A stretch of DNA of 64,000 nt from Desulfobacterium sp. (lineage in GTDB: Bacteria > Desulfobacterota > Desulfobacteria > Desulfobacterales > Desulfobacteraceae). The stretch lies in NCBI GenBank assembly GCA_016342325.1, contig JAEINR010000023.1, positions 1-64,000 on the forward strand, read 5' to 3'. The position numbers were made by a program, and so were the translations under genes. Position 1 is the first letter of the stretch. Every line of letters starts with the position of its first letter. A model generated the notes under the pieces. That model saw only the letters and a list, made by a program, of their open reading frames with translations, did no database searches and was not told where the DNA came from. Below, in pieces: positions 1-64,000 of this stretch.

Positions 1-692
1 ACATGATAAAGTATTGCATTGTTGTGATGGTAACCGATTGATATTATTACATCCAACTACTATTTGTGATCATAGGGTTTTTCAATTTTCGTTCCTGTTC
101 AGTTCGGTTGTAGTCGATAAGGTCACTGTTTCTCAATTGTGATGCTATTTGTAACAGTTATTATCTATAATGTAGTAGTTTTTTAGCCAAATTACAATAT
201 TTAACCCTTGTTTTGTATTCATTAATTTTCTGAAAAATATAAATTGCAAAAAACATACCGGATTCTCTCTTTTGCGGGGACATTTTTCTGTGGCCTCTTT
301 TCTCGGTGCTAAATAGCATGACTTGTTTTTACAGTTATTGGTTGTTTCGTTTCTATCTCCTGATTGCAGAATGGTTTGCGTCGTATTGTATTCGACCGCC
401 CCCCTCTTTCAGTACGCGAGACCAACAAAATATATATTTCTATTTTGAGAAGTTTGTTATGGGTTATGGCGTTTTTCAGCGTCTGTTTGCGTGTTTCGGG
501 AATATTATGCCCGGCAGAAATTTCTAAACGACATCATATAACGGGGTCAGGCCCGACCCCGTTATATATTTTATGATTGACACTTCTAACGGGAATATTT
601 ATTCTTCGTTAAGGGTGAGTGACTGTAGCCAACACCCCCTCTACTTTGGCGAAAAACCTGATTGAACAACGGCAGAGACGTGAAAATGAACT
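1..692. other. AT-rich stretch with no convincing gene
   Basis: This stretch is strongly AT-rich compared with the genes that follow. Short open frames around 306-576 overlap each other, have low-complexity composition and lack ribosome binding sites, so they are not called. The only structure seen is the palindrome at 536-567 and the tandem duplication that begins at 644. Confidence 0.6.
536..567. repeat. Perfect 13-bp-arm palindrome built on GGGGTCAGG
   Basis: The left arm 536-548 and right arm 555-567 are perfect inverted copies around a 6-base loop; the core is aacggggtc / gaccccgtt. An A/T-rich run follows, so it could act as a terminator hairpin, but no gene is seen just upstream. The GGGGTCAGG core recurs at 1224 and twice near 58.7 kb, which suggests a member of a dispersed palindromic repeat family. 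Confidence 0.6.
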
Positions 693-740
693 TTGACGAA
701 AAACCGATTGAACAACGGTAGAGACGTGAAAAAAAATGAA
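644..740 (+). repeat. Imperfect tandem duplication of about 48 bp before the cNMP gene
   Basis: Bases 644-690 and 691-740 are near-identical. Both contain cgaaaaacc(t)gattgaacaacgg, followed by gagacgtgaaaa and atgaa. The second copy supplies the likely GTG start of the next gene. The first copy has an equivalent GTG whose frame ends at a TAG (718-720) inside the second copy. The event therefore duplicated a translation start region. Confidence 0.75.
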
Positions 741-1220
741 GAAGAACCAAAAGTAAATCCGCCCAAGGACAAGATCACTGCCCTTGCTGAGATCCTTGAG
801 CGCACCCGTTGGGCAAGCGAATTTTCCTGGGATCAGATCTATAAAATCTGCGAATATGTAAAGCCTGTGAGAGCCAGGGAGGGCGTTTTTGTATTCCAGG
901 AAGGCGATGTGGAGAAGAGCGTGGGTATCATCGTCAAGGGTGCCATCGACATTTACAAGGACAAGGAGGGCGAACTTAGCAAGATCACGACCCTGCAGAC
1001 GTCCTTCACTTTTGGAGAGATGTCCCTCATCGACGGGGAATCCCGATCCGCAACAGGAATCGCAAGCCAGGAGTCCATCATCTATTTCATCTCCAGGGAA
1101 AATCTCATCCTGCTTGCCAACGATAACCCTGCCCTGGGGTTTAAACTTTTGTGGAAAATTTCAAAGATCATCAGCCAGCGGCTGAGAAACACCACAGGAA
1201 AGCTTGTCGATCTTCTCTAA
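726..1220 (+). CDS. Cyclic nucleotide-binding domain protein
   Basis: A 164-residue soluble protein that is essentially one cNMP-binding beta-roll. The phosphate-binding cassette is visible as FGEMSLIDGESRSAT, keeping the Glu and Arg that contact the cyclic phosphate. No helix-turn-helix follows, so this is not a CRP-type transcription factor. The C-terminal helices (KISKIISQRL) end the protein. It probably senses a nucleotide or acts as a regulatory partner, but the partner is unknown. The GTG start at 726 lies in the second copy of a tandem duplication; an in-frame TTG at 693 would add 11 residues. It stands alone, separated from the TAXI gene by about 150 bases. Confidence 0.75.
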   Translation: MKKNEEEPKVNPPKDKITALAEILERTRWASEFSWDQIYKICEYVKPVRAREGVFVFQEGDVEKSVGIIVKGAIDIYKDKEGELSKITTLQTSFTFGEMSLIDGESRSATGIASQESIIYFISRENLILLANDNPALGFKLLWKISKIISQRLRNTTGKLVDLL

Positions 1221-1221
1221 C

Positions 1222-1246
1222 CATGGGGTCAGGTCCAGCTTGTTGA
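1222..1246 (+). repeat. GGGGTCAGG-type repeat copy
   Basis: The sequence ccatggggtcaggtccagcttgttga just after the cNMP stop codon resembles the two direct copies at 58673 and 58716 (atggggtcaggcytagcttattg). It may be a degenerate member of the same dispersed element. Confidence 0.45.
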
Positions 1247-1375
1247 TATGACTCCGTTTATCCGTTGACGCTTGACAATATCGTAAAAGTGCGTAACAAC
1301 GTTTAATACGAATCGTATCAACTCTCGGGATCATATTGTCGTATTCTCGCAACACCTAACCAAAGGATCATTTCC

Positions 1376-2353
1376 ATGAAAAAAGTTGTCGCCATCGCTT
1401 CTTTTGTTTTGATTTCGCTACTGCTTCTGGCAGATTTTTCGCTTGCTGTTGATCTCGGAATGATGACCGGCGGTAGAAAAGGAACCTACTATCAGTTCGG
1501 GCTCAACATGATGGAGCTTGCAAAACAGCACGGTTTTGATCTCCATGTCCACAACTCCACCGGGTCTGTGGAGAATGTCTATGCCGTGTACAAGCGGCCA
1601 AAGACCCAGATGGGGATCGTCCAGTCCGATGTGCTGGCCTTTGTGCTCAAGGTCAAGTCCGATGCCACCTTAAAACGGATTGCCAGAAAGACAAAGATGG
1701 TCTTCCCTCTCTATGATGAGGAGGTCCACCTGGTGGCCCGCCCTGGCATCAACGCGTTTGACGATCTTGAGGGGAAACGGGTCGCCATCGGTAAGGAGGG
1801 AAGCGGTTCTTTTCTGACTTCAAAGCTGCTTATAGAGGTCTCGGGGGTCAATCCGAAAACGACTGTTACCGTGGGTACCCTTGAAGCCCTCTCCATGTTG
1901 AAAAAGGGAGAGATCGATGCCATGTTTTATGTGGCAGGGGTGCCTGTGAAGCTTTTTTCCGAGAATATTGCCAAACAGGACAACCTTCACCTTGTGACCA
2001 TCACCAACAAGAGCATCCTGGAGTTTTACCCCGATGCTGTGATTCCAACCGGAACCTATGCCTGGCAGAATAACGATGTCAAGACCATTGCTGTCAAGGC
2101 TGTCTTGACCTCCTTTGATTTCAGGAGAAATAACTGCGACCATGTGGGGAAATTTGCAGGAGTGGTTTACAACAACCTTGGGTGGCTCAGGCAGAACGGT
2201 CATCCCAAGTGGAAGAGCGTCAACCTGGATTATCCCCTCAAGGGATGGAGTCAATACGGGTGTGTGAAAAAGTATATCAACCCTTCAGACACGGGGAGCC
2301 AAGTCAAAGGCGATGTTAATCCCCTGCTCGAGGCAATCAAGGAGATGTTGTAA
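1376..2353 (+). CDS. TAXI-family TRAP transporter solute-binding protein
   Basis: A 325-residue periplasmic binding protein. Residues 1-24 are a Sec signal peptide (MKKVVAIASF, then a hydrophobic core ending FSLA). The mature start, with MMTGGRKGTYYQFG, is the characteristic TAXI opening motif, and the VQSDVLAFVL region fits the family. TAXI proteins capture small organic acids or amino acids for a fused DctQM permease. No TAXI permease gene is adjacent, so this is an orphan or works with a permease elsewhere. The ligand cannot be told. The next gene starts 7 bases after its stop, so the two are probably cotranscribed. Confidence 0.85.
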   Translation: MKKVVAIASFVLISLLLLADFSLAVDLGMMTGGRKGTYYQFGLNMMELAKQHGFDLHVHNSTGSVENVYAVYKRPKTQMGIVQSDVLAFVLKVKSDATLKRIARKTKMVFPLYDEEVHLVARPGINAFDDLEGKRVAIGKEGSGSFLTSKLLIEVSGVNPKTTVTVGTLEALSMLKKGEIDAMFYVAGVPVKLFSENIAKQDNLHLVTITNKSILEFYPDAVIPTGTYAWQNNDVKTIAVKAVLTSFDFRRNNCDHVGKFAGVVYNNLGWLRQNGHPKWKSVNLDYPLKGWSQYGCVKKYINPSDTGSQVKGDVNPLLEAIKEML

Positions 2354-2360
2354 GTCCGGG

Positions 2361-3656
2361 ATGTATCTGGAACATTTCAAACTAATACGAAAGCCCTTTA
2401 ATATTAGCTCAGACCCTGATTTCCTATGGCTCGGCCACTGCCACGGTATCGCTCTGTCCGCCCTGAGTCGGGCCGTGGACAAGGGGGGCGTTATGGTTCT
2501 GACCGGGGATGTTGGAACCGGTAAGACCACCATTCTCAACACCATCGTCCAGGGACTTCCGGACCGTGTGCGCACGGCAAGGATTGTTGATCCCTGTCTT
2601 GAGGTTGATCAACTCTTTCCTGGGATCGCCCAGGATCTGGGGGGCGAGTTGCCGGGGGATGAACCGTTTAATACGGCCTTTGTTCGATTCCTTGACACTG
2701 TTTTGTTGTTGAAGGAGCACTGCCTGGTGATCGTGGACGAGGCCCAACGAATCAGTCCCAGGTTTCTCAAGGCCCTGTTTGCATGGCAGGACCTGGGTAA
2801 TGGTCGTCTCCCTCTCACCGTGTTGCTTGTGGGGCAGAACGAGTTATTGGGGGTTCTCTCCACCCTGGAGGGGGGGCGGTTCCTGGAAAAGATGACCCTC
2901 CATCAGGTCCTCATTCCCCTGAACCGGAAAGAGGCGGCCGATTATGTTCAGTACAGGCTGTCCAATGCCGGAGCAGGAGAGAAGGTTTTCCTTGAAACGG
3001 CCTTAGAAAAAATATTTGTTTTTTCAAAGGGATATCCCCGGGTGATCAATAGTCTCTGTGACCGTTGTCTGGTCGTTGCCCACAGGCAGGGGAGCATGAT
3101 TGTTGATGCGTCTTTGGTGCAAAATGCGGCCCGTCAGATCCTGTTGCCCCATGAATCAGACCCCTTTACCTCGGTAGGAGATGAAACAGGGGAGTCCCCC
3201 ATTCCGGGCAATCGCTTTTGGCCCAGGGTTATCGCCTTTATCATTCTTTTTGCCTTTGTTCTCGTTCCCACCCTCCTGTTTGATGACTTCAAAAATAGCC
3301 GTTTCCCGGGGGCTGGGGCTTATTCTGAGATCGGTTCCGGGATTTTTCCTGCCCCTGAATTTCAGGGGGATGCCCAAACCGTCTTTGACGAAGGGGGTAA
3401 ACCGGTGGCCTACCGGGTCCCTGACCCGTTAAAAGAGCCAGGGTCCACCCCTGCCAGGATCGTTGCCAAATCCTCCGGCCCAGGTGATCAGATCCGGTCG
3501 GGAATCGTTGAAGGGGATGACCCCGGCAGGGAGGTCCCTGATCCCGTTGATAGGGTTTGGTCGGGCATCGTTGAAGGGGACGATCCTGGCAGGGAGGTCC
3601 CAGATCCCGGTGATGTGATCACTTGGCTGCTGGAGCGAAATGGATCCGGCGAATAG
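2361..3656 (+). CDS. GspA/ExeA-type AAA ATPase with one membrane segment and C-terminal repeats
   Basis: A 431-residue protein starting MYLEHFKLIRKPF, the usual opening of the ExeA/GspA/MshM ATPase family. Walker A is GDVGTGKTT (residues 49-57) and Walker B is VIVDEA (about 123-128). One transmembrane helix (VIAFIILFAFVLVPTLLF) lies near residue 300. The tail is a Pro/Asp/Gly-rich periplasmic stretch with two almost exact copies of SGIVEGDDPGREVPDP. Family members energise secretin or pilus assembly, often through a peptidoglycan-binding domain; no such domain is evident here. It begins 7 bases after the TAXI gene. The ATG at 2361 was chosen over an upstream in-frame ATG inside the TAXI gene. 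Confidence 0.8.
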   Translation: MYLEHFKLIRKPFNISSDPDFLWLGHCHGIALSALSRAVDKGGVMVLTGDVGTGKTTILNTIVQGLPDRVRTARIVDPCLEVDQLFPGIAQDLGGELPGDEPFNTAFVRFLDTVLLLKEHCLVIVDEAQRISPRFLKALFAWQDLGNGRLPLTVLLVGQNELLGVLSTLEGGRFLEKMTLHQVLIPLNRKEAADYVQYRLSNAGAGEKVFLETALEKIFVFSKGYPRVINSLCDRCLVVAHRQGSMIVDASLVQNAARQILLPHESDPFTSVGDETGESPIPGNRFWPRVIAFIILFAFVLVPTLLFDDFKNSRFPGAGAYSEIGSGIFPAPEFQGDAQTVFDEGGKPVAYRVPDPLKEPGSTPARIVAKSSGPGDQIRSGIVEGDDPGREVPDPVDRVWSGIVEGDDPGREVPDPGDVITWLLERNGSGE

Positions 3657-3693
3657 GAGGAATCCCCTGTTGTCTCTGGTTTGTTTTTAGGGT

Positions 3694-5538
3694 TTGACAT
3701 TTTTTCAAAAACCTGATCTTCAGGGAGAGAAGATTCTGTTTTGGACCTATTTATATCGTGTTGAGGTGGTGTTGAGACAGTTTGAGTTGATCAAACCCTA
3801 TTTTGTTGAACGGCGGTTCTATATTGCTGCCGGGCTCTTCTCCCTGTTCGTGGTGGATATCCTCCAGCTCTTTATTCCGCGGATAGTCAAACGCGCCGTT
3901 GACGGGATTGCATCCCTCTCCATTACAGGTACAACCCTGCTTTCCTATGGCGGTTACATCCTCCTTGCGGCCCTTTTAATCGGCATCTTCAGGTTTTGCT
4001 GGCGCTACTTTATTATGGGCACGGCCCGACGGGTGGAAGAGGGGATCCGAGAGCGGCTCTTCAATCATATCCTATCCATGCCGGCACCGTTCTTCGATAC
4101 CACCAGCGCAGGCGATATTATGGCCCATGCAACCAATGACATCACCAACATCAGGATGGCCCTTGGCATGGGCCTTGTTGGAATGACCGACACCATCGTT
4201 CTTGGTTTTGCCTCGGTTTTCTTCATGGGGTATATCAATTTGGAATTGACGCTCCTGGCCCTTCTTCCCATGCCCTTTATCGCCCTTTTTACCAAGATTC
4301 TCAGTAAAAGGCTTTTTTCTGCCTACATGGAGGTCCAGTCATCGTTTTCAAGGCTCATGGAATCGTCCAGGGAGCGGTTTGCCGGCATTCGGATCATCAA
4401 GGCCTTTAACCGGGAGGATGCGGAGACCCTGTGCGTTACAAGGGAGTCAGAAGTCTATATGGCTGCCAACATGAACCTGGTCAAAATGAGGGGGCTCATT
4501 TTTCCCCTGATCACCCTTTTGACCAGCATCAGCCTTGCCGTTGTCATCGGCCTGGGGGGTAGAAAGGTGATCCTTCACACCATCTCTCCCGGGGAATTTG
4601 TGGCCTTCATTTCCTATCTTGGGCTCCTCACCTGGCCGGTCATGGCCGTGGGGTGGGTGGCCAACGTGATCCAGAGGGGCAAGGCCTCCATTGACAGGAT
4701 TGATGCCATTCTTGCTGTGCCAAGGCAGATCGAGAGTCCCAGGGATGGGGTGAAACCTGCAATCATTGCTGGCGATATTGAGATCCGGAATTTGGTCTTT
4801 TCCCACGGTTCCCAGGAGATCGCCCCCCGGATCCTGGACAGCGTCAGCGTGGGGGTCGGGCCCGGGCAGATCCTCGGCATCGCAGGTCCCCCGGGCAGCG
4901 GTAAGACCTCCCTGGTGAGCCTGATTCCAAGGATCTATGACCCGGATTCCGGCTTCATCTCCATCGATGGCATGGATATCAGGACATTTGACCTCGATCA
5001 CCTGAGGCGGTCGATCTCTTTCATGCCCCAGGAGCCGTTCCTGTTTTCCGGCACCATCCTTGAAAACCTTAAGTTCGGAGATCCTGCTGCCGGCACGGAT
5101 CGGATCAACACGGTCCTTGAAATGGCAGGCCTGACCCAAACCATCGGGTCGTTTCCCAAGGGCGTTGACACCCTGATCGGGGAGAAGGGGGTGATGCTCT
5201 CGGGTGGTCAGAAGCAGCGTATCGCCCTTGCAAGGGCGCTTCTCAAGCAATCCCCCATCCTGATCCTGGACGATCCCGTGAGCCAGGTGGATATCAAGAC
5301 CGCTTCGGGCATCATCGATACCATCGAATCCCTTGCCGGAAACATGACCCTGATCATCGTGTCCCACAGGTTCCAGGCCTTTAGAAATGCCGACACCATT
5401 ATCGTCCTGGATCAAGGGACGATCGTCGAGTCCGGGACCCACGAGCAACTTGTGGAACAGGGCGGTTACTATGCCAGGGCCCAGGGGATGCAGTCCTCAA
5501 ATGGCCCGGAAGGGGGGGATACATGGGGGGGACGATGA
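3694..5538 (+). CDS. ABC exporter half-transporter, MdlA-like (degenerate ATP site)
   Basis: About 614 residues if the TTG at 3694 is used; later GTG/TTG codons near 3766-3772 are also possible, since no ATG lies before the conserved part. There are six N-terminal membrane helices followed by an ATPase domain. Walker A is GPPGSGKTS (near residue 400), the signature is LSGGQKQR, and the Walker B stretch is ILILDDPVSQVD. The usual catalytic Glu after Walker B is Asp, as in the degenerate subunit of heterodimeric exporters such as MdlA. Its stop overlaps the start of the partner gene, so the pair should be translationally coupled. Substrate unknown, with lipids, peptides or drugs all possible. 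Confidence 0.85.
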   Translation: MTFFQKPDLQGEKILFWTYLYRVEVVLRQFELIKPYFVERRFYIAAGLFSLFVVDILQLFIPRIVKRAVDGIASLSITGTTLLSYGGYILLAALLIGIFRFCWRYFIMGTARRVEEGIRERLFNHILSMPAPFFDTTSAGDIMAHATNDITNIRMALGMGLVGMTDTIVLGFASVFFMGYINLELTLLALLPMPFIALFTKILSKRLFSAYMEVQSSFSRLMESSRERFAGIRIIKAFNREDAETLCVTRESEVYMAANMNLVKMRGLIFPLITLLTSISLAVVIGLGGRKVILHTISPGEFVAFISYLGLLTWPVMAVGWVANVIQRGKASIDRIDAILAVPRQIESPRDGVKPAIIAGDIEIRNLVFSHGSQEIAPRILDSVSVGVGPGQILGIAGPPGSGKTSLVSLIPRIYDPDSGFISIDGMDIRTFDLDHLRRSISFMPQEPFLFSGTILENLKFGDPAAGTDRINTVLEMAGLTQTIGSFPKGVDTLIGEKGVMLSGGQKQRIALARALLKQSPILILDDPVSQVDIKTASGIIDTIESLAGNMTLIIVSHRFQAFRNADTIIVLDQGTIVESGTHEQLVEQGGYYARAQGMQSSNGPEGGDTWGGR

Positions 5539-7316
5539 GGGGCGACCCGGAGGAGGAACTTGGCCCCAGGCAGGACCTGCGGCTCTTGAAGCGCTTTGTT
5601 CCCTATTTTACTCGGAATCGCTGGATGATCGTTTTCTCCATGGTTCTGATGCTGCTTCTTTCCCTTTTCGATATCGCGGTCCCTTATATCACAAAGATGG
5701 CTGTTGATCTCTACATCGTTCCCAGGGACGGGGGGCTCGCCCTGGAAAGTCTCCACATCAGGGGGGCGATGATGGCGGGCGTGGTGCTGGCCATCATCGC
5801 CGTTGCAAGGTTTGTGACAAGCTTTGTCCAGATCATGGTGATGGAGCTTGCGGGCCAGAAAATCATGCACGATCTTCGCGTCCGGATTTATGAACATATC
5901 CAGCGGCTTCCCATGGTTTTTTTCACCAAAAATACCGTGGGTCGCCTCTCCACCCGGGTGACCAACGATATCCAGAACATGCAGGAGATGTTCACCACCA
6001 TCATCACCTTTGTGATGAAGGATATCTTTACCCTTGTCGGGATCGTTATTATCCTGTTTTACATGGATGTAAGGCTTGCCTTGGCCGTTCTTGGGATACT
6101 TCCCTTTGTGGTCTGGACCACCGTTTTTTTTTCCGCAAGCTCCAGGGAGGTGTTCAGGAGCCTGCGGGTTAAGATCGCCGAGATTAATTCCATGTTTTCC
6201 GAATCCTGCGGCGGTATCAGGGTGATCCAGCTCTTTTCCGGCCAAGAAAGGATCAAACAGGAATTCAAGGCCCTTAACCACGAGAATTTCCTGGCCGGCA
6301 TGGGGCAGATAAAGCTCTTCGGCCTCTTCATGCCCGTGGTGGACCTGTTCGGTTCCCTGGCCCTTGCCATTGTGATCTTCTACGGCGGCGGCCGGGTGGT
6401 GTCCGACCAGCTGAGCCTTGGGACCCTGGTCGCCTTCATCTCCTATTCCAAGATGTTTTTTCGCCCTGTCAGGGATATCGCTGAAAAGCACAACATCCTC
6501 CAGAACGCCCTGGCATCCGGGGAGAGAATCGTTGAAATATTTGATGAGCAGGAGGCCGATCCGGGAGGAAGCACCGGGCTTAGCCGCATCGACACCATTG
6601 AGTTCAAGGCGGTATCCTTTGCTTACCAGCCGGGAACTCCCGTCCTGGACCGGGTGTCGTTTTCTGTCAAGGTGGGTCAATCCCTGGCGATTCTGGGGCC
6701 AACCGGCTCAGGTAAGACATCGCTGATTAATCTTATCGTCAAGTTTTACCCAAGGACAGGGGGGGACATTTTAATAAATAACAGGGGTATCGATAGCTTT
6801 TCCATCCCGTCCTTAAGGTCCAGGATCGCCCTGGTTACCCAGGACCCTTATCTTTTCTCCGGCACCATCAGGGAGAATATCCTGCCCCAGAATAGCACCA
6901 TGACGGACTCGGAGTTTGACCGGATTGTTGAACTTTCCCACGCCGAATCCGTCATCGACAAGCTTCCCCAGGGGGCCGACACCCGGGTGAGCCAGGGAGG
7001 CACCTCCCTCTCCAGCGGAGAGCGGCAGCTGATCTCCATTGCCAGGGCCTTTGCCCACCGGCCCGAGCTCATCATCTTTGACGAAGCCACCTCCTACGTG
7101 GACACGGAATCCGAAGAGAGGATCAGGAGTGCCATGTCCCGGCTTAAGGAGAACCGAACCTCCATCACCATCGCCCACAGGCTTAGATCTGCGGTCACGG
7201 CGGACTGGATCATCGTGTTGAAGCAGGGGCGGGTCGCTGAGGCGGGCGACCATGGAACCTTGATGAAAAACAGGGGGTTTTACCACCGTCTCCACGTCCT
7301 GGACAATCCAGAATGA
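5523..7316 (+). CDS. ABC exporter half-transporter, MdlB-like (canonical Walker B)
   Basis: A 597-residue partner of the preceding gene, with six membrane helices and a C-terminal ATPase domain. Walker A is GPTGSGKTS (near residue 390), Walker B is LIIFDEATSYVD with the catalytic Glu, and the signature is LSSGERQ, the MdlB-type variant of LSGGQ. A canonical subunit paired with a degenerate one fits a heterodimeric exporter with one active hydrolysis site. The ATG at 5523 follows a good purine-rich site (ggaaggggggg); a second ATG at 5535 is possible. It overlaps the upstream gene by 16 bases. Confidence 0.88.
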   Translation: MGGTMRGDPEEELGPRQDLRLLKRFVPYFTRNRWMIVFSMVLMLLLSLFDIAVPYITKMAVDLYIVPRDGGLALESLHIRGAMMAGVVLAIIAVARFVTSFVQIMVMELAGQKIMHDLRVRIYEHIQRLPMVFFTKNTVGRLSTRVTNDIQNMQEMFTTIITFVMKDIFTLVGIVIILFYMDVRLALAVLGILPFVVWTTVFFSASSREVFRSLRVKIAEINSMFSESCGGIRVIQLFSGQERIKQEFKALNHENFLAGMGQIKLFGLFMPVVDLFGSLALAIVIFYGGGRVVSDQLSLGTLVAFISYSKMFFRPVRDIAEKHNILQNALASGERIVEIFDEQEADPGGSTGLSRIDTIEFKAVSFAYQPGTPVLDRVSFSVKVGQSLAILGPTGSGKTSLINLIVKFYPRTGGDILINNRGIDSFSIPSLRSRIALVTQDPYLFSGTIRENILPQNSTMTDSEFDRIVELSHAESVIDKLPQGADTRVSQGGTSLSSGERQLISIARAFAHRPELIIFDEATSYVDTESEERIRSAMSRLKENRTSITIAHRLRSAVTADWIIVLKQGRVAEAGDHGTLMKNRGFYHRLHVLDNPE

Positions 7317-7368
7317 TGCCGAGTGGGTAAAGAAAAATGCAAAATTGTCCCGCCATAATTCTTTTTTG

Positions 7369-7397
7369 TTGACACGATATGGTCATAATACTAAAAA
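7369..7397 (+). promoter_or_regulatory. Putative promoter of the first HD-GYP gene
   Basis: TTGACA at 7369-7374, a 17-base spacer and a weak taaaaa at 7392-7397. The same arrangement (gttgacac, then ataata and ta-rich DNA) is seen before the second HD-GYP gene, which supports a conserved control site. The -10 match is poor. Confidence 0.4.
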
Positions 7398-7464
7398 AAG
7401 ATGGAACTTGTTTTAAAATGATAGAGTTAGGCACTTAACCTTAGTCCTGGAGAATTTTAAATTT

Positions 7465-8730
7465 ATGGGAATGGCTGGCGGTATCGATATCGGCGACGAA
7501 CTCGTTGATGACGGAACTAACTTCATCGGTATTGTTCCGACCTTTATCACGCCAAATTACCTGACCCAGTTTCGCCTCTATGAAAAGCTGGAATTGTCCG
7601 GTGATAAAGGTGTCTATCGATTTCGTTGTCTTTTCAAGGATACAACCGGCATCCCTGAAACGACCCTGGTTCGTATGCTTAGTGCCTGGGACTGCGTCTA
7701 CATCCATATGCGGGATATGAGTGACTATGACAGGTACCTGAAAGACAATCTTCACATCATTCTTGCCAACGAAGGGATAGAGCTCGACAAGCGGGCCATG
7801 CTGTTCACCGAGATCTGTTTTGAGGTGATCCAGGGGGTGATGGGGGAAAATTTTGGTTTACCCAAGTTCGGGGTTGAGACGTTTAACAAGCTCAAGTCTC
7901 TGATGTTCGAGGCCATTGGGGTTGTTTCGGATATCGATTTCCTCAAGGGGCTTGCCACCCTGATCGGTCACGACTATGAGACCTATACCCACTCCATCAA
8001 GGTGGGCTGGCTCATGGCTATTTTTGTCAATGCCAATCCGGATCTCTTTGATGTCTCCGGGAAATCCGAGCTTGAGAAGCTTGTTGTGGAGGTCGCAGTC
8101 ATGGGATTCCTCCATGATATTGGAAAGGCGAAGATCCCCAGGCATATCATCAACAAAAAGGGACGGCTCAGCAACCTTGAATATGTGGCCATTCAGGCCC
8201 ACACCGCTTATTCCGTGGGGCTTCTCTTTGAATTAAATCTTCCCAAGCATGTGATGGAGGGAATTTTATACCACCATGAAAACGAGGACGGGAGCGGTTA
8301 TCCTTGCGGGCTAAAAGGTGAAAAAATTCCTTTGTTTGCAAAGCTTTGCCACATCGCCGATGTGTTTGACGCCCTTGCGCTCACCCCGGAGTTGCCCTAC
8401 AAGACTTCCAAAACCCCCTACCAGTCCCTGGTGATCATGGCCGGGAAAAATCCCAATTTGGATGCCCTGCAACAGATGGAAAATGAGGTGGCTGAGACCA
8501 GCGATACCCCGGTTATCGATGGGGTGGACCATGGGGAAAATTCCGACATCAAGCGCCTGGAGCATGAACTCAGGATGACCAGGGAGGCTGAAAAACGAGT
8601 CGAAGTCAGGATGCGACTCAGGGACAAGGGCATGGCCCACTGTTTTGATACCGAGTTGCTGAAGCGGTTCGTCATGACCCTGAATCGGAGTAAAAGCTTT
8701 GAATTCTCAACCTTGTTCTGCAGGAATTGA
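7465..8730 (+). CDS. HD-GYP domain protein, probable c-di-GMP phosphodiesterase (copy 1)
   Basis: A 421-residue soluble protein. The HD-GYP domain lies at about residues 170-320, with FLHDIGKAKIP (near 216) and HHENEDGSGYP (near 270), the metal- and GYP-loop motifs of c-di-GMP phosphodiesterases. The N-terminal 165 residues match no domain I recognise but are shared with the next gene. The C-terminal tail is charged and helical. There is no receiver or membrane segment, so the N-terminal region may be the sensor. It is transcribed alone from the site at 7369 and is followed by a tandem paralogue. Relative to that paralogue it has a short insertion after DVFDALAL. Confidence 0.88.
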   Translation: MGMAGGIDIGDELVDDGTNFIGIVPTFITPNYLTQFRLYEKLELSGDKGVYRFRCLFKDTTGIPETTLVRMLSAWDCVYIHMRDMSDYDRYLKDNLHIILANEGIELDKRAMLFTEICFEVIQGVMGENFGLPKFGVETFNKLKSLMFEAIGVVSDIDFLKGLATLIGHDYETYTHSIKVGWLMAIFVNANPDLFDVSGKSELEKLVVEVAVMGFLHDIGKAKIPRHIINKKGRLSNLEYVAIQAHTAYSVGLLFELNLPKHVMEGILYHHENEDGSGYPCGLKGEKIPLFAKLCHIADVFDALALTPELPYKTSKTPYQSLVIMAGKNPNLDALQQMENEVAETSDTPVIDGVDHGENSDIKRLEHELRMTREAEKRVEVRMRLRDKGMAHCFDTELLKRFVMTLNRSKSFEFSTLFCRN

Positions 8731-8759
8731 GAATTTATAGCACTTCGTATATGTATAGA

Positions 8760-8800
8760 TCCCGTTCATTCTATCCTAGGTGCTTTGGTATAAATTCAAG
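8760..8800 (-). repeat. Short intergenic repeat, family A (minus-strand copy)
   Basis: Read on the minus strand, this is gaatttataccaaagcacct then aggatagaatgaacggg. It aligns with gaattgataccagcgttacc near 24880 and with aattgataccgctacctatt near 17440. It lies between the two HD-GYP genes. Confidence 0.5.
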
Positions 8801-8838
8801 TGCAATCATCGATATCGCCCCATGTATGGGTTTTTTTG

Positions 8839-8867
8839 TTGACACTCCATGGACAGGATAATAAAAG
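8839..8867 (+). promoter_or_regulatory. Putative promoter of the second HD-GYP gene
   Basis: TTGACA at 8839-8844, a 17-base spacer and taaaag at 8862-8867. The surrounding gttgacac...ataata is shared with 7368 and with 56119. The -10 element is weak, so the motif could instead be a regulator site. Confidence 0.4.
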
Positions 8868-8932
8868 ATACATCTTTGTTGATGAATGGAGTATAGTCAG
8901 GTTTTAACCTTGTACAGGGATTTTAGAGACTC

Positions 8933-10183
8933 ATGACAATGGATGGCAGTATGGATATCGACGGTGAAATAGTCGATGACGGCAGTAGTTTTACAGGCAT
9001 TGTTCCCACCTTTATCACACCTAATAATCTTACTCGTTTTCATCTTTATGAGAAAATTGAATTGTCCGGTGAGAAAGGCGTTTATCGTTTTCGCTGCCTG
9101 TTGAAGGATACTCGCTCCATTCCGGAATCAACATTGATTCGGATGCTGATGTCCTGGGAATGCCTTTACATTCACAAGCAGGAACTGGGCGATTACGACC
9201 AGTATCTGAAGGACAATCTCCACATTATCCTTGCCAACGACAGTATTGCCATGGAAAAGCGGTCTCTGCTGTTTTCCGATATCTGTTCCGAGGTGATCCA
9301 GGGGGTGCTAAAGGAAAATTTCGGGGTTTCCAGCCTTGGGCCGAAGACCCTGACCAGCCTCAATGATCTGGTTCTAAAGGCCATTGGATTTATTTCAAAC
9401 ATTGATTCCCTCAAGGGGCTTGCCACCCTGATCGGCCACGACTACGAAACCCATATCCACTCCATCAAGGTGGGCTGGCTCATGGCGATCTTTGTCAAGG
9501 CAAACCCCCACCTCTTTGCCGTTTCAGGGAGAGCCTCATTTGAGAAGCTTGTTGTGGAGGCCACTGTCATGGGATTCCTCCATGATATCGGAAAGGCAAA
9601 AATTCCCAGTCGTGTCCTCAACAAAAAGGGACGGCTCAATAACCTGGAATATGTTGCCATCCAGGCCCACACCGCCTATTCCGTCAGCCTCCTGTTTGAA
9701 TCAAATTTTCCGAAATATGTGATGGAGGGGATCCTGTACCACCATGAGAACGAGGATGGGAGCGGTTATCCCTGCAGGTTAAAACAGGATGAAATCCCTT
9801 TGTTTGCAAAGATTTGTCATATTGCCGATGTGTTTGACGCCCTGACCTCCAAACGTCCCTACAAGGCCTCCAAAACACCCTATGAGGCCCTGGCCATCAT
9901 GACCGGAGTAAATCCCAAGCTCGATATTCTGCAACAGATGGAAAACGAGGTGTGGGAGACCGGTGCCGCCCCGGTTTCCGTTGTGGTGAGAAACGAGAAA
10001 AACCCCGACATTCGGCGGCTGAAACATGAGTCCCGGCTGAACAAGGAGGCTGAAAAGCGGGTCGAGGCCAGGGTGAAACTCAGGGACAGAGGCATGTCCC
10101 ATTGTTTCGATTCCGAGCTGTTAAAGGCGTTTGTCCTGACCCTGAACCGGAGCGAAAGCTTTGATTTTTCTACCTTGATCTAA
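8933..10183 (+). CDS. HD-GYP domain protein, probable c-di-GMP phosphodiesterase (copy 2)
   Basis: A 416-residue tandem paralogue of the previous gene, alignable end to end with only small gaps. It keeps FLHDIGKAKIP and HHENEDGSGYP, so it should also be an active phosphodiesterase. In this copy the segment after DVFDALTS (KRPYKASKTPYEAL) has the canonical spacing, so it may be the less altered copy. The shared N-terminal 165 residues are of unknown fold. An alternative ATG lies two codons downstream at 8939. The 3' end overlaps the convergent FUSC gene by 4 bases. Confidence 0.88.
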   Translation: MTMDGSMDIDGEIVDDGSSFTGIVPTFITPNNLTRFHLYEKIELSGEKGVYRFRCLLKDTRSIPESTLIRMLMSWECLYIHKQELGDYDQYLKDNLHIILANDSIAMEKRSLLFSDICSEVIQGVLKENFGVSSLGPKTLTSLNDLVLKAIGFISNIDSLKGLATLIGHDYETHIHSIKVGWLMAIFVKANPHLFAVSGRASFEKLVVEATVMGFLHDIGKAKIPSRVLNKKGRLNNLEYVAIQAHTAYSVSLLFESNFPKYVMEGILYHHENEDGSGYPCRLKQDEIPLFAKICHIADVFDALTSKRPYKASKTPYEALAIMTGVNPKLDILQQMENEVWETGAAPVSVVVRNEKNPDIRRLKHESRLNKEAEKRVEARVKLRDRGMSHCFDSELLKAFVLTLNRSESFDFSTLI

Positions 10184-11235
10184 TCTTCCAAGGCTGCGAC
10201 CAAATCTTCGGCCAGGTAGTGCATGGCGTGATAAAAGCTGAAAACCTGTTCCAGCTTGTGGAGGTCGAACCGTGTGGTTACCCCCTGGGAGCGAAGCTGA
10301 TGCAGTCGCTCTTCCGCGGCTGTAATGGCCTGGGCGAGGGGGGCTGTTTCCTTTGAATTCGGCCCGATTGCCCCATGGTTTTCCACCAGGGTCATCAACG
10401 CCGCCTTGCTTTGTTTGGCAAGAGCGATCAATTCCTTTTCCATGAGAATATCAAATCCTGCCGCCTCGGTGACGTTCAGGCTCCGGGCCATGGTCCGGAG
10501 ATGCTCCACAACCTTATCCATGGTGGAAACGATTGTTTTCAGGTTCTTGTTGAATTTCCTATGGTAGATCAAGGCCTCGTGCTGCTTGATGCTCTGGAAC
10601 AGTTCATGGTTTTTCCAAACCGTGCGGGTAAGATCTTCAAGTAGGGTTTCGTCCACCCTTTTTTGCCCATTCAGAAATGCCAGGGTCAGGAGATCGTATT
10701 TTTCGCAGCATTCCAGGCCTTGTTTCCTGATGTTTTCCTTGAGCACATCCACCACCCGGACAGGATATATCAGGACCGAGACCACAAAGGCGCAGAAGAT
10801 GCCGATGGCGATCTCGATGATCCTGGCAACGCCGAACCCCACTTTGTCCGGTGCTGCAAAGCCTGTCATGATAATGATGACGGCGGTGATGGCCGCCATC
10901 CGGTACCGTGGGTTGTAGTGGGTCATGAAACTGCAGGTACCCACGGCCAGTAGGATCGCACACAATCTTCCCAGGGTGGTGTCCGGAAAAAGGAGAAGGG
11001 AGCCAATGCCCATGAGGGCGCCGATGATGGTGCCGGAGAACCGGTAGAGGCACATGCGGATGGAGTCTGCCACATAGACCTGCATGACGATCACCGTTGT
11101 GATCACGGCCCAATAGCCGTACTCAAGGTTGTAAAAGGTGGTAATCCCGTAGCAAAGGCCCGCTGCAATGGCTGTCTTGATGCCGTGGATCCAGTGGATC
11201 CAGGGAAAGGTACGCCGGTTTTTCATGGTACTCAT
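10180..11235 (-). CDS. FUSC-family membrane protein (aromatic acid exporter-like)
   Basis: A 351-residue inner-membrane protein. The N-terminal half has about six hydrophobic helices (including AVITTVIVMQVYVADSIRM and RFSGTIIGALMGIGSLLL), the FUSC/DUF939 pattern found in aromatic acid efflux proteins and YccS/YhfK-like proteins. The C-terminal half is soluble and coiled-coil-like. It probably exports an organic anion, but the substrate is unknown. Its start overlaps the stop of the YgiQ-like gene by 4 bases, so it is the distal gene of a minus-strand operon with YgiQ and probably DarP. Confidence 0.8.
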   Translation of the reverse strand: MSTMKNRRTFPWIHWIHGIKTAIAAGLCYGITTFYNLEYGYWAVITTVIVMQVYVADSIRMCLYRFSGTIIGALMGIGSLLLFPDTTLGRLCAILLAVGTCSFMTHYNPRYRMAAITAVIIIMTGFAAPDKVGFGVARIIEIAIGIFCAFVVSVLIYPVRVVDVLKENIRKQGLECCEKYDLLTLAFLNGQKRVDETLLEDLTRTVWKNHELFQSIKQHEALIYHRKFNKNLKTIVSTMDKVVEHLRTMARSLNVTEAAGFDILMEKELIALAKQSKAALMTLVENHGAIGPNSKETAPLAQAITAAEERLHQLRSQGVTTRFDLHKLEQVFSFYHAMHYLAEDLVAALED

Positions 11236-12929
11236 TTTTTTTTTCTGCTGCCCGTGATGGTTTGTTTCTGTCTCTCCTTTGCCGAACGGTCCCGCTCCAC
11301 AAAGAGCTGTTTCCCGGAAACGGGATCGATCCCGGTGTGGTACATCAGGGTCGAGTAGGTGGAGGGGGTCGGGGTAAAAACCTGTACCTGTTCCGGGGTG
11401 ATCTTGAGCGTTTCGTGGCAGAATCGCTTGAGCCGTTTCATGTCATCCAGGGTGCATCCGGGGTGGGCCGCAATGAGGTAATAGGTCAGAAATTGTTTTT
11501 TGCCGGCCTTTTTCGACAGCTGGTCAAACTGCTGTTTAAACTTGATGAGCGTCCGGGGATCCGGCTTTCCCATGAGTTCCAGGATCTGGGTCTCGGTGTG
11601 CTCCGGTGCCACCTTCATCTGGCCGGACACGTGGCTGTTGACCACGGTCTTGAGAAAGGTCATGCCGTGGTCTTTGTCTGCAAGGAGGAGGTCGTACCGG
11701 ATGCCCGAACCGATGAAAACGTTTTTGACGCCTGGAATGTCACTGATCTGCCTGAGCAGCTTGAGCTGGCCTGAGTGATCGGGCTTGAGGCTTTTGCAGA
11801 CCCCGGGAAATAGGCATCGCTTATCCTTGCAGGCCCCTTGTTTCAGTTTCTTCTTGCACTCAAATCCGTACATGTTGGCCGTGGGGCCTCCCACATCGGC
11901 GATGGTCCCCTTGAACTTGGGGTGGCGGGCAAGGGTGTTTGCCTCGTTGATGATGGAGTCTTGGCTTCGCCATCGAACGGTTCGTCCCTCGTGCACGGCA
12001 ATGGCGCAGAAGTTGCACTCGCCGTAGCAGCCCCGATGGGTGGGGATGGAAAAGCGGATGGTGTCAAGGGCCTTGACCTTGCCATGTTTCCCGTAAAAGG
12101 GGTGGACTTCCCGTTCAAACCCCAGGTCGTAGATCCGGTCCATCTCCTTTGTGGTGGGGTAGGGCGGTGGGGGATTCTGGACCAGGAACCGGTCGTTGTG
12201 TTGCTGGGCAATGCCCTTGGCCGTCACCGGATCATTGTTGGCGTAAAAAAGGCCAAAACCATGGGAAAACTGCTTCTTGTCTTTGGCCGATGCTTCAAAC
12301 GAGGGAAGCGCGATAAACCCTTCCGGGATCGTCTTTGAAATGTAGCACACCCCGTTGATATCGGTGACCTTCCGGCCTTCATCCAGGGCCTTTGCAATGG
12401 AAACAACGGTGGATTCGGCCATGCCGTAGGCCAGGAAATCTGCCTTGGCATCAAAGAGGATGGAGCGCCGAACCTTGTTGGACCAGAAGTCGTAGTGGGC
12501 GATTCTCCTCAGGCTGGCTTCGATGCCGCCGAGGAGGATGGGACAGGTCTGTTTGAAATGGCGCTTGACCAGGTTGGTATAGGCGATGACGGCCCTGTCC
12601 GGACGGCGGTTGTTGGTTCCGCCCGGGGTATAGTCGTCGCTCTTTCTCCATTTTTTGGTGGCCGTATAGTTGGCGACCATGGAGTCCACCGAGCCCGAGG
12701 TGACACCCCAGAAGAGCCTGGGCTCGCCGAGGCGCGTGATGTCCGTATCGCTCTCAATGTCGGGCTGGGCAATGACCCCCACCCTGAAGCCCTGATCCAC
12801 CAGGAGTTTGCCAAGGATGGCAACGCCGGTATAGGGTGAGTCGATATAGGTGTCGCCGGTGACAAAAATGACATCAAGGCTGTCCCAGCCAAGGTGGCTG
12901 AGTTCTGCTTTCGTGGTTGGAAGAAACAT
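11232..12929 (-). CDS. YgiQ-family radical SAM protein (UPF0313)
   Basis: A 565-residue radical SAM enzyme. The [4Fe-4S] motif CYGECNFC (Cys301, Cys305, Cys308) sits inside HRGCYGECNFCAIAVHEGR, which is typical of YgiQ. The N-terminal 290 residues form the UPF0313 domain (FVTGDTYIDSPYTGVAILG near the start), and a later Cys cluster (CKDKRCLFPGVCKSL) is also family-typical. The reaction is not established. It is shorter than the roughly 740-residue enterobacterial form. It starts 2 bases after the darP stop and overlaps the FUSC gene. Confidence 0.9.
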   Translation of the reverse strand: MFLPTTKAELSHLGWDSLDVIFVTGDTYIDSPYTGVAILGKLLVDQGFRVGVIAQPDIESDTDITRLGEPRLFWGVTSGSVDSMVANYTATKKWRKSDDYTPGGTNNRRPDRAVIAYTNLVKRHFKQTCPILLGGIEASLRRIAHYDFWSNKVRRSILFDAKADFLAYGMAESTVVSIAKALDEGRKVTDINGVCYISKTIPEGFIALPSFEASAKDKKQFSHGFGLFYANNDPVTAKGIAQQHNDRFLVQNPPPPYPTTKEMDRIYDLGFEREVHPFYGKHGKVKALDTIRFSIPTHRGCYGECNFCAIAVHEGRTVRWRSQDSIINEANTLARHPKFKGTIADVGGPTANMYGFECKKKLKQGACKDKRCLFPGVCKSLKPDHSGQLKLLRQISDIPGVKNVFIGSGIRYDLLLADKDHGMTFLKTVVNSHVSGQMKVAPEHTETQILELMGKPDPRTLIKFKQQFDQLSKKAGKKQFLTYYLIAAHPGCTLDDMKRLKRFCHETLKITPEQVQVFTPTPSTYSTLMYHTGIDPVSGKQLFVERDRSAKERQKQTITGSRKKK

Positions 12930-12931
12930 CT

Positions 12932-13498
12932 CTAATCGTCGGCCTCTGTTAGCTCTTTGATGTACTTGAACAGGGTTCTGGATGATTTTGGCGGTTTTTT
13001 TGCCGAGATTTCATTTTTTGCATTCCTGGCAAGCTGCCGCAGCCGTTGGCGGTCGGCCTGGGGATGGTCGGTGATAAAGCTGTCGAGACTTGCCTGGTTC
13101 CCCTGGATCAGTTCGTCCCTCAACTGCTCCATCTTCTTGAACTTCGAGCTTGCCATGGCCCGGCCCATGGAGATCCGGTCAATGGCCGTGACAACGGATT
13201 CCGGATCGATGTCTCGCATGATGGTGCCGATGAATTGAAGCTGCCGCCGTTTTGCACCGTGGCGGGTGATGGTCTTTGCGAACAGAACCTCGCGCTTGAG
13301 TTCGTCGGGAATTGCCATTGACTTGATCTGTTCCTTGGAATGCTCTATCAGCTTCTCCCCAAGCCGTTGAAGGGCTTCCACCGCATGCTTGGCCTTTGTT
13401 CTGCTTTTCTCTTCCTTGTCAGGAAACATCTCTTCTTCCGTGTCAGGGACCATCTGTCTTAAGCCATCCTTTTCGCTAGGGTTGATTTCTGTTTTCAT
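12932..13498 (-). CDS. darP: Ribosome-associated protein DarP (YjgA, DUF615)
   Basis: A 188-residue protein with the DUF615 fold. The features used are RRQLQFIGTIMRDIDPESV, the ADRQRLRQLARNAKNE segment and the KPPKSSRTLFKYIKEL end, which match the pattern of E. coli YjgA/DarP. That protein binds the 50S subunit and helps late assembly. There is an N-terminal acidic extension. The start was placed at the ATG read from 13498 (MKTEINPSEK); an upstream in-frame ATG at 13531 would add 11 residues. Neither start has a strong ribosome binding site. The gene heads the darP-ygiQ-FUSC minus-strand run. Confidence 0.85.
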   Translation of the reverse strand: MKTEINPSEKDGLRQMVPDTEEEMFPDKEEKSRTKAKHAVEALQRLGEKLIEHSKEQIKSMAIPDELKREVLFAKTITRHGAKRRQLQFIGTIMRDIDPESVVTAIDRISMGRAMASSKFKKMEQLRDELIQGNQASLDSFITDHPQADRQRLRQLARNAKNEISAKKPPKSSRTLFKYIKELTEADD

Positions 13499-13620
13499 AA
13501 TCGGATAATCATACAGGAAATGGGATGACAATACAAGCAGGGCCTTGGGGGAACCCCACGAATTCCAGGGCGGTTATTCCGGGGGGTGTGTAAAACTTTT
13601 GTCGGTTTTTTCGTTTGGGG

Positions 13621-13649
13621 TTGACACCTGCCATCGCCCTAGGTATGAC
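13621..13649 (+). promoter_or_regulatory. Putative sigma-70 promoter of the TRAP operon
   Basis: TTGACA at 13621-13626, an exact 17-base spacer and TATGAC at 13644-13649. It sits at the very start of the TatT gene. Transcription from it would begin near 13656, which would favour the ATG at 13657 or a later start for that gene. Confidence 0.5.
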
Positions 13650-14508
13650 TTCTTTTATGGAACGCTCTTCAATTTACCGAACCATTCTCTTAATGTTGAT
13701 CACAGCGGTGCTGTGCGGATGCGGTGGTGTCACCAGTAATCTTGCCGATAGCCTTTCGGCCGCCATCCGGGAGAACAGTGACCTTGCCACCGTCAAGGAG
13801 GGTGGGCCCGCCTATTTGATCATGGTGGATGCATTTGTCTTGGACGACCCGTCAAATCCAAGGCTCCTCAAGTCGGCCGCAGGCCTCTATTCAATCTATT
13901 CAAGCTTCTTTGTCACGGATACCGAAAGACGCCTTCGCCTTACAGGGAAAGCCAGGGGGTATGCCCTGCGGGCCGCATGTGAGGCAAACCCGGATTTGTG
14001 CGGCCTCGAACAACTGGGGGAGGAAGGGTTTGACGCAAAAATCGCATCAGCCACCATTGACGACATAGGGATCCTCTACGCCCTGGGAACCGCCTGGGTC
14101 GGATGGATACAGGCCAGAAGCGGCAGTATCAAAGCCCTTGCCCAGATTCCCCGCATCGAGACCCTCATGGCCCGGGTGGTTGCGCTTGACGAAGGGTACA
14201 TGGACGGAACCGCCCATCTCTATCTCGGAGCACTTGCAATGGTTTTGCCCCCGGTTCTGGGGGGGAAGCCCGGGGTTGCCCAGGCTCATTTTGAGCGTGG
14301 GGTTGAGCTTGTCGGCACCAAAAACCTCATGGCCCGGGTGCTCTATGCGCAAAAATACGCCCGTCCCATGTTTGACCGGGAACTCCACGACCGGCTGTTG
14401 ACCGAGGTGGTGTCCTTGCCGGCCACAGTAGAGGGATACACCTTGATAAACACCCTTGCCAAGGAGCGGGCCAAAGCGCTTCTTGAGGGTAGTGACGACT
14501 ATTTTTAA
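13645..14508 (+). CDS. TRAP transporter TatT-component family lipoprotein
   Basis: About 287 residues. The N-terminus has a positive patch, a hydrophobic core and a lipobox ending in VLCGC, so this should be a lipoprotein. The rest is helical with the TatT signatures YSLYS-like YSIYSSFF, WVGWIQA and LYLGALAMVLPP. TatT proteins are TPR-containing partners of TRAP binding proteins. The gene is directly upstream of DctP, DctQ and DctM genes, making a complete four-gene operon with a 22-base gap to DctP. The start is uncertain: ATG at 13645, 13657 or 13693, the middle one fitting the promoter at 13621. Confidence 0.85.
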   Translation: MTSFMERSSIYRTILLMLITAVLCGCGGVTSNLADSLSAAIRENSDLATVKEGGPAYLIMVDAFVLDDPSNPRLLKSAAGLYSIYSSFFVTDTERRLRLTGKARGYALRAACEANPDLCGLEQLGEEGFDAKIASATIDDIGILYALGTAWVGWIQARSGSIKALAQIPRIETLMARVVALDEGYMDGTAHLYLGALAMVLPPVLGGKPGVAQAHFERGVELVGTKNLMARVLYAQKYARPMFDRELHDRLLTEVVSLPATVEGYTLINTLAKERAKALLEGSDDYF

Positions 14509-14530
14509 CTCCAACTGAGAAGGATCACCC

Positions 14531-15529
14531 ATGCTATTGAGAATAAGCCGTCTTGCCTTGCTGTTGTTTCTGGTTCTTTTTGTAAACGACATTCATGCTG
14601 CGGTTTTCAAGATCGCGACCCTGGCGCCGTCAGGGTCCTTTGAGATGACCCAGATGCAGGCGGCGGCAAAGGAGATCACGGCCGTTACCGAAGGGCGGGT
14701 CCGTTTCAAGTTCTTTCCGGGCGGGGTCATGGGAAACGACCAGGGCGTTCTAAGGAAGATCCGCATCAATCAACTCCAGGGGGGCGCACTCTCCCTGGGA
14801 AGCCTGTCCAGTTATTATCCGGACAGCCAGGTCTACAGCCTTCCCTTTGTCTTCAGCTCGTTTGAGGAGGTCGACTATGTGCGGCAGCGAATGGACCAGA
14901 TCCTCATGAAGGGGTATGAAAAAGCGGGATTTGTTGTTTTCGGCCTTGCCGAAGGGGGATTTGCCCGTATCATGTCCAGCCACCCTGTGGCAACGGTGGC
15001 CGATCTACAGAAGCAGAAGGTATGGATTCCCGAGAACAATGCCGCAGCCCTTGAGGCGGTGAAAGCCTATGGTGTCAGCCCCATCACCCTCTCCCTGGCA
15101 GATGTGAGGACCGGGCTCCAGACCGGGCTCCTGGATACGGTGGCGATTCCGCCGGCCTATGCCATTCTCCTGCACTGGCATACCCAGATCCGTTACATCA
15201 CCCAGATCCCCCTGATCTATACCAACGGCCTCCTTGCCATTGCCAAGCGGGCGTTTGATAAGCTTGATGCCGAGGACAGGGCCGTGGTCCGGTCCAAGAT
15301 GGGCCAAGCCTTTAACCGAATCGACAAACACAGCCGCCAGCAGAACGTCGAGGCCATGGAGGTGTTGAAAGAGATGGGGCTCAAGCTCGTTGTTCCCGAT
15401 GTCAAGGCATCGGAAACCTGGGAAAAAGAATCCCGAAAAGTACCGGAACAGCTGGTCGCCAAGGGGGTTCTGTCCCAAGAAATCCTCGATACCATTAATC
15501 TGCATCTTTCAACGATCAGGGCCCGGTAG
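14531..15529 (+). CDS. TRAP transporter solute-binding protein, DctP family
   Basis: A 332-residue periplasmic binding protein with a Sec signal peptide (cleavage likely after DIHA) followed by FKIATLAPSGSFEM, the usual DctP mature start. It would capture a carboxylate or related ligand and deliver it to the DctQM permease encoded next. The ligand-binding Arg region is present (a basic position near KVWIPENNAAALEA). The stop is followed one base later by the DctQ start, so the genes are cotranscribed and probably coupled. Confidence 0.9.
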   Translation: MLLRISRLALLLFLVLFVNDIHAAVFKIATLAPSGSFEMTQMQAAAKEITAVTEGRVRFKFFPGGVMGNDQGVLRKIRINQLQGGALSLGSLSSYYPDSQVYSLPFVFSSFEEVDYVRQRMDQILMKGYEKAGFVVFGLAEGGFARIMSSHPVATVADLQKQKVWIPENNAAALEAVKAYGVSPITLSLADVRTGLQTGLLDTVAIPPAYAILLHWHTQIRYITQIPLIYTNGLLAIAKRAFDKLDAEDRAVVRSKMGQAFNRIDKHSRQQNVEAMEVLKEMGLKLVVPDVKASETWEKESRKVPEQLVAKGVLSQEILDTINLHLSTIRAR

Positions 15530-15530
15530 A

Positions 15531-16016
15531 ATGAAGGCTTTCCCCATTACAAAATGGTTGTACCGGGTGGAGGATTTCATCCTCATCTTTCTGTTGTTTA
15601 CCATGATATCCATGGCTGTTCTCCAGATCGTCCTGAGAAACACCATTGGCGCCGGAATTGTCTGGGGCGATACCCTGGTGCGGATCCTGGTGCTCTGGAC
15701 CGGGCTTGTGGGAGCCATGGCTGCCACAAGGCAGAACAACCATATCAACATCAATATCGTGACCCGCTATCTTTCAAAGAAAAACACGTTGCTTGTGAAT
15801 GGCATCACCCTTTCTTTTACTGCCCTTGTCTGCCTTGTGACCGCCTGGTACAGCCTGGCCTTTGTGCGGATGGAGTTTGAGTTCAGCACCCCTGCCTTTG
15901 CCAGCGTTCCGGGCTGGGCCTGCCAGTCGGTAATTCCCGTGGCATTCCTGGTGATCGGCCTGCGATGCCTGGGCCTTGCCGTAACCTCCTTTCAACGCTA
16001 CAGAAAGTCTTCTTAA
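15531..16016 (+). CDS. TRAP transporter small permease subunit, DctQ family
   Basis: A 161-residue protein with four predicted membrane helices. The conserved VVLRN-like motif appears as LQIVLRN (near residue 35) and is followed by WGDTLVRILVLWTGLVGA, both DctQ hallmarks. It pairs with the large DctM subunit encoded next. The ATG at 15531 lies one base after the DctP stop. A longer frame reaching back to 15390 overlaps DctP and is not used. Confidence 0.9.
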   Translation: MKAFPITKWLYRVEDFILIFLLFTMISMAVLQIVLRNTIGAGIVWGDTLVRILVLWTGLVGAMAATRQNNHININIVTRYLSKKNTLLVNGITLSFTALVCLVTAWYSLAFVRMEFEFSTPAFASVPGWACQSVIPVAFLVIGLRCLGLAVTSFQRYRKSS

Positions 16017-16018
16017 CC

Positions 16019-17299
16019 GTGAGTCTTTTTCTCTTTGTCTCCCTGGCCGTTTTTCTGGCCCTATTGGGAACGCCTTTGTTCGCCGTTATCCTGTCCATCG
16101 CCTGTGCAGGGTTTTACTTTTCCGGTATCGATCTTTCGGCCATTGCCATTGAACTCTACAGGCTCACCGACACCCCGGTCATGTCCGCCCTGCCCATGTT
16201 CACCGTTGCAGGTTACCTCCTTGGAGAGAGCAACACGTCAACCCGCCTTGTCCGGCTGTCCAGTGCGTTTCTGGGGTGGATGCCCGGGGGGCTTGCCGTT
16301 GTCAGCTTTGTCACCTGTGCCCTGTTCACCGCATTTACAGGGGCTTCCGGCGTTACCATCGTTGCCGTGGGTGCCCTGCTCCTTCCGGCCCTTACCCGGG
16401 CCGGTTACGATGAAAAGTTCAGCCTGGGGCTTGTCACCACCTCGGGCAGCCTTGGGCTACTGCTTCCCCCCTCTTTGCCGCTGATCCTCTACGGCATCGT
16501 TGCCCAGCAGATGGGCAGCGGCACAACCATCGAGATCGAACAGCTCTTTATCGCAGGCACCCTTCCCGCTGTCACCATGATCGTCCTTCTGTCCCTGTGG
16601 AGCGCCGCAGCCAACAGGGACCGGGCCATTCCCCTGCAACGATTTTCCTGGGCCGAGGCATGGGCGGCCGTAAGGGAGGTTGCCTGGGAGATACCCCTTC
16701 CGATCTTTCTTCTCGCTGGCATCTACGGCGGTATCTTTGCCGTTTCAGAGGCTGCGGCCGTGGTCGCCCTCTATGTCCTTGTAGTAGAGGTGTTTGTCTA
16801 CAAAGAGATCCCGATTGCCAGACTTCCCATGATTATAAGGGAGGCCATGGTCATGGTGGGGGGGATACTTCTGATCCTGGGTGTGAGCCTTGCCTTTACG
16901 AACTTTCTGGTGGATGCGGAGATCCCGGCAAAGCTGTTTACCCTTATCCAGGGCCATATTTCCAGTAAATTCACCTTTTTGATTCTCTTGAATATCCTCC
17001 TTCTTTTCCTGGGGGCCATCCTGGATATTTTTTCCGCCATCGTGATCATGGTGCCCCTGCTGCTTCCTGTGGCCGAAAGCTACGGCATCAATCCCATCCA
17101 CCTTGGCATCATTTTTCTTGCCAACATGCAGATCGGCTATTTTACCCCGCCTGTGGGCATGAATCTCTTCATCGCCTCCTACCGGTTCAAGAAACCGGTG
17201 ACCGAGATCTACAGTTCGGCCCTGCCGTTCATGTTCGTGATGCTCCTGGCCCTTGCCATCATCACCTATGTGCCGTGGCTCAGCCTCGTTTTTCTGTAA
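16019..17299 (+). CDS. TRAP transporter large permease subunit, DctM family
   Basis: About 426 residues and some 12 membrane helices; it is the channel-forming Na+-coupled subunit. Family motifs include the FTAFTGASGVTIVAVGALLLPAL region, GLLLPPSLPLILYG and the C-terminal FTPPVGMNLFIASYRF. The GTG at 16019, 3 bases after the DctQ stop, gives the normal family N-terminus (VSLFLFVSLAVFLALLGTP). An ATG at 15965 would add 18 residues overlapping DctQ. This completes the TatT-DctP-DctQ-DctM operon. Confidence 0.9.
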   Translation: MSLFLFVSLAVFLALLGTPLFAVILSIACAGFYFSGIDLSAIAIELYRLTDTPVMSALPMFTVAGYLLGESNTSTRLVRLSSAFLGWMPGGLAVVSFVTCALFTAFTGASGVTIVAVGALLLPALTRAGYDEKFSLGLVTTSGSLGLLLPPSLPLILYGIVAQQMGSGTTIEIEQLFIAGTLPAVTMIVLLSLWSAAANRDRAIPLQRFSWAEAWAAVREVAWEIPLPIFLLAGIYGGIFAVSEAAAVVALYVLVVEVFVYKEIPIARLPMIIREAMVMVGGILLILGVSLAFTNFLVDAEIPAKLFTLIQGHISSKFTFLILLNILLLFLGAILDIFSAIVIMVPLLLPVAESYGINPIHLGIIFLANMQIGYFTPPVGMNLFIASYRFKKPVTEIYSSALPFMFVMLLALAIITYVPWLSLVFL

Positions 17300-17349
17300 T
17301 CCATCGAACTTCTTTTCTGTTTTATCCGCCTGTTTAAATTAGAGAGCTG

Positions 17350-17379
17350 TTGACAATACCCGGTGCCATGCTCTATATG
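17350..17379 (+). promoter_or_regulatory. Putative promoter of the riboswitch transcript
   Basis: TTGACA at 17350-17355, an 18-base spacer and TATATG at 17374-17379, upstream of repeat A and the cobalamin riboswitch. Confidence 0.45.
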
Positions 17380-17429
17380 GTTACACAATGAACAGGTGCA
17401 AATCCATGTGCGAAAGCATTTATTGCTCT

Positions 17430-17490
17430 GGTCAAACCAATTGATACCGCTACCTATTAATGATGCTGGGTTGGTATCACGTCATTTGAC
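17430..17490 (+). repeat. Short intergenic repeat, family A, with inverted flanks
   Basis: Contains aattgataccgctacctatt followed by aatgatgctggg, alignable with copies at 24870 and 8760. In this copy the ends are inverted repeats (ggtcaaa and tgatacc on the left, ggtatca and tttgacc on the right), so it can fold into a long hairpin. It lies in the leader between the promoter and the riboswitch. Confidence 0.5.
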
Positions 17491-17499
17491 CGGCACTAT

Positions 17500-17662
17500 A
17501 GTAACGTTAAAAGGAAAGAGGGGGAAGATCCCTCGCATGCCAGCCGTTGCCGTGATCGGGGACAAACGCCGCACAATGCCACTTGGGAGTCGCTTTAAAC
17601 CCTAACTCTCCCTGGGAAGGCGCGGCAGTTTGGATGATCCGTAAGCCGGAAAGCCTGCCTGT
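17500..17662 (+). promoter_or_regulatory. Cobalamin (adenosylcobalamin-type) riboswitch
   Basis: The B12 box is clear as gtaagccggaaagcctgcct (17641-17660). It is preceded by gccact at 17578 and gggaaggcg at 17614, spaced as in cobalamin riboswitch cores, and by the purine-rich ttaaaaggaaagagg 5' region. It lies about 120 bases upstream of the TrpD-like gene. No U-tract terminator is obvious after it. A gcgccc/gggcgt hairpin (17724-17749) lies just before the gggagg ribosome binding site, so control of translation initiation seems more likely. Cobamide should repress the downstream genes. Confidence 0.85.
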
Positions 17663-17783
17663 TCATGAGTGTGTCTTAAGGATTCTTGCTGGATGTTATC
17701 CCAATCGATTACCGGTCATGGGTGCGCCCTTTTGCAGAACTTTGGGCGTCTCTTCGGCTGGCTGACTCTATTGGGAGGTTAGC

Positions 17784-18884
17784 ATGAACATGGAGCAGAA
17801 TCGGGAATTTGGCGCAGTCATCACCCGTCTTATTCAAAAACAGGATCTTACACGAACCCAGGCAAAGGGTGCCTTTGAAACCCTTCTAAACGATAGGACC
17901 ACCCCCATGCAACAGGGAGCCTTCCTTGCCGCCCTTACGGCAAAGGGGGAGACCGAACACGAGGTGGCAGGCGGCTGGGAAGCTATTTACAGCCTGGACA
18001 CCGCCAAGGTTTCCTTAACGACCGCAACGCCGGTTGTCGAGAACTCGGGCACGGGCATGGACACCTTCAAGACCTTTAACATCAGCACGGCCGCCTCCCT
18101 TATTGCCGCTTCCCAGGGCATTCCCATGGCAAGGCACGGGGCAAGGGCCATCACCTCGTCCCGGGGAACCGTTGACATGGTCGAGGCCCTGGGGGTGGAT
18201 GTGGAGTGCAGCCCGGACTTGGTTGCCCAAAGCATTGAAACAGTGGGCATCGGTATTTTTAACGGAATGAGCCCCAGGATCCATCCCATGGCCCTTGGCA
18301 GAATCCTTTCCCAGATCAATTTCGGTTCCACATTGAATATCGCAGCGTCCCTTGCAAATCCGGCCCTGCCAAGGCTCGGGGTGAGGGGGGTCTATTCCCA
18401 GGAGATGATCGTGCCTGTTGCAAGGGTGATGAAGGAGATCGGGTATGAGAGGGCCCTTGTGGTCCACGGTTCTGTTTTCGGTACCGAGCTTGGTATGGAC
18501 GAGGCCTCGGTGTGCGGCACCACCTTTTGTGCTGAGTTGTCCCGGGATGGAGAGATTCGCGAGTACAGCTTCGCGCCCAGCGCCTTTGGCATGGGGGATT
18601 TTGACCCCAGGGATCTTACCCCGGACACGAACTGCGACCTTGAGTCAAGGCGATTTGTCAAACTTCTCAGGGCAGGGGAGGAGGGGGCCAGAACCGAGGC
18701 CGCCATCCTTAATGCTGCCCTGATCTTTTATATCGCCGGTAGGGAGCCAACCCTGGACAAGGGGGTTGCCAGGGCAGCCAAAGCATTGAAGAGCGGGGCG
18801 GCCTTTGATTGCCTGGAGCGATGGGTGGCCACCCAGACCCGGGCCCCTGAAGCCGGCCTTGCAACACTTAAGTCATTCATCTAA
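17784..18884 (+). CDS. TrpD-like phosphoribosyltransferase under a cobalamin riboswitch
   Basis: A 366-residue member of the anthranilate phosphoribosyltransferase fold. It keeps the PRPP/Mg loop as NSGTGMDTFKTFNISTAA, then RHGARAITSSRGTVDMVEALGV and the YERALVVHG and DEASVCG stretches. The aromatic-substrate segment is altered: SPRIHPMALGRI replaces the usual AP..HPA..... It does not sit with other trp genes. Being behind a B12 riboswitch and close to a CobT domain, it is inferred to act in cobamide lower-ligand metabolism, for example phosphoribosylating an aromatic precursor. True TrpD activity is not excluded. The start has a strong gggagg site. Confidence 0.8.
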   Translation: MNMEQNREFGAVITRLIQKQDLTRTQAKGAFETLLNDRTTPMQQGAFLAALTAKGETEHEVAGGWEAIYSLDTAKVSLTTATPVVENSGTGMDTFKTFNISTAASLIAASQGIPMARHGARAITSSRGTVDMVEALGVDVECSPDLVAQSIETVGIGIFNGMSPRIHPMALGRILSQINFGSTLNIAASLANPALPRLGVRGVYSQEMIVPVARVMKEIGYERALVVHGSVFGTELGMDEASVCGTTFCAELSRDGEIREYSFAPSAFGMGDFDPRDLTPDTNCDLESRRFVKLLRAGEEGARTEAAILNAALIFYIAGREPTLDKGVARAAKALKSGAAFDCLERWVATQTRAPEAGLATLKSFI

Positions 18885-18886
18885 CT

Positions 18887-18960
18887 TTTTAGCTCTGATT
18901 CTCGTGTTATTTAGACAGGAGAATCAGGAAACTTTTTTGGTCCGGCTTGTCCTGATTAGG
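18887..18960 (+). repeat. Dispersed hairpin repeat, family B (copy 1)
   Basis: A stretch of about 74 bp of the form ttagctctgattctc, loop, gagaatcag, then a T-rich run and cggcttgtcctgatta. The arms ctgattctc/gagaatcag are perfect and followed by acttttttgg, so it can terminate transcription. Close relatives lie at 30536-30608 (+) and 51294-51370 (-), each just beyond a gene end. Confidence 0.7.
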
Positions 18961-18968
18961 GGGTAACA

Positions 18969-19175
18969 ATGGAGACAACACTGTTGATCATCAAGAACCA
19001 TGACCAGTATATCCGGGTCAAGGGGGAGGACTACCAGGTGTGCAACCTTGACAAGGCAAGCGTATTTCCCATGGATAAACTTGACGAGGTGAAACGCCAT
19101 GTGGACACCATGGAGCAAAACGGGTTTGAACAGCCTGCCATGGCAAAGCTGATTTTAAGGGAAGAGCCGTTTTAA
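18969..19175 (+). CDS. 68-residue conserved-looking protein between TrpD-like and CobT genes
   Basis: A small soluble protein starting METTLLIIKNHDQYIRVKGE. It is acidic/mixed in charge with no signal peptide, membrane helix or Cys cluster (one Cys). A good site (agggggtaac) precedes the ATG. No family is recognised. Its place between the TrpD-like and dehydrogenase-CobT genes, in the same direction, suggests it belongs to that locus, although the family B hairpin separates it from the first gene and may reduce read-through. Confidence 0.55.
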   Translation: METTLLIIKNHDQYIRVKGEDYQVCNLDKASVFPMDKLDEVKRHVDTMEQNGFEQPAMAKLILREEPF

Positions 19176-19242
19176 ATTTTTCGATTTTTGCTTTTTTGCA
19201 TAATGCTTAACGCTTTTGAGAGAAGCCCAGGAGGGGAATAGG

Positions 19243-21363
19243 ATGAAGAAACTGGTGTTGACCGGGCTGAAACGGTTTTCCATAAACGAGGCGCCCCTGC
19301 CCGAACCCGGGCAGGGTGAAAAGCGGCTGCGGGTGCTGTTCTGCGCGGTTTGCAGGACCGATGCCAAGATGTGGAGCCAGGGTCATCGGGACCTTGTCTT
19401 TCCCAGGGTGATGGGCCATGAGGTGGTTGGAGAAGATGACCAGGGCAAACGGTTCGTCATCTGGCCCGGTACCCGTTGTGGTCGATGTGCCCATTGTGTG
19501 GCCGGCCGGGAGAACCTCTGCGAAACCATGACCATCATGGGGTTTCACAATGACGGCGGGTTTGCCGACCATGTGGTTGCCCCGGAGGCGAGTCTTGTGC
19601 CGGTACCTGATGGACTTGCTTCCTGGATCGCCTGTTTTGCCGAGCCCGTGGGGTGTGTGCTCAATGCCGTGTCAAAGCTGGGTCTTAAATCGGGCCAGCG
19701 GGTGTTGATCTATGGTGGTGGCACCGTGGGCCTGATTGCCGCCCTTGTATGCCGGGATCTGGGCGGGGAGGTTTGTGTCATCGAAAAGAGCGAAGCAAAG
19801 ATTCATCGCCTCATTCCCTTTCTTGAGCGCACCGGCATCGCCTGCATGAAAGACACCCATGAGAGCGAGTTTGATTGTGTAATCAATGCCTGTCCTGATA
19901 CCGCGGCCTTTAGCCTGGGGGTGGTAAAGGCCGGCAAGGGGGCAAAGTACGCCTTTTTCAGTGGGTTGTCCAAGAACAAGACCGTGGAAACTAATCTCGT
20001 GAATCTTCTCCATTATAAAGAGGTCTGCCTCAGCGGTGCCTACGGCCTGACCCGTCAGAACATGGTCCATGCCCTGGCTGGCATGGAGCGGTACCATGAA
20101 ACCCTTGCCATGCTGAAGGAAGAGACCATCCCCCTTGCCGGGGTGGCCTCCATCATGCCCAGGGTGCTTTCAGGGGCGTCCCTCAAGTATGTGGTGGATC
20201 TCTCCATGAACGATCCTGTGAAGGCGCCCAAGGCGTCTAACTGCCCAGCCGTCCCCCCAAACGACGACCTTTCAGCGGCGTCATCCCCTGATCCCGGCAA
20301 ACCCTTTTGGCAGGCCGTGTCCGACCGGGTCCGGCCCGTGGACCAGCGCCTCAGGGCCGCCGCCCAAACCAAGATAGACAACAAGACAAAACCCCTGGGA
20401 GCCCTTGGGGGTATCGAAGATCTGGCCCTTCAGATGAGCCTTGTACAGAAGACCCTCTCCCCGGTTGTGAGAAAAAAGGCGCTCTTTGTGTTTGCCGGAG
20501 ATCACGGCATCACCGAAGAAGGTGTCTCTGCCTACCCGACCGAGGTGACGGCCCAGATGGTGGAGAATTTTCTTTCAGGAGGTGCGGCCATCAATGTGCT
20601 GTGTCGCCACCACGACATTGAAATAAAAATCGTGGACATGGGGGTGAAGGCTGATTTTGATGATCACCCGGATCTGATCCGGAAAAAGGTGGCCCAAGGA
20701 ACCCGGAATTTTGCCCTGGAACCTGCCATGACCCAACAGGAGGTCACAAGGGCCCTTGACAGCGGCATGGAAGTCTTTTTTGCAAGCCATGAAACCTGTA
20801 AAATTGATGTGGTGGGGCTGGGGGAGATGGGCATTGGTAACACCACTCCGGCTTCGGCCATCATCTCCTGTGTCACCGGCATCTCCCCTGGCGAAGCAAC
20901 GGGCCGGGGTACCGGGGTCGACGACCAGGGACTTAAGCACAAGACCGAGGTGATCGAGCGGGCCCTGGAATTTCAGCAGGTTGATCCAAAGAACGGTGTG
21001 GAGATCCTAGGGAAGATCGGCGGGTTCGAGATTGCAGCCATGGCCGGGGCCGCTCTTGCTGCAGCATCAACGGGCACCGCCGTGGTGCTGGACGGGGTGA
21101 TCTCAACGGCTGCGGGCCTTGTGGCTTCGGTGATTAACCCGGATGTGAACGGCTATCTCATCTCGGGGCATAAATCCGTGGAAAAGGCCCAGGAGGCAGC
21201 ACTTAAATTCATGGATCTTGTGCCGGTGGTGGATTTCAGGATGCGGTTGGGGGAGGGCACAGGGGCGGCCCTGACCATGGATATCGTGGATGTCGCCTGT
21301 AAGGTCATGAATGAGATGGCCTCCTTCGACGATGCCGGCATCTCCAAAAAGAATAAGGACTAA
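19243..21363 (+). CDS. cobT: Zinc-type alcohol dehydrogenase fused to CobT
   Basis: A 706-residue two-domain protein. Residues 1-330 are a medium-chain dehydrogenase: catalytic-zinc CAVCRTD and GHEVVG, structural-zinc Cys cluster CGRCAHC...C, and a nucleotide loop YGGGTVGLIAALVC. A Pro/Ala-rich linker (about 335-365) leads to a full-length CobT domain of about 340 residues with FAGDHGITEEGVSAYP, GLGEMGIGNTTPASA and the catalytic-Glu motif RLGEGTGAALT. CobT transfers ribose phosphate from nicotinate mononucleotide to the cobamide lower ligand. The dehydrogenase may process that ligand or its precursor. The ATG at 19243 follows a strong aggagggg site. The upstream riboswitch fits a cobamide role. 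Confidence 0.88.
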   Translation: MKKLVLTGLKRFSINEAPLPEPGQGEKRLRVLFCAVCRTDAKMWSQGHRDLVFPRVMGHEVVGEDDQGKRFVIWPGTRCGRCAHCVAGRENLCETMTIMGFHNDGGFADHVVAPEASLVPVPDGLASWIACFAEPVGCVLNAVSKLGLKSGQRVLIYGGGTVGLIAALVCRDLGGEVCVIEKSEAKIHRLIPFLERTGIACMKDTHESEFDCVINACPDTAAFSLGVVKAGKGAKYAFFSGLSKNKTVETNLVNLLHYKEVCLSGAYGLTRQNMVHALAGMERYHETLAMLKEETIPLAGVASIMPRVLSGASLKYVVDLSMNDPVKAPKASNCPAVPPNDDLSAASSPDPGKPFWQAVSDRVRPVDQRLRAAAQTKIDNKTKPLGALGGIEDLALQMSLVQKTLSPVVRKKALFVFAGDHGITEEGVSAYPTEVTAQMVENFLSGGAAINVLCRHHDIEIKIVDMGVKADFDDHPDLIRKKVAQGTRNFALEPAMTQQEVTRALDSGMEVFFASHETCKIDVVGLGEMGIGNTTPASAIISCVTGISPGEATGRGTGVDDQGLKHKTEVIERALEFQQVDPKNGVEILGKIGGFEIAAMAGAALAAASTGTAVVLDGVISTAAGLVASVINPDVNGYLISGHKSVEKAQEAALKFMDLVPVVDFRMRLGEGTGAALTMDIVDVACKVMNEMASFDDAGISKKNKD

Positions 21364-21383
21364 AAGGGGGGACGCCTCTAATG

Positions 21384-23726
21384 TTACTTGCCGTCCATGG
21401 GCAGGCAGATGATAAATGTGGTTCCCTGACCCGAATCAGAGGCAACCTCAATGGTGCCCCCATGGTTTTCCACAATAATAAAATAGGAGACCGACAGACC
21501 CAGACCGGTCCCCACCCCGACCTCCTTGGTGGTGAAAAAAGGCTCAAATATCCGTTTTCGGGTTTCCTTGTCCATGCCGGGCCCGTTATCGCTGATCTTT
21601 ACCCTGGCAAGGTCGTTGTCTTTTTTTATTGAGATGGTAAATGCGGGTTCCCGGGTTTTATCCGTCGCATAAACTGCGGCCATGGCCTGGGCCCCGTTTT
21701 TCAGGATATTAAAAAACACCTGTTGGAGCATACTTGGGTGGCAGCGGATCTGCAAACCGTTTTCACCATACTGCCTGTCTACCTTGATCGTTTTAAAATC
21801 AAAGCGTTTTTTCAGGTCGTAGTCATTTTCAGCCAGGTCAATGGTTTTGTCCATGAGTTCTGCCAGGTCGACTCGATTGGAATCAAAGGTTCCCTTGCGG
21901 CTGAAAGAGAGCATGTTGGAGACAATGTCCGCTGCCCGTCCACCGCCGTGCATTATGTTTTCCATGAGCGTATGCATGCCCCGTTCTTCCATATACCGGG
22001 TGATCAGTGCCAGCTCTATTCCCAGTTTGTCCGCCACCTGCCGGTTTTTGGGCAGGTCCGTTGACATCCGGTTCTTCAGCACCTGGATGTTCTGGAGGAT
22101 ACCGGCCAGGGGATTGTTAATTTCATGGGCCATGCCTGCTGCAAGTCCCCCCACGGACATCATTTTTTCAGACTGGATCATCATTTCTTCCAGTTGAACA
22201 CGCTGGGTGACATCGTCAATTCGGATAACCGCCCCTTCCATGCCCTGGGACATGAGGGGGTATACGGTTATCTCTTCATAACAGCGTCGGTCCCCCACGT
22301 TTCTTGCCACTGTTGGAATCTGCTGAACCTTTTTGTGCCGGATGGCGTATCGGATCTTTTGTTTATGGCTTTCCAGATGGGGAAACAGGGTTTCAAGATG
22401 TTCTCCCAATGCCTTGGTGGACGGGATGTTGATGGTCTGTTCCGCTTTCAGATTCCACTGGCTGACCCGTATGTCATTGTCAACCCCCACAATGATGGAG
22501 GGCATGGAATTGATGATATCCGACAGATAATTTTGCAGATCCACAAGCGCGGCCGTCCGTTCCGATACCAGTTTTTCCAGGTTGTCCCGGTGATGTTCCA
22601 GGTCTTGCTCTGTTCGTTTCCGTATCCGGATTTCAAGCTTCAGGTCGGCAAGGGTTGTTTCCAGCCGGGCGGTCATGGCGTTAAATGCCTTGCTCAGGTC
22701 CCCGATTTCATCATGTTCATCCCCGCCCTTGATCCTGACTGAGAGGTTCCCTTTTTCCACCATGCCAATGGCTTCCAGCATTCGGTCAAACCGCTGGTAG
22801 ATCATTTTCCTGAAGATACCGATCACCACCAGGCTTACAAGGGTCAACAGGACAATCCCGGCAACCAGGGTGTACCAACCGGTCTTTATGGCCGATTTAA
22901 AGGCCTCGTCCAGGGACTGGCTCAACACAAAGGTCCAGTCTTTATAGGCCAGTTTATGATAGGCTGACAACAGGTGCTGGTTTCCATGGTGATAGGTGTG
23001 GATGCCTTTATCTGATGACAGAATGACGTTTCCAAAATCAAAGGCCGAAATATTTGAAAAATCCTTTTTATCCTTGGATATGGCCATGACCTGACCAGTA
23101 TTTTCAGTTACATAGGCAAACCCTTCTTGCCCCAGTTTGAAATTATGGATAAAAAAGGATTTGAATGCCGACACATTCACCGCACCGGCAAGGATTCCCA
23201 CGATTTTGTCATCAGATTTCAAGGGAACCGATACCACAAATACTTTTTCCCCGGATTCACGGGAATCGACGATCTTTGATATCCATGCTTTGCCGTTCAT
23301 TGAGGCATGGAAGTACCCCCGGTCGGCGATAACATATTCCTTCCCAGTCGATGGATGGGAGGTGGCAATCAGGCGTCCGGCCGGATTCACCACAAATAAA
23401 AAATCATAATAGGGATATCCGTTCTCCAAATTCGCCAGCAGTGCATCAGCCCCTTTTATCGCACTCCTGCCATAGTATCCTGTTTCGGTCAAGGCCTCGG
23501 TTAGAACCGACTGGGCGCTCCAGGTAAACAAATCCGTATGGCGTTCATGGAGCCACTGGTCCATGAGTCCTGCTGTGAGCCGGACTTCCCTGACCATGGC
23601 CCGGCTGACACTCTCCCTGATGGCCTGGATCGTGGCCAAATGGGAGTAGGCCAACCCGATGATCATGCCCAAGGCAATGGTGGCCACAACCGGAATGAGT
23701 ATTTTCTCTCGAAGGGTGATTTTCAT
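21384..23726 (-). CDS. Membrane sensor histidine kinase (Cache-HAMP-PAS-HisKA-HATPase)
   Basis: A 780-residue kinase. Two membrane helices (residues 10-35 and about 285-310) bracket an extracellular Cache domain (YYDFLFVVNPAGRLIATSHP, YFHASMNGKAWIS). HAMP, a coiled coil and a PAS domain follow. The H-box is AAGMAHEINNPLAG (near residue 535), then the ATPase boxes DNGPGMD and FFTTKEVGVGTGLGLS. It has no receiver domain, and no response regulator is adjacent. Its start lies 4 bases after the stop of the ABC_sub_bind gene, so the two form an operon and the binding protein may present a ligand to the Cache domain. Confidence 0.9.
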   Translation of the reverse strand: MKITLREKILIPVVATIALGMIIGLAYSHLATIQAIRESVSRAMVREVRLTAGLMDQWLHERHTDLFTWSAQSVLTEALTETGYYGRSAIKGADALLANLENGYPYYDFLFVVNPAGRLIATSHPSTGKEYVIADRGYFHASMNGKAWISKIVDSRESGEKVFVVSVPLKSDDKIVGILAGAVNVSAFKSFFIHNFKLGQEGFAYVTENTGQVMAISKDKKDFSNISAFDFGNVILSSDKGIHTYHHGNQHLLSAYHKLAYKDWTFVLSQSLDEAFKSAIKTGWYTLVAGIVLLTLVSLVVIGIFRKMIYQRFDRMLEAIGMVEKGNLSVRIKGGDEHDEIGDLSKAFNAMTARLETTLADLKLEIRIRKRTEQDLEHHRDNLEKLVSERTAALVDLQNYLSDIINSMPSIIVGVDNDIRVSQWNLKAEQTINIPSTKALGEHLETLFPHLESHKQKIRYAIRHKKVQQIPTVARNVGDRRCYEEITVYPLMSQGMEGAVIRIDDVTQRVQLEEMMIQSEKMMSVGGLAAGMAHEINNPLAGILQNIQVLKNRMSTDLPKNRQVADKLGIELALITRYMEERGMHTLMENIMHGGGRAADIVSNMLSFSRKGTFDSNRVDLAELMDKTIDLAENDYDLKKRFDFKTIKVDRQYGENGLQIRCHPSMLQQVFFNILKNGAQAMAAVYATDKTREPAFTISIKKDNDLARVKISDNGPGMDKETRKRIFEPFFTTKEVGVGTGLGLSVSYFIIVENHGGTIEVASDSGQGTTFIICLPMDGK

Positions 23727-23730
23727 CTGT

Positions 23731-24744
23731 TTACTTCACCACCTCATCTGCCTTGCTGATGATATTCCAATCCATCTCGATTTCAAGTTTTTCCGCAGTC
23801 TTCAGATTGAGCAGAATCCGTCCCTTTGACGTGGGCTGAATCTTAAAATCGGTTATCTTATGTCCTTCCAGGATGGCACGGGCCATATGGCCGGCGGCAT
23901 ATCCCTGCTCCTTCATGGACACGGAAATTCCGCACAATATACCCGACGTTGCGGCCGTATCAAAAAAACCGACCGTGGGCAGGTTGCCGTGGGTATTTAA
24001 AAATTCGATCAACTCGGCCTCCGGCACCTGGTGTCCCGGATTTGAATCATCGTCAATGGTTCGAAGGAGATACACCCCGAATGCATCCACCTTATCCCTG
24101 TATTCAGCGACAACAGACTGCCATTCCGTCATTGTCCGGGGTTGTTCATACCCCAGGATCTCAACAGGCAGGTCCAGGGTCTTGCTGTATTTGACAAACA
24201 GATCTGTTGTCCTTGATTTGTCCGACAGGATGACCATCCGTTTAACCGTTGGCACGATTTTTTGTAATAGCTCGATGCTTTCCTTAATATTGGGCCGTTC
24301 CAGAACCCCCGTGACATTTTTTGTGGGAAATCCATAGTCGGAAAGCGTTGCATTGACACCCCCAAATACAAAAAACGGCGCATTTTTCCGGGACATGTTC
24401 GGTTTTACAAAAAAGGCTTGGGCATTGTCATCCATGGCAATGACCACATGGGGCTGAAATGCCAGCATCTCCCGGGTGGCCATTTTTCCGGCTTCTTTTT
24501 TCCAGGCCGGATCGGTCCCGCGTTTGGTATCCATATGGAAAAACTTCATGTTCACCCCGAAACCGATAAATGCTTCCCTGATTCCCTGGGTCATCTCCAC
24601 CACATGGCCCTGCTGGGTCTCATGATAACTGTGGACCACCAGCACCTTTTTACCTTCCTCGCCCACAGCCGTTCCCAGGCCCATGCAAATCGATGCCATC
24701 CAAAGAGTGGCAATCCAATGGATCCCCATTGATTTTATCTTCAT
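23731..24744 (-). CDS. ABC transporter substrate-binding protein (ABC_sub_bind, PF04392-like)
   Basis: A 337-residue exported protein. A signal peptide (MKIKSMGIHWIATLWMASICMG...) is followed by KKVLVVHSYHETQQGHVVEM, the typical start of this LivJ-like periplasmic family. The fold continues with VVIAMDDNAQAFFV and IVPTVKRMVILSDKS. No ABC permease or ATPase is nearby. It is the first gene of a two-gene operon with the histidine kinase, so it may be a sensory binding protein rather than a transport subunit. Ligand unknown. Confidence 0.8.
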   Translation of the reverse strand: MKIKSMGIHWIATLWMASICMGLGTAVGEEGKKVLVVHSYHETQQGHVVEMTQGIREAFIGFGVNMKFFHMDTKRGTDPAWKKEAGKMATREMLAFQPHVVIAMDDNAQAFFVKPNMSRKNAPFFVFGGVNATLSDYGFPTKNVTGVLERPNIKESIELLQKIVPTVKRMVILSDKSRTTDLFVKYSKTLDLPVEILGYEQPRTMTEWQSVVAEYRDKVDAFGVYLLRTIDDDSNPGHQVPEAELIEFLNTHGNLPTVGFFDTAATSGILCGISVSMKEQGYAAGHMARAILEGHKITDFKIQPTSKGRILLNLKTAEKLEIEMDWNIISKADEVVK

Positions 24745-24869
24745 TGAATCTCCTGCATTTGCATTCTCCGGTTGTTCCGTATTAAGGACCCTGCCGGATT
24801 ATAATCATTGTAACAGGTTATTGTCTGGTCTTTTATCGTAATAGAACCCTTTTGTCCATCCTATAGACG

Positions 24870-24935
24870 TTTGCCATCGAATTGATACCAGCGTTACCTA
24901 TTAGATAAGAACTGGGCTCAATTCATATGCGAAGA
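24870..24935 (+). repeat. Short intergenic repeat, family A (copy near 24.9 kb)
   Basis: Contains gaattgataccagcgttacc then tattagataagaactgggct, alignable with the 17430 copy and the minus-strand copy at 8760. It lies between two minus-strand genes. Confidence 0.5.
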
Positions 24936-24977
24936 ACTATAACACAGGCCAGCTGAACCGGGGATAATAGCTGTCTA

Positions 24978-25910
24978 TTAGTGGGGGGTTAATTCCATGG
25001 CCCCAGTGGCAGCCATCTGTTTCCGGGTGGGTTTGCCGGATTTTCGGATGGCCAGGTAGACATTCCCTCCGAAGATCATTCCAGCCCCCACCCATCCGGT
25101 GATGGAGAGGGCAGGTTCAGACATGAGCACAGGTCCCAGGAGGGCGGCCATAAGGATTCGTGTGGAGGAGATGATGCTCCCTTCAAGTGCCGTGACATAC
25201 CGGAAACCGGCAGTCAGCAGGTACTGGCCGAGAACACTGAAGAGGGCGCAAAGCATGAGGAAAAAAAAATCTTTCAGGTCCGGCATGAAAATGTGCTGGC
25301 GGTAGAGGCAGAAGATGGCAAGCCCCCCGGCCCCGAACATAAAGAAAAGAATGGTCTCTGTGTCATGAACCTTTCGGCTGGCATTCAGGTAGAGAATGGC
25401 CCCGGCACCGGATATGCCCGAGCAAAGTCCCCAGAGACTGTCAGCACTGAAGGCGGCGTGGTGGTCGGGCACAAGGATCATCCATACCCCTGTAAACGCG
25501 GTTAAAACAATGGCAATGGCAATGGGGTCCCTCTGGTCCCGGAATAAGAACCATGAGATAAAAGCCACAAACAGCGGGTAGGTCATGTTTAAAATATTAC
25601 CTTCAGAAAGCGAGGTCTGCTCCACGGCTTTGAAAAAGCAGAATGCGGCAATGGTGTTGAACAGCGCCCGTCCAAAAAGAAGATGGTAGCTTACCGGTTT
25701 GGGTCTCTTTTTTTTCACCATGAAAACAAGGCTGACAATCACAAAACCCAGCAGAAAACGCGCAAAGGTAAAGTAGGAGGCGTCGATCTCCACCTGAAAC
25801 TTTCTTGCATAGATGATGACGGTGGTGGAAAGGTAAAAACAGAAAGCGGAGCCGAAAACCGCAAGGTATCCTGAAATTTCTCTTATGGGGAGTGAACTGC
25901 TGTTTCTCAA
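24978..25910 (-). CDS. EamA/DMT-family transporter
   Basis: A 310-residue protein with about ten hydrophobic helices in two EamA repeats (for example SGYLAVFGSAFCFYLSTTVI and PIAIAIVLTAFTGVWMILVP). It is the usual length and topology of drug/metabolite exporters of the RhaT/YdcZ superfamily. Substrate unknown. It stands alone, with 233 bases to the next minus-strand gene upstream and no clear operon partner. Confidence 0.85.
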   Translation of the reverse strand: MRNSSSLPIREISGYLAVFGSAFCFYLSTTVIIYARKFQVEIDASYFTFARFLLGFVIVSLVFMVKKKRPKPVSYHLLFGRALFNTIAAFCFFKAVEQTSLSEGNILNMTYPLFVAFISWFLFRDQRDPIAIAIVLTAFTGVWMILVPDHHAAFSADSLWGLCSGISGAGAILYLNASRKVHDTETILFFMFGAGGLAIFCLYRQHIFMPDLKDFFFLMLCALFSVLGQYLLTAGFRYVTALEGSIISSTRILMAALLGPVLMSEPALSITGWVGAGMIFGGNVYLAIRKSGKPTRKQMAATGAMELTPH

Positions 25911-26153
25911 GGTTTAGTATCCTTGCCTTTTTAGGATGCCGTATAAAAAAGTAATGTCATAACATCAAATTCACGATCTGAAAACAGATCAATCACCCCT
26001 GGTACAGTTTTTCTATCGATGAATGTCGTTTCATACCCTTCAGCCACGCTTTCACGTTCAAAATTCAACAATAGAACTTGAACTTATCCTAGGCCAGTGT
26101 TACAGGATGACACATATGAGTATGCGGCATTAATCGGTAGGGAAAGGGAAAAC

Positions 26154-27206
26154 ATGAAAAAGATAGGAAACAGAAGGGTCGGAATTCCTGGATACAAAAC
26201 GATTTCCATATGTATCCTTTTCATGATGGCAGGGTTATTCATTGTTCAGAACAGCCATGGGACAGCTTTCCAGGACTGTTTGATGGAGGCCATGGAAAAT
26301 GCAAGCGATAGTATGACCATGGGTGAAATCCGTCAGCGTTGCGAGGAGCGAACCCAAGGTGACCTGTTAACTGCAGCCCCTGAAAAAGAGGCGAACGGGA
26401 AGCTGGTCACGGAGCGAATGCGTCAGGAGCGGAAACAGGTCCTCCAGCCCTTTACCCTGACGGCACATAAGCCCAACTATGTTATTTTTGGGGGATATAA
26501 TGCCAGTTCGTACAATACCGAACATTATCAACAGCAATATGATTTGGATTCACTTGACCTCGACGATACTGAGGCCAAATTTCAGCTCAGTATAAAATTC
26601 CCACTGTTTGTTAAACTGTTTCATGATAAAATGGATATCTATGCCGCCTATACGAACCGTTCTTTTTGGCAGGTATATAATTCCGATATATCCTCTCCTT
26701 TCAGGGAGACCAACCATGAACCCGAAGCATGGGTCCAATTTCATCCGGGCTGGGAATTCCTTGGGTTTACCAACACCTGGAATTCCTTTGGCATTAACCA
26801 TCAGTCCAATGGCCAGGGCGGTTATCTTTCCAGGAGTTGGAACAGGATCTTTGCCTGGCTGACAGTTGAGCGGGATCATCTGGCCATGAGTTTTAAACCC
26901 TGGTATAGGCTGCCGGAGAATACAGAGGACGATGACAATCCGGACATCACCCATTTCATGGGGCATTACGAACTGAGTGCTTCTTATAAGTGGGGAGAGC
27001 ATGTGTTCAGCCTCATGTCCCGAAATAACCTTGAATCTAATTTCAGGCGGGGGGCCGTGGAATTAAGTTGGAGTTTTCCCCTTTGGGAGTGGCCTTACTT
27101 GAAAGGATATGTCCGGTGTTTTAATGGATATGGGGACAGCTTGATTGATTACGATCAGCATGTCAACAGTATCGGGGTCGGTTTCTCTCTGACGGACTGG
27201 TTGTAA
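26154..27206 (+). CDS. pldA: Outer-membrane phospholipase A (PldA/OMPLA)
   Basis: A 350-residue outer-membrane enzyme with an N-terminal signal anchor and a helical stretch, followed by a beta-barrel. The catalytic motif is FGINHQSNGQ near residue 213, giving the His and Ser of OMPLA, and the barrel ends with a C-terminal aromatic pattern (VGFSLTDWL). It hydrolyses phospholipids misplaced in the outer leaflet and normally works as a Ca2+-dependent dimer. The start was moved to the ATG at 26154 (MKKIGNRRV), which has gggaaaggg upstream, in place of an upstream in-frame ATG at 26097. Confidence 0.88.
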   Translation: MKKIGNRRVGIPGYKTISICILFMMAGLFIVQNSHGTAFQDCLMEAMENASDSMTMGEIRQRCEERTQGDLLTAAPEKEANGKLVTERMRQERKQVLQPFTLTAHKPNYVIFGGYNASSYNTEHYQQQYDLDSLDLDDTEAKFQLSIKFPLFVKLFHDKMDIYAAYTNRSFWQVYNSDISSPFRETNHEPEAWVQFHPGWEFLGFTNTWNSFGINHQSNGQGGYLSRSWNRIFAWLTVERDHLAMSFKPWYRLPENTEDDDNPDITHFMGHYELSASYKWGEHVFSLMSRNNLESNFRRGAVELSWSFPLWEWPYLKGYVRCFNGYGDSLIDYDQHVNSIGVGFSLTDWL

Positions 27207-27290
27207 CAACCTTCTCTTTGTATGCAAGCTGTGCAACAGCCCTTTGGCGTTGCGGATCTGCGGATTTCAAGTCCCTGGAATCCGGCAATG

Positions 27291-27660
27291 TCATTGGTTT
27301 GATTTTATCCGGGTGCGGAACTGTCCCAGGGTTGAACCCACCCAGCGTTTAAAGGCCCTGTTAAATCTGCTTTGCTCGGAATAGCCCAGTAAATAGGCGA
27401 TTTCACTGATCTCGACATTAGTTTTTTCAAGAAAATAGACCGCTTGCTCCTTTCTGACGTGATCCACCAGTTTCTGATAGGTGACCCCTTCCTTTTTTAG
27501 TCGTTTTTACAGGTTCCGGGGACTTACTGCAAGTCTACGGGCAATGGATTCGATGTCGGTTTTTTCCCCTTTCAGCATATTCATCATGATCCGACTGACC
27601 TTATCATTCCAGGGCATGTGGGATGAAATGTCTCACATGGACCAGGGCGTTTATTGCAGA
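27291..27660 (-). pseudogene. AraC-family regulator, C-terminal fragment with an internal stop
   Basis: Translation on the minus strand gives a DNA-binding domain: IARRLAVSPRNL, a TAA stop (27507-27509), then KRLKKEGVTYQKLVDHV, and further on ISEIAYLLGYSEQSRFNRAF. This is the double helix-turn-helix of AraC regulators, with a stop where the family has Gln in RTLQRRL. The N-terminal effector domain is missing; the frame closes upstream (a TGA near 27637). It ends at TGA 27291-27293. It is a relic, and its 5' side overlaps the nitrilase relic on the other strand. Confidence 0.75.
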
Positions 27661-28170
27661 GATGTTGCCATCACAATTCCCGGTGAGGAAACCGATCGGC
27701 TGGCAGAGAAAGCAAAATAGTACAATATTTACATTGCCGCCCAAGCAAAAGTGATTGACCCCGACCTCATGCCTGGCAGGTACTTTAATACCGGTTTTAT
27801 TATTTTGCCTGAAGGGGAAGTAATCCTTAAGCATACGAAAAATATCATCAGTCTTATCGAAGGTTCGACCAGCCCCTATGATCTCTGGGATAAATGGGTT
27901 GAGAAAAAAGGGGATAATCTGGAGGCGTTTTATCCGGTTGTTAAAACAGATATCGGGAATCTGGCCATTGCCATGACCGGGTGGGGGTTGAGGGGGGAGC
28001 CCTCGACCCCCGCTATTCTCTATTTTTCTCCCTTGATCGGGCCCGTGGCTTTTCCTTCCGCCAGGGCGGCAGTATGGGGTCTGTTCGAGCAGGAGGAAAA
28101 TGCGTTTACCCATTTTGAACGGGCAACCAGAAACCTGCTAAGACGCTACGGTTCTTTATTGCGCACTTAG
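27616..28170 (+). pseudogene. Nitrilase-family carbon-nitrogen hydrolase pseudogene
   Basis: The reading frame gives MDQGVYCRDVAITIPGEETD, a TAG stop (27718-27720), then in the same frame YNIYIAAQAKVIDPD and FNTGFIILPEGEVILKHTK, and later SPYDLWDKWVEKKGD. This is a nitrilase/amidase core. The N-terminal part with the catalytic Glu is absent. At the place where the catalytic Cys is expected (after TDIGNLAIAM) the DNA is a palindromic element (27983-28011), and homology to the family is lost beyond it. It is non-functional. Three lesions (N-terminal loss, amber codon, inserted palindrome) show it is old. Confidence 0.75.
27983..28011. repeat. GC-rich palindromic element, family C (copy inside the nitrilase relic)
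   Basis: Left arm gggggttgaggg (27983-27994) and right arm ccctcgaccccc (28000-28011) pair with one G-T mismatch around a 5-base loop. A related palindrome with the same core, flanked by similar bases (ggg-rich before, ctat after), lies at 30501-30526. Confidence 0.6.
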
Positions 28171-28466
28171 TTCTTTACGCGATATGCTTTACTCTTTTAG
28201 AGGCCTAAGGTTCGATATAAGATCGCGATTTTTTATTTTGACACAAAGATTATATTAGTATATGTCTGTCGCTTAAAAAAAACTGAGTATTGCAAAAGGT
28301 TAGTTGTTATTAACTCTGATATCGTTGTGAAGACGCCTATGTAATCGGTCTGTTACCCCCCTGTTTCTGAATGGAATAAGGAAAAGGCATACATTGCAAT
28401 GTCTGCTGCTATTGCGACGTTATCTCAACAAAACAATGGCAACGTTGTTCAATGGATTGAGAAAAA

Positions 28467-30410
28467 ATGAAGTTAAAAGTTAAATTCCTTTTCCCTGTTC
28501 TTTTCGGCATCCTGGCCGCTCTGCTGGCCATAACCGCCCTGGGATATGTCAGTTCCAGAAACGCCCTCGAGGAGAGTGTCAACGCCCAACTGTCCATCTT
28601 TACCGAGGCCACCTCGGAGGTCCTTTCAAAGTTTATCCGGGACAATCGAAACCTGGTGTCCTACCTGGGGGAAAATCCCATTTACGGTGAGGGTGCGGCA
28701 GATAAAGATCCGTTTCGGATCAAAGCGATTCAGCAAAAATTTCCTCGAATAACCAAGACCTTCAGTCACCTATAGAACATGCTTCTGGCCGATCTTGACG
28801 GCCACATCCTCGCCTCGGCCATGGATGTGGGGGAAAATGTTAATATTTCGGATCGCGATTATTTTAAGCAAGTGCTTACCGGCGCATCTGCCACCTCCCG
28901 GGTGATCCATAGCCGAATTACAGGTGATCCCGTCTATGCGGAAGCGGTTCCCGTATACAGTAACAATGTGCTTTCCGGGAGCTTGGTGGCCCTGATTAAG
29001 GTCTCGGCCATAACCGACATGTTCATTGACAAGATCAAGGTGGGAGAAACGGGATATGCCTTTGTCATGGAAAAGGACGGACCACTCATCTCCTATCCGG
29101 ACAAGAGCAAGATCATGAAGTTGAACGGAAACATGTTTGATTTCAGCAAGAAAATCCTTGAACGGAAAACCGGCCTGATGGTTTATGACTTTAAGGGCGT
29201 AAAGAAGATATCCGTCTATAAGCAGGAGGAAGAGCTGGGGTGGATCACCGTTATTAATGCTCCTGCATCTGAAGTCTTTACTTCGGCCGTCACCCTTCGC
29301 AATCGCCTCATTCTCATCGCGGTCCTCACCATGGCGGTGATCGGGCTAATGGTGTACACACTCACCCAGGTGATGGTGGTCAAACGCATCCGGCATATCG
29401 CCAGCTTCATGAAGGATATCTCTGAAGGTGAAGGGGATTTAACCATGCGGATCCATAACCAGGCCAATGATGAGATCGGGGAGCTGGTCCAATGGTTCAA
29501 CACCTTTGTGGGAAAACTACAGGACCTGATCAAGGAGATTGCCGGGAAAACCAAGGATCTGGATAACGCCGCCGCCAATCTTTCCGGCATCACCCGCCAG
29601 ATGAACGCCGCCTCCAATGGAATGAGTGACAAATCCCTCAGTGTCGCTTCTTCCGCAGGCGATCTCAACAACCAGATGGCGGGTGTCTCAGCAGCCATGA
29701 GCCAGTCTTCGGCCGGAACCGGTATGATCGCTTCCGCCACCGAAGAGATGACCACCACCATCTCTGAAATTGCCAACAACTCAGGGCGAGCCCGTGAAAT
29801 CTCCACCCAGGCCGCTGTCAAGGCGAATGGTGTGGCCCAACGGGTGGAGGAGTTGACCACTGCGGCCCGGGGGATTGGCGTGGTCACGGATACCATTGCA
29901 GAGATATCCGAGCAGACAAATCTTCTGGCCCTGAACGCCACCATCGAGGCGGCCCGGGCCGGTGAGGCCGGCAAGGGGTTTGCCGTGGTGGCCGGTGAAA
30001 TCAAGGGCCTGGCCCGGCAGACCGCCGAGGCCACCCAAGAGATCACCAAACGAATCAGCGGGATCCAGACCTCCACAGGAAGTGCCAGTACAGACATTGC
30101 CGAAATCGACGCCATCATCACCAATGTCAGTGAGATTGTCTCGGAGATTGCCGCATCGGTCCAGGAGCAGTCTGTCACCACAAGGGAAATTGCCGACAAC
30201 GTGGCCCAGACCTCCCTGGGGATTGATGAGGTGTCACAGACCACCAGCAGGAGCAGCCAGGAGACCCAAAGCATCTCTCTCGCCATGGAGGAGGTGAAAC
30301 AGAACGCCAACACCCTCACGGAGAACAGTGCCCAGGTGCAGTCCGACGCTGAACGCCTTTCCTCCCTGTCCGATGAGATCGCATCCCTGGTCGGTCGTTT
30401 TAAGGTATAA
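28467..30410 (+). pseudogene. Methyl-accepting chemotaxis protein interrupted by an in-frame TAG
   Basis: One 648-codon frame split by a single TAG at 28773-28775, after KITKTFSHL-like sequence (PRITKTFSHL) and before NMLLADLDGHILASAMD. Both halves are in the same frame and together give TM1, a Cache-type ligand domain, TM2 (about residue 285-310), HAMP, and a signalling domain with the conserved hairpin tip EISEQTNLLALNATIEAARA. An internal ATG at 28779 could give a 543-residue product lacking TM1 and so unlikely to sense normally. It may be a recent nonsense mutation, a sequencing error or, less likely, read-through. No other lesion is seen. Confidence 0.8.
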
Positions 30411-30500
30411 TCAATAAAATGGGTAAATTTGAGAACAGGGGACGCTTTGCCACTACATGGTGTGAACGCCTGTGATGGATTTCAGGGTGGGGATGGGGTA

Positions 30501-30526
30501 GGGGTGAGGGGCTGAGCCCTCAACCC
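30501..30526. repeat. GC-rich palindromic element, family C (intergenic copy)
   Basis: ggggtgaggg (30501-30510) pairs with ccctcaaccc (30517-30526) apart from one position. It resembles the element at 27983-28011 and lies 10 bases before repeat B, downstream of the chemoreceptor. Confidence 0.55.
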
Positions 30527-30535
30527 TCCCTATAT

Positions 30536-30608
30536 CTTTAGCTCTAATTCTCCTGCTGTTTTGGCAAGAGAATCAGAGGTCTTTTGGGTGCTGGCTTGTC
30601 CAGGTTAA
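30536..30608 (+). repeat. Dispersed hairpin repeat, family B (copy 2)
   Basis: The sequence tttagctctaattctcctgc, then ttttggcaagagaatcagag, then gtgctggcttgtccaggtta aligns over its whole length with the copies at 18887 and 51294. It lies between the convergent chemoreceptor and S1-like genes and could serve as a terminator. Confidence 0.7.
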
Positions 30609-30612
30609 GATT

Positions 30613-32070
30613 TTACTCCTTGTTTTTTAAGGCTTCCATGAGAAGGCTTCCCATGTCACCCATGGATTCTTTCTTGGGTGCTGCAAATTTTTTCCAGTCA
30701 CCCGAGTCCTTGAGTTCCGGTGGTGCAAGGGAGATCCGGCGCTGGTCCTCGTCGGCCGATTCCACCATCACCGAGACCTTATCACCGGGTTTGAGGGAAT
30801 CATAATCCGAGGGCTTTGAGGCCTTGGCCATGACAGATGCCGGCAAGAGGCCGGTGACGCCTGGCTCAAGGGTGAGGAATATGCCGAACTGCTCCCGTTT
30901 ATCCATGGTGGTCTCAACAATGGTGCCAGGCTGGTATTTATCAGCGATGCCTGCCCAGGGATCGCCGTGGGCATCCTTGATGCTCAGGGAGATGCGCCGT
31001 TTTTGGATGTCGATATCCTTTACTACCACCTGAATCATCTCTCCCTGGGAGACCACGTCGTCTGCCTTGATGATCCGTTTAATGTGGCTCATCTCGCTCA
31101 GGTGGACCAGGCCGTCCATTCCAGGGGCGATCTCAACAAAGGCGCCAAAGGGGGCGAGGCGTACGACCTTGCCGGTGATATGATCTCCCGGGCTCAAGGC
31201 AGCGGCCTGGGAGTCCCAGGGATCCTCTGACTGGGCCTGCTTGACGGAGAGGGATATCTTGGGCACATCCGACCCCTCCTTGGCCTCAATCTTGAGCAGC
31301 TTTACCGTGACGGTTTCGCCCTGTTTTACGGCTTCTTCGGGCTTATCGACCCTGGACCAGCTGAGTTCGGAGATGTGGGCCATGCCTTCGACACCGGGAA
31401 CAAGCTCGATGAATGCACCATAGGGCATGAGTTTGGTGACGCTGCCCCTGAGAATGTCCCCTTCCTTTACATCCTTGAAGAATTCATCCTGTTTTTCCTT
31501 GTTCTCCAGGTTCAACAGGTCCCGGCGGGAGACAACGATGTTGCGTCCGCCCTCTTCATACCGGGTGATGATGAAGTTGAAGGTGTTGCCCACATACTCT
31601 TCGGTATCTTCCACATATTTGACATCCATCTGGCTCACCGGGCAGAAGGCCCGTTTGCCCAGGACACTGACGTTGAAGCCGCCCTTGATGGTGCCTGAAA
31701 CCTTTCCCTCAACCGGGACGCGGCTGTATGAGGCCTCTTCGAGCATGGCATCGGTGCCGGCCCCGGACAGGGCCGTTGAGAGGGAGACCTCGCTTTCGTT
31801 CATGGACACCACATAGAGGGTGAGAACGTCCCCCACACCATAGGGTAACTCCCCGTTTTTATCTAAAAGCTCTGCCTTGTCTACAACCCCGTCGCTCTTG
31901 GAACCCGTGCTGATGTAGACCGCGTTCTGACCGATGGAGATGATTTTACCTTCTATTTTGTCTCCCTGACGGATGTCGTGGTTGATCTCTGCGTCATAGG
32001 AGGCAAACATCTCTGCAAAGCTCTCTTCTTCCTGATTGTCAGATCCATTGTCTCCAAATTGGTCAGCCAT
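30613..32070 (-). CDS. S1 RNA-binding domain protein, ribosomal protein S1-like
   Basis: A 485-residue acidic cytoplasmic protein with five S1 repeats (from about residues 35, 115, 200, 290 and 375). Repeats 3 and 4 carry the canonical PYGAFIELVPGVEGMAHISE and PFGAFVEIAPGMDGLVHLSE patterns. S1 proteins hold mRNA on the 30S subunit. With five repeats instead of six it may be the housekeeping S1 or a paralogue; no cmk or ihf gene is adjacent to decide. It is monocistronic, with the ATG at 32070 after an aggagaaaaat-like site. Confidence 0.8.
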   Translation of the reverse strand: MADQFGDNGSDNQEEESFAEMFASYDAEINHDIRQGDKIEGKIISIGQNAVYISTGSKSDGVVDKAELLDKNGELPYGVGDVLTLYVVSMNESEVSLSTALSGAGTDAMLEEASYSRVPVEGKVSGTIKGGFNVSVLGKRAFCPVSQMDVKYVEDTEEYVGNTFNFIITRYEEGGRNIVVSRRDLLNLENKEKQDEFFKDVKEGDILRGSVTKLMPYGAFIELVPGVEGMAHISELSWSRVDKPEEAVKQGETVTVKLLKIEAKEGSDVPKISLSVKQAQSEDPWDSQAAALSPGDHITGKVVRLAPFGAFVEIAPGMDGLVHLSEMSHIKRIIKADDVVSQGEMIQVVVKDIDIQKRRISLSIKDAHGDPWAGIADKYQPGTIVETTMDKREQFGIFLTLEPGVTGLLPASVMAKASKPSDYDSLKPGDKVSVMVESADEDQRRISLAPPELKDSGDWKKFAAPKKESMGDMGSLLMEALKNKE

Positions 32071-32158
32071 TATTTTTCTCCTGAACAGATAGTTTTGGTT
32101 AAAGCTTTCCTACTATACAATCCCTGGCGGGGTGTAAAGTGAAAATAGCAATAATTTG

Positions 32159-32734
32159 TCATTTGACGGTTAAAATCTTTGGTTCCAAGTTCAACCTGGA
32201 TTTTTCAATCCCTTGAACGGAAAAGGGAAAGAGGTTGTTTTTCCGGTCCTCGAAAAAATGGCGCAGGGTTTCATGGATCACCGTAAAGGCAAGCTCGTCC
32301 CAGGGGATTTCCGCTTCTTTAAAAAGCCTCACCTCACTGCTTTCTTCGGTGGGGCCGAAATCTTGGGTTTTAAGGTTTGCCAGGAACATCATGTAGATCT
32401 GGTTGACAAAGGTGATGTTGAACAGGCGGTAGGGTGCGATGAGTTCCACCCTTGCCCGGGTCTCTTCCCGGGTCTCCCGCATGGCACCTTCTTCAACCGT
32501 TTCTCCGTTTTCAAGGTAGCCCGCAGGCAGGGTCCACAGGCCCCGGCAGGGCTCTATATCCCTCCGGCAGAGCAGGATCGACTCCTCCCAGAGGGGGATG
32601 CACCCCACAACCATGGTGGGGTTCTGGTAGTACACAAGGCCGCAACGGGTGCACACGGCCCGGACCCGGTTATCCCCGGGGGGGATCTGCTCTTCCACAC
32701 CGCCCCCGCAGCTCTGGCAGAAGTTGATATCCAT
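32159..32734 (-). CDS. NUDIX hydrolase with N-terminal zinc ribbon
   Basis: A 191-residue enzyme. Residues 1-40 form a zinc ribbon (Cys6, Cys9, Cys28, Cys31), followed by the NUDIX domain whose box reads GYLENGETVEEGAMRETREE, with all metal-binding Glu residues present. Zinc-ribbon NUDIX proteins include NudC-like and ADP-ribose pyrophosphatase-like enzymes; the C-terminal SQPWPFPxS motif of NADH pyrophosphatases is not seen, so the substrate is left open. Its start shares one base with the GAPDH stop, so the two are translationally coupled. Confidence 0.88.
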   Translation of the reverse strand: MDINFCQSCGGGVEEQIPPGDNRVRAVCTRCGLVYYQNPTMVVGCIPLWEESILLCRRDIEPCRGLWTLPAGYLENGETVEEGAMRETREETRARVELIAPYRLFNITFVNQIYMMFLANLKTQDFGPTEESSEVRLFKEAEIPWDELAFTVIHETLRHFFEDRKNNLFPFSVQGIEKSRLNLEPKILTVK

Positions 32735-33981
32735 TAGAGCGTCTCGGCTATGGAAACGGTTCGATCACCCAGGGTGTTGACATAGCTTGCCATCTCGTTG
32801 TCATACCACCCGTAGATGACGGCATTGGTGACGGGGACCCTGGCAATGGTGTTGTCCAGGGCGGCAAGGATGCTCGGGTCCAGGCCCTTGATCTGGCCCA
32901 GGTTGATGCTGATCTCTGCCGTGCGGGTGTGGGTCTCGTGGCCCTCGATGATGGCTGCGGCCCTGGGGGTGCCCACGATGTCGGCTGAGACGTTCTGCTT
33001 GTCCGTGTAAACCAGGTAGCCGTCGCTCTTTTCCGTGGCCGTCTTTTTGTAGAGCCCGTTAATCAGCGCCCTGTTGATGGGGGATCCCTTGAGGTCATCC
33101 TGGAGGTTCAGCACCAGGATGATCAATGAGCCCGATGCCGTGGGGATGCGTACGGATTCAGCGATGAAACCGATGGTTCCCATCTCCGGTATGACCAGGG
33201 CCAGGGCCCTTGCCGCACCCGTGGAGGTGAGGATGATGTTGTTCATGACGCTGCGGTTCTTCCGCAGGTCCTTTGCTCCCTTCTTGGGCAGGCGGTCAAG
33301 GACCTGCTGGGAGCCGGTGGCCGCATGGACGGTGGCCATGGAGGCGGACAGGATCCGGTCCGAGCCGAAATAGTCCAGGAGGGGCTTGATCATGTGGGCA
33401 AGGCAGTTGGTGGTGCAGGAGGCGTTGGAGATGAGCCGGTGGGTCCTGGGATCATAGGCGGTGTTGTTGATGCCCATGACCGTTGTTACGGCATCGTTGG
33501 GCATTGCGTCGCCTTCCCGGACCTTAAAAGGCGCACTCACGATCACCTTTTCGGCCCCGCACTCCAGATGGCCCCGGACCGATCCCTTTGCCGTGTCGTG
33601 GGAGGCGTTGGGGTCCAGGAACTGGCCCGTGGTGTCCACCACCAGGCGGGCGTCGTGGTCCCGCCATCCGATTTCAAGGGGGTTGCGCTTCTCCCTCAAA
33701 ATCGTCACCTTGACGCCGTCGATGCGCATGGTGCCGGCGGCCTCATTCAGGTCGCTGATTACAGGCTGGGCATTATAACCGTGGAGAAAGGAGCTGAGGC
33801 TGCCGTAGGTCGTGTCCCTTTCCAGATAGTGGGCAATATCCTCAAGGGACCTTCCTGCCTCCCGGCCGATATTAACGATCAGCTCGCCAAAATAGCCCCG
33901 GCCCACATGGTGCCACACAGAGAGCTTGCCGATCCTGCCGAGTCCGTTAATACCAAGCCGCATTGAATTCTCTTCACTCAT
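32734..33981 (-). CDS. gap: Glyceraldehyde-3-phosphate dehydrogenase
   Basis: A 415-residue enzyme with an NAD-binding start MRLGINGLGRIGK and the active-site SNASCTTNCLAHM. C-terminal GWYDNEMASYVN is standard. It is about 80 residues longer than the usual 335. The extra length includes a longer N-terminal domain region (around GRSLEDIAHYLERDTTYGSL) seen in longer GAPDH forms. DTTGQF replaces the common ECTGxF. It interconverts glyceraldehyde-3-phosphate and 1,3-bisphosphoglycerate. It is encoded next to a PEP/pyruvate-dikinase-like gene (12 bases apart), pointing to a central-carbon operon. Confidence 0.9.
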   Translation of the reverse strand: MSEENSMRLGINGLGRIGKLSVWHHVGRGYFGELIVNIGREAGRSLEDIAHYLERDTTYGSLSSFLHGYNAQPVISDLNEAAGTMRIDGVKVTILREKRNPLEIGWRDHDARLVVDTTGQFLDPNASHDTAKGSVRGHLECGAEKVIVSAPFKVREGDAMPNDAVTTVMGINNTAYDPRTHRLISNASCTTNCLAHMIKPLLDYFGSDRILSASMATVHAATGSQQVLDRLPKKGAKDLRKNRSVMNNIILTSTGAARALALVIPEMGTIGFIAESVRIPTASGSLIILVLNLQDDLKGSPINRALINGLYKKTATEKSDGYLVYTDKQNVSADIVGTPRAAAIIEGHETHTRTAEISINLGQIKGLDPSILAALDNTIARVPVTNAVIYGWYDNEMASYVNTLGDRTVSIAETL

Positions 33982-33993
33982 CGTGTTGTTCTC

Positions 33994-36900
33994 CTATATC
34001 TCATTGACTTTTAAGTATCCTTTGTATACTAAACCTTCCCTGCCGTCCATGCTGATAAAGTCTCCGGACTTCATGAGGGTGTTTTCAAACTTGCATTGTC
34101 GCTTTTTCTCGTTGCTCATCAGATTCTCGCATCCCACCACACAGGTCTTTTTTAAACTGTGGGCCACCACGGATGCGTGGGAGGTGACGCCGCCCCGGGC
34201 CGTGAGGATGCCGTCGGCCGCATAGATCTCCCGGATGTCGTCGGTAACCGTGTCTCCCCGGATCAGGATCAGGCTGACGTCCGGCTCCCGTTGACGCCAC
34301 TCTTTGATCTCTTCCAGGGTGAAGACGATCCTTCCGCTCATGGCGCCCCCGGAGACCCCGATGCCCCTTCCCAGGTATTCCACCTTGGTATTTAAGTCCT
34401 CCATGTCAAAGGAGAGGATGATGTTTCTCTCCCTCACCGACATGTCCCGGGTCTGGAGCAGGTACAGATCTTTGTAGTTGGGGCTTTCAAAGGTGAACTC
34501 CATCTCCTGGGGATCCCACTTGTTGTCGTAGATGAGCTTGTAGACAATGGCCTTGAGGTTGTCGTAGAGCTCGGGAAACCCCGATTCCAGGCTGATGTCG
34601 CTGCCCCTTTGTTCGATCTCCCGCTGCATCTCTGAAATGGCAAGGGTTCTGACAAGCCCGGATACCACATCCTCCCCCTGGTTGCCGATGGTGAAATCCC
34701 CCCATAGCCGGAGGGTGTCCCCGGGCAGCCTGGGGCTGTGGGTGAAAAACACCCCCGACCCGGACTGGTTGGAGACGTTGCCGAACACCATGGTCTGGAC
34801 CGTGACGGCCGTGCCCCAGTCGTTGGAAATGCCCATGATTCTTCGATAGGCCCTGGCCTGGGGGGAGTCCCAGGAGGTGAACACCTTGTCGATGGCAAGG
34901 TAGAGCTGGTCGATGGGGTTTTCGATGATCTCGATGCCGGCATCGAGCACCCTGTTTTTGTAGGTGATGGAAAGCAGCTTCATCTGATCCCCGGTGAACT
35001 CCCGTTTCAGGGAGACCCCGTTTTTCTTCTTGAATTTGTACATGATCGAGTCAAAGCCGTTCCGGTTGAGGCCAAAGGACATGCCGTAGCCCTGGATAAA
35101 CCTGCGGTAGCAGTCCCAGGCAAACCAGGTGTTGCCCGATAATTTTGCGATGCTTTCGGCAATGGTCTCGTTGATGCCCACGTTCATGTAAGACTCGAGC
35201 ATTCCGGGCTGGGAGATGGATGAACCGCTCCGCACTGAAATGAGCAAGGGGTTCTTGGGGTTGCCAAAGGCCTTGCCCGTGCTCTTTTCAAGGATGGCAA
35301 GGTTGGTTTCCACCTGTTTTCGGAAGTTGGCCCTTGCCGGTTCATAGGTGTTGATCAGCTCCTGGCAACGGAACGCTTCCGTGGTGATGATGAATCCCGG
35401 CGGTACGGGCCACCCCATTTTTTTGAGTTCCACCAGGTTGAGTCCCTTGTTGCCCAGATGGATGATGTGGTGGGTATCCCGCTTTTCTTCGCTGATTCGA
35501 GTGATGGCGTTGTTGGGGTCGTAGTTGAACAGCTTGCTGAGCCGGGTTTCAGACAGTTTTTCGCTCTGGCGGAACAAGGTGTTCATGATCTTGTTGAGAA
35601 AGACGTCCAGCTGCTGGAGACCGAGGGAGGTGACGATCTTGTCCCGGAAAAAAAGCTCGGCCACCCGGTGGGCAAGCTTTTTACGCTCCATATCCTCTTC
35701 TTCTTCCTTGGGAAGGAATTTCTCCAGGATCTGATCTTCCGGCATCTTTGCGATGATCTGAAGAATGTTCCGGCCATGGATGTTGTGGAAGTTGTCATCA
35801 ATGATGTTTTTAACGGCCCTGGAAAATCCCTTGAATATATCGATGTACTGGGTAAATGAAAACTCCCTGATTTCGATGGAGTGGGTTAAAAGTTCCAGCT
35901 GGGTCTTCATCTTATTGGAGGAGATGCCGTCCACGATCAAGGCCGTGTTAAACAGCTCCAGGATCTCGAGGATCTGGGAGAAGGTGACCTTGGTGATGAG
36001 GCTTAAGTCGATGCCGTTGATCAGCTCTTCGAACAGCACGTTGACAATGGCCTCGATGCGAAGGGTCAGCCCCAGGGCGTCAAACCGTGTCTCATTGTAG
36101 CTGCCGTATACCGAGGGGATGTCCACGGCAATGTGCCGTTTGTGGTACATGTTTTCCCTGATCTCAAAGGTCTCATCGGAGAGGACTAGGGCCTTGAGGT
36201 CATCCAGGTACCCAAGGAGCCCGGGGAGTTTTTTCTTGATCCCTGTTTCGGCAAGGGCCTGCTTGATTCTGTCGGTATCGGGCAGGTCCTCGGAGTTGAG
36301 CTGGTCAAGGTAGGAGTCCAGTTCGATGTTGTTGAAGTTGTATTTCTGGTTGAGCAGGCGATAGAACTCCAGGGTGAGACGGGCCCGCTCCCTGTCAAGG
36401 TCCGAGACATCTGCAACGGCGTCTATTTTCGCGGTAAGAAGGGCTTCATCCTTGGTCAGCAGGTCCTTGGGAAGGCAAATGCCTCCTTTTGAAAGGCTTG
36501 AAAAGATTGTTCCCATGCCACGGCTGTAGATGCCGTTTTTTTCGATCTCGTCGTAGATCAAGGGCGGGACAAAGGGTTTAAGGCCTGTCTTGTCGGCGGT
36601 TTCCCAGAAGTGCATGACCTGTTCGATGAAGCTCACGACCCGGCTGCTGCTCTCCACATGGCTTTGTTTGCGCAAAAAATGGATCAGGGTGTCCTTTCTC
36701 AGGCACGCCTCATCCAGTTTTGTTGAGATATCCCTGAGTTTTCCTTCGGCACCGATGTCGTTGAAAAACGCCGGCAACAGCCGTGCCAGCTGTTTGATAA
36801 GGTTGTAAACAGGGGCGATGTTCTTGCCTAGGAAAGCGGTGATATCCCGGGGAAAGAGGTCAGTGTCCTTGATGAACACTCCGCCGCAGGAGAGAAAGAT

Positions 36901-38178
36901 GATCAGGGACGACAACAGCCTTGCCGACATCTTGGGCTTCTGGCCGATCAGTTCGAGCCAGATGCGGATGTTCTGGATATGGGCGTTGTTGCTGATCACC
37001 TGCCAGTCATCCCCCATGCCCTTGATGGTGGGGGTGTGGAAGCCCAGGTCAACCACCTGATCGATGAAGTAGTTGATCACCTCGACCTCATGGGTCCGGT
37101 AGACCGCCTCCCCGGTTTTGAGCACACAGTTGAGCACGGTCTGGGGAAACCGGCCGTCCAGCTCCCTGAGCACCCCAAAGGTCTTGTCGATGATGGTGAG
37201 GTTGTTTCGGTAATCCTCGTGGCCGATGAGCCAGGTCAGGGCCCGGTTGATGTCCCGCAGGGCATCCTTGTGAACCATGGCAAGGCCTGGGGTGTTCATG
37301 ATGTAAAATAGGAACATCACTTCCAGGCGGCGGCAGGAGATCTTGTCGGGCATGCACTGGCAGATTCTCTGGGGCGTTTCCCTGAAGAGCTTGACAAAAT
37401 CCTTGTACCCCGGAAGGGTGATGAGCTGACGGGTCAGCGCCACGGACGTGATGGGCTCCTGTTTGATCATGGTTTGAAGTTTATCCCGCCAACGGACGAT
37501 CCGTGGGTGGGAGGTCTCCTTGATGAGATTTGCCGCAAGGTTATCGTCGTCGCTGAGGCTTGCCTCTTTTTCTATCCAGGAAAGGGGATCTTCCAACCCC
37601 AGCCAGTAGGAGAACGACTGGTCATAGAACCGGGTGAGAAACCGGTTGATGGTTTCCTGGTCCTGGCGCTCGCCTGGGTCGACCTTCATGAACAGGGCCG
37701 CCAGTTTGTTCGGCTGAAAATAGCTTGTGACAAAAAAATGGAACCCGGCATCCCCATGTTGGAGGATCTTTTGGATGATCTCCCGGCACACCGGTAGAAA
37801 CCGTGGAATCTCGGTGGTTGCGTCGGTGAGCACGTGCTGCAAAAAGAGCAGCAGGTTTTCTGCAGCATCCTCTTTTATCTCGGGGGTGTCTGCCTTGTCA
37901 ACGGCACTCAAAAAGATGTCGGCAAAGATATGGACGGCCTCGGGACCCCTTGGGTGGGGACGCAACAGGTGAAAGTAGCCAAGGGAGAAGCTCCTTGCCT
38001 CCTTTACAATGAAGTTCCAGTTCTTGTAGGGGTGGGACAGCTCCTTTAAGAATATGTCGAGCCGCTTCAGGAGGCCGTAGTAGTCCGCCATGATCTCCTG
38101 GAGCAGCGCGTATCTCTTCTCAATGGTTACATCAACGTGATAATCGGCCAGGTTAACCTCGAGGGCTCTTGACGCCAT
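33994..38178 (-). CDS. Large PEP/pyruvate dikinase-like protein without the C-terminal PEP barrel
   Basis: A 1394-residue protein. The N-terminal 880 or so residues are helical with no recognised domain. An ATP-grasp PPDK_N domain follows (KGLNLVELKKMGWPVPPGF, with ISVRSGSSISQPGMLESYMN) and then a phosphohistidine swivel domain with the catalytic His in TARGGVTSHASVVAHSL. The protein ends soon after, so the C-terminal TIM barrel that binds PEP/pyruvate in PPDK and PEP synthase is missing. It could be a dikinase acting on another acceptor, or work with a separate barrel protein. The ATG at 38178 follows aaaggga; one at 38199 would add 7 residues. Confidence 0.8.
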   Translation of the reverse strand: MASRALEVNLADYHVDVTIEKRYALLQEIMADYYGLLKRLDIFLKELSHPYKNWNFIVKEARSFSLGYFHLLRPHPRGPEAVHIFADIFLSAVDKADTPEIKEDAAENLLLFLQHVLTDATTEIPRFLPVCREIIQKILQHGDAGFHFFVTSYFQPNKLAALFMKVDPGERQDQETINRFLTRFYDQSFSYWLGLEDPLSWIEKEASLSDDDNLAANLIKETSHPRIVRWRDKLQTMIKQEPITSVALTRQLITLPGYKDFVKLFRETPQRICQCMPDKISCRRLEVMFLFYIMNTPGLAMVHKDALRDINRALTWLIGHEDYRNNLTIIDKTFGVLRELDGRFPQTVLNCVLKTGEAVYRTHEVEVINYFIDQVVDLGFHTPTIKGMGDDWQVISNNAHIQNIRIWLELIGQKPKMSARLLSSLIIFLSCGGVFIKDTDLFPRDITAFLGKNIAPVYNLIKQLARLLPAFFNDIGAEGKLRDISTKLDEACLRKDTLIHFLRKQSHVESSSRVVSFIEQVMHFWETADKTGLKPFVPPLIYDEIEKNGIYSRGMGTIFSSLSKGGICLPKDLLTKDEALLTAKIDAVADVSDLDRERARLTLEFYRLLNQKYNFNNIELDSYLDQLNSEDLPDTDRIKQALAETGIKKKLPGLLGYLDDLKALVLSDETFEIRENMYHKRHIAVDIPSVYGSYNETRFDALGLTLRIEAIVNVLFEELINGIDLSLITKVTFSQILEILELFNTALIVDGISSNKMKTQLELLTHSIEIREFSFTQYIDIFKGFSRAVKNIIDDNFHNIHGRNILQIIAKMPEDQILEKFLPKEEEEDMERKKLAHRVAELFFRDKIVTSLGLQQLDVFLNKIMNTLFRQSEKLSETRLSKLFNYDPNNAITRISEEKRDTHHIIHLGNKGLNLVELKKMGWPVPPGFIITTEAFRCQELINTYEPARANFRKQVETNLAILEKSTGKAFGNPKNPLLISVRSGSSISQPGMLESYMNVGINETIAESIAKLSGNTWFAWDCYRRFIQGYGMSFGLNRNGFDSIMYKFKKKNGVSLKREFTGDQMKLLSITYKNRVLDAGIEIIENPIDQLYLAIDKVFTSWDSPQARAYRRIMGISNDWGTAVTVQTMVFGNVSNQSGSGVFFTHSPRLPGDTLRLWGDFTIGNQGEDVVSGLVRTLAISEMQREIEQRGSDISLESGFPELYDNLKAIVYKLIYDNKWDPQEMEFTFESPNYKDLYLLQTRDMSVRERNIILSFDMEDLNTKVEYLGRGIGVSGGAMSGRIVFTLEEIKEWRQREPDVSLILIRGDTVTDDIREIYAADGILTARGGVTSHASVVAHSLKKTCVVGCENLMSNEKKRQCKFENTLMKSGDFISMDGREGLVYKGYLKVNEI

Positions 38179-38199
38179 ACTTGGATCCCTTTGCAACAT

Positions 38200-38536
38200 T
38201 TGTAAACAAAACTTTTTATCTTATTTCTTTCCACACAGTCTATTAGTAAAAAACAGCAAAAACAAGCAAGGATTTATATGAAACGCCGATTAAAACGATG
38301 TAATCAGTGAAGTTGGCTCCGCGTCTTCGACCCATTTTTGTTGTGGCCGAAGCGCAAATACCATGCTCCGCCCATGCCGGTTATTTGAGAATAATATCCC
38401 TGTTGGCGCTCAAAATCAAACATTTCTTTATGGCATAATCTGAGTTGACAGATCCGTCCGGCAACGGGGCCGGATTTCTACCACCAGGGATGCCGTCTTA
38501 AATGGTCTGGGAATTGTGGCGATATCCTTTTTCGGA
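38200..38536. other. Intergenic region with one GC-rich hairpin
   Basis: Mostly AT-rich DNA between divergent or convergent ends on the minus strand. A compact hairpin tccggc...gccgga lies at about 38457-38474, inside a GC-rich block (38440-38520) that may be the 3' untranslated part of the small Arg-rich gene. No gene is recognised. Confidence 0.4.
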
Positions 38537-38728
38537 TCAGGCCAGGGATCTTCGCTCGTCCAGGGGGCGGTTGCCCAGGGAACCGAGCCGTCGGGCCCAT
38601 CCGCTTCTCCGTTTCAGCCCGGTTCTACATTCCGGGCTCCTCGGGGCTGCCACCCAATACCGCCTGTCCTTGAACCGCCGTCGCCCGCCATTGTCCGTTA
38701 AAAAATCGAAAATGCTTTTTGGTTTCAT
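38537..38728 (-). CDS. Small Arg-rich 'DRR' protein
   Basis: A 63-residue basic protein, MKPKSIFDFLTDNGGRRRF followed by KDRRYW and RTGLKRRSGWARR. The FDFLTDNGGRRR start followed by spaced (D/E)RR motifs resembles short uncharacterised proteins found in Desulfobacterota. A strong aggtggg site lies before the ATG at 38728, which supports it being real. It has no signal peptide. Function unknown; the spaced Arg pairs could bind nucleic acid or polyphosphate. Confidence 0.5.
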   Translation of the reverse strand: MKPKSIFDFLTDNGGRRRFKDRRYWVAAPRSPECRTGLKRRSGWARRLGSLGNRPLDERRSLA

Positions 38729-38812
38729 TTGCCCACCTCTTTTCAACGTTGTTGAAAATTACCTGTTTCATATAAAATAAGTCGGAAAAACAGGGTTGCC
38801 AGGTGTGTGCGG

Positions 38813-39256
38813 TTATTTTAAAAAATAGAGCGCCTTGAAATCCTTGACCAGGGTTTTCAGCTGTTTCACATTGCCGGACGCTGTGGTCTGCTTGCACTTC
38901 ATGGCAGCGATCAGCATCTGGTGGAGGAGCTTCAGTTTTTTTTCATAATCCGGCATGCCCGGTTTTATCCGCTGGGTCATGTAGTACTGGGTGACGATTT
39001 TCTGGATCTCGTCGCTGTGGAACTCCTTGGTCATAATCCAGCGGACCAACTGGTTTGGGTTAGCCGGTTTTGCGCCTTCGATTTTCATGATTTGGGCCAT
39101 GGCTTTTTCAATGGTCGAGATATGCTCCTGGATCATCCCGATACGCATCTGATCGTTGTAAATCCCGCAGGGAATCTCGCAGTGGGCCCGGGCGTTGAGG
39201 GCGGCCACGGCGACGATCAGACCGGCTGTCATGAGAATAATGGCTTGTTTTTTCAT
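38813..39256 (-). CDS. sodN: Nickel superoxide dismutase with a Sec-type leader
   Basis: A 147-residue precursor. After a 24-residue leader (MKKQAIILMTAGLIVAVAAL, then NARA) comes HCEIPCGIYNDQMRIGMIQE, the nickel hook of Ni-SOD: His1, Cys2 and Cys6 of the mature enzyme. The mature length of about 123 residues fits the roughly 117-residue family. Ni-SOD dismutates superoxide and needs a free N-terminal His. Here the leader looks like a signal peptide with an A-R-A cleavage site, so export and signal peptidase would expose His1. No sodX-type protease gene is adjacent. It is monocistronic. Confidence 0.88.
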   Translation of the reverse strand: MKKQAIILMTAGLIVAVAALNARAHCEIPCGIYNDQMRIGMIQEHISTIEKAMAQIMKIEGAKPANPNQLVRWIMTKEFHSDEIQKIVTQYYMTQRIKPGMPDYEKKLKLLHQMLIAAMKCKQTTASGNVKQLKTLVKDFKALYFLK

Positions 39257-39413
39257 TGAATCCTCCTCGAAATTACGGTTAATGGTCTATCATGGCATGG
39301 GCGATGGCCAACAGAGGGGGCGCCCGTTTGTGATGATTTGTGTCCGTAAAATTAGGCGGTGTCGAAAAGAGGTGTTTGTGATGCGCCGTTGAGCTTGGAT
39401 CTCAAATTAGTAT

Positions 39414-39439
39414 CAAAAAACAGTTGAAATTTCAACTGT
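39414..39439 (-). terminator. Intrinsic terminator for the polyamine-type binding protein gene
   Basis: A perfect 20-bp palindrome, acagttgaaatttcaactgt (39420-39439). On the minus strand it is followed by TTTTTT (39414-39419) and lies just after the stop of the gene ending at 39454. The hairpin is AT-rich. Confidence 0.65.
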
Positions 39440-39453
39440 AAACAGACGGGGAA

Positions 39454-40590
39454 TCATTGGGCTCCGGTCCTTGGACGGGCGTTTTCCATGGCTTCATCCC
39501 ACAGCATCTTGATGCCGTTTCTGTTCCGTTTGCTTGTGATGGTGGGCATCAGGATTCTGTTCTTTTGGAAATGCTCCGGATCGTCCAAATGAAACCTGGC
39601 GATCTCTTCAGGCGACAGTTGGGTAACGATGGAACGATTGACCGGTGTACTGCCAAGACGTCTGACCACGGTGTCCCTTTGAAAGTCGGGACCGATGGCA
39701 AAATTGAGCCACTCTTCCCCCACCCGCCTCAGGAATGGCTTATTTTTCAGGCTATACCCAAGACCCAGGCAGTCGACCCAGCCCATGGTTCCCTCCCCGG
39801 GTTCTGCAATCCTCCATTTTTCACCCTGCTTTTTAAGCTCGGGAATGGAGAACCCCCAGACACACCCCAGGGGCAGGCCCAGGAGATCGTCTGCCGTGTC
39901 AACTCCCTTCCAGAGCACGGCCGCATTTTTGATCAGTGCGTGGAGCCGCTGCTTAAACCGGGGGGTATTCATGGTGTCAAACCGGTAGAGGTCGTTTCCC
40001 GTATACCCCAGGGCCAGGGCGGTGATGTAGATGTTGACCTCATAGTAGTCTCCGGTAATGGCGTAGCGATTCTTAAATGCCGGGTCCCAGAGAAGGTTCC
40101 ATGACGTGGGCGCTTCCATGAGTTCGGTGTTGTAGGCAAGGCCGTAGGGGCCGCAGATAAAGGGAACGCCGTATATCTCACCGCTTTTTTCAAGGGCGCC
40201 AATTCGTTTCAAGGCCGGGACGATCTCGTTGTAGTTGGGAATATGTTCAAGTTTGATGGGCAGGAAGAGCTTGTTTTTGATGAAGTTGAACCGGTGATCG
40301 TTGATGAGGTTGTGGGCCGGGGAGATGATGTCGGCCTTTTTCCCCCGGACCGCGTTAAAAAACTGTTTGGTATTAGAGACGTGTTTCACCTCCAGGCGGA
40401 CCCTCCGGCGGTATTTCGCGGCGATGTAGCCTTCGAACCGTTGGACCTGATCCGTTGGTGCATACCCTTCCCACACCAGCAGCCTTAACTTTTGTTCGGC
40501 TGCAGAGGCTGAGGCTAGGAGCAGCCCTAGCAAAAGCAAGACAATGTTGAGGACTGTGAGCGGTAATATTTTCATTTTCGGTTGATCCAT
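39454..40590 (-). CDS. Spermidine/putrescine-type ABC substrate-binding protein
   Basis: A 378-residue exported protein with a signal peptide ending ASASAA, followed by KLRLLVWEGYAPTDQVQRFE, the usual PotD/PotF opening. It also has FICGPYGLAYNTELM and WGFSIPELKKQGEKW stretches of this family. No permease or ATPase gene is adjacent, so it is an orphan. Its ligand may be a polyamine or another small cation. An alternative start is the ATG at 40575 (MKILPLTVLN). It ends in the palindromic terminator at 39414. Confidence 0.8.
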   Translation of the reverse strand: MDQPKMKILPLTVLNIVLLLLGLLLASASAAEQKLRLLVWEGYAPTDQVQRFEGYIAAKYRRRVRLEVKHVSNTKQFFNAVRGKKADIISPAHNLINDHRFNFIKNKLFLPIKLEHIPNYNEIVPALKRIGALEKSGEIYGVPFICGPYGLAYNTELMEAPTSWNLLWDPAFKNRYAITGDYYEVNIYITALALGYTGNDLYRFDTMNTPRFKQRLHALIKNAAVLWKGVDTADDLLGLPLGCVWGFSIPELKKQGEKWRIAEPGEGTMGWVDCLGLGYSLKNKPFLRRVGEEWLNFAIGPDFQRDTVVRRLGSTPVNRSIVTQLSPEEIARFHLDDPEHFQKNRILMPTITSKRNRNGIKMLWDEAMENARPRTGAQ

Positions 40591-40678
40591 CGTAATGGTT
40601 CACCCAATGAAACCCAGGGGCCTAATCCGTCCATGGACAGAATAGGCTGATTTTAATTTATTAGTAAATAAAAAAAAC

Positions 40679-41728
40679 TTATCCGGGAAAGAGGCGCAAC
40701 AGGGCGTTGAGATCGTTGTCAAACATGTCTGCTTCCCGGGATGGGGCAAGCTTTTTCTCTTGGGTGAGCTGCAGCGCATGCTCCTGGAACTCCATGGCGC
40801 ACCTGTAAAACTTTTTGGCAGTTATAAGGGGGTGTGCAGGGTCTTTCGCTTTTTCATAACTTTCGACATCCTTGTGGGCAACCAGGGACGTGCGAAGGGC
40901 CAGGGCCGCTATGGTTTCAAGGTCGCTGGCGGGGACCAGACCTTTTAAGTCGGCTGCAAGGGCGTTTGCCCGGTGTCGGATTCCCCCGGACAGGATCACG
41001 GGCCCAAGGGCCTGTTCCAGCCGTCTAAAGGGAATCACCATGGTTTCGTAGGCGCGGTCAACCTCTCCTGTGATGGCCGTTCCATGGATGGTGCAGCCAT
41101 TGAGGCCCAGGGTGTTGTGGGGGCAGGGCCGGAGCATGGGAAGATCCATGGGCACTCCCGGGACAAGGCCCGGGGTGTCCCTGGGAACGACAAAGGCGGA
41201 AAACAGGTTGCGGTTTTCCCTTTTGCCTGTGACGGCAATGACGACAAAGAGGTCTGCCAGGGGACCGTTGGTGATAAAGCTCTTTTCTCCATCAATAATA
41301 ACCCGGTCATCCTGTTGGCGTGCACGGGTTTTGAGATGTTTGGGATGGGCGCCTGTGCCTGGTTCGGACACGGCCACCGAGGCGGTTATGCTGCCCCGGG
41401 CAAGGCCGGGGAGGTAAGCGTTCCTGAGTTCCCGGGTCCCATGGGTCAGGATGAAGTGGTGGGCCACAAGGTTGTGGATCAGAAAAGAGAGGGCAAACCC
41501 CATGGTTACACCGCTGATCACAAGTTCTTCCGTAACAAGGGCAAGACGGCTAAGGCCGAGCCCAAGCCCCCCGTGTTTCTCCGGGATCACGATCCCCATG
41601 AGGTTTTTCCGGCCCAGATCCTGCCACAGGTCCAGGGGAAACCCTTGGGTTGTGCCGACTTGACCCCGGACAAGGGCCTTGATTTTTTCCTGCATCGGTT
41701 TGAAATCGTTCTGTTGCTCAGGTGTCAT
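40679..41728 (-). CDS. Acyl-CoA dehydrogenase family protein
   Basis: A 349-residue flavoprotein related to acyl-CoA dehydrogenases. It has the FAD-binding middle domain (ASVAVSEPGTGAHPKHLKTR) and FVVPRDTPGLVPG. The C-terminal helical domain is short, so it is slightly smaller than the usual 380 residues, and the conserved catalytic Glu region is not clear. It should oxidise an acyl-CoA or act on a related substrate. The ATG at 41728 has a good ggaggcacc site; a frame opening at 41746 would add 6 residues. It is not closely coupled to neighbours. Confidence 0.78.
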   Translation of the reverse strand: MTPEQQNDFKPMQEKIKALVRGQVGTTQGFPLDLWQDLGRKNLMGIVIPEKHGGLGLGLSRLALVTEELVISGVTMGFALSFLIHNLVAHHFILTHGTRELRNAYLPGLARGSITASVAVSEPGTGAHPKHLKTRARQQDDRVIIDGEKSFITNGPLADLFVVIAVTGKRENRNLFSAFVVPRDTPGLVPGVPMDLPMLRPCPHNTLGLNGCTIHGTAITGEVDRAYETMVIPFRRLEQALGPVILSGGIRHRANALAADLKGLVPASDLETIAALALRTSLVAHKDVESYEKAKDPAHPLITAKKFYRCAMEFQEHALQLTQEKKLAPSREADMFDNDLNALLRLFPG

Positions 41729-41808
41729 GGTGCCTCCGCATCGCACAAGTTATAGACAGGGGCCGGTTCGATGGCCAAGGGTAATATACCCAGGATCATG
41801 GGGCCTCC

Positions 41809-43170
41809 TCATAGCACAAGCTCCTCGATGAACTCGGTCAGATGGTTGAGGTTCATGCAGGTGCGGACCTCGTGGCAATGGGTCTTGTAGCTTGCAATCT
41901 CGCTGTCTCCGGTGGTCCAGGTGTTGATCTTTTCCGGGTTGAGCCAGATGATCCTGCGGCAGCGTTCCCGCATCTCGCCAAGTATGGTTGCCTGGGGATT
42001 GAGGTAGTTGGACCGGCCGTCCCCCAGGATAATGAGGGTGGTCTTCTGGTTGAGGTCGTTCATGTGATCGTGCTTGAACTGTTGGAAGCTGCTTCCGTAA
42101 TCGGTGGGGGCGTTGCGGTTGATGGTGTCGTCTCCCAGGGCCTGGTCAATGGCATCGTTGATGTCCAAATCCTGGAACAGCTCCGTGACCTCGGCCATGT
42201 CTGCGACAAAGACAAAGCTTTTCACCCGGGCAAAACACTCCTGGAGGGAGTAGAGCAGGGTGAGCATGAACCGTGCCCCGGACCACACCGAGCCGGAGAC
42301 ATCGCAGAGGGCGACGATGCTGCTCTTCCTCGGCGGTTTGTTTTTAAAGGCGATATTCAGGGGCACGCCCTGGAATTTTCCCGAGTTGCGAAGGGTCTTC
42401 TTGATGTCGATCACCCCCCGGTTCTTGACGGCAAAGCGTCTTCCCACCTGGTCCTTGAGTTTTCTCACCAGCCCTTCGATCACGGCTCTCATCTCAATCA
42501 CCTCAAGGGCGGTCAGGTTTGCAAAGGGTTTGTCTTTGAGCAAGTTTTCCCCGGTTGCGGCCTGGGACTTTTCTTTCAGTGCGTCGTTGTGCTCCCGGGG
42601 TTCTTCCGTGGCCAGGGCAAAGGCGCGGTTCATTCTTTCTGTGAAGTGATCTTTAAGGGCATCGCCCAGGTCCCCATGGGCTTCCTGGTCCAACAGGGCC
42701 ATGATTTTGGACTTGATGGCGTTGATCTGGAGCATCACCCCAAGCTTGCTTGAGAGCTGTCCCATGTTGGATTTAAAAATCTTCTGGGGACGCTCTTCCT
42801 TGGTGTGGAGGGCATGGATCTGGTCAATGAAGGCCAAGGGCTCGTTGTCCAGGAAATCCACCAATGCCTGCTCCATGGGATCATCGGAAAGGCTTTGGCG
42901 AAGGGCCTGGGTGATCTTCCCGATTTCAGGGGTAAGGGCTTCATCCTTGTCTGTTCTGATGCCGTGGAAAAAGAGGTCAAACAGAAAGTCGAACCGGCTC
43001 TGGTCCCTGCGACTCTTGGCAAAGTTGGCCCGGACGGCGAGCTTGAACTCCCGGGGGTCAAGGGGATCCACAAGTTCCAGGTGGCGGGCGGCGTCCAGCA
43101 CCTCGCTTGTGGAGACCCTGAGATCAAAGGCCCTGCAGCAGGCGGCAAATCCGGTCAGGATCTTCAGCAT
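41809..43170 (-). CDS. CoxE-like von Willebrand factor A domain protein
   Basis: A 453-residue cytoplasmic protein. The C-terminal half is a VWA domain with a MIDAS motif (VALCDVSGSVWSG). The N-terminal half is helical. It is the CoxE-type partner of MoxR ATPases, which remodel or insert metal into enzymes such as CO dehydrogenase; here the target is unknown. It lies 3 bases downstream of the MoxR gene on the same strand, so the pair forms one chaperone unit. Confidence 0.85.
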   Translation of the reverse strand: MLKILTGFAACCRAFDLRVSTSEVLDAARHLELVDPLDPREFKLAVRANFAKSRRDQSRFDFLFDLFFHGIRTDKDEALTPEIGKITQALRQSLSDDPMEQALVDFLDNEPLAFIDQIHALHTKEERPQKIFKSNMGQLSSKLGVMLQINAIKSKIMALLDQEAHGDLGDALKDHFTERMNRAFALATEEPREHNDALKEKSQAATGENLLKDKPFANLTALEVIEMRAVIEGLVRKLKDQVGRRFAVKNRGVIDIKKTLRNSGKFQGVPLNIAFKNKPPRKSSIVALCDVSGSVWSGARFMLTLLYSLQECFARVKSFVFVADMAEVTELFQDLDINDAIDQALGDDTINRNAPTDYGSSFQQFKHDHMNDLNQKTTLIILGDGRSNYLNPQATILGEMRERCRRIIWLNPEKINTWTTGDSEIASYKTHCHEVRTCMNLNHLTEFIEELVL

Positions 43171-43173
43171 GGC

Positions 43174-44082
43174 TTACCCCACTATCCCGGCCAGGGCCTG
43201 TTTTGCCACCTTGGTATCCTGGTGGTACTTGAGCACCACGTTGAGGGTCTCCTCCACTGTTTCGCTGGTGAGTTCCGTTGTGTTGAGGGCGAGGAGCGCC
43301 TTGGCCCAGTCAATGGATTCCGAGATGCAGGGTTTTTTCTTGATATCGAGGCCCCTGATCCGGGTGATGGCCTGGATTATCTGCCGGAGAAGTCCTTCCT
43401 CGATGGTGGGCAGTTTCAGCCGGACGATCTCCATCTCCCGCTCCGGGGTGGGGTAGTCGATGTAAAGATGGATGCAGCGTCGCTTGAGTGCGTCGCTCAT
43501 GTCCCGGTAGTTGTTGGAGGTGAGAAAAACCACCGGGATGGTCACGGGCTTCCGGGTGCCGATCTCCGGGATGGTGACCTGGAAATCGCTCAAGAGCTCA
43601 AGGAGAAATGCTTCAAACTCCGGGTCGGACTTGTCCACCTCGTCGATGAGGAGCACCACCGGGTCCGGGGAAAGGATCGCCTGGAGCAGCGGCCGGGGCT
43701 GGATGAACCGGTCGGAGAAAAAGGCGTCCTCCTGGCTTGCGATCTTATCCACGGCCTCGGACAGGGTGGCGGCATCGTCGATCACCGTATTGATCCGCTC
43801 CTTGACCATCTGGGTGTAGAGGAGCTGCTTGGCATACTCCCACTCGTAGAGGGCCTTGGATTCGTCAAGCCCCTCGTAGCACTGGAGGCGGATCACCCGT
43901 CTTTCAAGGCAGGTGGCAACGGCTTTGGCAAGCTCTGTCTTGCCCACCCCTGCCGGCCCCTCAATGAGGATGGGTTTATCCGTTGCAAGGGCAATGTAGA
44001 CCACTGTGGCGATCTCCTTTGAGGCGATATAGTCTGCCTGCTCCAGCCGTTTTTGCACATCGTCAACACTTTGAAAATCCAT
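43174..44082 (-). CDS. MoxR-family AAA ATPase
   Basis: A 302-residue AAA+ protein. Walker A is EGPAGVGKTE (residues 41-50), Walker B is VVLLIDEVDK, and an arginine-rich sensor 2 region follows the PVVFLTSNNYRDMSDALKRR box 'sensor 1'. It is the ATPase partner of the CoxE-like protein encoded 3 bases downstream. The ATG at 44082 follows aaagggaac. Together they probably mature a metalloenzyme or remodel a complex; nothing in the window names the client. Confidence 0.9.
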   Translation of the reverse strand: MDFQSVDDVQKRLEQADYIASKEIATVVYIALATDKPILIEGPAGVGKTELAKAVATCLERRVIRLQCYEGLDESKALYEWEYAKQLLYTQMVKERINTVIDDAATLSEAVDKIASQEDAFFSDRFIQPRPLLQAILSPDPVVLLIDEVDKSDPEFEAFLLELLSDFQVTIPEIGTRKPVTIPVVFLTSNNYRDMSDALKRRCIHLYIDYPTPEREMEIVRLKLPTIEEGLLRQIIQAITRIRGLDIKKKPCISESIDWAKALLALNTTELTSETVEETLNVVLKYHQDTKVAKQALAGIVG

Positions 44083-44110
44083 GGCAGCGCGTTCCCTTTG
44101 CTCTTTTACT

Positions 44111-45115
44111 CTATTTGTAAAATTCCTTGAATGCCGTTATAACGGTGTCGATATCCTTGGATGATACGTTCAGATGGGTCACCAGGCGAAGGTCGTCGCC
44201 CTTGTCCATGACAATTCCCCTCTTCTCCATGAAGCCTGCAAGCGCTGTGGCCCGGCGCTTTACCCGTACAAAGACCATGTTGGTCTGGACCGATCCTGGA
44301 GCGATTTCAAGGGCATTGATCCCGGCAAGGCCCTGTTCCAGCCGTGCGGCATTGTCATGGTCCTGGTCAAGCCTTTGGATGTTGTTTTCCAGGGCATATA
44401 TGCCGGCAGCGGCAAGGATGCCAGCCTGGCGCATGCCGCCCCCGAGCATCTTCCGCCATCTCCTTGCCTCGGTTATCTGGGATCGGCCTGCGCAGAGCAC
44501 CGAGCCCACCGGGGCGCCAAGGCCCTTGGAGAGGCAGATGGATACCGAGTCAAAATGGGTGGCAATCTCTTTGGTTGTGGTGCCGAGCTTGACGGCGGCA
44601 TTGAAGATCCGGGCCCCGTCCAGATGGAACTTTAATCCCTTTTTGCGGGCAAATGCTTCCGCTTTTTCAAGATAGGCCATGGGCAGAACCTTGCCGCCCT
44701 GGGTGTTTTCAAGGCATAACAGCCGGGTTCTGGCAAAATGGAAATCATCGGGCTTGATGGCCCTTTCCACCCGGGCAAGATCCAGGGTGCCGTCCGGTTC
44801 AAGCTCCAGGGGCTGGGGCTGGATGCTGCCCAGAACGGCTGCACCGCCGGCCTCATATTTGTAAGTGTGGGCTTGCTGGCCCACGATATATTCGTCGCCC
44901 CTGGCGCAGTGGCTCATCAATGCCAGCAGGTTGGATTGGGTGCCGGAGGAGCAGAACAGGCCCGCCTCCATACCCGTCATATCGGCTGCAAGGGCCTCCA
45001 GACGGTTGACCGTGGGATCTTCCCCATAGACGTCGTCCCCTACCTCTGCATTGTTCATGGCCGCCCGCATCCCTGAACAGGGCTTTGTTACCGTATCGCT
45101 TCTAAGATCGATCAT
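44111..45115 (-). CDS. ltaE: Low-specificity threonine aldolase
   Basis: A 334-residue PLP enzyme that starts MIDLRSDTVTKPCSGMRAAM, the LtaE opening. The PLP lysine is in CLSKGLGAPVGS, and the fold ends with standard segments (RLVTHLNVSSKDID). It cleaves threonine or allo-threonine to glycine and acetaldehyde. A strong ggaagga site precedes the ATG at 45115, so the longer open frame to 45223 is not used. It is about 30 bases from the MoxR gene but probably independent. Confidence 0.92.
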   Translation of the reverse strand: MIDLRSDTVTKPCSGMRAAMNNAEVGDDVYGEDPTVNRLEALAADMTGMEAGLFCSSGTQSNLLALMSHCARGDEYIVGQQAHTYKYEAGGAAVLGSIQPQPLELEPDGTLDLARVERAIKPDDFHFARTRLLCLENTQGGKVLPMAYLEKAEAFARKKGLKFHLDGARIFNAAVKLGTTTKEIATHFDSVSICLSKGLGAPVGSVLCAGRSQITEARRWRKMLGGGMRQAGILAAAGIYALENNIQRLDQDHDNAARLEQGLAGINALEIAPGSVQTNMVFVRVKRRATALAGFMEKRGIVMDKGDDLRLVTHLNVSSKDIDTVITAFKEFYK

Positions 45116-45260
45116 TACTGCTCCTTCCAAGTGAATCGTTACCCTTTTCGCCCATGGCGCAACCGTCACCATACAAGATAGAAGGGGCGAACACAAGGTT
45201 GAAAACAGGGGGATAAAAACCATGGAATCAACGGTGGTCTGGCCGCGGATATGGGGGTGC

Positions 45261-46181
45261 TCATCCTTTCATGAACAGGGACTTGACGATGTGGGTCACC
45301 ATGGTGGGATTCTCCTTGAGTCTCCGGGTGGAGTAGCCGAACCACTGGTCGCCAAAGGGGATATAGACCCGCATGTCGTATCCTTTATCAAGGATGGACT
45401 GCCTGAGCTTCGGCGTCACCCCATAGAGCATCTGGAATTCCACCATGTGCTTTGGCACCTTATAGTGTTCGATGAGGTCAAATGCTTTTTCTACTAGGGT
45501 GGCGTCATGGGTGGCTACACCGGCATAGATCTTGTTCTTGAACATGAATTCAAGGTCTTCCAGGTAGTGGGCGTTGATAACATGGTATTGCTGAAATGCG
45601 ATGGAAGCCGGTTCCGTATAGATGCCCTTGCACAGCCGGAAATTAAGGGGGGTCTCTTCCGTGTGGAGATCCATGAGGTTGTTCAGATCCCTGAGGGTGC
45701 GTTTGAGATAGGCCTGGACCACCAGCCCCACATGTCTTGGGAATTCAGCCCTCAGCCTTCGGAACAGCTCGATCTCCATGGAGGTGCACCCCGAATCCTC
45801 CATGTCGATGCGGATGAAGGTGTTGCACTCCACCGCTTTGTTTACGATCTCCCAGAGGTGTCGGTAGCACCCCTCCTTGTCAAGGAGAAGTCCGAACATG
45901 GTGGGTTTGAGGGAGAGGTTGCCGTCGATGCCCGATCCTTCCAGGGCCTGGATCAGCTCCATGTAAGCCCGGGTGTTTTGCTTTGCCTCATCCATGGTGA
46001 AGATGAATTCTCCGAGGATGTCCAGGGTCACCTTCATGCCCTGGCTGTTCAATTCTTTTGATACCTCCAGAGCATCGTCCACATCAATGCCGGCAATGTA
46101 GCGTTTTGAAAAGAGCCATACCAGGTCCTGGGGAAGGAAAGGGATCAATTGTGCCATCATGGTGTTTAACATGGGAAACAT
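45261..46181 (-). CDS. Proline dehydrogenase (PutA/PRODH domain)
   Basis: A 306-residue FAD enzyme with a single TIM-barrel PRODH domain. Visible motifs include LDILGEF, IRIDMEDSGC and the C-terminal EFQMLYGVTPKLRQS with YIPFGDQWFGYSTRRLKENP, all typical of bacterial proline dehydrogenases. It oxidises proline to pyrroline-5-carboxylate. No P5C dehydrogenase domain or gene is nearby. Start is 46181 or the in-frame ATG at 46172, which has a better-placed aggatg site. Confidence 0.9.
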   Translation of the reverse strand: MFPMLNTMMAQLIPFLPQDLVWLFSKRYIAGIDVDDALEVSKELNSQGMKVTLDILGEFIFTMDEAKQNTRAYMELIQALEGSGIDGNLSLKPTMFGLLLDKEGCYRHLWEIVNKAVECNTFIRIDMEDSGCTSMEIELFRRLRAEFPRHVGLVVQAYLKRTLRDLNNLMDLHTEETPLNFRLCKGIYTEPASIAFQQYHVINAHYLEDLEFMFKNKIYAGVATHDATLVEKAFDLIEHYKVPKHMVEFQMLYGVTPKLRQSILDKGYDMRVYIPFGDQWFGYSTRRLKENPTMVTHIVKSLFMKG

Positions 46182-46479
46182 CCTTTCTTAATCGGTTATT
46201 AGCCACCCATGGTACCACGGAGGCGGTGGGTTGATAAAGGGGGAAAGAAAAAACCGATTGAAGATTTTGGATCCTTGCCAATACCCTATATTGTGGTTGA
46301 TTAAATCCTCAAAAAAGCGGAGACTATGAATGCAAGTCAACTCTGTTGGTCTTTGAATCGTAACCAACACTGATACCATGAATGTTCATTACATAATTGA
46401 AGAAAATCATTTTGCAAGAATCCTGTCTTTATCGTAATATTATGCGATACTTTATTGTATTTAAAACCAATTGTAAAAT

Positions 46480-48489
46480 ATGAGTGTGAATATGGTCGAC
46501 GAAGCTACCTACAAAGAACTGAAAAAGCGTATTAAACAATTGGAAGAAAAAGACAGTACCCACAGAAAATGTGAACAAGAATTGATAGAGTCAAGACAAA
46601 TTTTTTCCATGTCTATTGATATGATCTGTATCGCTGATATCAATTCATCGACTTTTCTAAAAGTAAATCCAGCGTTTACAGAAATACTTGGCTGGTCAGA
46701 GAAAGAACTTTTACAAAAACCATTTTTAGAGTTTGTTCATCCTGATGATATTGAATCCACACAATCCGTTGTCGAAGAAAAGTTGCGTTTAGGGGCTCAA
46801 TCAATTAACTTTGAGAATCGCTATCGATGCAAAGACGGCAGCTATAGATGGTTGAGCTGGGTTTCTCATCCCAATCCTGATCAAGGGAAAACATATGCAA
46901 TTGCCCATGATATAACCGATCAAAAACAGATGGTTCAAAAGCTCAGTGAAAGCGAGAAAAAATACAAGTCCTTGTTTCGCAATGCCCAGGTGGCATTGTT
47001 TAGGACAAATCTTGACGGTCAATTAATAGAAACCAACAAACGATATGCTGAAATTGCTGGATATGACAATGTAGACGATTGTATGGCTGAGTATTGTCCA
47101 AAAAACGCATGGAGTCGCCCTGAAGCCCGAAATGAGTTTTTAGAAAAGATTCAAAAAGCAGAATCGGTCAGCGATTATGAAGCAGAGATTATGCGCAAAG
47201 ACGGAAGCACTGCCTGGATATTGTTCTCGGCAAGGGTTTTCCCGAATGAGGGATATCTTGAAGGGTCTATTGTTAATATCACCGACCGCAAGAAGGCTGA
47301 ATCTTCTCTCCGAGAAAGCGAGGCCCGGTTTAGAGCCCTTCACAATGCCTCTTTCGGTGGCATAACCATTCATGACAAAGGTACTATTTTAGAGTGTAAC
47401 CAGGGATTGTCAGAGATCACGGGGTACTCTGTTGACGAATTAATAGGAATGAATGGTCTTCGGCTCATTGCCGAACAATCGAGACCCATGGTTATGGACA
47501 AAATTCTTTCTGGTTATGAAGAACCTTACGAGGCAATCGGCCTGCTGAAAAACGGTGAGGAATACCCCATCCGTTTGGAAGGCCGAAATATTCCCTACAA
47601 AGGAAAAAGTGTCAGAACCGTTGAATTCAGAGATGTCACCGAACAGAAAAAGGCTGAGCAGGATAGGGAAAAGCTTCAAAACCAGTTGACCCAGGCCCAG
47701 AAAATGGAATCGGTGGGAAGACTTGCTGCCGGTATGGCCCATGAGATCAACAACCCGCTAGCGGGGGTAATCCAAAATATCAACGTATTATCCAACCGTT
47801 TAAGCAGGAAAGATATCCCTGCTAACTTGAAGGCTGCCGAGAAGGTGGGCACTTCAATGGATACGATTGTAAAATTTCTGGAAGACAGAAGAGTGCCCCA
47901 GATATTAAAAGCGATAGCAGACTCAGGTCTGAGGATGGCTGCTATCGTTGATAATTTGCTAAACTTTTCAAGGAAAAGTCATTCGGCATTTTCAACACAC
48001 AATCCAGTTGAGCTTGTGGAAAAAACCCTTGAACTTGCTTCGACAGACTTTGATCTGAAAAAACATTATGATTTTAAGGCTATTTCGATAGAAAGGGAAT
48101 ATGAAGACAATCTACCTGTGATTTCCTGTGAAGGGAACAGTGTGCAGCAGGTTATTTTAAATATTCTAAATAATGGTGCCTATGCCATGGGTGGATATCA
48201 AAATTCTTTGATATCAAAATTTACCATAAGAATAAAGAATGAGATCGATAATGACATGCTCCGAATAGAAATTGAAGATAATGGACCCGGAATGGATAAA
48301 AATACTCTCAAGAAAGTTTTTGAGCCTTTTTTTACAACAAAACCCGTGGGTATTGGTACCGGGCTTGGGCTTTCTGTATCATACTTTATTATAACTGAAA
48401 CTCATAAAGGGACAATCGGAATCGAGTCTGAACTAGAGAAAGGGACTAAATTCATAGTTCGACTGCCAGTAGAGAGGAAAAAGATTTAA
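46480..48489 (+). CDS. Cytoplasmic multi-PAS sensor histidine kinase
   Basis: A 669-residue soluble kinase with an N-terminal coiled coil (residues 8-35), three PAS domains (about 40-160, 165-280 and 285-395) and a kinase core. The H-box is AAGMAHEINNPLAG, with ATPase boxes EDNGPGMDK and FFTTKPVGIGTGLGLSVSY, closely like the kinase at 21384-23726. Its DNA is clearly more AT-rich than its neighbours, with A/T-ending codons, which suggests recent transfer. No response regulator or membrane segment is present. It sits alone between proline dehydrogenase and nrdJ. Confidence 0.88.
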   Translation: MSVNMVDEATYKELKKRIKQLEEKDSTHRKCEQELIESRQIFSMSIDMICIADINSSTFLKVNPAFTEILGWSEKELLQKPFLEFVHPDDIESTQSVVEEKLRLGAQSINFENRYRCKDGSYRWLSWVSHPNPDQGKTYAIAHDITDQKQMVQKLSESEKKYKSLFRNAQVALFRTNLDGQLIETNKRYAEIAGYDNVDDCMAEYCPKNAWSRPEARNEFLEKIQKAESVSDYEAEIMRKDGSTAWILFSARVFPNEGYLEGSIVNITDRKKAESSLRESEARFRALHNASFGGITIHDKGTILECNQGLSEITGYSVDELIGMNGLRLIAEQSRPMVMDKILSGYEEPYEAIGLLKNGEEYPIRLEGRNIPYKGKSVRTVEFRDVTEQKKAEQDREKLQNQLTQAQKMESVGRLAAGMAHEINNPLAGVIQNINVLSNRLSRKDIPANLKAAEKVGTSMDTIVKFLEDRRVPQILKAIADSGLRMAAIVDNLLNFSRKSHSAFSTHNPVELVEKTLELASTDFDLKKHYDFKAISIEREYEDNLPVISCEGNSVQQVILNILNNGAYAMGGYQNSLISKFTIRIKNEIDNDMLRIEIEDNGPGMDKNTLKKVFEPFFTTKPVGIGTGLGLSVSYFIITETHKGTIGIESELEKGTKFIVRLPVERKKI

Positions 48490-48551
48490 CCCTCAACGGA
48501 CTCTCCTTCCTTCAGCCTAAGAATGTTTGCATCTTTAAGATGAAGACCTTT

Positions 48552-48704
48552 TCATACGTCCTGTATGGGATGTTGCAGGGCCTCTCCCTGTTCTGTAGAA
48601 TAAACCAGTGATGCCTTCCCCTGTGCCTTGCGGGTGATGATGGGGGATGGGGAATTGGCTGTAACATACAGGCAATGGCGTAATCTGGAATCACTTTTTT
48701 TCAT
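48552..48704 (-). CDS. Possible 50-residue protein
   Basis: A short frame starting MKKSDSRLRHCLYVTANSPS with a good aggtgagg site 5 bases before the ATG. It ends HPIQDV. It is basic at the N-terminus with no membrane helix and no recognised family. Its only support is the ribosome binding site and position opposite to nrdJ, so it may be spurious. Confidence 0.25.
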   Translation of the reverse strand: MKKSDSRLRHCLYVTANSPSPIITRKAQGKASLVYSTEQGEALQHPIQDV

Positions 48705-48807
48705 AAATACCTCACCTTTTGTTTGTAAATACAAGAGAACCCCGTCTGGTTTGATTGTCAAATGGGACTCAACTTTTATTTTCAAAACGCGGAGGGAAAA
48801 AAACAAT

Positions 48808-48861
48808 GTGTGTCGATATATTGTGCTTGCATTTCTGCGTGGATACTATATAAGGTATCAC
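48808..48861 (+). promoter_or_regulatory. Two putative NrdR boxes upstream of nrdJ
   Basis: Box 1 is gtgtcgatatattgtg (48810-48825) and box 2 is gatactatataaggtatc (48842-48859). Both resemble the NrdR consensus (acacTATATnTnGTGT-like palindromes), and their centres are about 33 bases apart, close to three helical turns as in known paired NrdR sites. They lie 95-145 bases before the nrdJ start. NrdR would repress the gene when dATP is high. Confidence 0.5.
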
Positions 48862-48953
48862 CTTCCAGGAAAACGCGATGGTTTTCCCTGGTGGGAAAAC
48901 AGATTCAGAGTGATTGAACTGGGATTAAATTGAATAAAACAGGATCTTAAAAT

Positions 48954-51194
48954 ATGACAATAGCAACAGCAGCCACCGACCCTATTCTTTGTTTAACCGA
49001 AAACTCCCGGACCGTTCTTGAACGCCGGTATCTGAAAAAAGACAAGTCCGGCCAAGTGTGCGAATCTCCGGAGCAGATGTTCAAAAGGGTGGCGGATCAT
49101 ATTGCCCAGGCCGAGAAAAATTATGATAGCAAAACGGATATAAAGGCAATGGCGGGCCGGTTTTACCGGTTGATGGCGGAATTCAGATTTTTACCCAATT
49201 CTCCCACTTTGATGAATGCGGGACGGGAGCTGGGCCAGCTGGCGGCCTGTTTTGTTTTACCGGTGGAGGACAGCATTGACGGTATTTTCGAATCTGTCAA
49301 AAATGCCGCCGTTATTCATAAATCCGGTGGGGGAACCGGGTTTTCATTTTCCCGGATTCGCCCGGAGAACAGTAAGGTGGGCTCCACGGGCGGCATTGCG
49401 TCCGGCCCGGTTTCATTCATGCAGATTTTTAATACGGCCACGGAGCAGGTCAAGCAGGGCGGCACCCGGCGGGGGGCCAACATGGCTATTCTCCGGGTGG
49501 ATCATCCCGATATCATGGCCTTCATCAATTGCAAGAACAACAAGCAGGAACTGAACAATTTCAATATCTCCGTGGGGGTGACAGACCGGTTCATGGCGGC
49601 ACTTGCAGAAGGGGCGGAGTATGACCTGATTGATCCCCGGACCCAAAAAACCGCCTCCCGGCTGAATGCCGGGGCGGTGTATGACGAGTTGGTGAAGCAG
49701 GCCTGGACCACCGGGGATCCCGGCATCGTGTTCCTGGATGAGATCAACCGGTATAATGCCACCCCGGGTCTGGGCGATATGGAGTCCACAAATCCCTGTG
49801 GCGAGCAGCCATTGCTGCCCATGGAGGCCTGTAATCTGGGCTCCATTAACCTGACAAAGTTTGTGGCGGAAAAAAACGGCACCCCCGTCATTGATTATGA
49901 CCGGTTAAAGGAGACCATCCACCTTGCGGTCCGGTTCCTGGATAATACCATTGACATGTCACGATACCCTCTCAAGGAGATTGAGCAGATGGTCAGGGGG
50001 AATCGAAAGATCGGCCTTGGCATCATGGGGTTTGCGGACATGCTCTTTATGCTGAATATCCCCTATGATTCAGAGGATGCCATGGCGGTTGGCGGAGAGG
50101 TGATGTCATTTCTTCAGCAGGAATCCCATGCCGCTTCCTGCGGGCTGGCAGAGGTGCGGGGCGTATTTCCCAATTTTGAGCATAGCGTGTTCAAGGAGAA
50201 GAAAGGGTGCCGGATGCGGAATGCCACCACCACCACCATCGCCCCAACCGGAACCCTGAGCATTATCGCCGGATGCTCCAGTGGTATTGAGCCGGCATTT
50301 GCCCTTAGTTTTGTCCGGACTGTCATGGACAACGACAGGCTTCTTGAAGTGAATCCCGTGTTTGACAAGGCGGCCCGGAGCCAGGGCTTTTACAGTGATG
50401 AGCTGATGGCGGAGATTGCCGAAAAAGGGACCGTCCGCAGTAATCCCCGGATTCCCCTTGAACTGAGAAACGTGTATGTCACGGCCCATGACATTAAGCC
50501 CGAAGCCCATATCCGGATGCAGGCGGCGTTCCAGATGCATACGGACAATGCGGTCTCAAAAACGGTCAATCTTCCCCATGGGGCCACGGAGGAAGATGTC
50601 AGGTTTATCTATGATCTGGCTTTCAAACTCAAGTGCAAGGGGGTGACCATTTATCGGGACGGCAGCAAGGACAACCAGGTGCTTTCCGTTTCCGGCAAAG
50701 GGCCTAAACCGGACGATAATGATTTCCTCACTGCAGGGAAAGCCCGCCCCAACGTCCTTGAAGGGTTCACCGAAATGATCAAGACCGGCATGGGAAACCT
50801 TTATGTGTCGGTGTCCGAGTACAATAATCGCCCCTTTGAGCTTTTCGCCATCATTGGGAAATGCGGAAAATCCACCACGGCCAAGACCGAAGCCATTGGT
50901 CGGTTGATTTCCCTTGCTTTCAGGTCGGGCATTAACGTGGAGGAGGTCATCGATCAGCTCAAGGGTATCAGCGGAGAGCATGCGGTGTTCCAGGAAGGCG
51001 GTCTGGTTCTCTCCATTCCCGATGCCATTGCCAAGGTGCTTGAGCGGCGCTACCGGGTCAATGGCAGCCCCGTAAAGGCCAAGGCGCCTAGGGGGCAGCT
51101 AAAGGCGGATCTTTGCCCTGAATGCGGTCAGGCCATCGCCTTTGAAGAAGGCTGCATGAAATGCCACGCCTGTGGGTATACCAAATGCGGATAG
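48954..51194 (+). CDS. nrdJ: Adenosylcobalamin-dependent (class II) ribonucleotide reductase
   Basis: A 746-residue enzyme starting with an ATP-cone-free N-terminus and the class II core: the NSPTLMNAGRELGQLAACFV site and STNPCGEQPLLPMEACNLGS with the radical/active Cys. A C-terminal zinc ribbon (CPECGQAIAFEEGCMKCHAC) matches the B12-dependent NrdJ form, which reduces ribonucleotides with adenosylcobalamin as radical generator and needs no oxygen. It suits an anaerobe. Its cofactor links it to the riboswitch locus at 17.5 kb. Two putative NrdR boxes precede it. Confidence 0.93.
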   Translation: MTIATAATDPILCLTENSRTVLERRYLKKDKSGQVCESPEQMFKRVADHIAQAEKNYDSKTDIKAMAGRFYRLMAEFRFLPNSPTLMNAGRELGQLAACFVLPVEDSIDGIFESVKNAAVIHKSGGGTGFSFSRIRPENSKVGSTGGIASGPVSFMQIFNTATEQVKQGGTRRGANMAILRVDHPDIMAFINCKNNKQELNNFNISVGVTDRFMAALAEGAEYDLIDPRTQKTASRLNAGAVYDELVKQAWTTGDPGIVFLDEINRYNATPGLGDMESTNPCGEQPLLPMEACNLGSINLTKFVAEKNGTPVIDYDRLKETIHLAVRFLDNTIDMSRYPLKEIEQMVRGNRKIGLGIMGFADMLFMLNIPYDSEDAMAVGGEVMSFLQQESHAASCGLAEVRGVFPNFEHSVFKEKKGCRMRNATTTTIAPTGTLSIIAGCSSGIEPAFALSFVRTVMDNDRLLEVNPVFDKAARSQGFYSDELMAEIAEKGTVRSNPRIPLELRNVYVTAHDIKPEAHIRMQAAFQMHTDNAVSKTVNLPHGATEEDVRFIYDLAFKLKCKGVTIYRDGSKDNQVLSVSGKGPKPDDNDFLTAGKARPNVLEGFTEMIKTGMGNLYVSVSEYNNRPFELFAIIGKCGKSTTAKTEAIGRLISLAFRSGINVEEVIDQLKGISGEHAVFQEGGLVLSIPDAIAKVLERRYRVNGSPVKAKAPRGQLKADLCPECGQAIAFEEGCMKCHACGYTKCG

Positions 51195-51293
51195 GATGTG
51201 TGTTTTTTTCTTGTTAACTCCTGGGCTCCCTTGAAGCTGAAAGCGCTGTTGATCAAGACGGAGCGGGGGGATCCATCACGCCGATCCCCCCAG

Positions 51294-51370
51294 ACCTGGA
51301 CAAGCCAGAGCCAAGTAACCATCTGATTCCCTTGCCAAAATAACGCGACAATCAGAGGTGATCGGCTAAA
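51294..51370 (-). repeat. Dispersed hairpin repeat, family B (minus-strand copy)
   Basis: Read on the minus strand: tttagccgatcacctctgat, then gttattttggcaagggaatc, then ctctggcttgtccaggt. It aligns with the copies at 18887 and 30536. It starts 4 bases after the LUD gene stop, as copy 1 follows the TrpD-like stop, so each is placed at a gene end. Confidence 0.65.
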
Positions 51371-51374
51371 TATA

Positions 51375-52028
51375 CTACAATCCCAGGTCCTGGCGGATCA
51401 GGATCACCTTGACCCGTTTGGGCGGAAAGGATTTTTCCGTGATGGTCCAGGTGTTGCAAATGCGGGCCGGGCTGCTGCAGTCCATGCATTGACCTGTCTT
51501 TGTGCAGGGGGTCTTCATGTCGAGGCGCATGGCATTGGTTGGGGCGGCATACTCCTTGATGCGGACCATGGCTGAATCAAGATCCGGTACGACCTTGTTC
51601 TGTCCCATGAGAACAACAACTTCTCGGGGGCCAAAGGTGAGGGCGCCGACCCGGTTGCCGATCATGTCGAGATTGACCAGCTGGCCATTTTCGGTGACCG
51701 CATTGGTTCCGGTAAAGTAAAGCTCGGCCGTCATGGCCGCCTTGATCCGTTCCGCCTTTTCCGCTTTGGAAATTCCCGGCTCGTTTTTATTGATGACAAT
51801 GGGGCCGTCAAGGGTATTGAGGGCTTCCTCTATCCCGGTGTCCATGAGGGTCATGGACCCTCCCCAGGAGATGGTTTGGGGATTGGACCGGGGAATGATC
51901 TCGTTGATCACGATCTCTTTTGCATGGATGGTGGTATCGGCAATCCATACCTCAAAATTGTTGGCCTCAAGGGCTGTTTTCAGCTCTTCAAGGCGCAGGG
52001 CGTGAAAATGCGCCACTGGATTTTTCAT
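51375..52028 (-). CDS. LUD-domain (LutC/YkgG-like) protein
   Basis: A 217-residue protein with the LUD (lactate utilisation, DUF162) fold. The ISWGGSMTLMDTGIEEAL and YFTGTNAVTENGQLVNLDM segments are typical of LutC/YkgG proteins. A Cys cluster at the C-terminus (CTKTGQCMDCSSPARIC) suggests metal or Fe-S binding, unlike minimal LutC. Standard LutABC partners are not adjacent, though an alpha-hydroxy-acid oxidase lies 1 kb away. It may act in lactate or short hydroxy-acid oxidation. Confidence 0.8.
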   Translation of the reverse strand: MKNPVAHFHALRLEELKTALEANNFEVWIADTTIHAKEIVINEIIPRSNPQTISWGGSMTLMDTGIEEALNTLDGPIVINKNEPGISKAEKAERIKAAMTAELYFTGTNAVTENGQLVNLDMIGNRVGALTFGPREVVVLMGQNKVVPDLDSAMVRIKEYAAPTNAMRLDMKTPCTKTGQCMDCSSPARICNTWTITEKSFPPKRVKVILIRQDLGL

Positions 52029-52542
52029 GATTGATCCTTTCTTATAAAGTTGTATCGGGTTCAGACAAATGTCGATCTTATAAAAACTGTTTGATCAAAG
52101 GGACCCAAAATTGCATTCATTGGGGGTCATGTCAACCTCTGTTTCATGATCTGTTCCATATTCCGGAGTCTCCTTGAAAGGATTGAGCCCAGTGCCCGGG
52201 ATGGAACTTCCAATGGCCCTTTTGGCCCGTTTTGTTGTCGTCATCTATGGTTCCTCCCAGGTTATATTCAAAGAACACTTCGATATGAAAAGCGATGGGA
52301 AACCCTATCATTTTACTGTCGTTTCTATACTTCAGCACCGGTTTGATGTCAATGAAACCAGCGGCTTTTTCTTTGGCTTATGTTGTTTCTTAGGGACGTA
52401 AAGCGGTAACTTGGATTGCAGACTTTGGCGAAATTACATCTTGATAAAAAACCGGGGCAGCGATATAACGATCTAAGTCACCCTTCAAAACTGTGAATCA
52501 TATCGTCAATCATCAACAGGATCATGAATGAAGGAGGGTTCC
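52029..52542. other. Intergenic region, nothing recognised
   Basis: About 510 bases between the LUD gene start (minus strand) and the cyclodeaminase-family gene (plus strand). It holds short overlapping frames on both strands without ribosome binding sites or recognisable motifs. It is a divergent promoter region, but no clear promoter could be assigned. Confidence 0.4.
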
Positions 52543-53115
52543 ATGGAATTTCTGAAGGATTTGAGAGGGAAAAGCCCTGTTCCGGCAGGAGGATCTGCAT
52601 CTGCCTATGCATGCTGCCTTGGCATCAACCTCATGCTCAAGGCCCTTCGGTTCGAGATGGTTCAAAAACAGAAAGATGCGGAACAGGAGAGCAACTTCGA
52701 AGGTCTCAGACGATCTATTGAACGCCTTGAGCGCGATTTCTCGGATTTTGTGTGCCAGGACGGTGCGGCCTATGCTTCCTATTCCAAATTTGTTAAAGTC
52801 GGCGATTCCAGTCTTGAAAACGAAAGCCTCAGTAACATCCTCACCATCAGCATGGATATGGTTGCACGGGCCATGGAGGTGTTTGACTGGGCAGGGCGGC
52901 TCAACACCGTTCTGCCCGACAGTTTCAAACCCCATCTGCTGGTGTCGGCCGAGCTTGTGAACGGGGCGACCCGGGCCACCCTCCATGTCTGTCGCAGCAA
53001 TGTGATGCAGATCAGCGATGAATTGATGCGCAAGATCTATCTGGATAAGATCGCCATGGTGCAGGAAGAGGCGGCATTCAGGTATGCAAAGGCCCTCTCC
53101 CTGCTGACGGATTAG
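52543..53115 (+). CDS. Cyclodeaminase/cyclohydrolase (FTCD_C) family protein
   Basis: A 190-residue protein of the formimidotetrahydrofolate cyclodeaminase family, with the PVPAGGSASAYACCLGINLM glycine-rich loop and the all-helical fold. Family members convert formimido-THF to methenyl-THF, and related forms act on methenyl-THF. That would serve one-carbon folate metabolism, central to acetyl-CoA-pathway anaerobes. The ATG at 52543 has a strong aaggaggg site; the ATG at 52528 would add 5 residues. It overlaps the convergent oxidase gene by 4 bases. Confidence 0.82.
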   Translation: MEFLKDLRGKSPVPAGGSASAYACCLGINLMLKALRFEMVQKQKDAEQESNFEGLRRSIERLERDFSDFVCQDGAAYASYSKFVKVGDSSLENESLSNILTISMDMVARAMEVFDWAGRLNTVLPDSFKPHLLVSAELVNGATRATLHVCRSNVMQISDELMRKIYLDKIAMVQEEAAFRYAKALSLLTD

Positions 53116-54119
53116 ACCAGGATGGACGGGCTTGCCCCTTTGATGGTGGCGGTTCCCGTCAGCACCATGCTCTGTTTGAGTTCGCCATGGAGGGTGTCGA
53201 TGAGGGTTTCCACGCCATCCTGGAGCCCGCCGACACAGGCCATGGAGAAGGGGCGGCCGACCATCACGGCATCGGCGCCAAGGGCGACGAGCTTCAGCAC
53301 ATCGCCGCCGGTTCTGACGCCGCCGTCCACGAGGATGGCGATTTTTCCCTTGACCTTGTCAACGATGCCGGGCAGCACCTGGGCTGCTCCCGGGGTGTGA
53401 TCAAACACCCGGCCCCCATGGTTGGACACCACAATGGCATCGGCTCCGGCTTCCACGGCCAACAGGGCCTCGTCCGGGGTCATCACCCCCTTGAGGATAA
53501 ATTTCATGGCGGTGGCGTTGATGATCTTTTTGAGGGCGTCGAGGTTTTTGGGGGTTACCGGGCGTCCCATCTTCCGAAGGGTGATGAGTCCTGCGGCATC
53601 GATATCCATACCCACGATACCTGCCCCTGTCTGTTCCGCTTTTTCAAGCTTGTCAAACAGTTCCTTATCTTCCCAGGGTTTGATAAAGGGGATGGCTTTT
53701 CCCTTCACCGACCGGATCGCCTCAAATCCCGATTCATGGATCATGTCAGGCACCCCGTCTCCGGTGCATCCAAGGATGCCCTTTGATTCGCACCCTTTGA
53801 CTACGGCCGTTATATACGCCTGTTCTGATATGCCTCCACCCATGTTAAAGCTGACACCACCGATGGGGGCGGCAAGAACGGGCAGGGCAAGGTCCATGCC
53901 GAGGAAGGAGGTGGTGGTGTCGGGCTCTGACACGTCGTGGATGAGCCGCATGTTGAAGCGCAGGCTGTCCAAGGCTTCCAGGTTGGCCTTGAACGACCCG
54001 CCGGTTCCAAGCCCGCCCATTCCCGGTACTTCTCCGGCACAGGCCCTGCCATCGCACCTGGGGCAGACCCGGCAGAATCCCTTCATCAGTTTCCTGGCAT
54101 TCTCGTGTATGGTTTTCAT
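53112..54119 (-). CDS. FMN-dependent alpha-hydroxy-acid oxidase/dehydrogenase
   Basis: A 335-residue TIM-barrel enzyme. FMN and substrate motifs include VSNHGGRVFDHTPGAA with the active-site His, LVDGGVRTGGDVLKLVALGA and VMVGRPFSMA. An N-terminal Cys-rich segment (CRVCPRCDGRAC) before the barrel is unusual and could hold a metal or Fe-S centre. The family oxidises lactate, glycolate or similar acids. The nearby LUD-domain gene suggests hydroxy-acid use. It stands alone on the minus strand. Confidence 0.85.
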   Translation of the reverse strand: MKTIHENARKLMKGFCRVCPRCDGRACAGEVPGMGGLGTGGSFKANLEALDSLRFNMRLIHDVSEPDTTTSFLGMDLALPVLAAPIGGVSFNMGGGISEQAYITAVVKGCESKGILGCTGDGVPDMIHESGFEAIRSVKGKAIPFIKPWEDKELFDKLEKAEQTGAGIVGMDIDAAGLITLRKMGRPVTPKNLDALKKIINATAMKFILKGVMTPDEALLAVEAGADAIVVSNHGGRVFDHTPGAAQVLPGIVDKVKGKIAILVDGGVRTGGDVLKLVALGADAVMVGRPFSMACVGGLQDGVETLIDTLHGELKQSMVLTGTATIKGASPSILV

Positions 54120-54183
54120 CTGAATATCCTTTGGTTGAGTGTTAATTTGTTACCATTGGTTTTAGCTCCATTGGGCGTGGGGG

Positions 54184-55974
54184 TCAACGGTTTTCAACAT
54201 TGGAAAAATCCATGATGGTAGCGGAGGAGATCTTTGAGGCCGCCGCCTTTGCCCGTTTCTTGAGGGTGGCGATGATCAGGCTTACCTGCTCCATTGTGCA
54301 GGAGCGGTCCACATGGTCGGGTAGCTCGAGAATGGCAGTGCTCACGGTCACAAGGGGAATTTGCCTGGTGACGCCGTTTCTGTCCCTGGCAACGCAATAC
54401 CCCTTTGTGATGGCCTCCCGGTCATAGAAGCTCTCCGCGTCCTGTTTAAAGGTTGCGGCAAATGCTTTCATCTCCCCTTCAACGGTTTCAATCCCTTCTC
54501 CCTGTATGCCCATGAAGAAATCGTCTCCACCGATGTGGCCGGCAAACCGGTTCTCGGCAAGGCTTGCTTGTTTGAGCATGTCCGAGAACATGAGCAGCAA
54601 CCGGTCGCCGTTCCTGAAACCGTAGGTGTCGTTGTAGGATTTGAAGTTGTCAAAATCGAAATAGATGAGAAGGTAGGCGGATTTGATGTCTGCCAGTGCC
54701 TCTGAGAAATAGTCGTGGATCAGGGAGTTACCGGGCAGCCGTGTGAGGGGATTCTGGTTCCGTGCAATGCTGAGGTTCTTTTCGTTGATCATCCGGAGGA
54801 GGGAGTGGGGGCTTAAAAATCCGAGATATTTCATGTTGTCCACGATCAAGAGCCCCTCGTGGCCGTTGTACTGGGTGTAGACCGCGATCAGTTTCTCCAC
54901 GGAGGAGTGGATATCGGCAATGGGAAGCTTTGTGATGAATCGGTTGATGTCCCGGCCAAAGGCGGGATTCTCCAGGAGCTGGCGTCCGAATTTTGAGAAT
55001 ATGAAATCCTTGAACGCCGTATTGCGGATGATGCCCAACGGCTCCTCATACCGGTTGACAACGGGATAGAAGGAGGCATCCTCCTCGGTCCTGAACTTTT
55101 CGAACAGGGTGATGATGCTGCAGTCGGAATAGACCGGCCGGACCGGATCGATCTGGGCCTTGATCAGGACGCGGTCCTTGGATGCCCTGTTGCGCCGGTC
55201 CTGGCTGGTGAGATGTTTGATCCTCGGGTACCGTGTCTTAAGTTCCCCTGTGTCCAGGGTGGGGCGCTGGATATAATAGCCCTGGACCATGTCGCAGCCG
55301 ATCTCCCTGCAGCTGTTGTACTCGTCTGATGTTTCCACCCCTTCGGCCATGACAAGGCAGCCCATGAAGTGGGCAAGGTTGACGATGGTCGAGACGAGCA
55401 ACCGCTTTTTCGGGTCGCTTGCAAGGTTCTGGATGAAAAACCGGTCGATCTTGATGTAATCGGGTTCTGTGTAGTAGAGGAGCTGGAGTCCTGAAAAGCC
55501 GGCTCCGCAATCGTCCACGGCAATCTTAAATCCCTGGGAGCGGTAGGCGGCCAGGGTCTTTGACGCATCTACGGAGTCGCATATCGGGTGCTTTTCACTG
55601 ATTTCAAAGCAGACATCGTCCTGGGAGTAGCCATAGCTCTCTAGGGCCGTAAGGGTGTTGCCCGGGGCGTAGTCGCTTGAGTCCAGGAGGCGGTTGTCCA
55701 GGTTGAAAAAGAGTTTGATGGGGCAGTTAAGTTTAAAGGCTGCAAATTTGGCCAGGGCTTTTTTCCTGAGCACCAGATCCACCTGGTGAAGCACCCCCTC
55801 TTCAAAGGCCTGGTCAAACAGGGCGTCGATGGTGGCAAATCCTGCGGCCTTGTGGTTCCTGAGAAGGGCCTCAAATCCAAAGGCTGTTCCCGTGTGGATG
55901 TTGACGATGGGCTGGAATGCAAAGTCGATGATGCTGAGCCGTGATATCCAGGTGCGATCTGTTAGTTCAACCAT
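54184..55974 (-). CDS. EAL-CBS-GGDEF c-di-GMP protein
   Basis: A 596-residue cytoplasmic protein with an N-terminal EAL domain (FQPIVNIHTG near residue 20, EALL near 35), two CBS motifs in the middle (including LLIVDNMKYLGFLSPHSLLR) and a C-terminal GGDEF domain near residue 480. The EAL domain keeps most catalytic motifs, but DDFG reads DDCGAGFSG. The GGDEF signature reads GGDDF, which may still be active or may bind GTP. So it could make, break or just sense c-di-GMP, with CBS domains binding adenosyl nucleotides. It is monocistronic. Confidence 0.85.
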   Translation of the reverse strand: MVELTDRTWISRLSIIDFAFQPIVNIHTGTAFGFEALLRNHKAAGFATIDALFDQAFEEGVLHQVDLVLRKKALAKFAAFKLNCPIKLFFNLDNRLLDSSDYAPGNTLTALESYGYSQDDVCFEISEKHPICDSVDASKTLAAYRSQGFKIAVDDCGAGFSGLQLLYYTEPDYIKIDRFFIQNLASDPKKRLLVSTIVNLAHFMGCLVMAEGVETSDEYNSCREIGCDMVQGYYIQRPTLDTGELKTRYPRIKHLTSQDRRNRASKDRVLIKAQIDPVRPVYSDCSIITLFEKFRTEEDASFYPVVNRYEEPLGIIRNTAFKDFIFSKFGRQLLENPAFGRDINRFITKLPIADIHSSVEKLIAVYTQYNGHEGLLIVDNMKYLGFLSPHSLLRMINEKNLSIARNQNPLTRLPGNSLIHDYFSEALADIKSAYLLIYFDFDNFKSYNDTYGFRNGDRLLLMFSDMLKQASLAENRFAGHIGGDDFFMGIQGEGIETVEGEMKAFAATFKQDAESFYDREAITKGYCVARDRNGVTRQIPLVTVSTAILELPDHVDRSCTMEQVSLIIATLKKRAKAAASKISSATIMDFSNVENR

Positions 55975-56119
55975 GGTGTGTCCTTATAAATTGTGCCCCC
56001 TGCCTCTTTACAGGACGGGCATGAATCGGAAAAATCATGGGGATAAGTAGTCTATCCGCGTGAGTATTTTATTAGGAATCGGTCAGGGTTGGGTGATGGT
56101 GAAAAAAGCAATTATTCTG

Positions 56120-56275
56120 TTGACACCCTGACATTGGTATAATAGAAGATCTAAGGAAAAGACATCTTGAAGATGTCGTGAAAAGAGCCACAGCAGGTAG
56201 TAAAAAAATAGAGAATCCAAAGCCATGAAGGCCTTAGACTTTTAGTCTATGGTCCTTTGTGGCTTTTTTTTTGCT
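56120..56275 (+). ncRNA. Candidate small RNA or attenuated leader with strong terminator
   Basis: TATAAT lies at 56138-56143. The predicted transcript has a perfect gacatcttgaagatgtc palindrome (56161-56177) and an A-rich stretch. It ends in a long hairpin (56219-56266) whose outer arms are aaagcca/tggcttt and whose inner arms are tagac/gtcta. Nine T residues follow. This is a textbook intrinsic terminator with no open frame upstream. The nearby gttgacac (56119) has only 12 bases to TATAAT, too short for a -35. Confidence 0.45.
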
Positions 56276-56309
56276 TACAGGTCCTGGAGGTGTGATTTGA
56301 GAAAAACAT

Positions 56310-56530
56310 AGAGAGAGTGGGAAAACAGATATCAGACCCGTCCAAAAGTATAATATCTGTTTTCCCGGCCCCGAACGGAGCAGGCATATCCTATCAGGAG
56401 CCTGTTCCTTTCGTCAACCTAGTATGGAAAGGTAAATGGAAACCACCGTGTTTCCCGGGTACGGTTGCGCCCAAACCATGACGGCATCGGTTTCTCTGTT
56501 GATGCAACCGGTTATCTGAAAGGAGCTTAG
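56310..56530 (+). promoter_or_regulatory. Structured leader upstream of the first TonB receptor gene
   Basis: Three hairpins in order: gggaaaacagatat/atatctgttttccc (56319-56332 with 56353-56366, a perfect 14-bp stem), ggagcaggc/gcctgttcc (about 56377-56407) and gcatc/gatgc nearer the gene. The last is followed by aaaggagctt and the start codon. It has no B12, TPP or FMN box that I can recognise. It may sense the receptor's ligand or act as a multi-hairpin attenuator. Confidence 0.35.
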
Positions 56531-56532
56531 GA

Positions 56533-58662
56533 ATGGAACATAGGATTATCAAAGGTGCAATAGGCATGCTGGGCGCTTGGCTGGCGCTTGTGGGCGTGGA
56601 TGGCAGGAGCCTTGCCGCAGGTGTTGAAGTGAACAGAATCGACGATGTGGTGGTCCGGGCGGAAGCGGAATCATCTGCCATGGACGACCGGGTTCCGGAG
56701 GAAGATATTCCACGTCCCGGGGTCTCGGATACGGTGCTTGACGCCATGAAGAACCTGCCCGGGGTCCAGTTCAAGCGAACCGCGGTTGCAGGCAACGAGA
56801 ACGGAAAACTTCGCATCCGGGGATTTGACGAGACCCGGCTTCGGATCATGAAGGACGGGATTCCGGTTCACAGGGACGGCTCCTATGGCAACGGACCTGT
56901 TGACTGGAGCACCCTTCCGGCGGATGCCGTGGAAAGCATCGAGATCTATCGGGGCGCCGGACCTGCCAAATTCGGCAATGCCCTGGGCGGTGTGGTCAAT
57001 ATCGTCACCAAAAAACCCGGGGACACCCCCAGGACGTCCATCACCTCCTTGTATGGAAGCATGACCACCACCATGAACAGCATCACCCATTCGGGTAAAA
57101 AAGGGGCGGTGGGGTGGGTTCTCTCCGGCGGACGGTACGATACCGACGGGTGGCTCAGGAACAACTTTGTTGAGCAGAACCGGGCGTCCGGCGAGCTCAG
57201 TGTAAAAATGCCCTTTGGCACCGAGCTGGGGGCGGGCTTTTCCTGGAGTGACCAGGAGACGGGCATGCCGGTGATGAACGGGCCGGGAACGCCCCATTAC
57301 AATTCCGGAGATCCCGATGCCGACGGCCGGGAGCTTGGGGGCCCGGGCATCACCTACCGCCTCAAGGACGGCTTCTCTGCCTGGGGCAACAGGAGCTTTT
57401 CCGAGGATGAGAACCTGTCCTTCAACACCTGGATTGCCAAGGCGTTTGACAAGGGCAGTGCCAGGGTCGATTTCAGGACCTGGCGCCAGGATAAGCGGGA
57501 AGTGTATTACGATGCCGCAGATGCAAGCAAACGGATCTATGAGCGGGAAACCGATGCAGAGCCGGACAACTGGTCGCTGAACCTTGCCATTGAGAAAGAG
57601 ATCAGCAGCCACAGGATCGAGGCCGGAGCCGAGAGCCGCAGTCACGGCTGGGGGGACCAGACTGTCACCTATATTGATGAGACCTATTTCAACGGTTCCA
57701 TCAACTCCCCGTTTTTTGCGTTTATCCGGGAGGGGTTCAAGGGCAAGTCCGATAGCATAAAGTACCATGCCCTTTATCTCCAGGACCATTGGCAGATCAA
57801 CCCGGCCCTGGATCTTCAAATCGGTGTCCGTCAGGAGTGGTTCAAGGCGGACAGCATCGATCCCGATGCCTTTGGATTCGTCTGGAGCACCCCGGTGACA
57901 CAACTTGACGAATCCAACCTCGACCCCCGCCTGCGCCTGGGATACAGGCCCTGGGCCAACGGGGTCTTTCACCTTGCTTTTAATGTGGCCCACCGTTATC
58001 CCACCTCGCCTGAATACTTCTGGTGGTACCTGAACAACGGCACGGGATTTTTCAACACCGGGTTCAACTCGGAAAAGGCGCTCCAGTATGAGTTCTCCTA
58101 CGAGCACACGGTGGCAGACACGGCAAAACTGATGGTCCGCTCCTACTACTACGAGGTGGATGACTATATCGCCTCAAACTTTGTGGCTGGCACCGGGAAT
58201 GTGTTTTACAACATCGACCAGGTGACCCTCAAGGGGGCCGAGATCGGCATTGCCGTGGACCTGTCCTGGCATCTCTCAACCTTTGCCAATCTGACCTGCC
58301 AGCGGGGGGACAAGGAGGGGGATCCCTGGGACAGCAACAACGTCCTTGAGGGGCAGATCCCGGATTTCCCGGAGACCATGGCCAATGTGGGACTTGATTA
58401 CAAGCTGGACGACCGGGTCTCGGCCCACCTGACCCTGAACTACGTGGGCGGCCGGGAACACTTAAACGGTGCCGGCCTGAAGCGTCTTGGCTCCTATACC
58501 CTTGTGAACTGTGCGGCAGAGTGGAAGGTGTGGCAGAAACAAAATCGTAGCCTCAGTCTCAAGCTTGCCGCAGAAAACCTCTTTGACACGGATTACGAAG
58601 AGGAGGCCGGATATCCCATGCCCGGGGCCACCCTCATCGCCGGCATGGCCCTGGCCTTCTAA
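56533..58662 (+). CDS. TonB-dependent outer-membrane receptor
   Basis: A 709-residue receptor. A signal sequence (to about residue 29, ending SLAAG) precedes a plug domain (VSDTVLDAMKNLPGVQFKRT, then VESIEIYRGAGPAKFGNALG) and a 22-strand barrel that ends in an aromatic residue (AGMALAF). A DDVVVRA stretch near residue 40 resembles a TonB box. It imports a metal complex or other large ligand using TonB. The ligand is not evident. It is separated from the flavin reductase gene by repeated GGGGTCAGG elements. Confidence 0.88.
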   Translation: MEHRIIKGAIGMLGAWLALVGVDGRSLAAGVEVNRIDDVVVRAEAESSAMDDRVPEEDIPRPGVSDTVLDAMKNLPGVQFKRTAVAGNENGKLRIRGFDETRLRIMKDGIPVHRDGSYGNGPVDWSTLPADAVESIEIYRGAGPAKFGNALGGVVNIVTKKPGDTPRTSITSLYGSMTTTMNSITHSGKKGAVGWVLSGGRYDTDGWLRNNFVEQNRASGELSVKMPFGTELGAGFSWSDQETGMPVMNGPGTPHYNSGDPDADGRELGGPGITYRLKDGFSAWGNRSFSEDENLSFNTWIAKAFDKGSARVDFRTWRQDKREVYYDAADASKRIYERETDAEPDNWSLNLAIEKEISSHRIEAGAESRSHGWGDQTVTYIDETYFNGSINSPFFAFIREGFKGKSDSIKYHALYLQDHWQINPALDLQIGVRQEWFKADSIDPDAFGFVWSTPVTQLDESNLDPRLRLGYRPWANGVFHLAFNVAHRYPTSPEYFWWYLNNGTGFFNTGFNSEKALQYEFSYEHTVADTAKLMVRSYYYEVDDYIASNFVAGTGNVFYNIDQVTLKGAEIGIAVDLSWHLSTFANLTCQRGDKEGDPWDSNNVLEGQIPDFPETMANVGLDYKLDDRVSAHLTLNYVGGREHLNGAGLKRLGSYTLVNCAAEWKVWQKQNRSLSLKLAAENLFDTDYEEEAGYPMPGATLIAGMALAF

Positions 58663-58776
58663 TGGGGTCATCTAATGGGGTCAGGCCTAGCTTATTGCCC
58701 TTATTAGCATCTACTATATGGGGTCAGGCTTAGCTTATTGTCCGTATTGCTCGCCTGATAAACAGGTTTGACCCCG
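58660..58776. repeat. Cluster of GGGGTCAGG repeats
   Basis: Two direct copies of atggggtcaggcytagcttattg (58673-58698 and 58716-58742), a partial tctaatggggtca at the left edge, and an inverted gaccccgtt at about 58769. They lie between the TonB receptor and flavin reductase genes. A related palindrome lies at 536-567 and a lone copy at 1222. No transposase gene is in the window. Confidence 0.65.
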
Positions 58777-58824
58777 TTGAAAAACCGGGGTGCTATTTGC
58801 GCCCACAACATAAGGAGAACCGTG

Positions 58825-59433
58825 ATGATACTCAAACCCTTTATGAGGGAGGGGGTCATGCCCCTTCCCGTGACATTTATTTCAACCGTGAGCGCCGGCG
58901 GCGTTCGAAATATCGCCCCCTATTCGTGCATCATGCCGGTGTTGAGACCCTTGGATCTCATCACCTTTGCCAGTGCCGAAAATCGGGATACCCTGGTCAA
59001 CATCAGGGAAACCGGGGAGTTTGTCATCAACCTTGCCGGTGCGGACATGGAGACGAGCGTCATTCCCACGGCAAGAATGAGCGGTCCTGAGGTGGACGAG
59101 TTTGAGGTGGCAGGTCTTGAAGAGAAACCGTCCGTCACCATCAAAGCGCCCGGGATAATGGGGTGTTACGCATGGATGGAGTGCTCCTTTGTGAAGGAGT
59201 ACAAGGAGGATCGGTACAGCCTTGTGGTGGGAAAGGTGCTTCGCCTGGAGGTGAGTGACGACGCCATTGACGAGGCATATCACCTTGATGTGGATAAAGC
59301 CGCCCCCTTGATGATGACCGGAAGCAAGAAGGGGATGCACTTCTGCACGGTCAAAGAGACCCAGGGGTTTGAACCCTTTGCCGCCATGTTTCCCACCGGT
59401 GTCGATCCCATTTCCAAGACCTCGAACCGCTGA
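58825..59433 (+). CDS. Flavin reductase-family protein
   Basis: A 202-residue FMN-binding split-barrel protein, starting MILKPFMREGVMPLPVTFIS. The VSAGGVRNIAPYSCIMPVLR segment and EFVINLAGADMETSVIPTA are typical of DIM6/NTAB-type flavin reductases. It would reduce flavin, ferric iron or another acceptor in the cytoplasm. The ATG at 58825 follows aaggagaacc; the adjacent GTG at 58822 is possible. It sits between a TonB receptor and an FmdE-like gene, 79 bases before the latter, so it may release a metal from an imported chelate. Confidence 0.8.
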   Translation: MILKPFMREGVMPLPVTFISTVSAGGVRNIAPYSCIMPVLRPLDLITFASAENRDTLVNIRETGEFVINLAGADMETSVIPTARMSGPEVDEFEVAGLEEKPSVTIKAPGIMGCYAWMECSFVKEYKEDRYSLVVGKVLRLEVSDDAIDEAYHLDVDKAAPLMMTGSKKGMHFCTVKETQGFEPFAAMFPTGVDPISKTSNR

Positions 59434-59511
59434 GGACCTGGGTGATGAAGGGCGGGGCACGGGTTTGGGTGCCCTCATTTTTTTAACAGCAGATAAAGGA
59501 GTTCCATACAG

Positions 59512-60519
59512 ATGAAGCCAATGCTCAAACATGTCGTTACAATAATCGTCCTTACCCTTGTTGCAATAGGGCCGGCCAGTGCCGATGATTCCCGGTTTAA
59601 CCGGATGATTGCCCAGGCCATGGCAGATATCTCAACAGTGAAGGGCAGCGCCGATCTTCTATGCCTGACCAATGCGCCCTATGTGAGAAGCAATGGGCAG
59701 CCGGGGATCGATTACTTGAAACCCATCCAGGAGCTGACCGGCTGTTCCATGGGCAGCCAGAACCTGCTCTTTTTCCAGCGCCCCCAGTTCTATCCCCTCA
59801 GTATCACGCTTTTCCGGGGGAGCACCGGGGAGGCCGTGGTCATGACCATGGGAAAAAGCACCTTTGCTACCGAGGGGCTCCAACTTTCCCGGTCAAACCT
59901 TTCCAGCAAAGCTTTCTGGGAAAAGACAGACGGGCTGGCCTGTAAGTCCGATTTTTTTACCATTGCCACCATTGCAGGATCCTGGGCCCTTGGTGCACCC
60001 TATGACTACCTCAAGTGTGCAGAGCTTCACAACCACCTCTGCCCCGGTGTGAGCTCGGGTTATCTGATTTCTAAAATGATCCTCGATAAATATCCCTTAA
60101 AAAAGGGGGAGGGATACACCATGATATCCTCTCCCATCTGGTGCAAGGAGGATGCGTTCCAGGTGCTCCTGGACCTGACCCCGGGCAAGCGTGGGATGAT
60201 CGTGAAAAAGCTGACCCAGGAACAAAAAAATAGCATTTCTGTGGCGAATCCGGCCGGAATGCTTTTGATCACGGACAAGAAAACAGGGGCGGGCAAAGGC
60301 GTTGTGTTTTCCTTTGATTTTGACAGGATGCGAACGCTTGCGCCAAAGGAGAGTCCCAAGGCCGCCCTGGTTTTTGCTCTCGTGGATTACCTGGACGAAC
60401 CCCAGCGGTTTGTGACCGTTGCCAAAGAGTTCGAGGTTACCGGAAAAATGGCTGAAGAGATGATTACTGCAGGTTCCAACCCCTATGAAGTGGCAGGCCT
60501 TACCACCCTTCTGAACTAA
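59512..60519 (+). CDS. Exported FmdE-like protein
   Basis: A 335-residue protein with a Sec signal peptide (MKPMLKHVVTIIVLTLVAIG then PASA). The N-terminal 150 residues contain a Cys-bearing region. The FmdE motif CAELHNHLCPGVSSGYLI (near residue 169) is the usual G/NHxCPG signature of the family. FmdE proteins are encoded with formylmethanofuran dehydrogenase and often bind metal, but their role is not known. Here it is predicted periplasmic and its stop is followed 4 bases later by a TonB receptor, so it is likely a binding partner or metal donor/acceptor for uptake. Confidence 0.8.
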   Translation: MKPMLKHVVTIIVLTLVAIGPASADDSRFNRMIAQAMADISTVKGSADLLCLTNAPYVRSNGQPGIDYLKPIQELTGCSMGSQNLLFFQRPQFYPLSITLFRGSTGEAVVMTMGKSTFATEGLQLSRSNLSSKAFWEKTDGLACKSDFFTIATIAGSWALGAPYDYLKCAELHNHLCPGVSSGYLISKMILDKYPLKKGEGYTMISSPIWCKEDAFQVLLDLTPGKRGMIVKKLTQEQKNSISVANPAGMLLITDKKTGAGKGVVFSFDFDRMRTLAPKESPKAALVFALVDYLDEPQRFVTVAKEFEVTGKMAEEMITAGSNPYEVAGLTTLLN

Positions 60520-60523
60520 GCGA

Positions 60524-62722
60524 ATGGAAGAAAAGAAAACCATGATTGAGAAACGAATGATGGGAAAACAGAGATGTGAAACCATGGGAACGGCGTGTTG
60601 TGACACGGCAAGGGTTCTCTTTTGTGTGACAGTGCTGGTGTTTTTTGTGTGGGCAACAGACGCCTTTGCCAGTGAAACCTTTTCCCTGGATGATGTGGTG
60701 ATTACCGCCAGCCGGGTACCGGAAAAAAGGGATGCGGTTGCTGCAAAAATAGAGATCATAACCCGGCAGGATATTGAAAACATGGCCGGAGCAACCCTGG
60801 ATACCGTTCTCAGGGATGTTGCCGGTGTGACCTCAAACCGCACCAGCACCAGCCAGATGCGAACCGTGGTCGGCATGCGGGGCCTTGGAAGCTTTGAGCA
60901 GGGCAGAACCCTGGTGCTGATGGATGGTATCCCCATCAACAAGACAGACTCCGGGGGCGTGAACTGGAACAGCATCAACCCGGATACGGTGGAACGGATC
61001 GAAGTGTTCAAGGGGCCGGGCTCGTCGGTGTATGGCAGCAACGCCATGGGCGGTGTGATCAATATCATCTCAAAACGATCCGCCGCTCCCTGTTCAGGGG
61101 CCGTTGCAACGGAGGTCGGTTCCCATGGTACCTGGGGCGGCCGGTTCAATGTGGCCGCCAGGAAAGATCCGGACAGGGGATTTAACTTCGCACTTGCCGG
61201 CATGTACCGGGAAACCGACGGGTGGGAAGCGGCGTCAGACCATACCCGGAAAAAAAAGACCGATGACGGGTATGGGATCATGCCCCTTTACCTGGATGAG
61301 TGGTCCATCTCTCCCCAGGTGGGGTATGACTTCAATGAATTGAATCATTTGAAGCTGGATTGTTCTTACTATTATGATGAGAGGAGCGAAGGCGTCAAAG
61401 GGGATGATCGTGACGATGGGGAGTACCGTCACTTCAAGAACCGTCGGGCCAATCTCACCTACAGCGGTGGCATGGAGGATAAAAAATGGGAGACGCGACT
61501 CTACTATCAGCTGGAGGAGTATTACAAGTTATACGACCGCATCGGAAAAACCGATACCGATGTGGACTCCGATCGCAGTGATATGGGGGGGATCCTGCAT
61601 TATTCCTCTCCCTTTCTTGCCCAGTGGAACAGGGTCGGGATCGGCGCAGACATCAAGCAGGGCGGGGTGGATGCCCAGGACCTTGATCGGGACGGCGGAT
61701 TCATAAAAAACAGCGGGGATATGCGTTTTTACGCCCTTTACCTGGACGACCGGCTGACGCTTGCGGATGACAGGCTGACCCTTTCCCTGGGGCTCAGGTA
61801 TGACTATATTGAAACCGTTGACTGCGAGACATCCACCCATCCGGGGCACCTGTTTTCCGGTTATGTTGACGGCAATCCCATCAAGGATGAAAACTGGGAT
61901 GCCTTGAGTCCAAGGATCTCGGGAAAATACCTTTTCAGCGACCGTCTCAATGCCTATGGCTCATACTCCAGGGGGTTCCGTGCCCCCGAGCTTGACGATC
62001 TGTGCCGGACCGGCTGGCAGTATGTCGGGCCCAAGATTGCCAATCCAAATCTGAAACCTGAAACCATCGACACCTTTGAGCTGGGTGCCAGCTACACGCC
62101 CGTGAACAAGCTCACTTTGTCCGGTTCGGCCTTTTACTCCCTTGGAAAGGATTTCCTCTATTATGTGGATACGGGCATTCCCGTGGGATCCAGTGGCTAC
62201 TGGGCAACCCAGACCTATAAAATCAAACAGAACGTGGGGGAGGTTACGATCCATGGCATCGAGCTTGCCGCCCAGTACAACTTAACAGCGCATATTCGGC
62301 TCAAGGCCGATTATACCTATGCGGACACAGAGATAAAAGAGTATGAAAAACCCGATTTTTCCGGAGCAACGGATCTGACCGGAAAGGAGCTGCGGTCCTC
62401 TCCCGCCCAGATCGTCAACCTGTCGGCTGTGTGGGAAAACAGGGTTATTAATTCAAAGCTTAACATCCGGTGGAAAGACGAGCAGTACCTGGATGATGTG
62501 AACAGTGAAAACAAGGCCGCAGACAGCTATGTTACCGCTGATATCAAATTTTGGAAATCCGTTGGCCATGGTTTCACCGCCTCGTTATCCGTGGAGAACA
62601 TTTTCGATGATGAGCATACCGAGACCTCCCAGGGCAGTGAAAGTGTCCATGGGGTTGCCTATGGTCTGGAAGGCTATAATCCCGGAAGGGTGGTTACGGC
62701 AATGCTGAAGTACCAATTCTAA
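60524..62722 (+). CDS. TonB-dependent outer-membrane receptor (BtuB/CirA-like)
   Basis: A 732-residue receptor. A long N-terminus precedes the signal sequence (VLFCVTVLVFFVWATDAFAS) and a TonB-box-like DDVVITASR. The plug domain reads VRDVAGVTSNRTS-like LRDVAGVTSNRTS and VERIEVFKGPGSSVYGSNAMGG, and a barrel follows to the C-terminal LKYQF. ITASRVPEK and AMGGVINI are BtuB/CirA-type motifs. The start could be ATG 60524 or an internal ATG (such as 60542) nearer the signal. It is in an operon with the FmdE-like gene (4-base gap). It may bring in the chelate or cobamide that FmdE handles. Confidence 0.85.
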   Translation: MEEKKTMIEKRMMGKQRCETMGTACCDTARVLFCVTVLVFFVWATDAFASETFSLDDVVITASRVPEKRDAVAAKIEIITRQDIENMAGATLDTVLRDVAGVTSNRTSTSQMRTVVGMRGLGSFEQGRTLVLMDGIPINKTDSGGVNWNSINPDTVERIEVFKGPGSSVYGSNAMGGVINIISKRSAAPCSGAVATEVGSHGTWGGRFNVAARKDPDRGFNFALAGMYRETDGWEAASDHTRKKKTDDGYGIMPLYLDEWSISPQVGYDFNELNHLKLDCSYYYDERSEGVKGDDRDDGEYRHFKNRRANLTYSGGMEDKKWETRLYYQLEEYYKLYDRIGKTDTDVDSDRSDMGGILHYSSPFLAQWNRVGIGADIKQGGVDAQDLDRDGGFIKNSGDMRFYALYLDDRLTLADDRLTLSLGLRYDYIETVDCETSTHPGHLFSGYVDGNPIKDENWDALSPRISGKYLFSDRLNAYGSYSRGFRAPELDDLCRTGWQYVGPKIANPNLKPETIDTFELGASYTPVNKLTLSGSAFYSLGKDFLYYVDTGIPVGSSGYWATQTYKIKQNVGEVTIHGIELAAQYNLTAHIRLKADYTYADTEIKEYEKPDFSGATDLTGKELRSSPAQIVNLSAVWENRVINSKLNIRWKDEQYLDDVNSENKAADSYVTADIKFWKSVGHGFTASLSVENIFDDEHTETSQGSESVHGVAYGLEGYNPGRVVTAMLKYQF

Positions 62723-63159
62723 TCCTGAACCGGTGGGCAGCTGTCCCGGTTGACAACGACCCTGTCATGCTGCCCCACCCTTTGGGTTTCACCGGTCTCC
62801 AGGCGTTTTATCCGGTCCGGTTAGGTCGTCCGGTGTCTGGGGCTCGATAATCCCTTTCTATGGGTTCATAATCTGCACTGCCGTTTGAGGTGCAGGCATT
62901 AAACTGGGATGTAAAAATAATTAGAACGTTATCCATGATCCTGTTCTCAACATAAAAACCAAGTCCATTCAAGGAACGAAGTTACAAAAAAATGGGTTAA
63001 GGAGAAGGAACAATCTTTCTCTTATTCAACATCAAAAAAAATATTGGATTTGAAGTTTTAAATCATTAGACCGACCGGACAAAGTAATTGACACCGGATA
63101 CTCTCTGCACATTGGCAAATTTACCCACACAGAATGACAAAGAGCTCTATTTAAGGGGG

Positions 63160-63238
63160 GGGGCTTCAGTCATATGAGTCCAGTCCTCATGGGGGAGGAC
63201 TGTTGCATGTTACGGCTTAGGCAACAAGCAAAAGCCCC
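63160..63238 (+). ncRNA. Candidate structured RNA (three-way junction)
   Basis: The closing stem ggggctt/aagcccc (63160-63166 with 63232-63238) encloses a stem cagtcctc/gaggactg (63181-63188 with 63195-63202, loop atgggg) and a stem gttgc/gcaac (about 63202-63206 with 63221-63225) that competes for one base. It lies about 80 bases upstream of the promoter at 63308, so it is not part of that gene's leader if the promoter is used. No known RNA class was recognised. Confidence 0.35.
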
Positions 63239-63307
63239 AATGGGCGAGGGAAGGATGGGTTTACTCTTCAGAACATTGAATCGTTTTAGGAACAGCTGAC
63301 AACTTGC

Positions 63308-63336
63308 TTGACATCCATCGCTTCGCAACGTACGAT
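63308..63336 (+). promoter_or_regulatory. Putative sigma-70 promoter of the terminal lipoprotein gene
   Basis: TTGACA at 63308-63313, an exact 17-base spacer and TACGAT at 63331-63336. The next gene begins 45 bases further on. Confidence 0.55.
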
Positions 63337-63380
63337 CTCAGTTCTTTTAGTTTTTTTACATTTGTTGAAAAGGAGGAAAA

Positions 63381-64000
63381 ATGGTGGTAACGAAGATTAA
63401 AAGCTGGGCGTTAATGGTCTTATTGGGTTTAGTTGTTTTAAACGGCTGCGCAACGCCGCGTCCGGTGTTGGAAGCCGTTCCGTCGTTTTCCAAGCAGTCC
63501 GATCGCACTCCTCCGTTTGAAGAGGATTTGACGACGTCCATCGTTTTTGGCAAGGAGCTCACGGACGAGACAAAACTTAAGGATGAAATTACTTTTCGAA
63601 ATAATTTTTACGTACCGGACGATTCAAGGGTCGTAATCAGCGTGCCCGTGGAGCAGCAAAGTCGGGAAGAACGCCAGGAGCAGGGGAAACAACAAATCGA
63701 CAATGAAGGGATGCTGAGTTTCAAAACAACGGGCTATTTCAACAAGGCCGAGCAGCAGATCGAAAAGTCACTCATTCGGAAAAATTTCATTGTTCTGGAC
63801 CGTGCCAAATTCGAAGCCAAACTTAGAGAAAAGCGTGATGCCTCAACCGACAATAATAGCTATTACAAAGCAAACCCGCTACAGAAATCTAAAAATGCGA
63901 CTATCGCAGCCGTTACGAAACTGAAGGATTCAGGTCAAATTACTATCGATAAGTGGGCGGAAAAGGTTCGGGAAATTGAAGGAAAGTATAATTCCATGAG
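63381..64000 (+). CDS. Lipoprotein, partial at the window edge (CsgG/LpoB-like region)
   Basis: The frame is open from the ATG at 63381 to the window end (206 codons and 2 bases). It starts MVVTKIKSWALMVLLGLVVL, followed by NGCATPRP, a lipoprotein signal with Cys in the lipobox LNGC. The middle is charged and Gln-rich. The stretch FNKAEQQIEKSLIRKNFIVL then DRAKFEAKL is similar in style to CsgG/LpoB-type lipoproteins, which bind at the outer membrane, but this is only suggestive. A strong aaaggagg site precedes the start. The C-terminus is outside the window. Confidence 0.7.
   Translation, partial: MVVTKIKSWALMVLLGLVVLNGCATPRPVLEAVPSFSKQSDRTPPFEEDLTTSIVFGKELTDETKLKDEITFRNNFYVPDDSRVVISVPVEQQSREERQEQGKQQIDNEGMLSFKTTGYFNKAEQQIEKSLIRKNFIVLDRAKFEAKLREKRDASTDNNSYYKANPLQKSKNATIAAVTKLKDSGQITIDKWAEKVREIEGKYNSM

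Follow-up and report, generated by a model that had tools for sequence, protein, structure and literature searches.

In cobamide-producing bacteria, CobT joins the lower base to ribose phosphate taken from nicotinate mononucleotide (NaMN), and riboswitches of the cobalamin family allow expression from their leaders when cobamide is low. BluB is an oxygen-dependent, flavin-destroying enzyme. In the anaerobic systems bzaF-cobT and bzaAB-cobT-bzaCDE, lower-ligand genes sit beside a CobT of their own, while phenolyl cobamides involve ArsAB, a pair of tandem CobT homologues. In Propionibacterium, the base-supplying enzyme and CobT are joined in a single protein, BluB/CobT2 (PMC4657239). The module analyzed here lies in Desulfobacterium sp. 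(assembly GCA_016342325.1), in the first 64,000 nucleotides of contig JAEINR010000023.1, a stretch referred to below as the window. It resembles the bza systems in that putative lower-ligand genes of an anaerobe stand next to their own CobT; BluB/CobT2 in the fusion of an apparent base-supplying partner to CobT; and ArsAB in the employment of CobT-family enzymes for what may be an unusual ligand, ArsA being, together with CobT, among the nearest solved structures of its CobT domain. Unlike the bza systems, however, it has no ThiC-like radical SAM enzyme, a phosphoribosyltransferase and a dehydrogenase being found instead; unlike in BluB/CobT2, the fused partner is a Zn/NAD-binding MDR dehydrogenase; and the host carries a single CobT domain (one PF02277 match) where ArsAB has two in tandem. 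This type of system, in which lower-ligand genes and a CobT are placed under a cobalamin riboswitch, is known, but the enzymes of the module match no named pathway that was found, and a search of the open-licence literature yielded no paper describing the gene set. The module has the appearance of a supply route for the lower base of cobamides that has not been described before.

The module occupies positions 17455-21363 of the forward strand (Table 1). The first-pass annotation had placed a cobalamin riboswitch, a TrpD-fold protein, a small protein and a dehydrogenase-CobT fusion on this one strand, and all four parts, as well as their positions, proved to be right. The riboswitch, which is the sole Rfam match in the window, covers the model over its full length, B12 box included, and scores above the gathering score of 31.5 bits. 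The leader that follows is predicted to fold no more stably than shuffled sequence (z -0.30), and no terminator-like site was found on the forward strand between the riboswitch and the first gene. The fusion can also be read as 715 residues from a TTG codon at 19216; this reading is probably too long, since an AGGAGG site precedes the ATG at 19243. A TRAP transporter just 5' of the module and a putative sensor kinase (identified by reading) on the opposite strand downstream of it both fall outside the conserved set discussed below.

Table 1. Features of the module in the window
Feature	Position	Strand	Basis
Cobalamin riboswitch aptamer, RF00174	17455..17676	+	cmscan 62.2 bits, E 5.4e-13
Leader, aptamer to first gene; presumed expression platform	17677..17783	+	position only
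Class-A TrpD-like phosphoribosyltransferase, 366 aa	17784..18884	+	PF00591 + PF02885
68-residue conserved protein	18969..19175	+	found in related loci; no family match
MDR-CobT fusion, 706 aa	19243 (ATG)..21363	+	PF08240, PF02277 domains
Zn/NAD-binding MDR dehydrogenase domain of fusion	19243..20277	+	PF08240 1.2e-14
MDR-to-CobT linker in fusion	20278..20331	+	domain borders
CobT domain (NaMN:base phosphoribosyltransferase)	20332..21342	+	PF02277, TIGR03160

The first enzyme of the module exceeds the cutoff of the NCBI trpD model TIGR01245 (247.5 bits against 199), a result that invites the explanation that it is an ordinary duplicate of anthranilate phosphoribosyltransferase (AnPRT) that happened to land near cobT. 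The two proteins are indeed alike in fold (AlphaFold2 pLDDT 90; match to the AnPRT fold with TM 0.81-0.85), in the PRPP/Mg motifs GTGxD, N-I-S-T and D-E, and in overall sequence, true TrpD being 29-36% identical, as compared to 46-66% for the orthologues present in 22 of 146 genomes sampled from the host's order. However, a maximum-likelihood tree separates three clades, namely class A, which includes the protein of the window, class B, and true TrpD, with support of 100/99 for the distinctness of class A from TrpD, and the GTGGD motif of TrpD is replaced by GTGMD. In Mycobacterium tuberculosis TrpD, the anthranilate carboxylate is bound by N138 and R193 (PMC9835598). The equivalent positions hold A or S, and L, respectively, in all members of an alignment of 101 class-A sequences, a few rows of which are the same genome counted twice, whereas 9 of 9 true TrpDs keep N and R. 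The residues expected to handle PRPP and Mg (G89, T90, G91, D93, N99, S101, D239 and E240) are invariant in those same 101 sequences, and the Mg site agrees with that of TrpD (PMC9835598). In addition, the host has two TrpD-family genes, the second of which adjoins trpG and trpE and carries normal anthranilate motifs, while the gene of the module is linked to a cobalamin riboswitch and CobT and not to trp genes. The distinction from true trpD on which the first-pass annotation depended was thus borne out; tree, residues and genomic location together rule out an ordinary trpD identity, the chance-duplicate explanation is hardly credible, and the name given by the NCBI model is apparently wrong. 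Because the PRPP/Mg residues are kept, those for the carboxylate are replaced and an AnPRT fold is predicted, PRPP probably remains a substrate of the enzyme, with an acceptor other than anthranilate.

Class-B proteins, characterized by GTGSD and KKGAR motifs, are found together with the same type of MDR in other Desulfobacterota (loci L059-L068, for example L063:6348-8444). These pairs are accompanied neither by a riboswitch nor by CobT, and one class-B protein also lies above the cutoff of the NCBI trpD model.

The gene for the 68-residue protein sits directly behind that of the TrpD-like enzyme and belongs to a conserved family found in 66 related loci, reaching Firmicutes. Its predicted structure (AlphaFold2 pLDDT 96) consists of three strands, a short strand, a helix and a further strand. 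Domain and family-model searches matched no known family, structural comparison gave no trustworthy fold match (best Foldseek E 1.0; best VIA-align Z 4.9), and its sequence profile matched in the PDB only designed and repeat proteins, none with an E value better than 0.02. It is presumably a partner subunit of the TrpD-like enzyme.

The fusion protein consists of a Zn-MDR dehydrogenase (residues ~1-321) and a CobT domain (364-700). In the former, the catalytic residues C37, H59, E60 and E134, the structural cysteines C79, C82, C85 and C93, the GxGxxG motif of the NAD site (G158/160/163) and E181 are fully conserved in 68 relatives, and the domain search indicates that it is not a nitroreductase. 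Threonine dehydrogenase models are among its matches, which raises the question of whether the nucleotide loop receives its aminopropanol or aminoacetone from a threonine 3-dehydrogenase-like MDR, the TrpD-like protein being an accessory; a CobD/CobC-type aminotransferase, recognized by eye in the neighborhood of four loci, two each of class A and class B, would fit such a role. The match, however, reaches 81 bits against a Tdh cutoff of 458, and a supply of linker leaves both the phosphoribosyltransferase and the fusion to CobT unexplained, since the substrate of CobT is the base, not the linker; this explanation is considered very unlikely. The CobT domain itself is strongly predicted (PF02277 1.8e-128, 431 bits; TIGR03160 432 bits against a cutoff of 319), and its LGEGTGA motif is the same as that of Thermus thermophilus CobT. 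The Glu of this motif we take to be the catalytic base, as in work on Salmonella CobT.

When 84,980 species genomes were scanned, 314 relatives were identified, the best 80 of which were kept for study. The usual gene order is TrpD-like protein, small protein, MDR and CobT; 47 loci have MDR and CobT fused, with no stop codon between them, while in some relatives MDR, TrpD-like protein and CobT are encoded by separate, consecutive genes. Of 54 class-A loci searched with Rfam, 46 are immediately preceded by a cobalamin riboswitch of the same orientation, as opposed to none of 10 class-B loci (p 2.9e-7). The eight class-A loci that lack one include a truncated contig (L051) and a locus in which the aptamer core is missing (L099). 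The latter, from a Desulfobacterium sp. MAG, is the closest relative (91% identity of the TrpD-like protein); its riboswitch core is gone at ~5775-5860 between flanks ~93-95% identical to those of the window, which may be either a genuine deletion or the product of a collapsed assembly. In Firmicutes such as Desulfosporosinus lacus, D. hippei and Formimonas, the module consists of riboswitch, MDR and TrpD-like protein, joined in several cases by the small protein, without a neighboring CobT. Clustering of ~97 loci gave no further conserved neighbors beyond the four parts. The riboswitch, the class-A TrpD-like protein, the 68-residue protein and the MDR, usually fused or adjacent to CobT, form a conserved set. 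Of the findings that the first-pass annotation had named as refuting its proposal, namely grouping with true TrpD, nearness to trp genes, a riboswitch that does not score and unconserved neighbors, none was observed.

CobT proteins related to that of the module also occur elsewhere. Four loci (L069, L070, L071 and L074) encode CobTs that are 63-67% identical to it without MDR or TrpD-like protein, and two of them (L069 and L071) have a cobalamin riboswitch immediately in front. Genomes G228 and G229, the latter of Desulfogranum marinum, contain three CobT homologues each (loci L235, L236, L241-L244), one of which is only 36-37% identical to the module CobT and perhaps has a further base specificity.

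The host genome (6.67 Mb in 205 contigs, 99.99% complete) makes it possible to place the module in the context of cobamide synthesis. Its corrin-ring genes lie under a separate cobalamin riboswitch together with a corrinoid adenosyltransferase, genes for cobyric acid synthase and CobU were recognized by eye, and its only CobT is the fused one; the host makes corrins de novo. A search with PF01964, the family of BzaA/B/F and ThiC, returned a single gene, of ThiC type (647 bits; 42-45% identical to BzaF-like proteins, 66% to a ThiC), and no BzaA/B/F in the host genome. Since its sole ThiC-family protein is of ThiC type, the host is, as judged from its genes, a de novo corrin producer without the BzaA/B/F anaerobic lower-ligand genes. 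Two other cobalamin riboswitches of the host precede genes of a different kind. One (G000:C51:6404-6590, minus strand, locus L094; 103.9 bits) is located in front of a Crp-like regulator and putative Tad-type pilus genes, the latter recognized by eye, an unusual member of such a regulon; the other (G000:C106:6756-6975, locus L098) stands before an apparent ABC-2 type exporter pair that has no obvious link to cobamides.

Taken together, the riboswitch linkage, the 47 fusions, the host's only CobT and the missing BzaA/B/F genes lend support to the link with supply and activation of the lower ligand proposed in the first-pass annotation, and it is plausible that an aromatic precursor is provided or altered by the reactions of the TrpD-like protein and the dehydrogenase. 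We consider it slightly better than an even chance that the module is a cobamide-repressed unit for lower-ligand supply and activation, where the base attached by CobT is made or converted in steps that depend on PRPP and NAD. The TrpD-like enzyme would use PRPP and Mg in the fashion of TrpD on a non-anthranilate acceptor, probably an uncharged aromatic amine or azole, to which it would add phosphoribose unless it employs PRPP otherwise. The NAD-dependent MDR would then oxidize either this product or the aromatic compound that precedes it. Once finished, the base would be passed within the fusion to CobT, which would turn it into the alpha-ribotide of the nucleotide loop; the two earlier steps are suggested by family chemistry, residues and the fusion. 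The most speculative step is that the C1' carbon of ribose may enter the imidazole ring, for which parallels exist in the FMN ribityl carbon used by BluB and in the PRPP carbons of indole synthesis by TrpD/TrpF/TrpC. The Firmicutes modules without an adjacent CobT and the class-B pairs, which lack both riboswitch and CobT, speak against the lower-ligand reading, and because of the latter the chemistry of the TrpD-like protein and the MDR may not be specific to cobamides.

The phosphoribosyltransferase could also work in the opposite direction, acting in reverse or as a phosphorylase to free a base, for example of purine type, from a beta-ribotide, with the MDR reducing or oxidizing it and CobT re-attaching the base in alpha configuration. 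Pyrimidine nucleoside phosphorylases and AMP phosphorylase, to which the TrpD-like protein has weak matches, belong to the same fold superfamily, and Desulfitobacterium makes purinyl cobamides without known benzimidazole genes (PMC6389850), while related Desulfosporosinus carry the module. Nevertheless, the nearest family is the PRPP-using TrpD and not the phosphorylases, no specific purine step is evident, and the purine of D. hafniense derived from yeast extract in labeling tests (PMC6389850); such a release of the base appears unlikely. It is also conceivable, if quite improbable, that what the module provides for CobT is a NaMN-like nucleotide or another phosphoribosyl donor, and not the base. 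CobT needs a beta-ribotide donor, and the TrpD-like enzyme, by family chemistry and its invariant PRPP/Mg residues, probably makes beta-ribotides from PRPP; however, NaMN is normally supplied by NAD synthesis, other CobT-containing organisms need no such genes, and the dehydrogenase is left without a role. Base release, linker supply and an alternative donor are each less economical than a lower-ligand module.

Since NCBIfam does not divide BzaF-like proteins from ThiC, the label "BzaF-like" rests on sequence grouping and on adjacency to CobT. Two CobTs are present in nine Desulfobacteraceae genomes that contain the module; one is that of the module in all nine, and the second adjoins a BzaF-like gene in eight, while the sole CobT is the module's in 9 of the 11 single-CobT genomes checked. 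Such relatives, which hold both systems with a separate CobT for each, look as if the base reached them along two unconnected lines, one activating enzyme serving each line. Among the 146 genomes of the order, 2 contain both, 20 the module only, 25 BzaF only and 99 neither; this distribution displays no significant exclusion (p 0.37) and so lends no support to a simple replacement of BzaF by the module.

Desulforapulum (Desulfobacterium) autotrophicum HRM2 carries the full module with its riboswitch and, in addition, a separate BzaF-like/CobT pair; the genome was assigned to this strain through a contig that matches plasmid NC_012109.1 at 100%. Desulfospira joergensenii likewise has two CobTs. 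Krautler, Kohler and Stupperich (1988) are reported to have described 5-methylbenzimidazolyl cobamides from sulfate reducers; D. autotrophicum was reportedly one of the strains of that work, and Desulfobulbus propionicus is reportedly a second producer. The seven-genome genus examined with regard to the latter comprises Desulfogranum marinum and not D. propionicus. D. autotrophicum is listed among active cobamide producers (PMC8123684). As HRM2 carries the module, 5-methylbenzimidazole is a candidate for its product, although it could alternatively stem from the BzaF-like branch. More specifically, the module could be the anaerobic pathway that has so far been missing for 5-methylbenzimidazole or a related benzimidazole, starting from PRPP plus an aromatic amine and requiring neither oxygen nor radical SAM chemistry; this proposal is tentative and its probability is put rather low.

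The lower base decides which bacteria can use which cobamide, and among the organisms predicted to produce cobamides, 42% carry no gene known to make the base or to attach a phenol (PMC6461909). The presence of the module in hundreds of anaerobic species, with D. autotrophicum HRM2, Desulfospira joergensenii and Desulfosporosinus lacus as cultured carriers, makes this gap in lower-base genes directly testable. Furthermore, the module illustrates both the shift of a TrpD fold toward what is probably a new acceptor and a class of genes that is automatically annotated as trpD.
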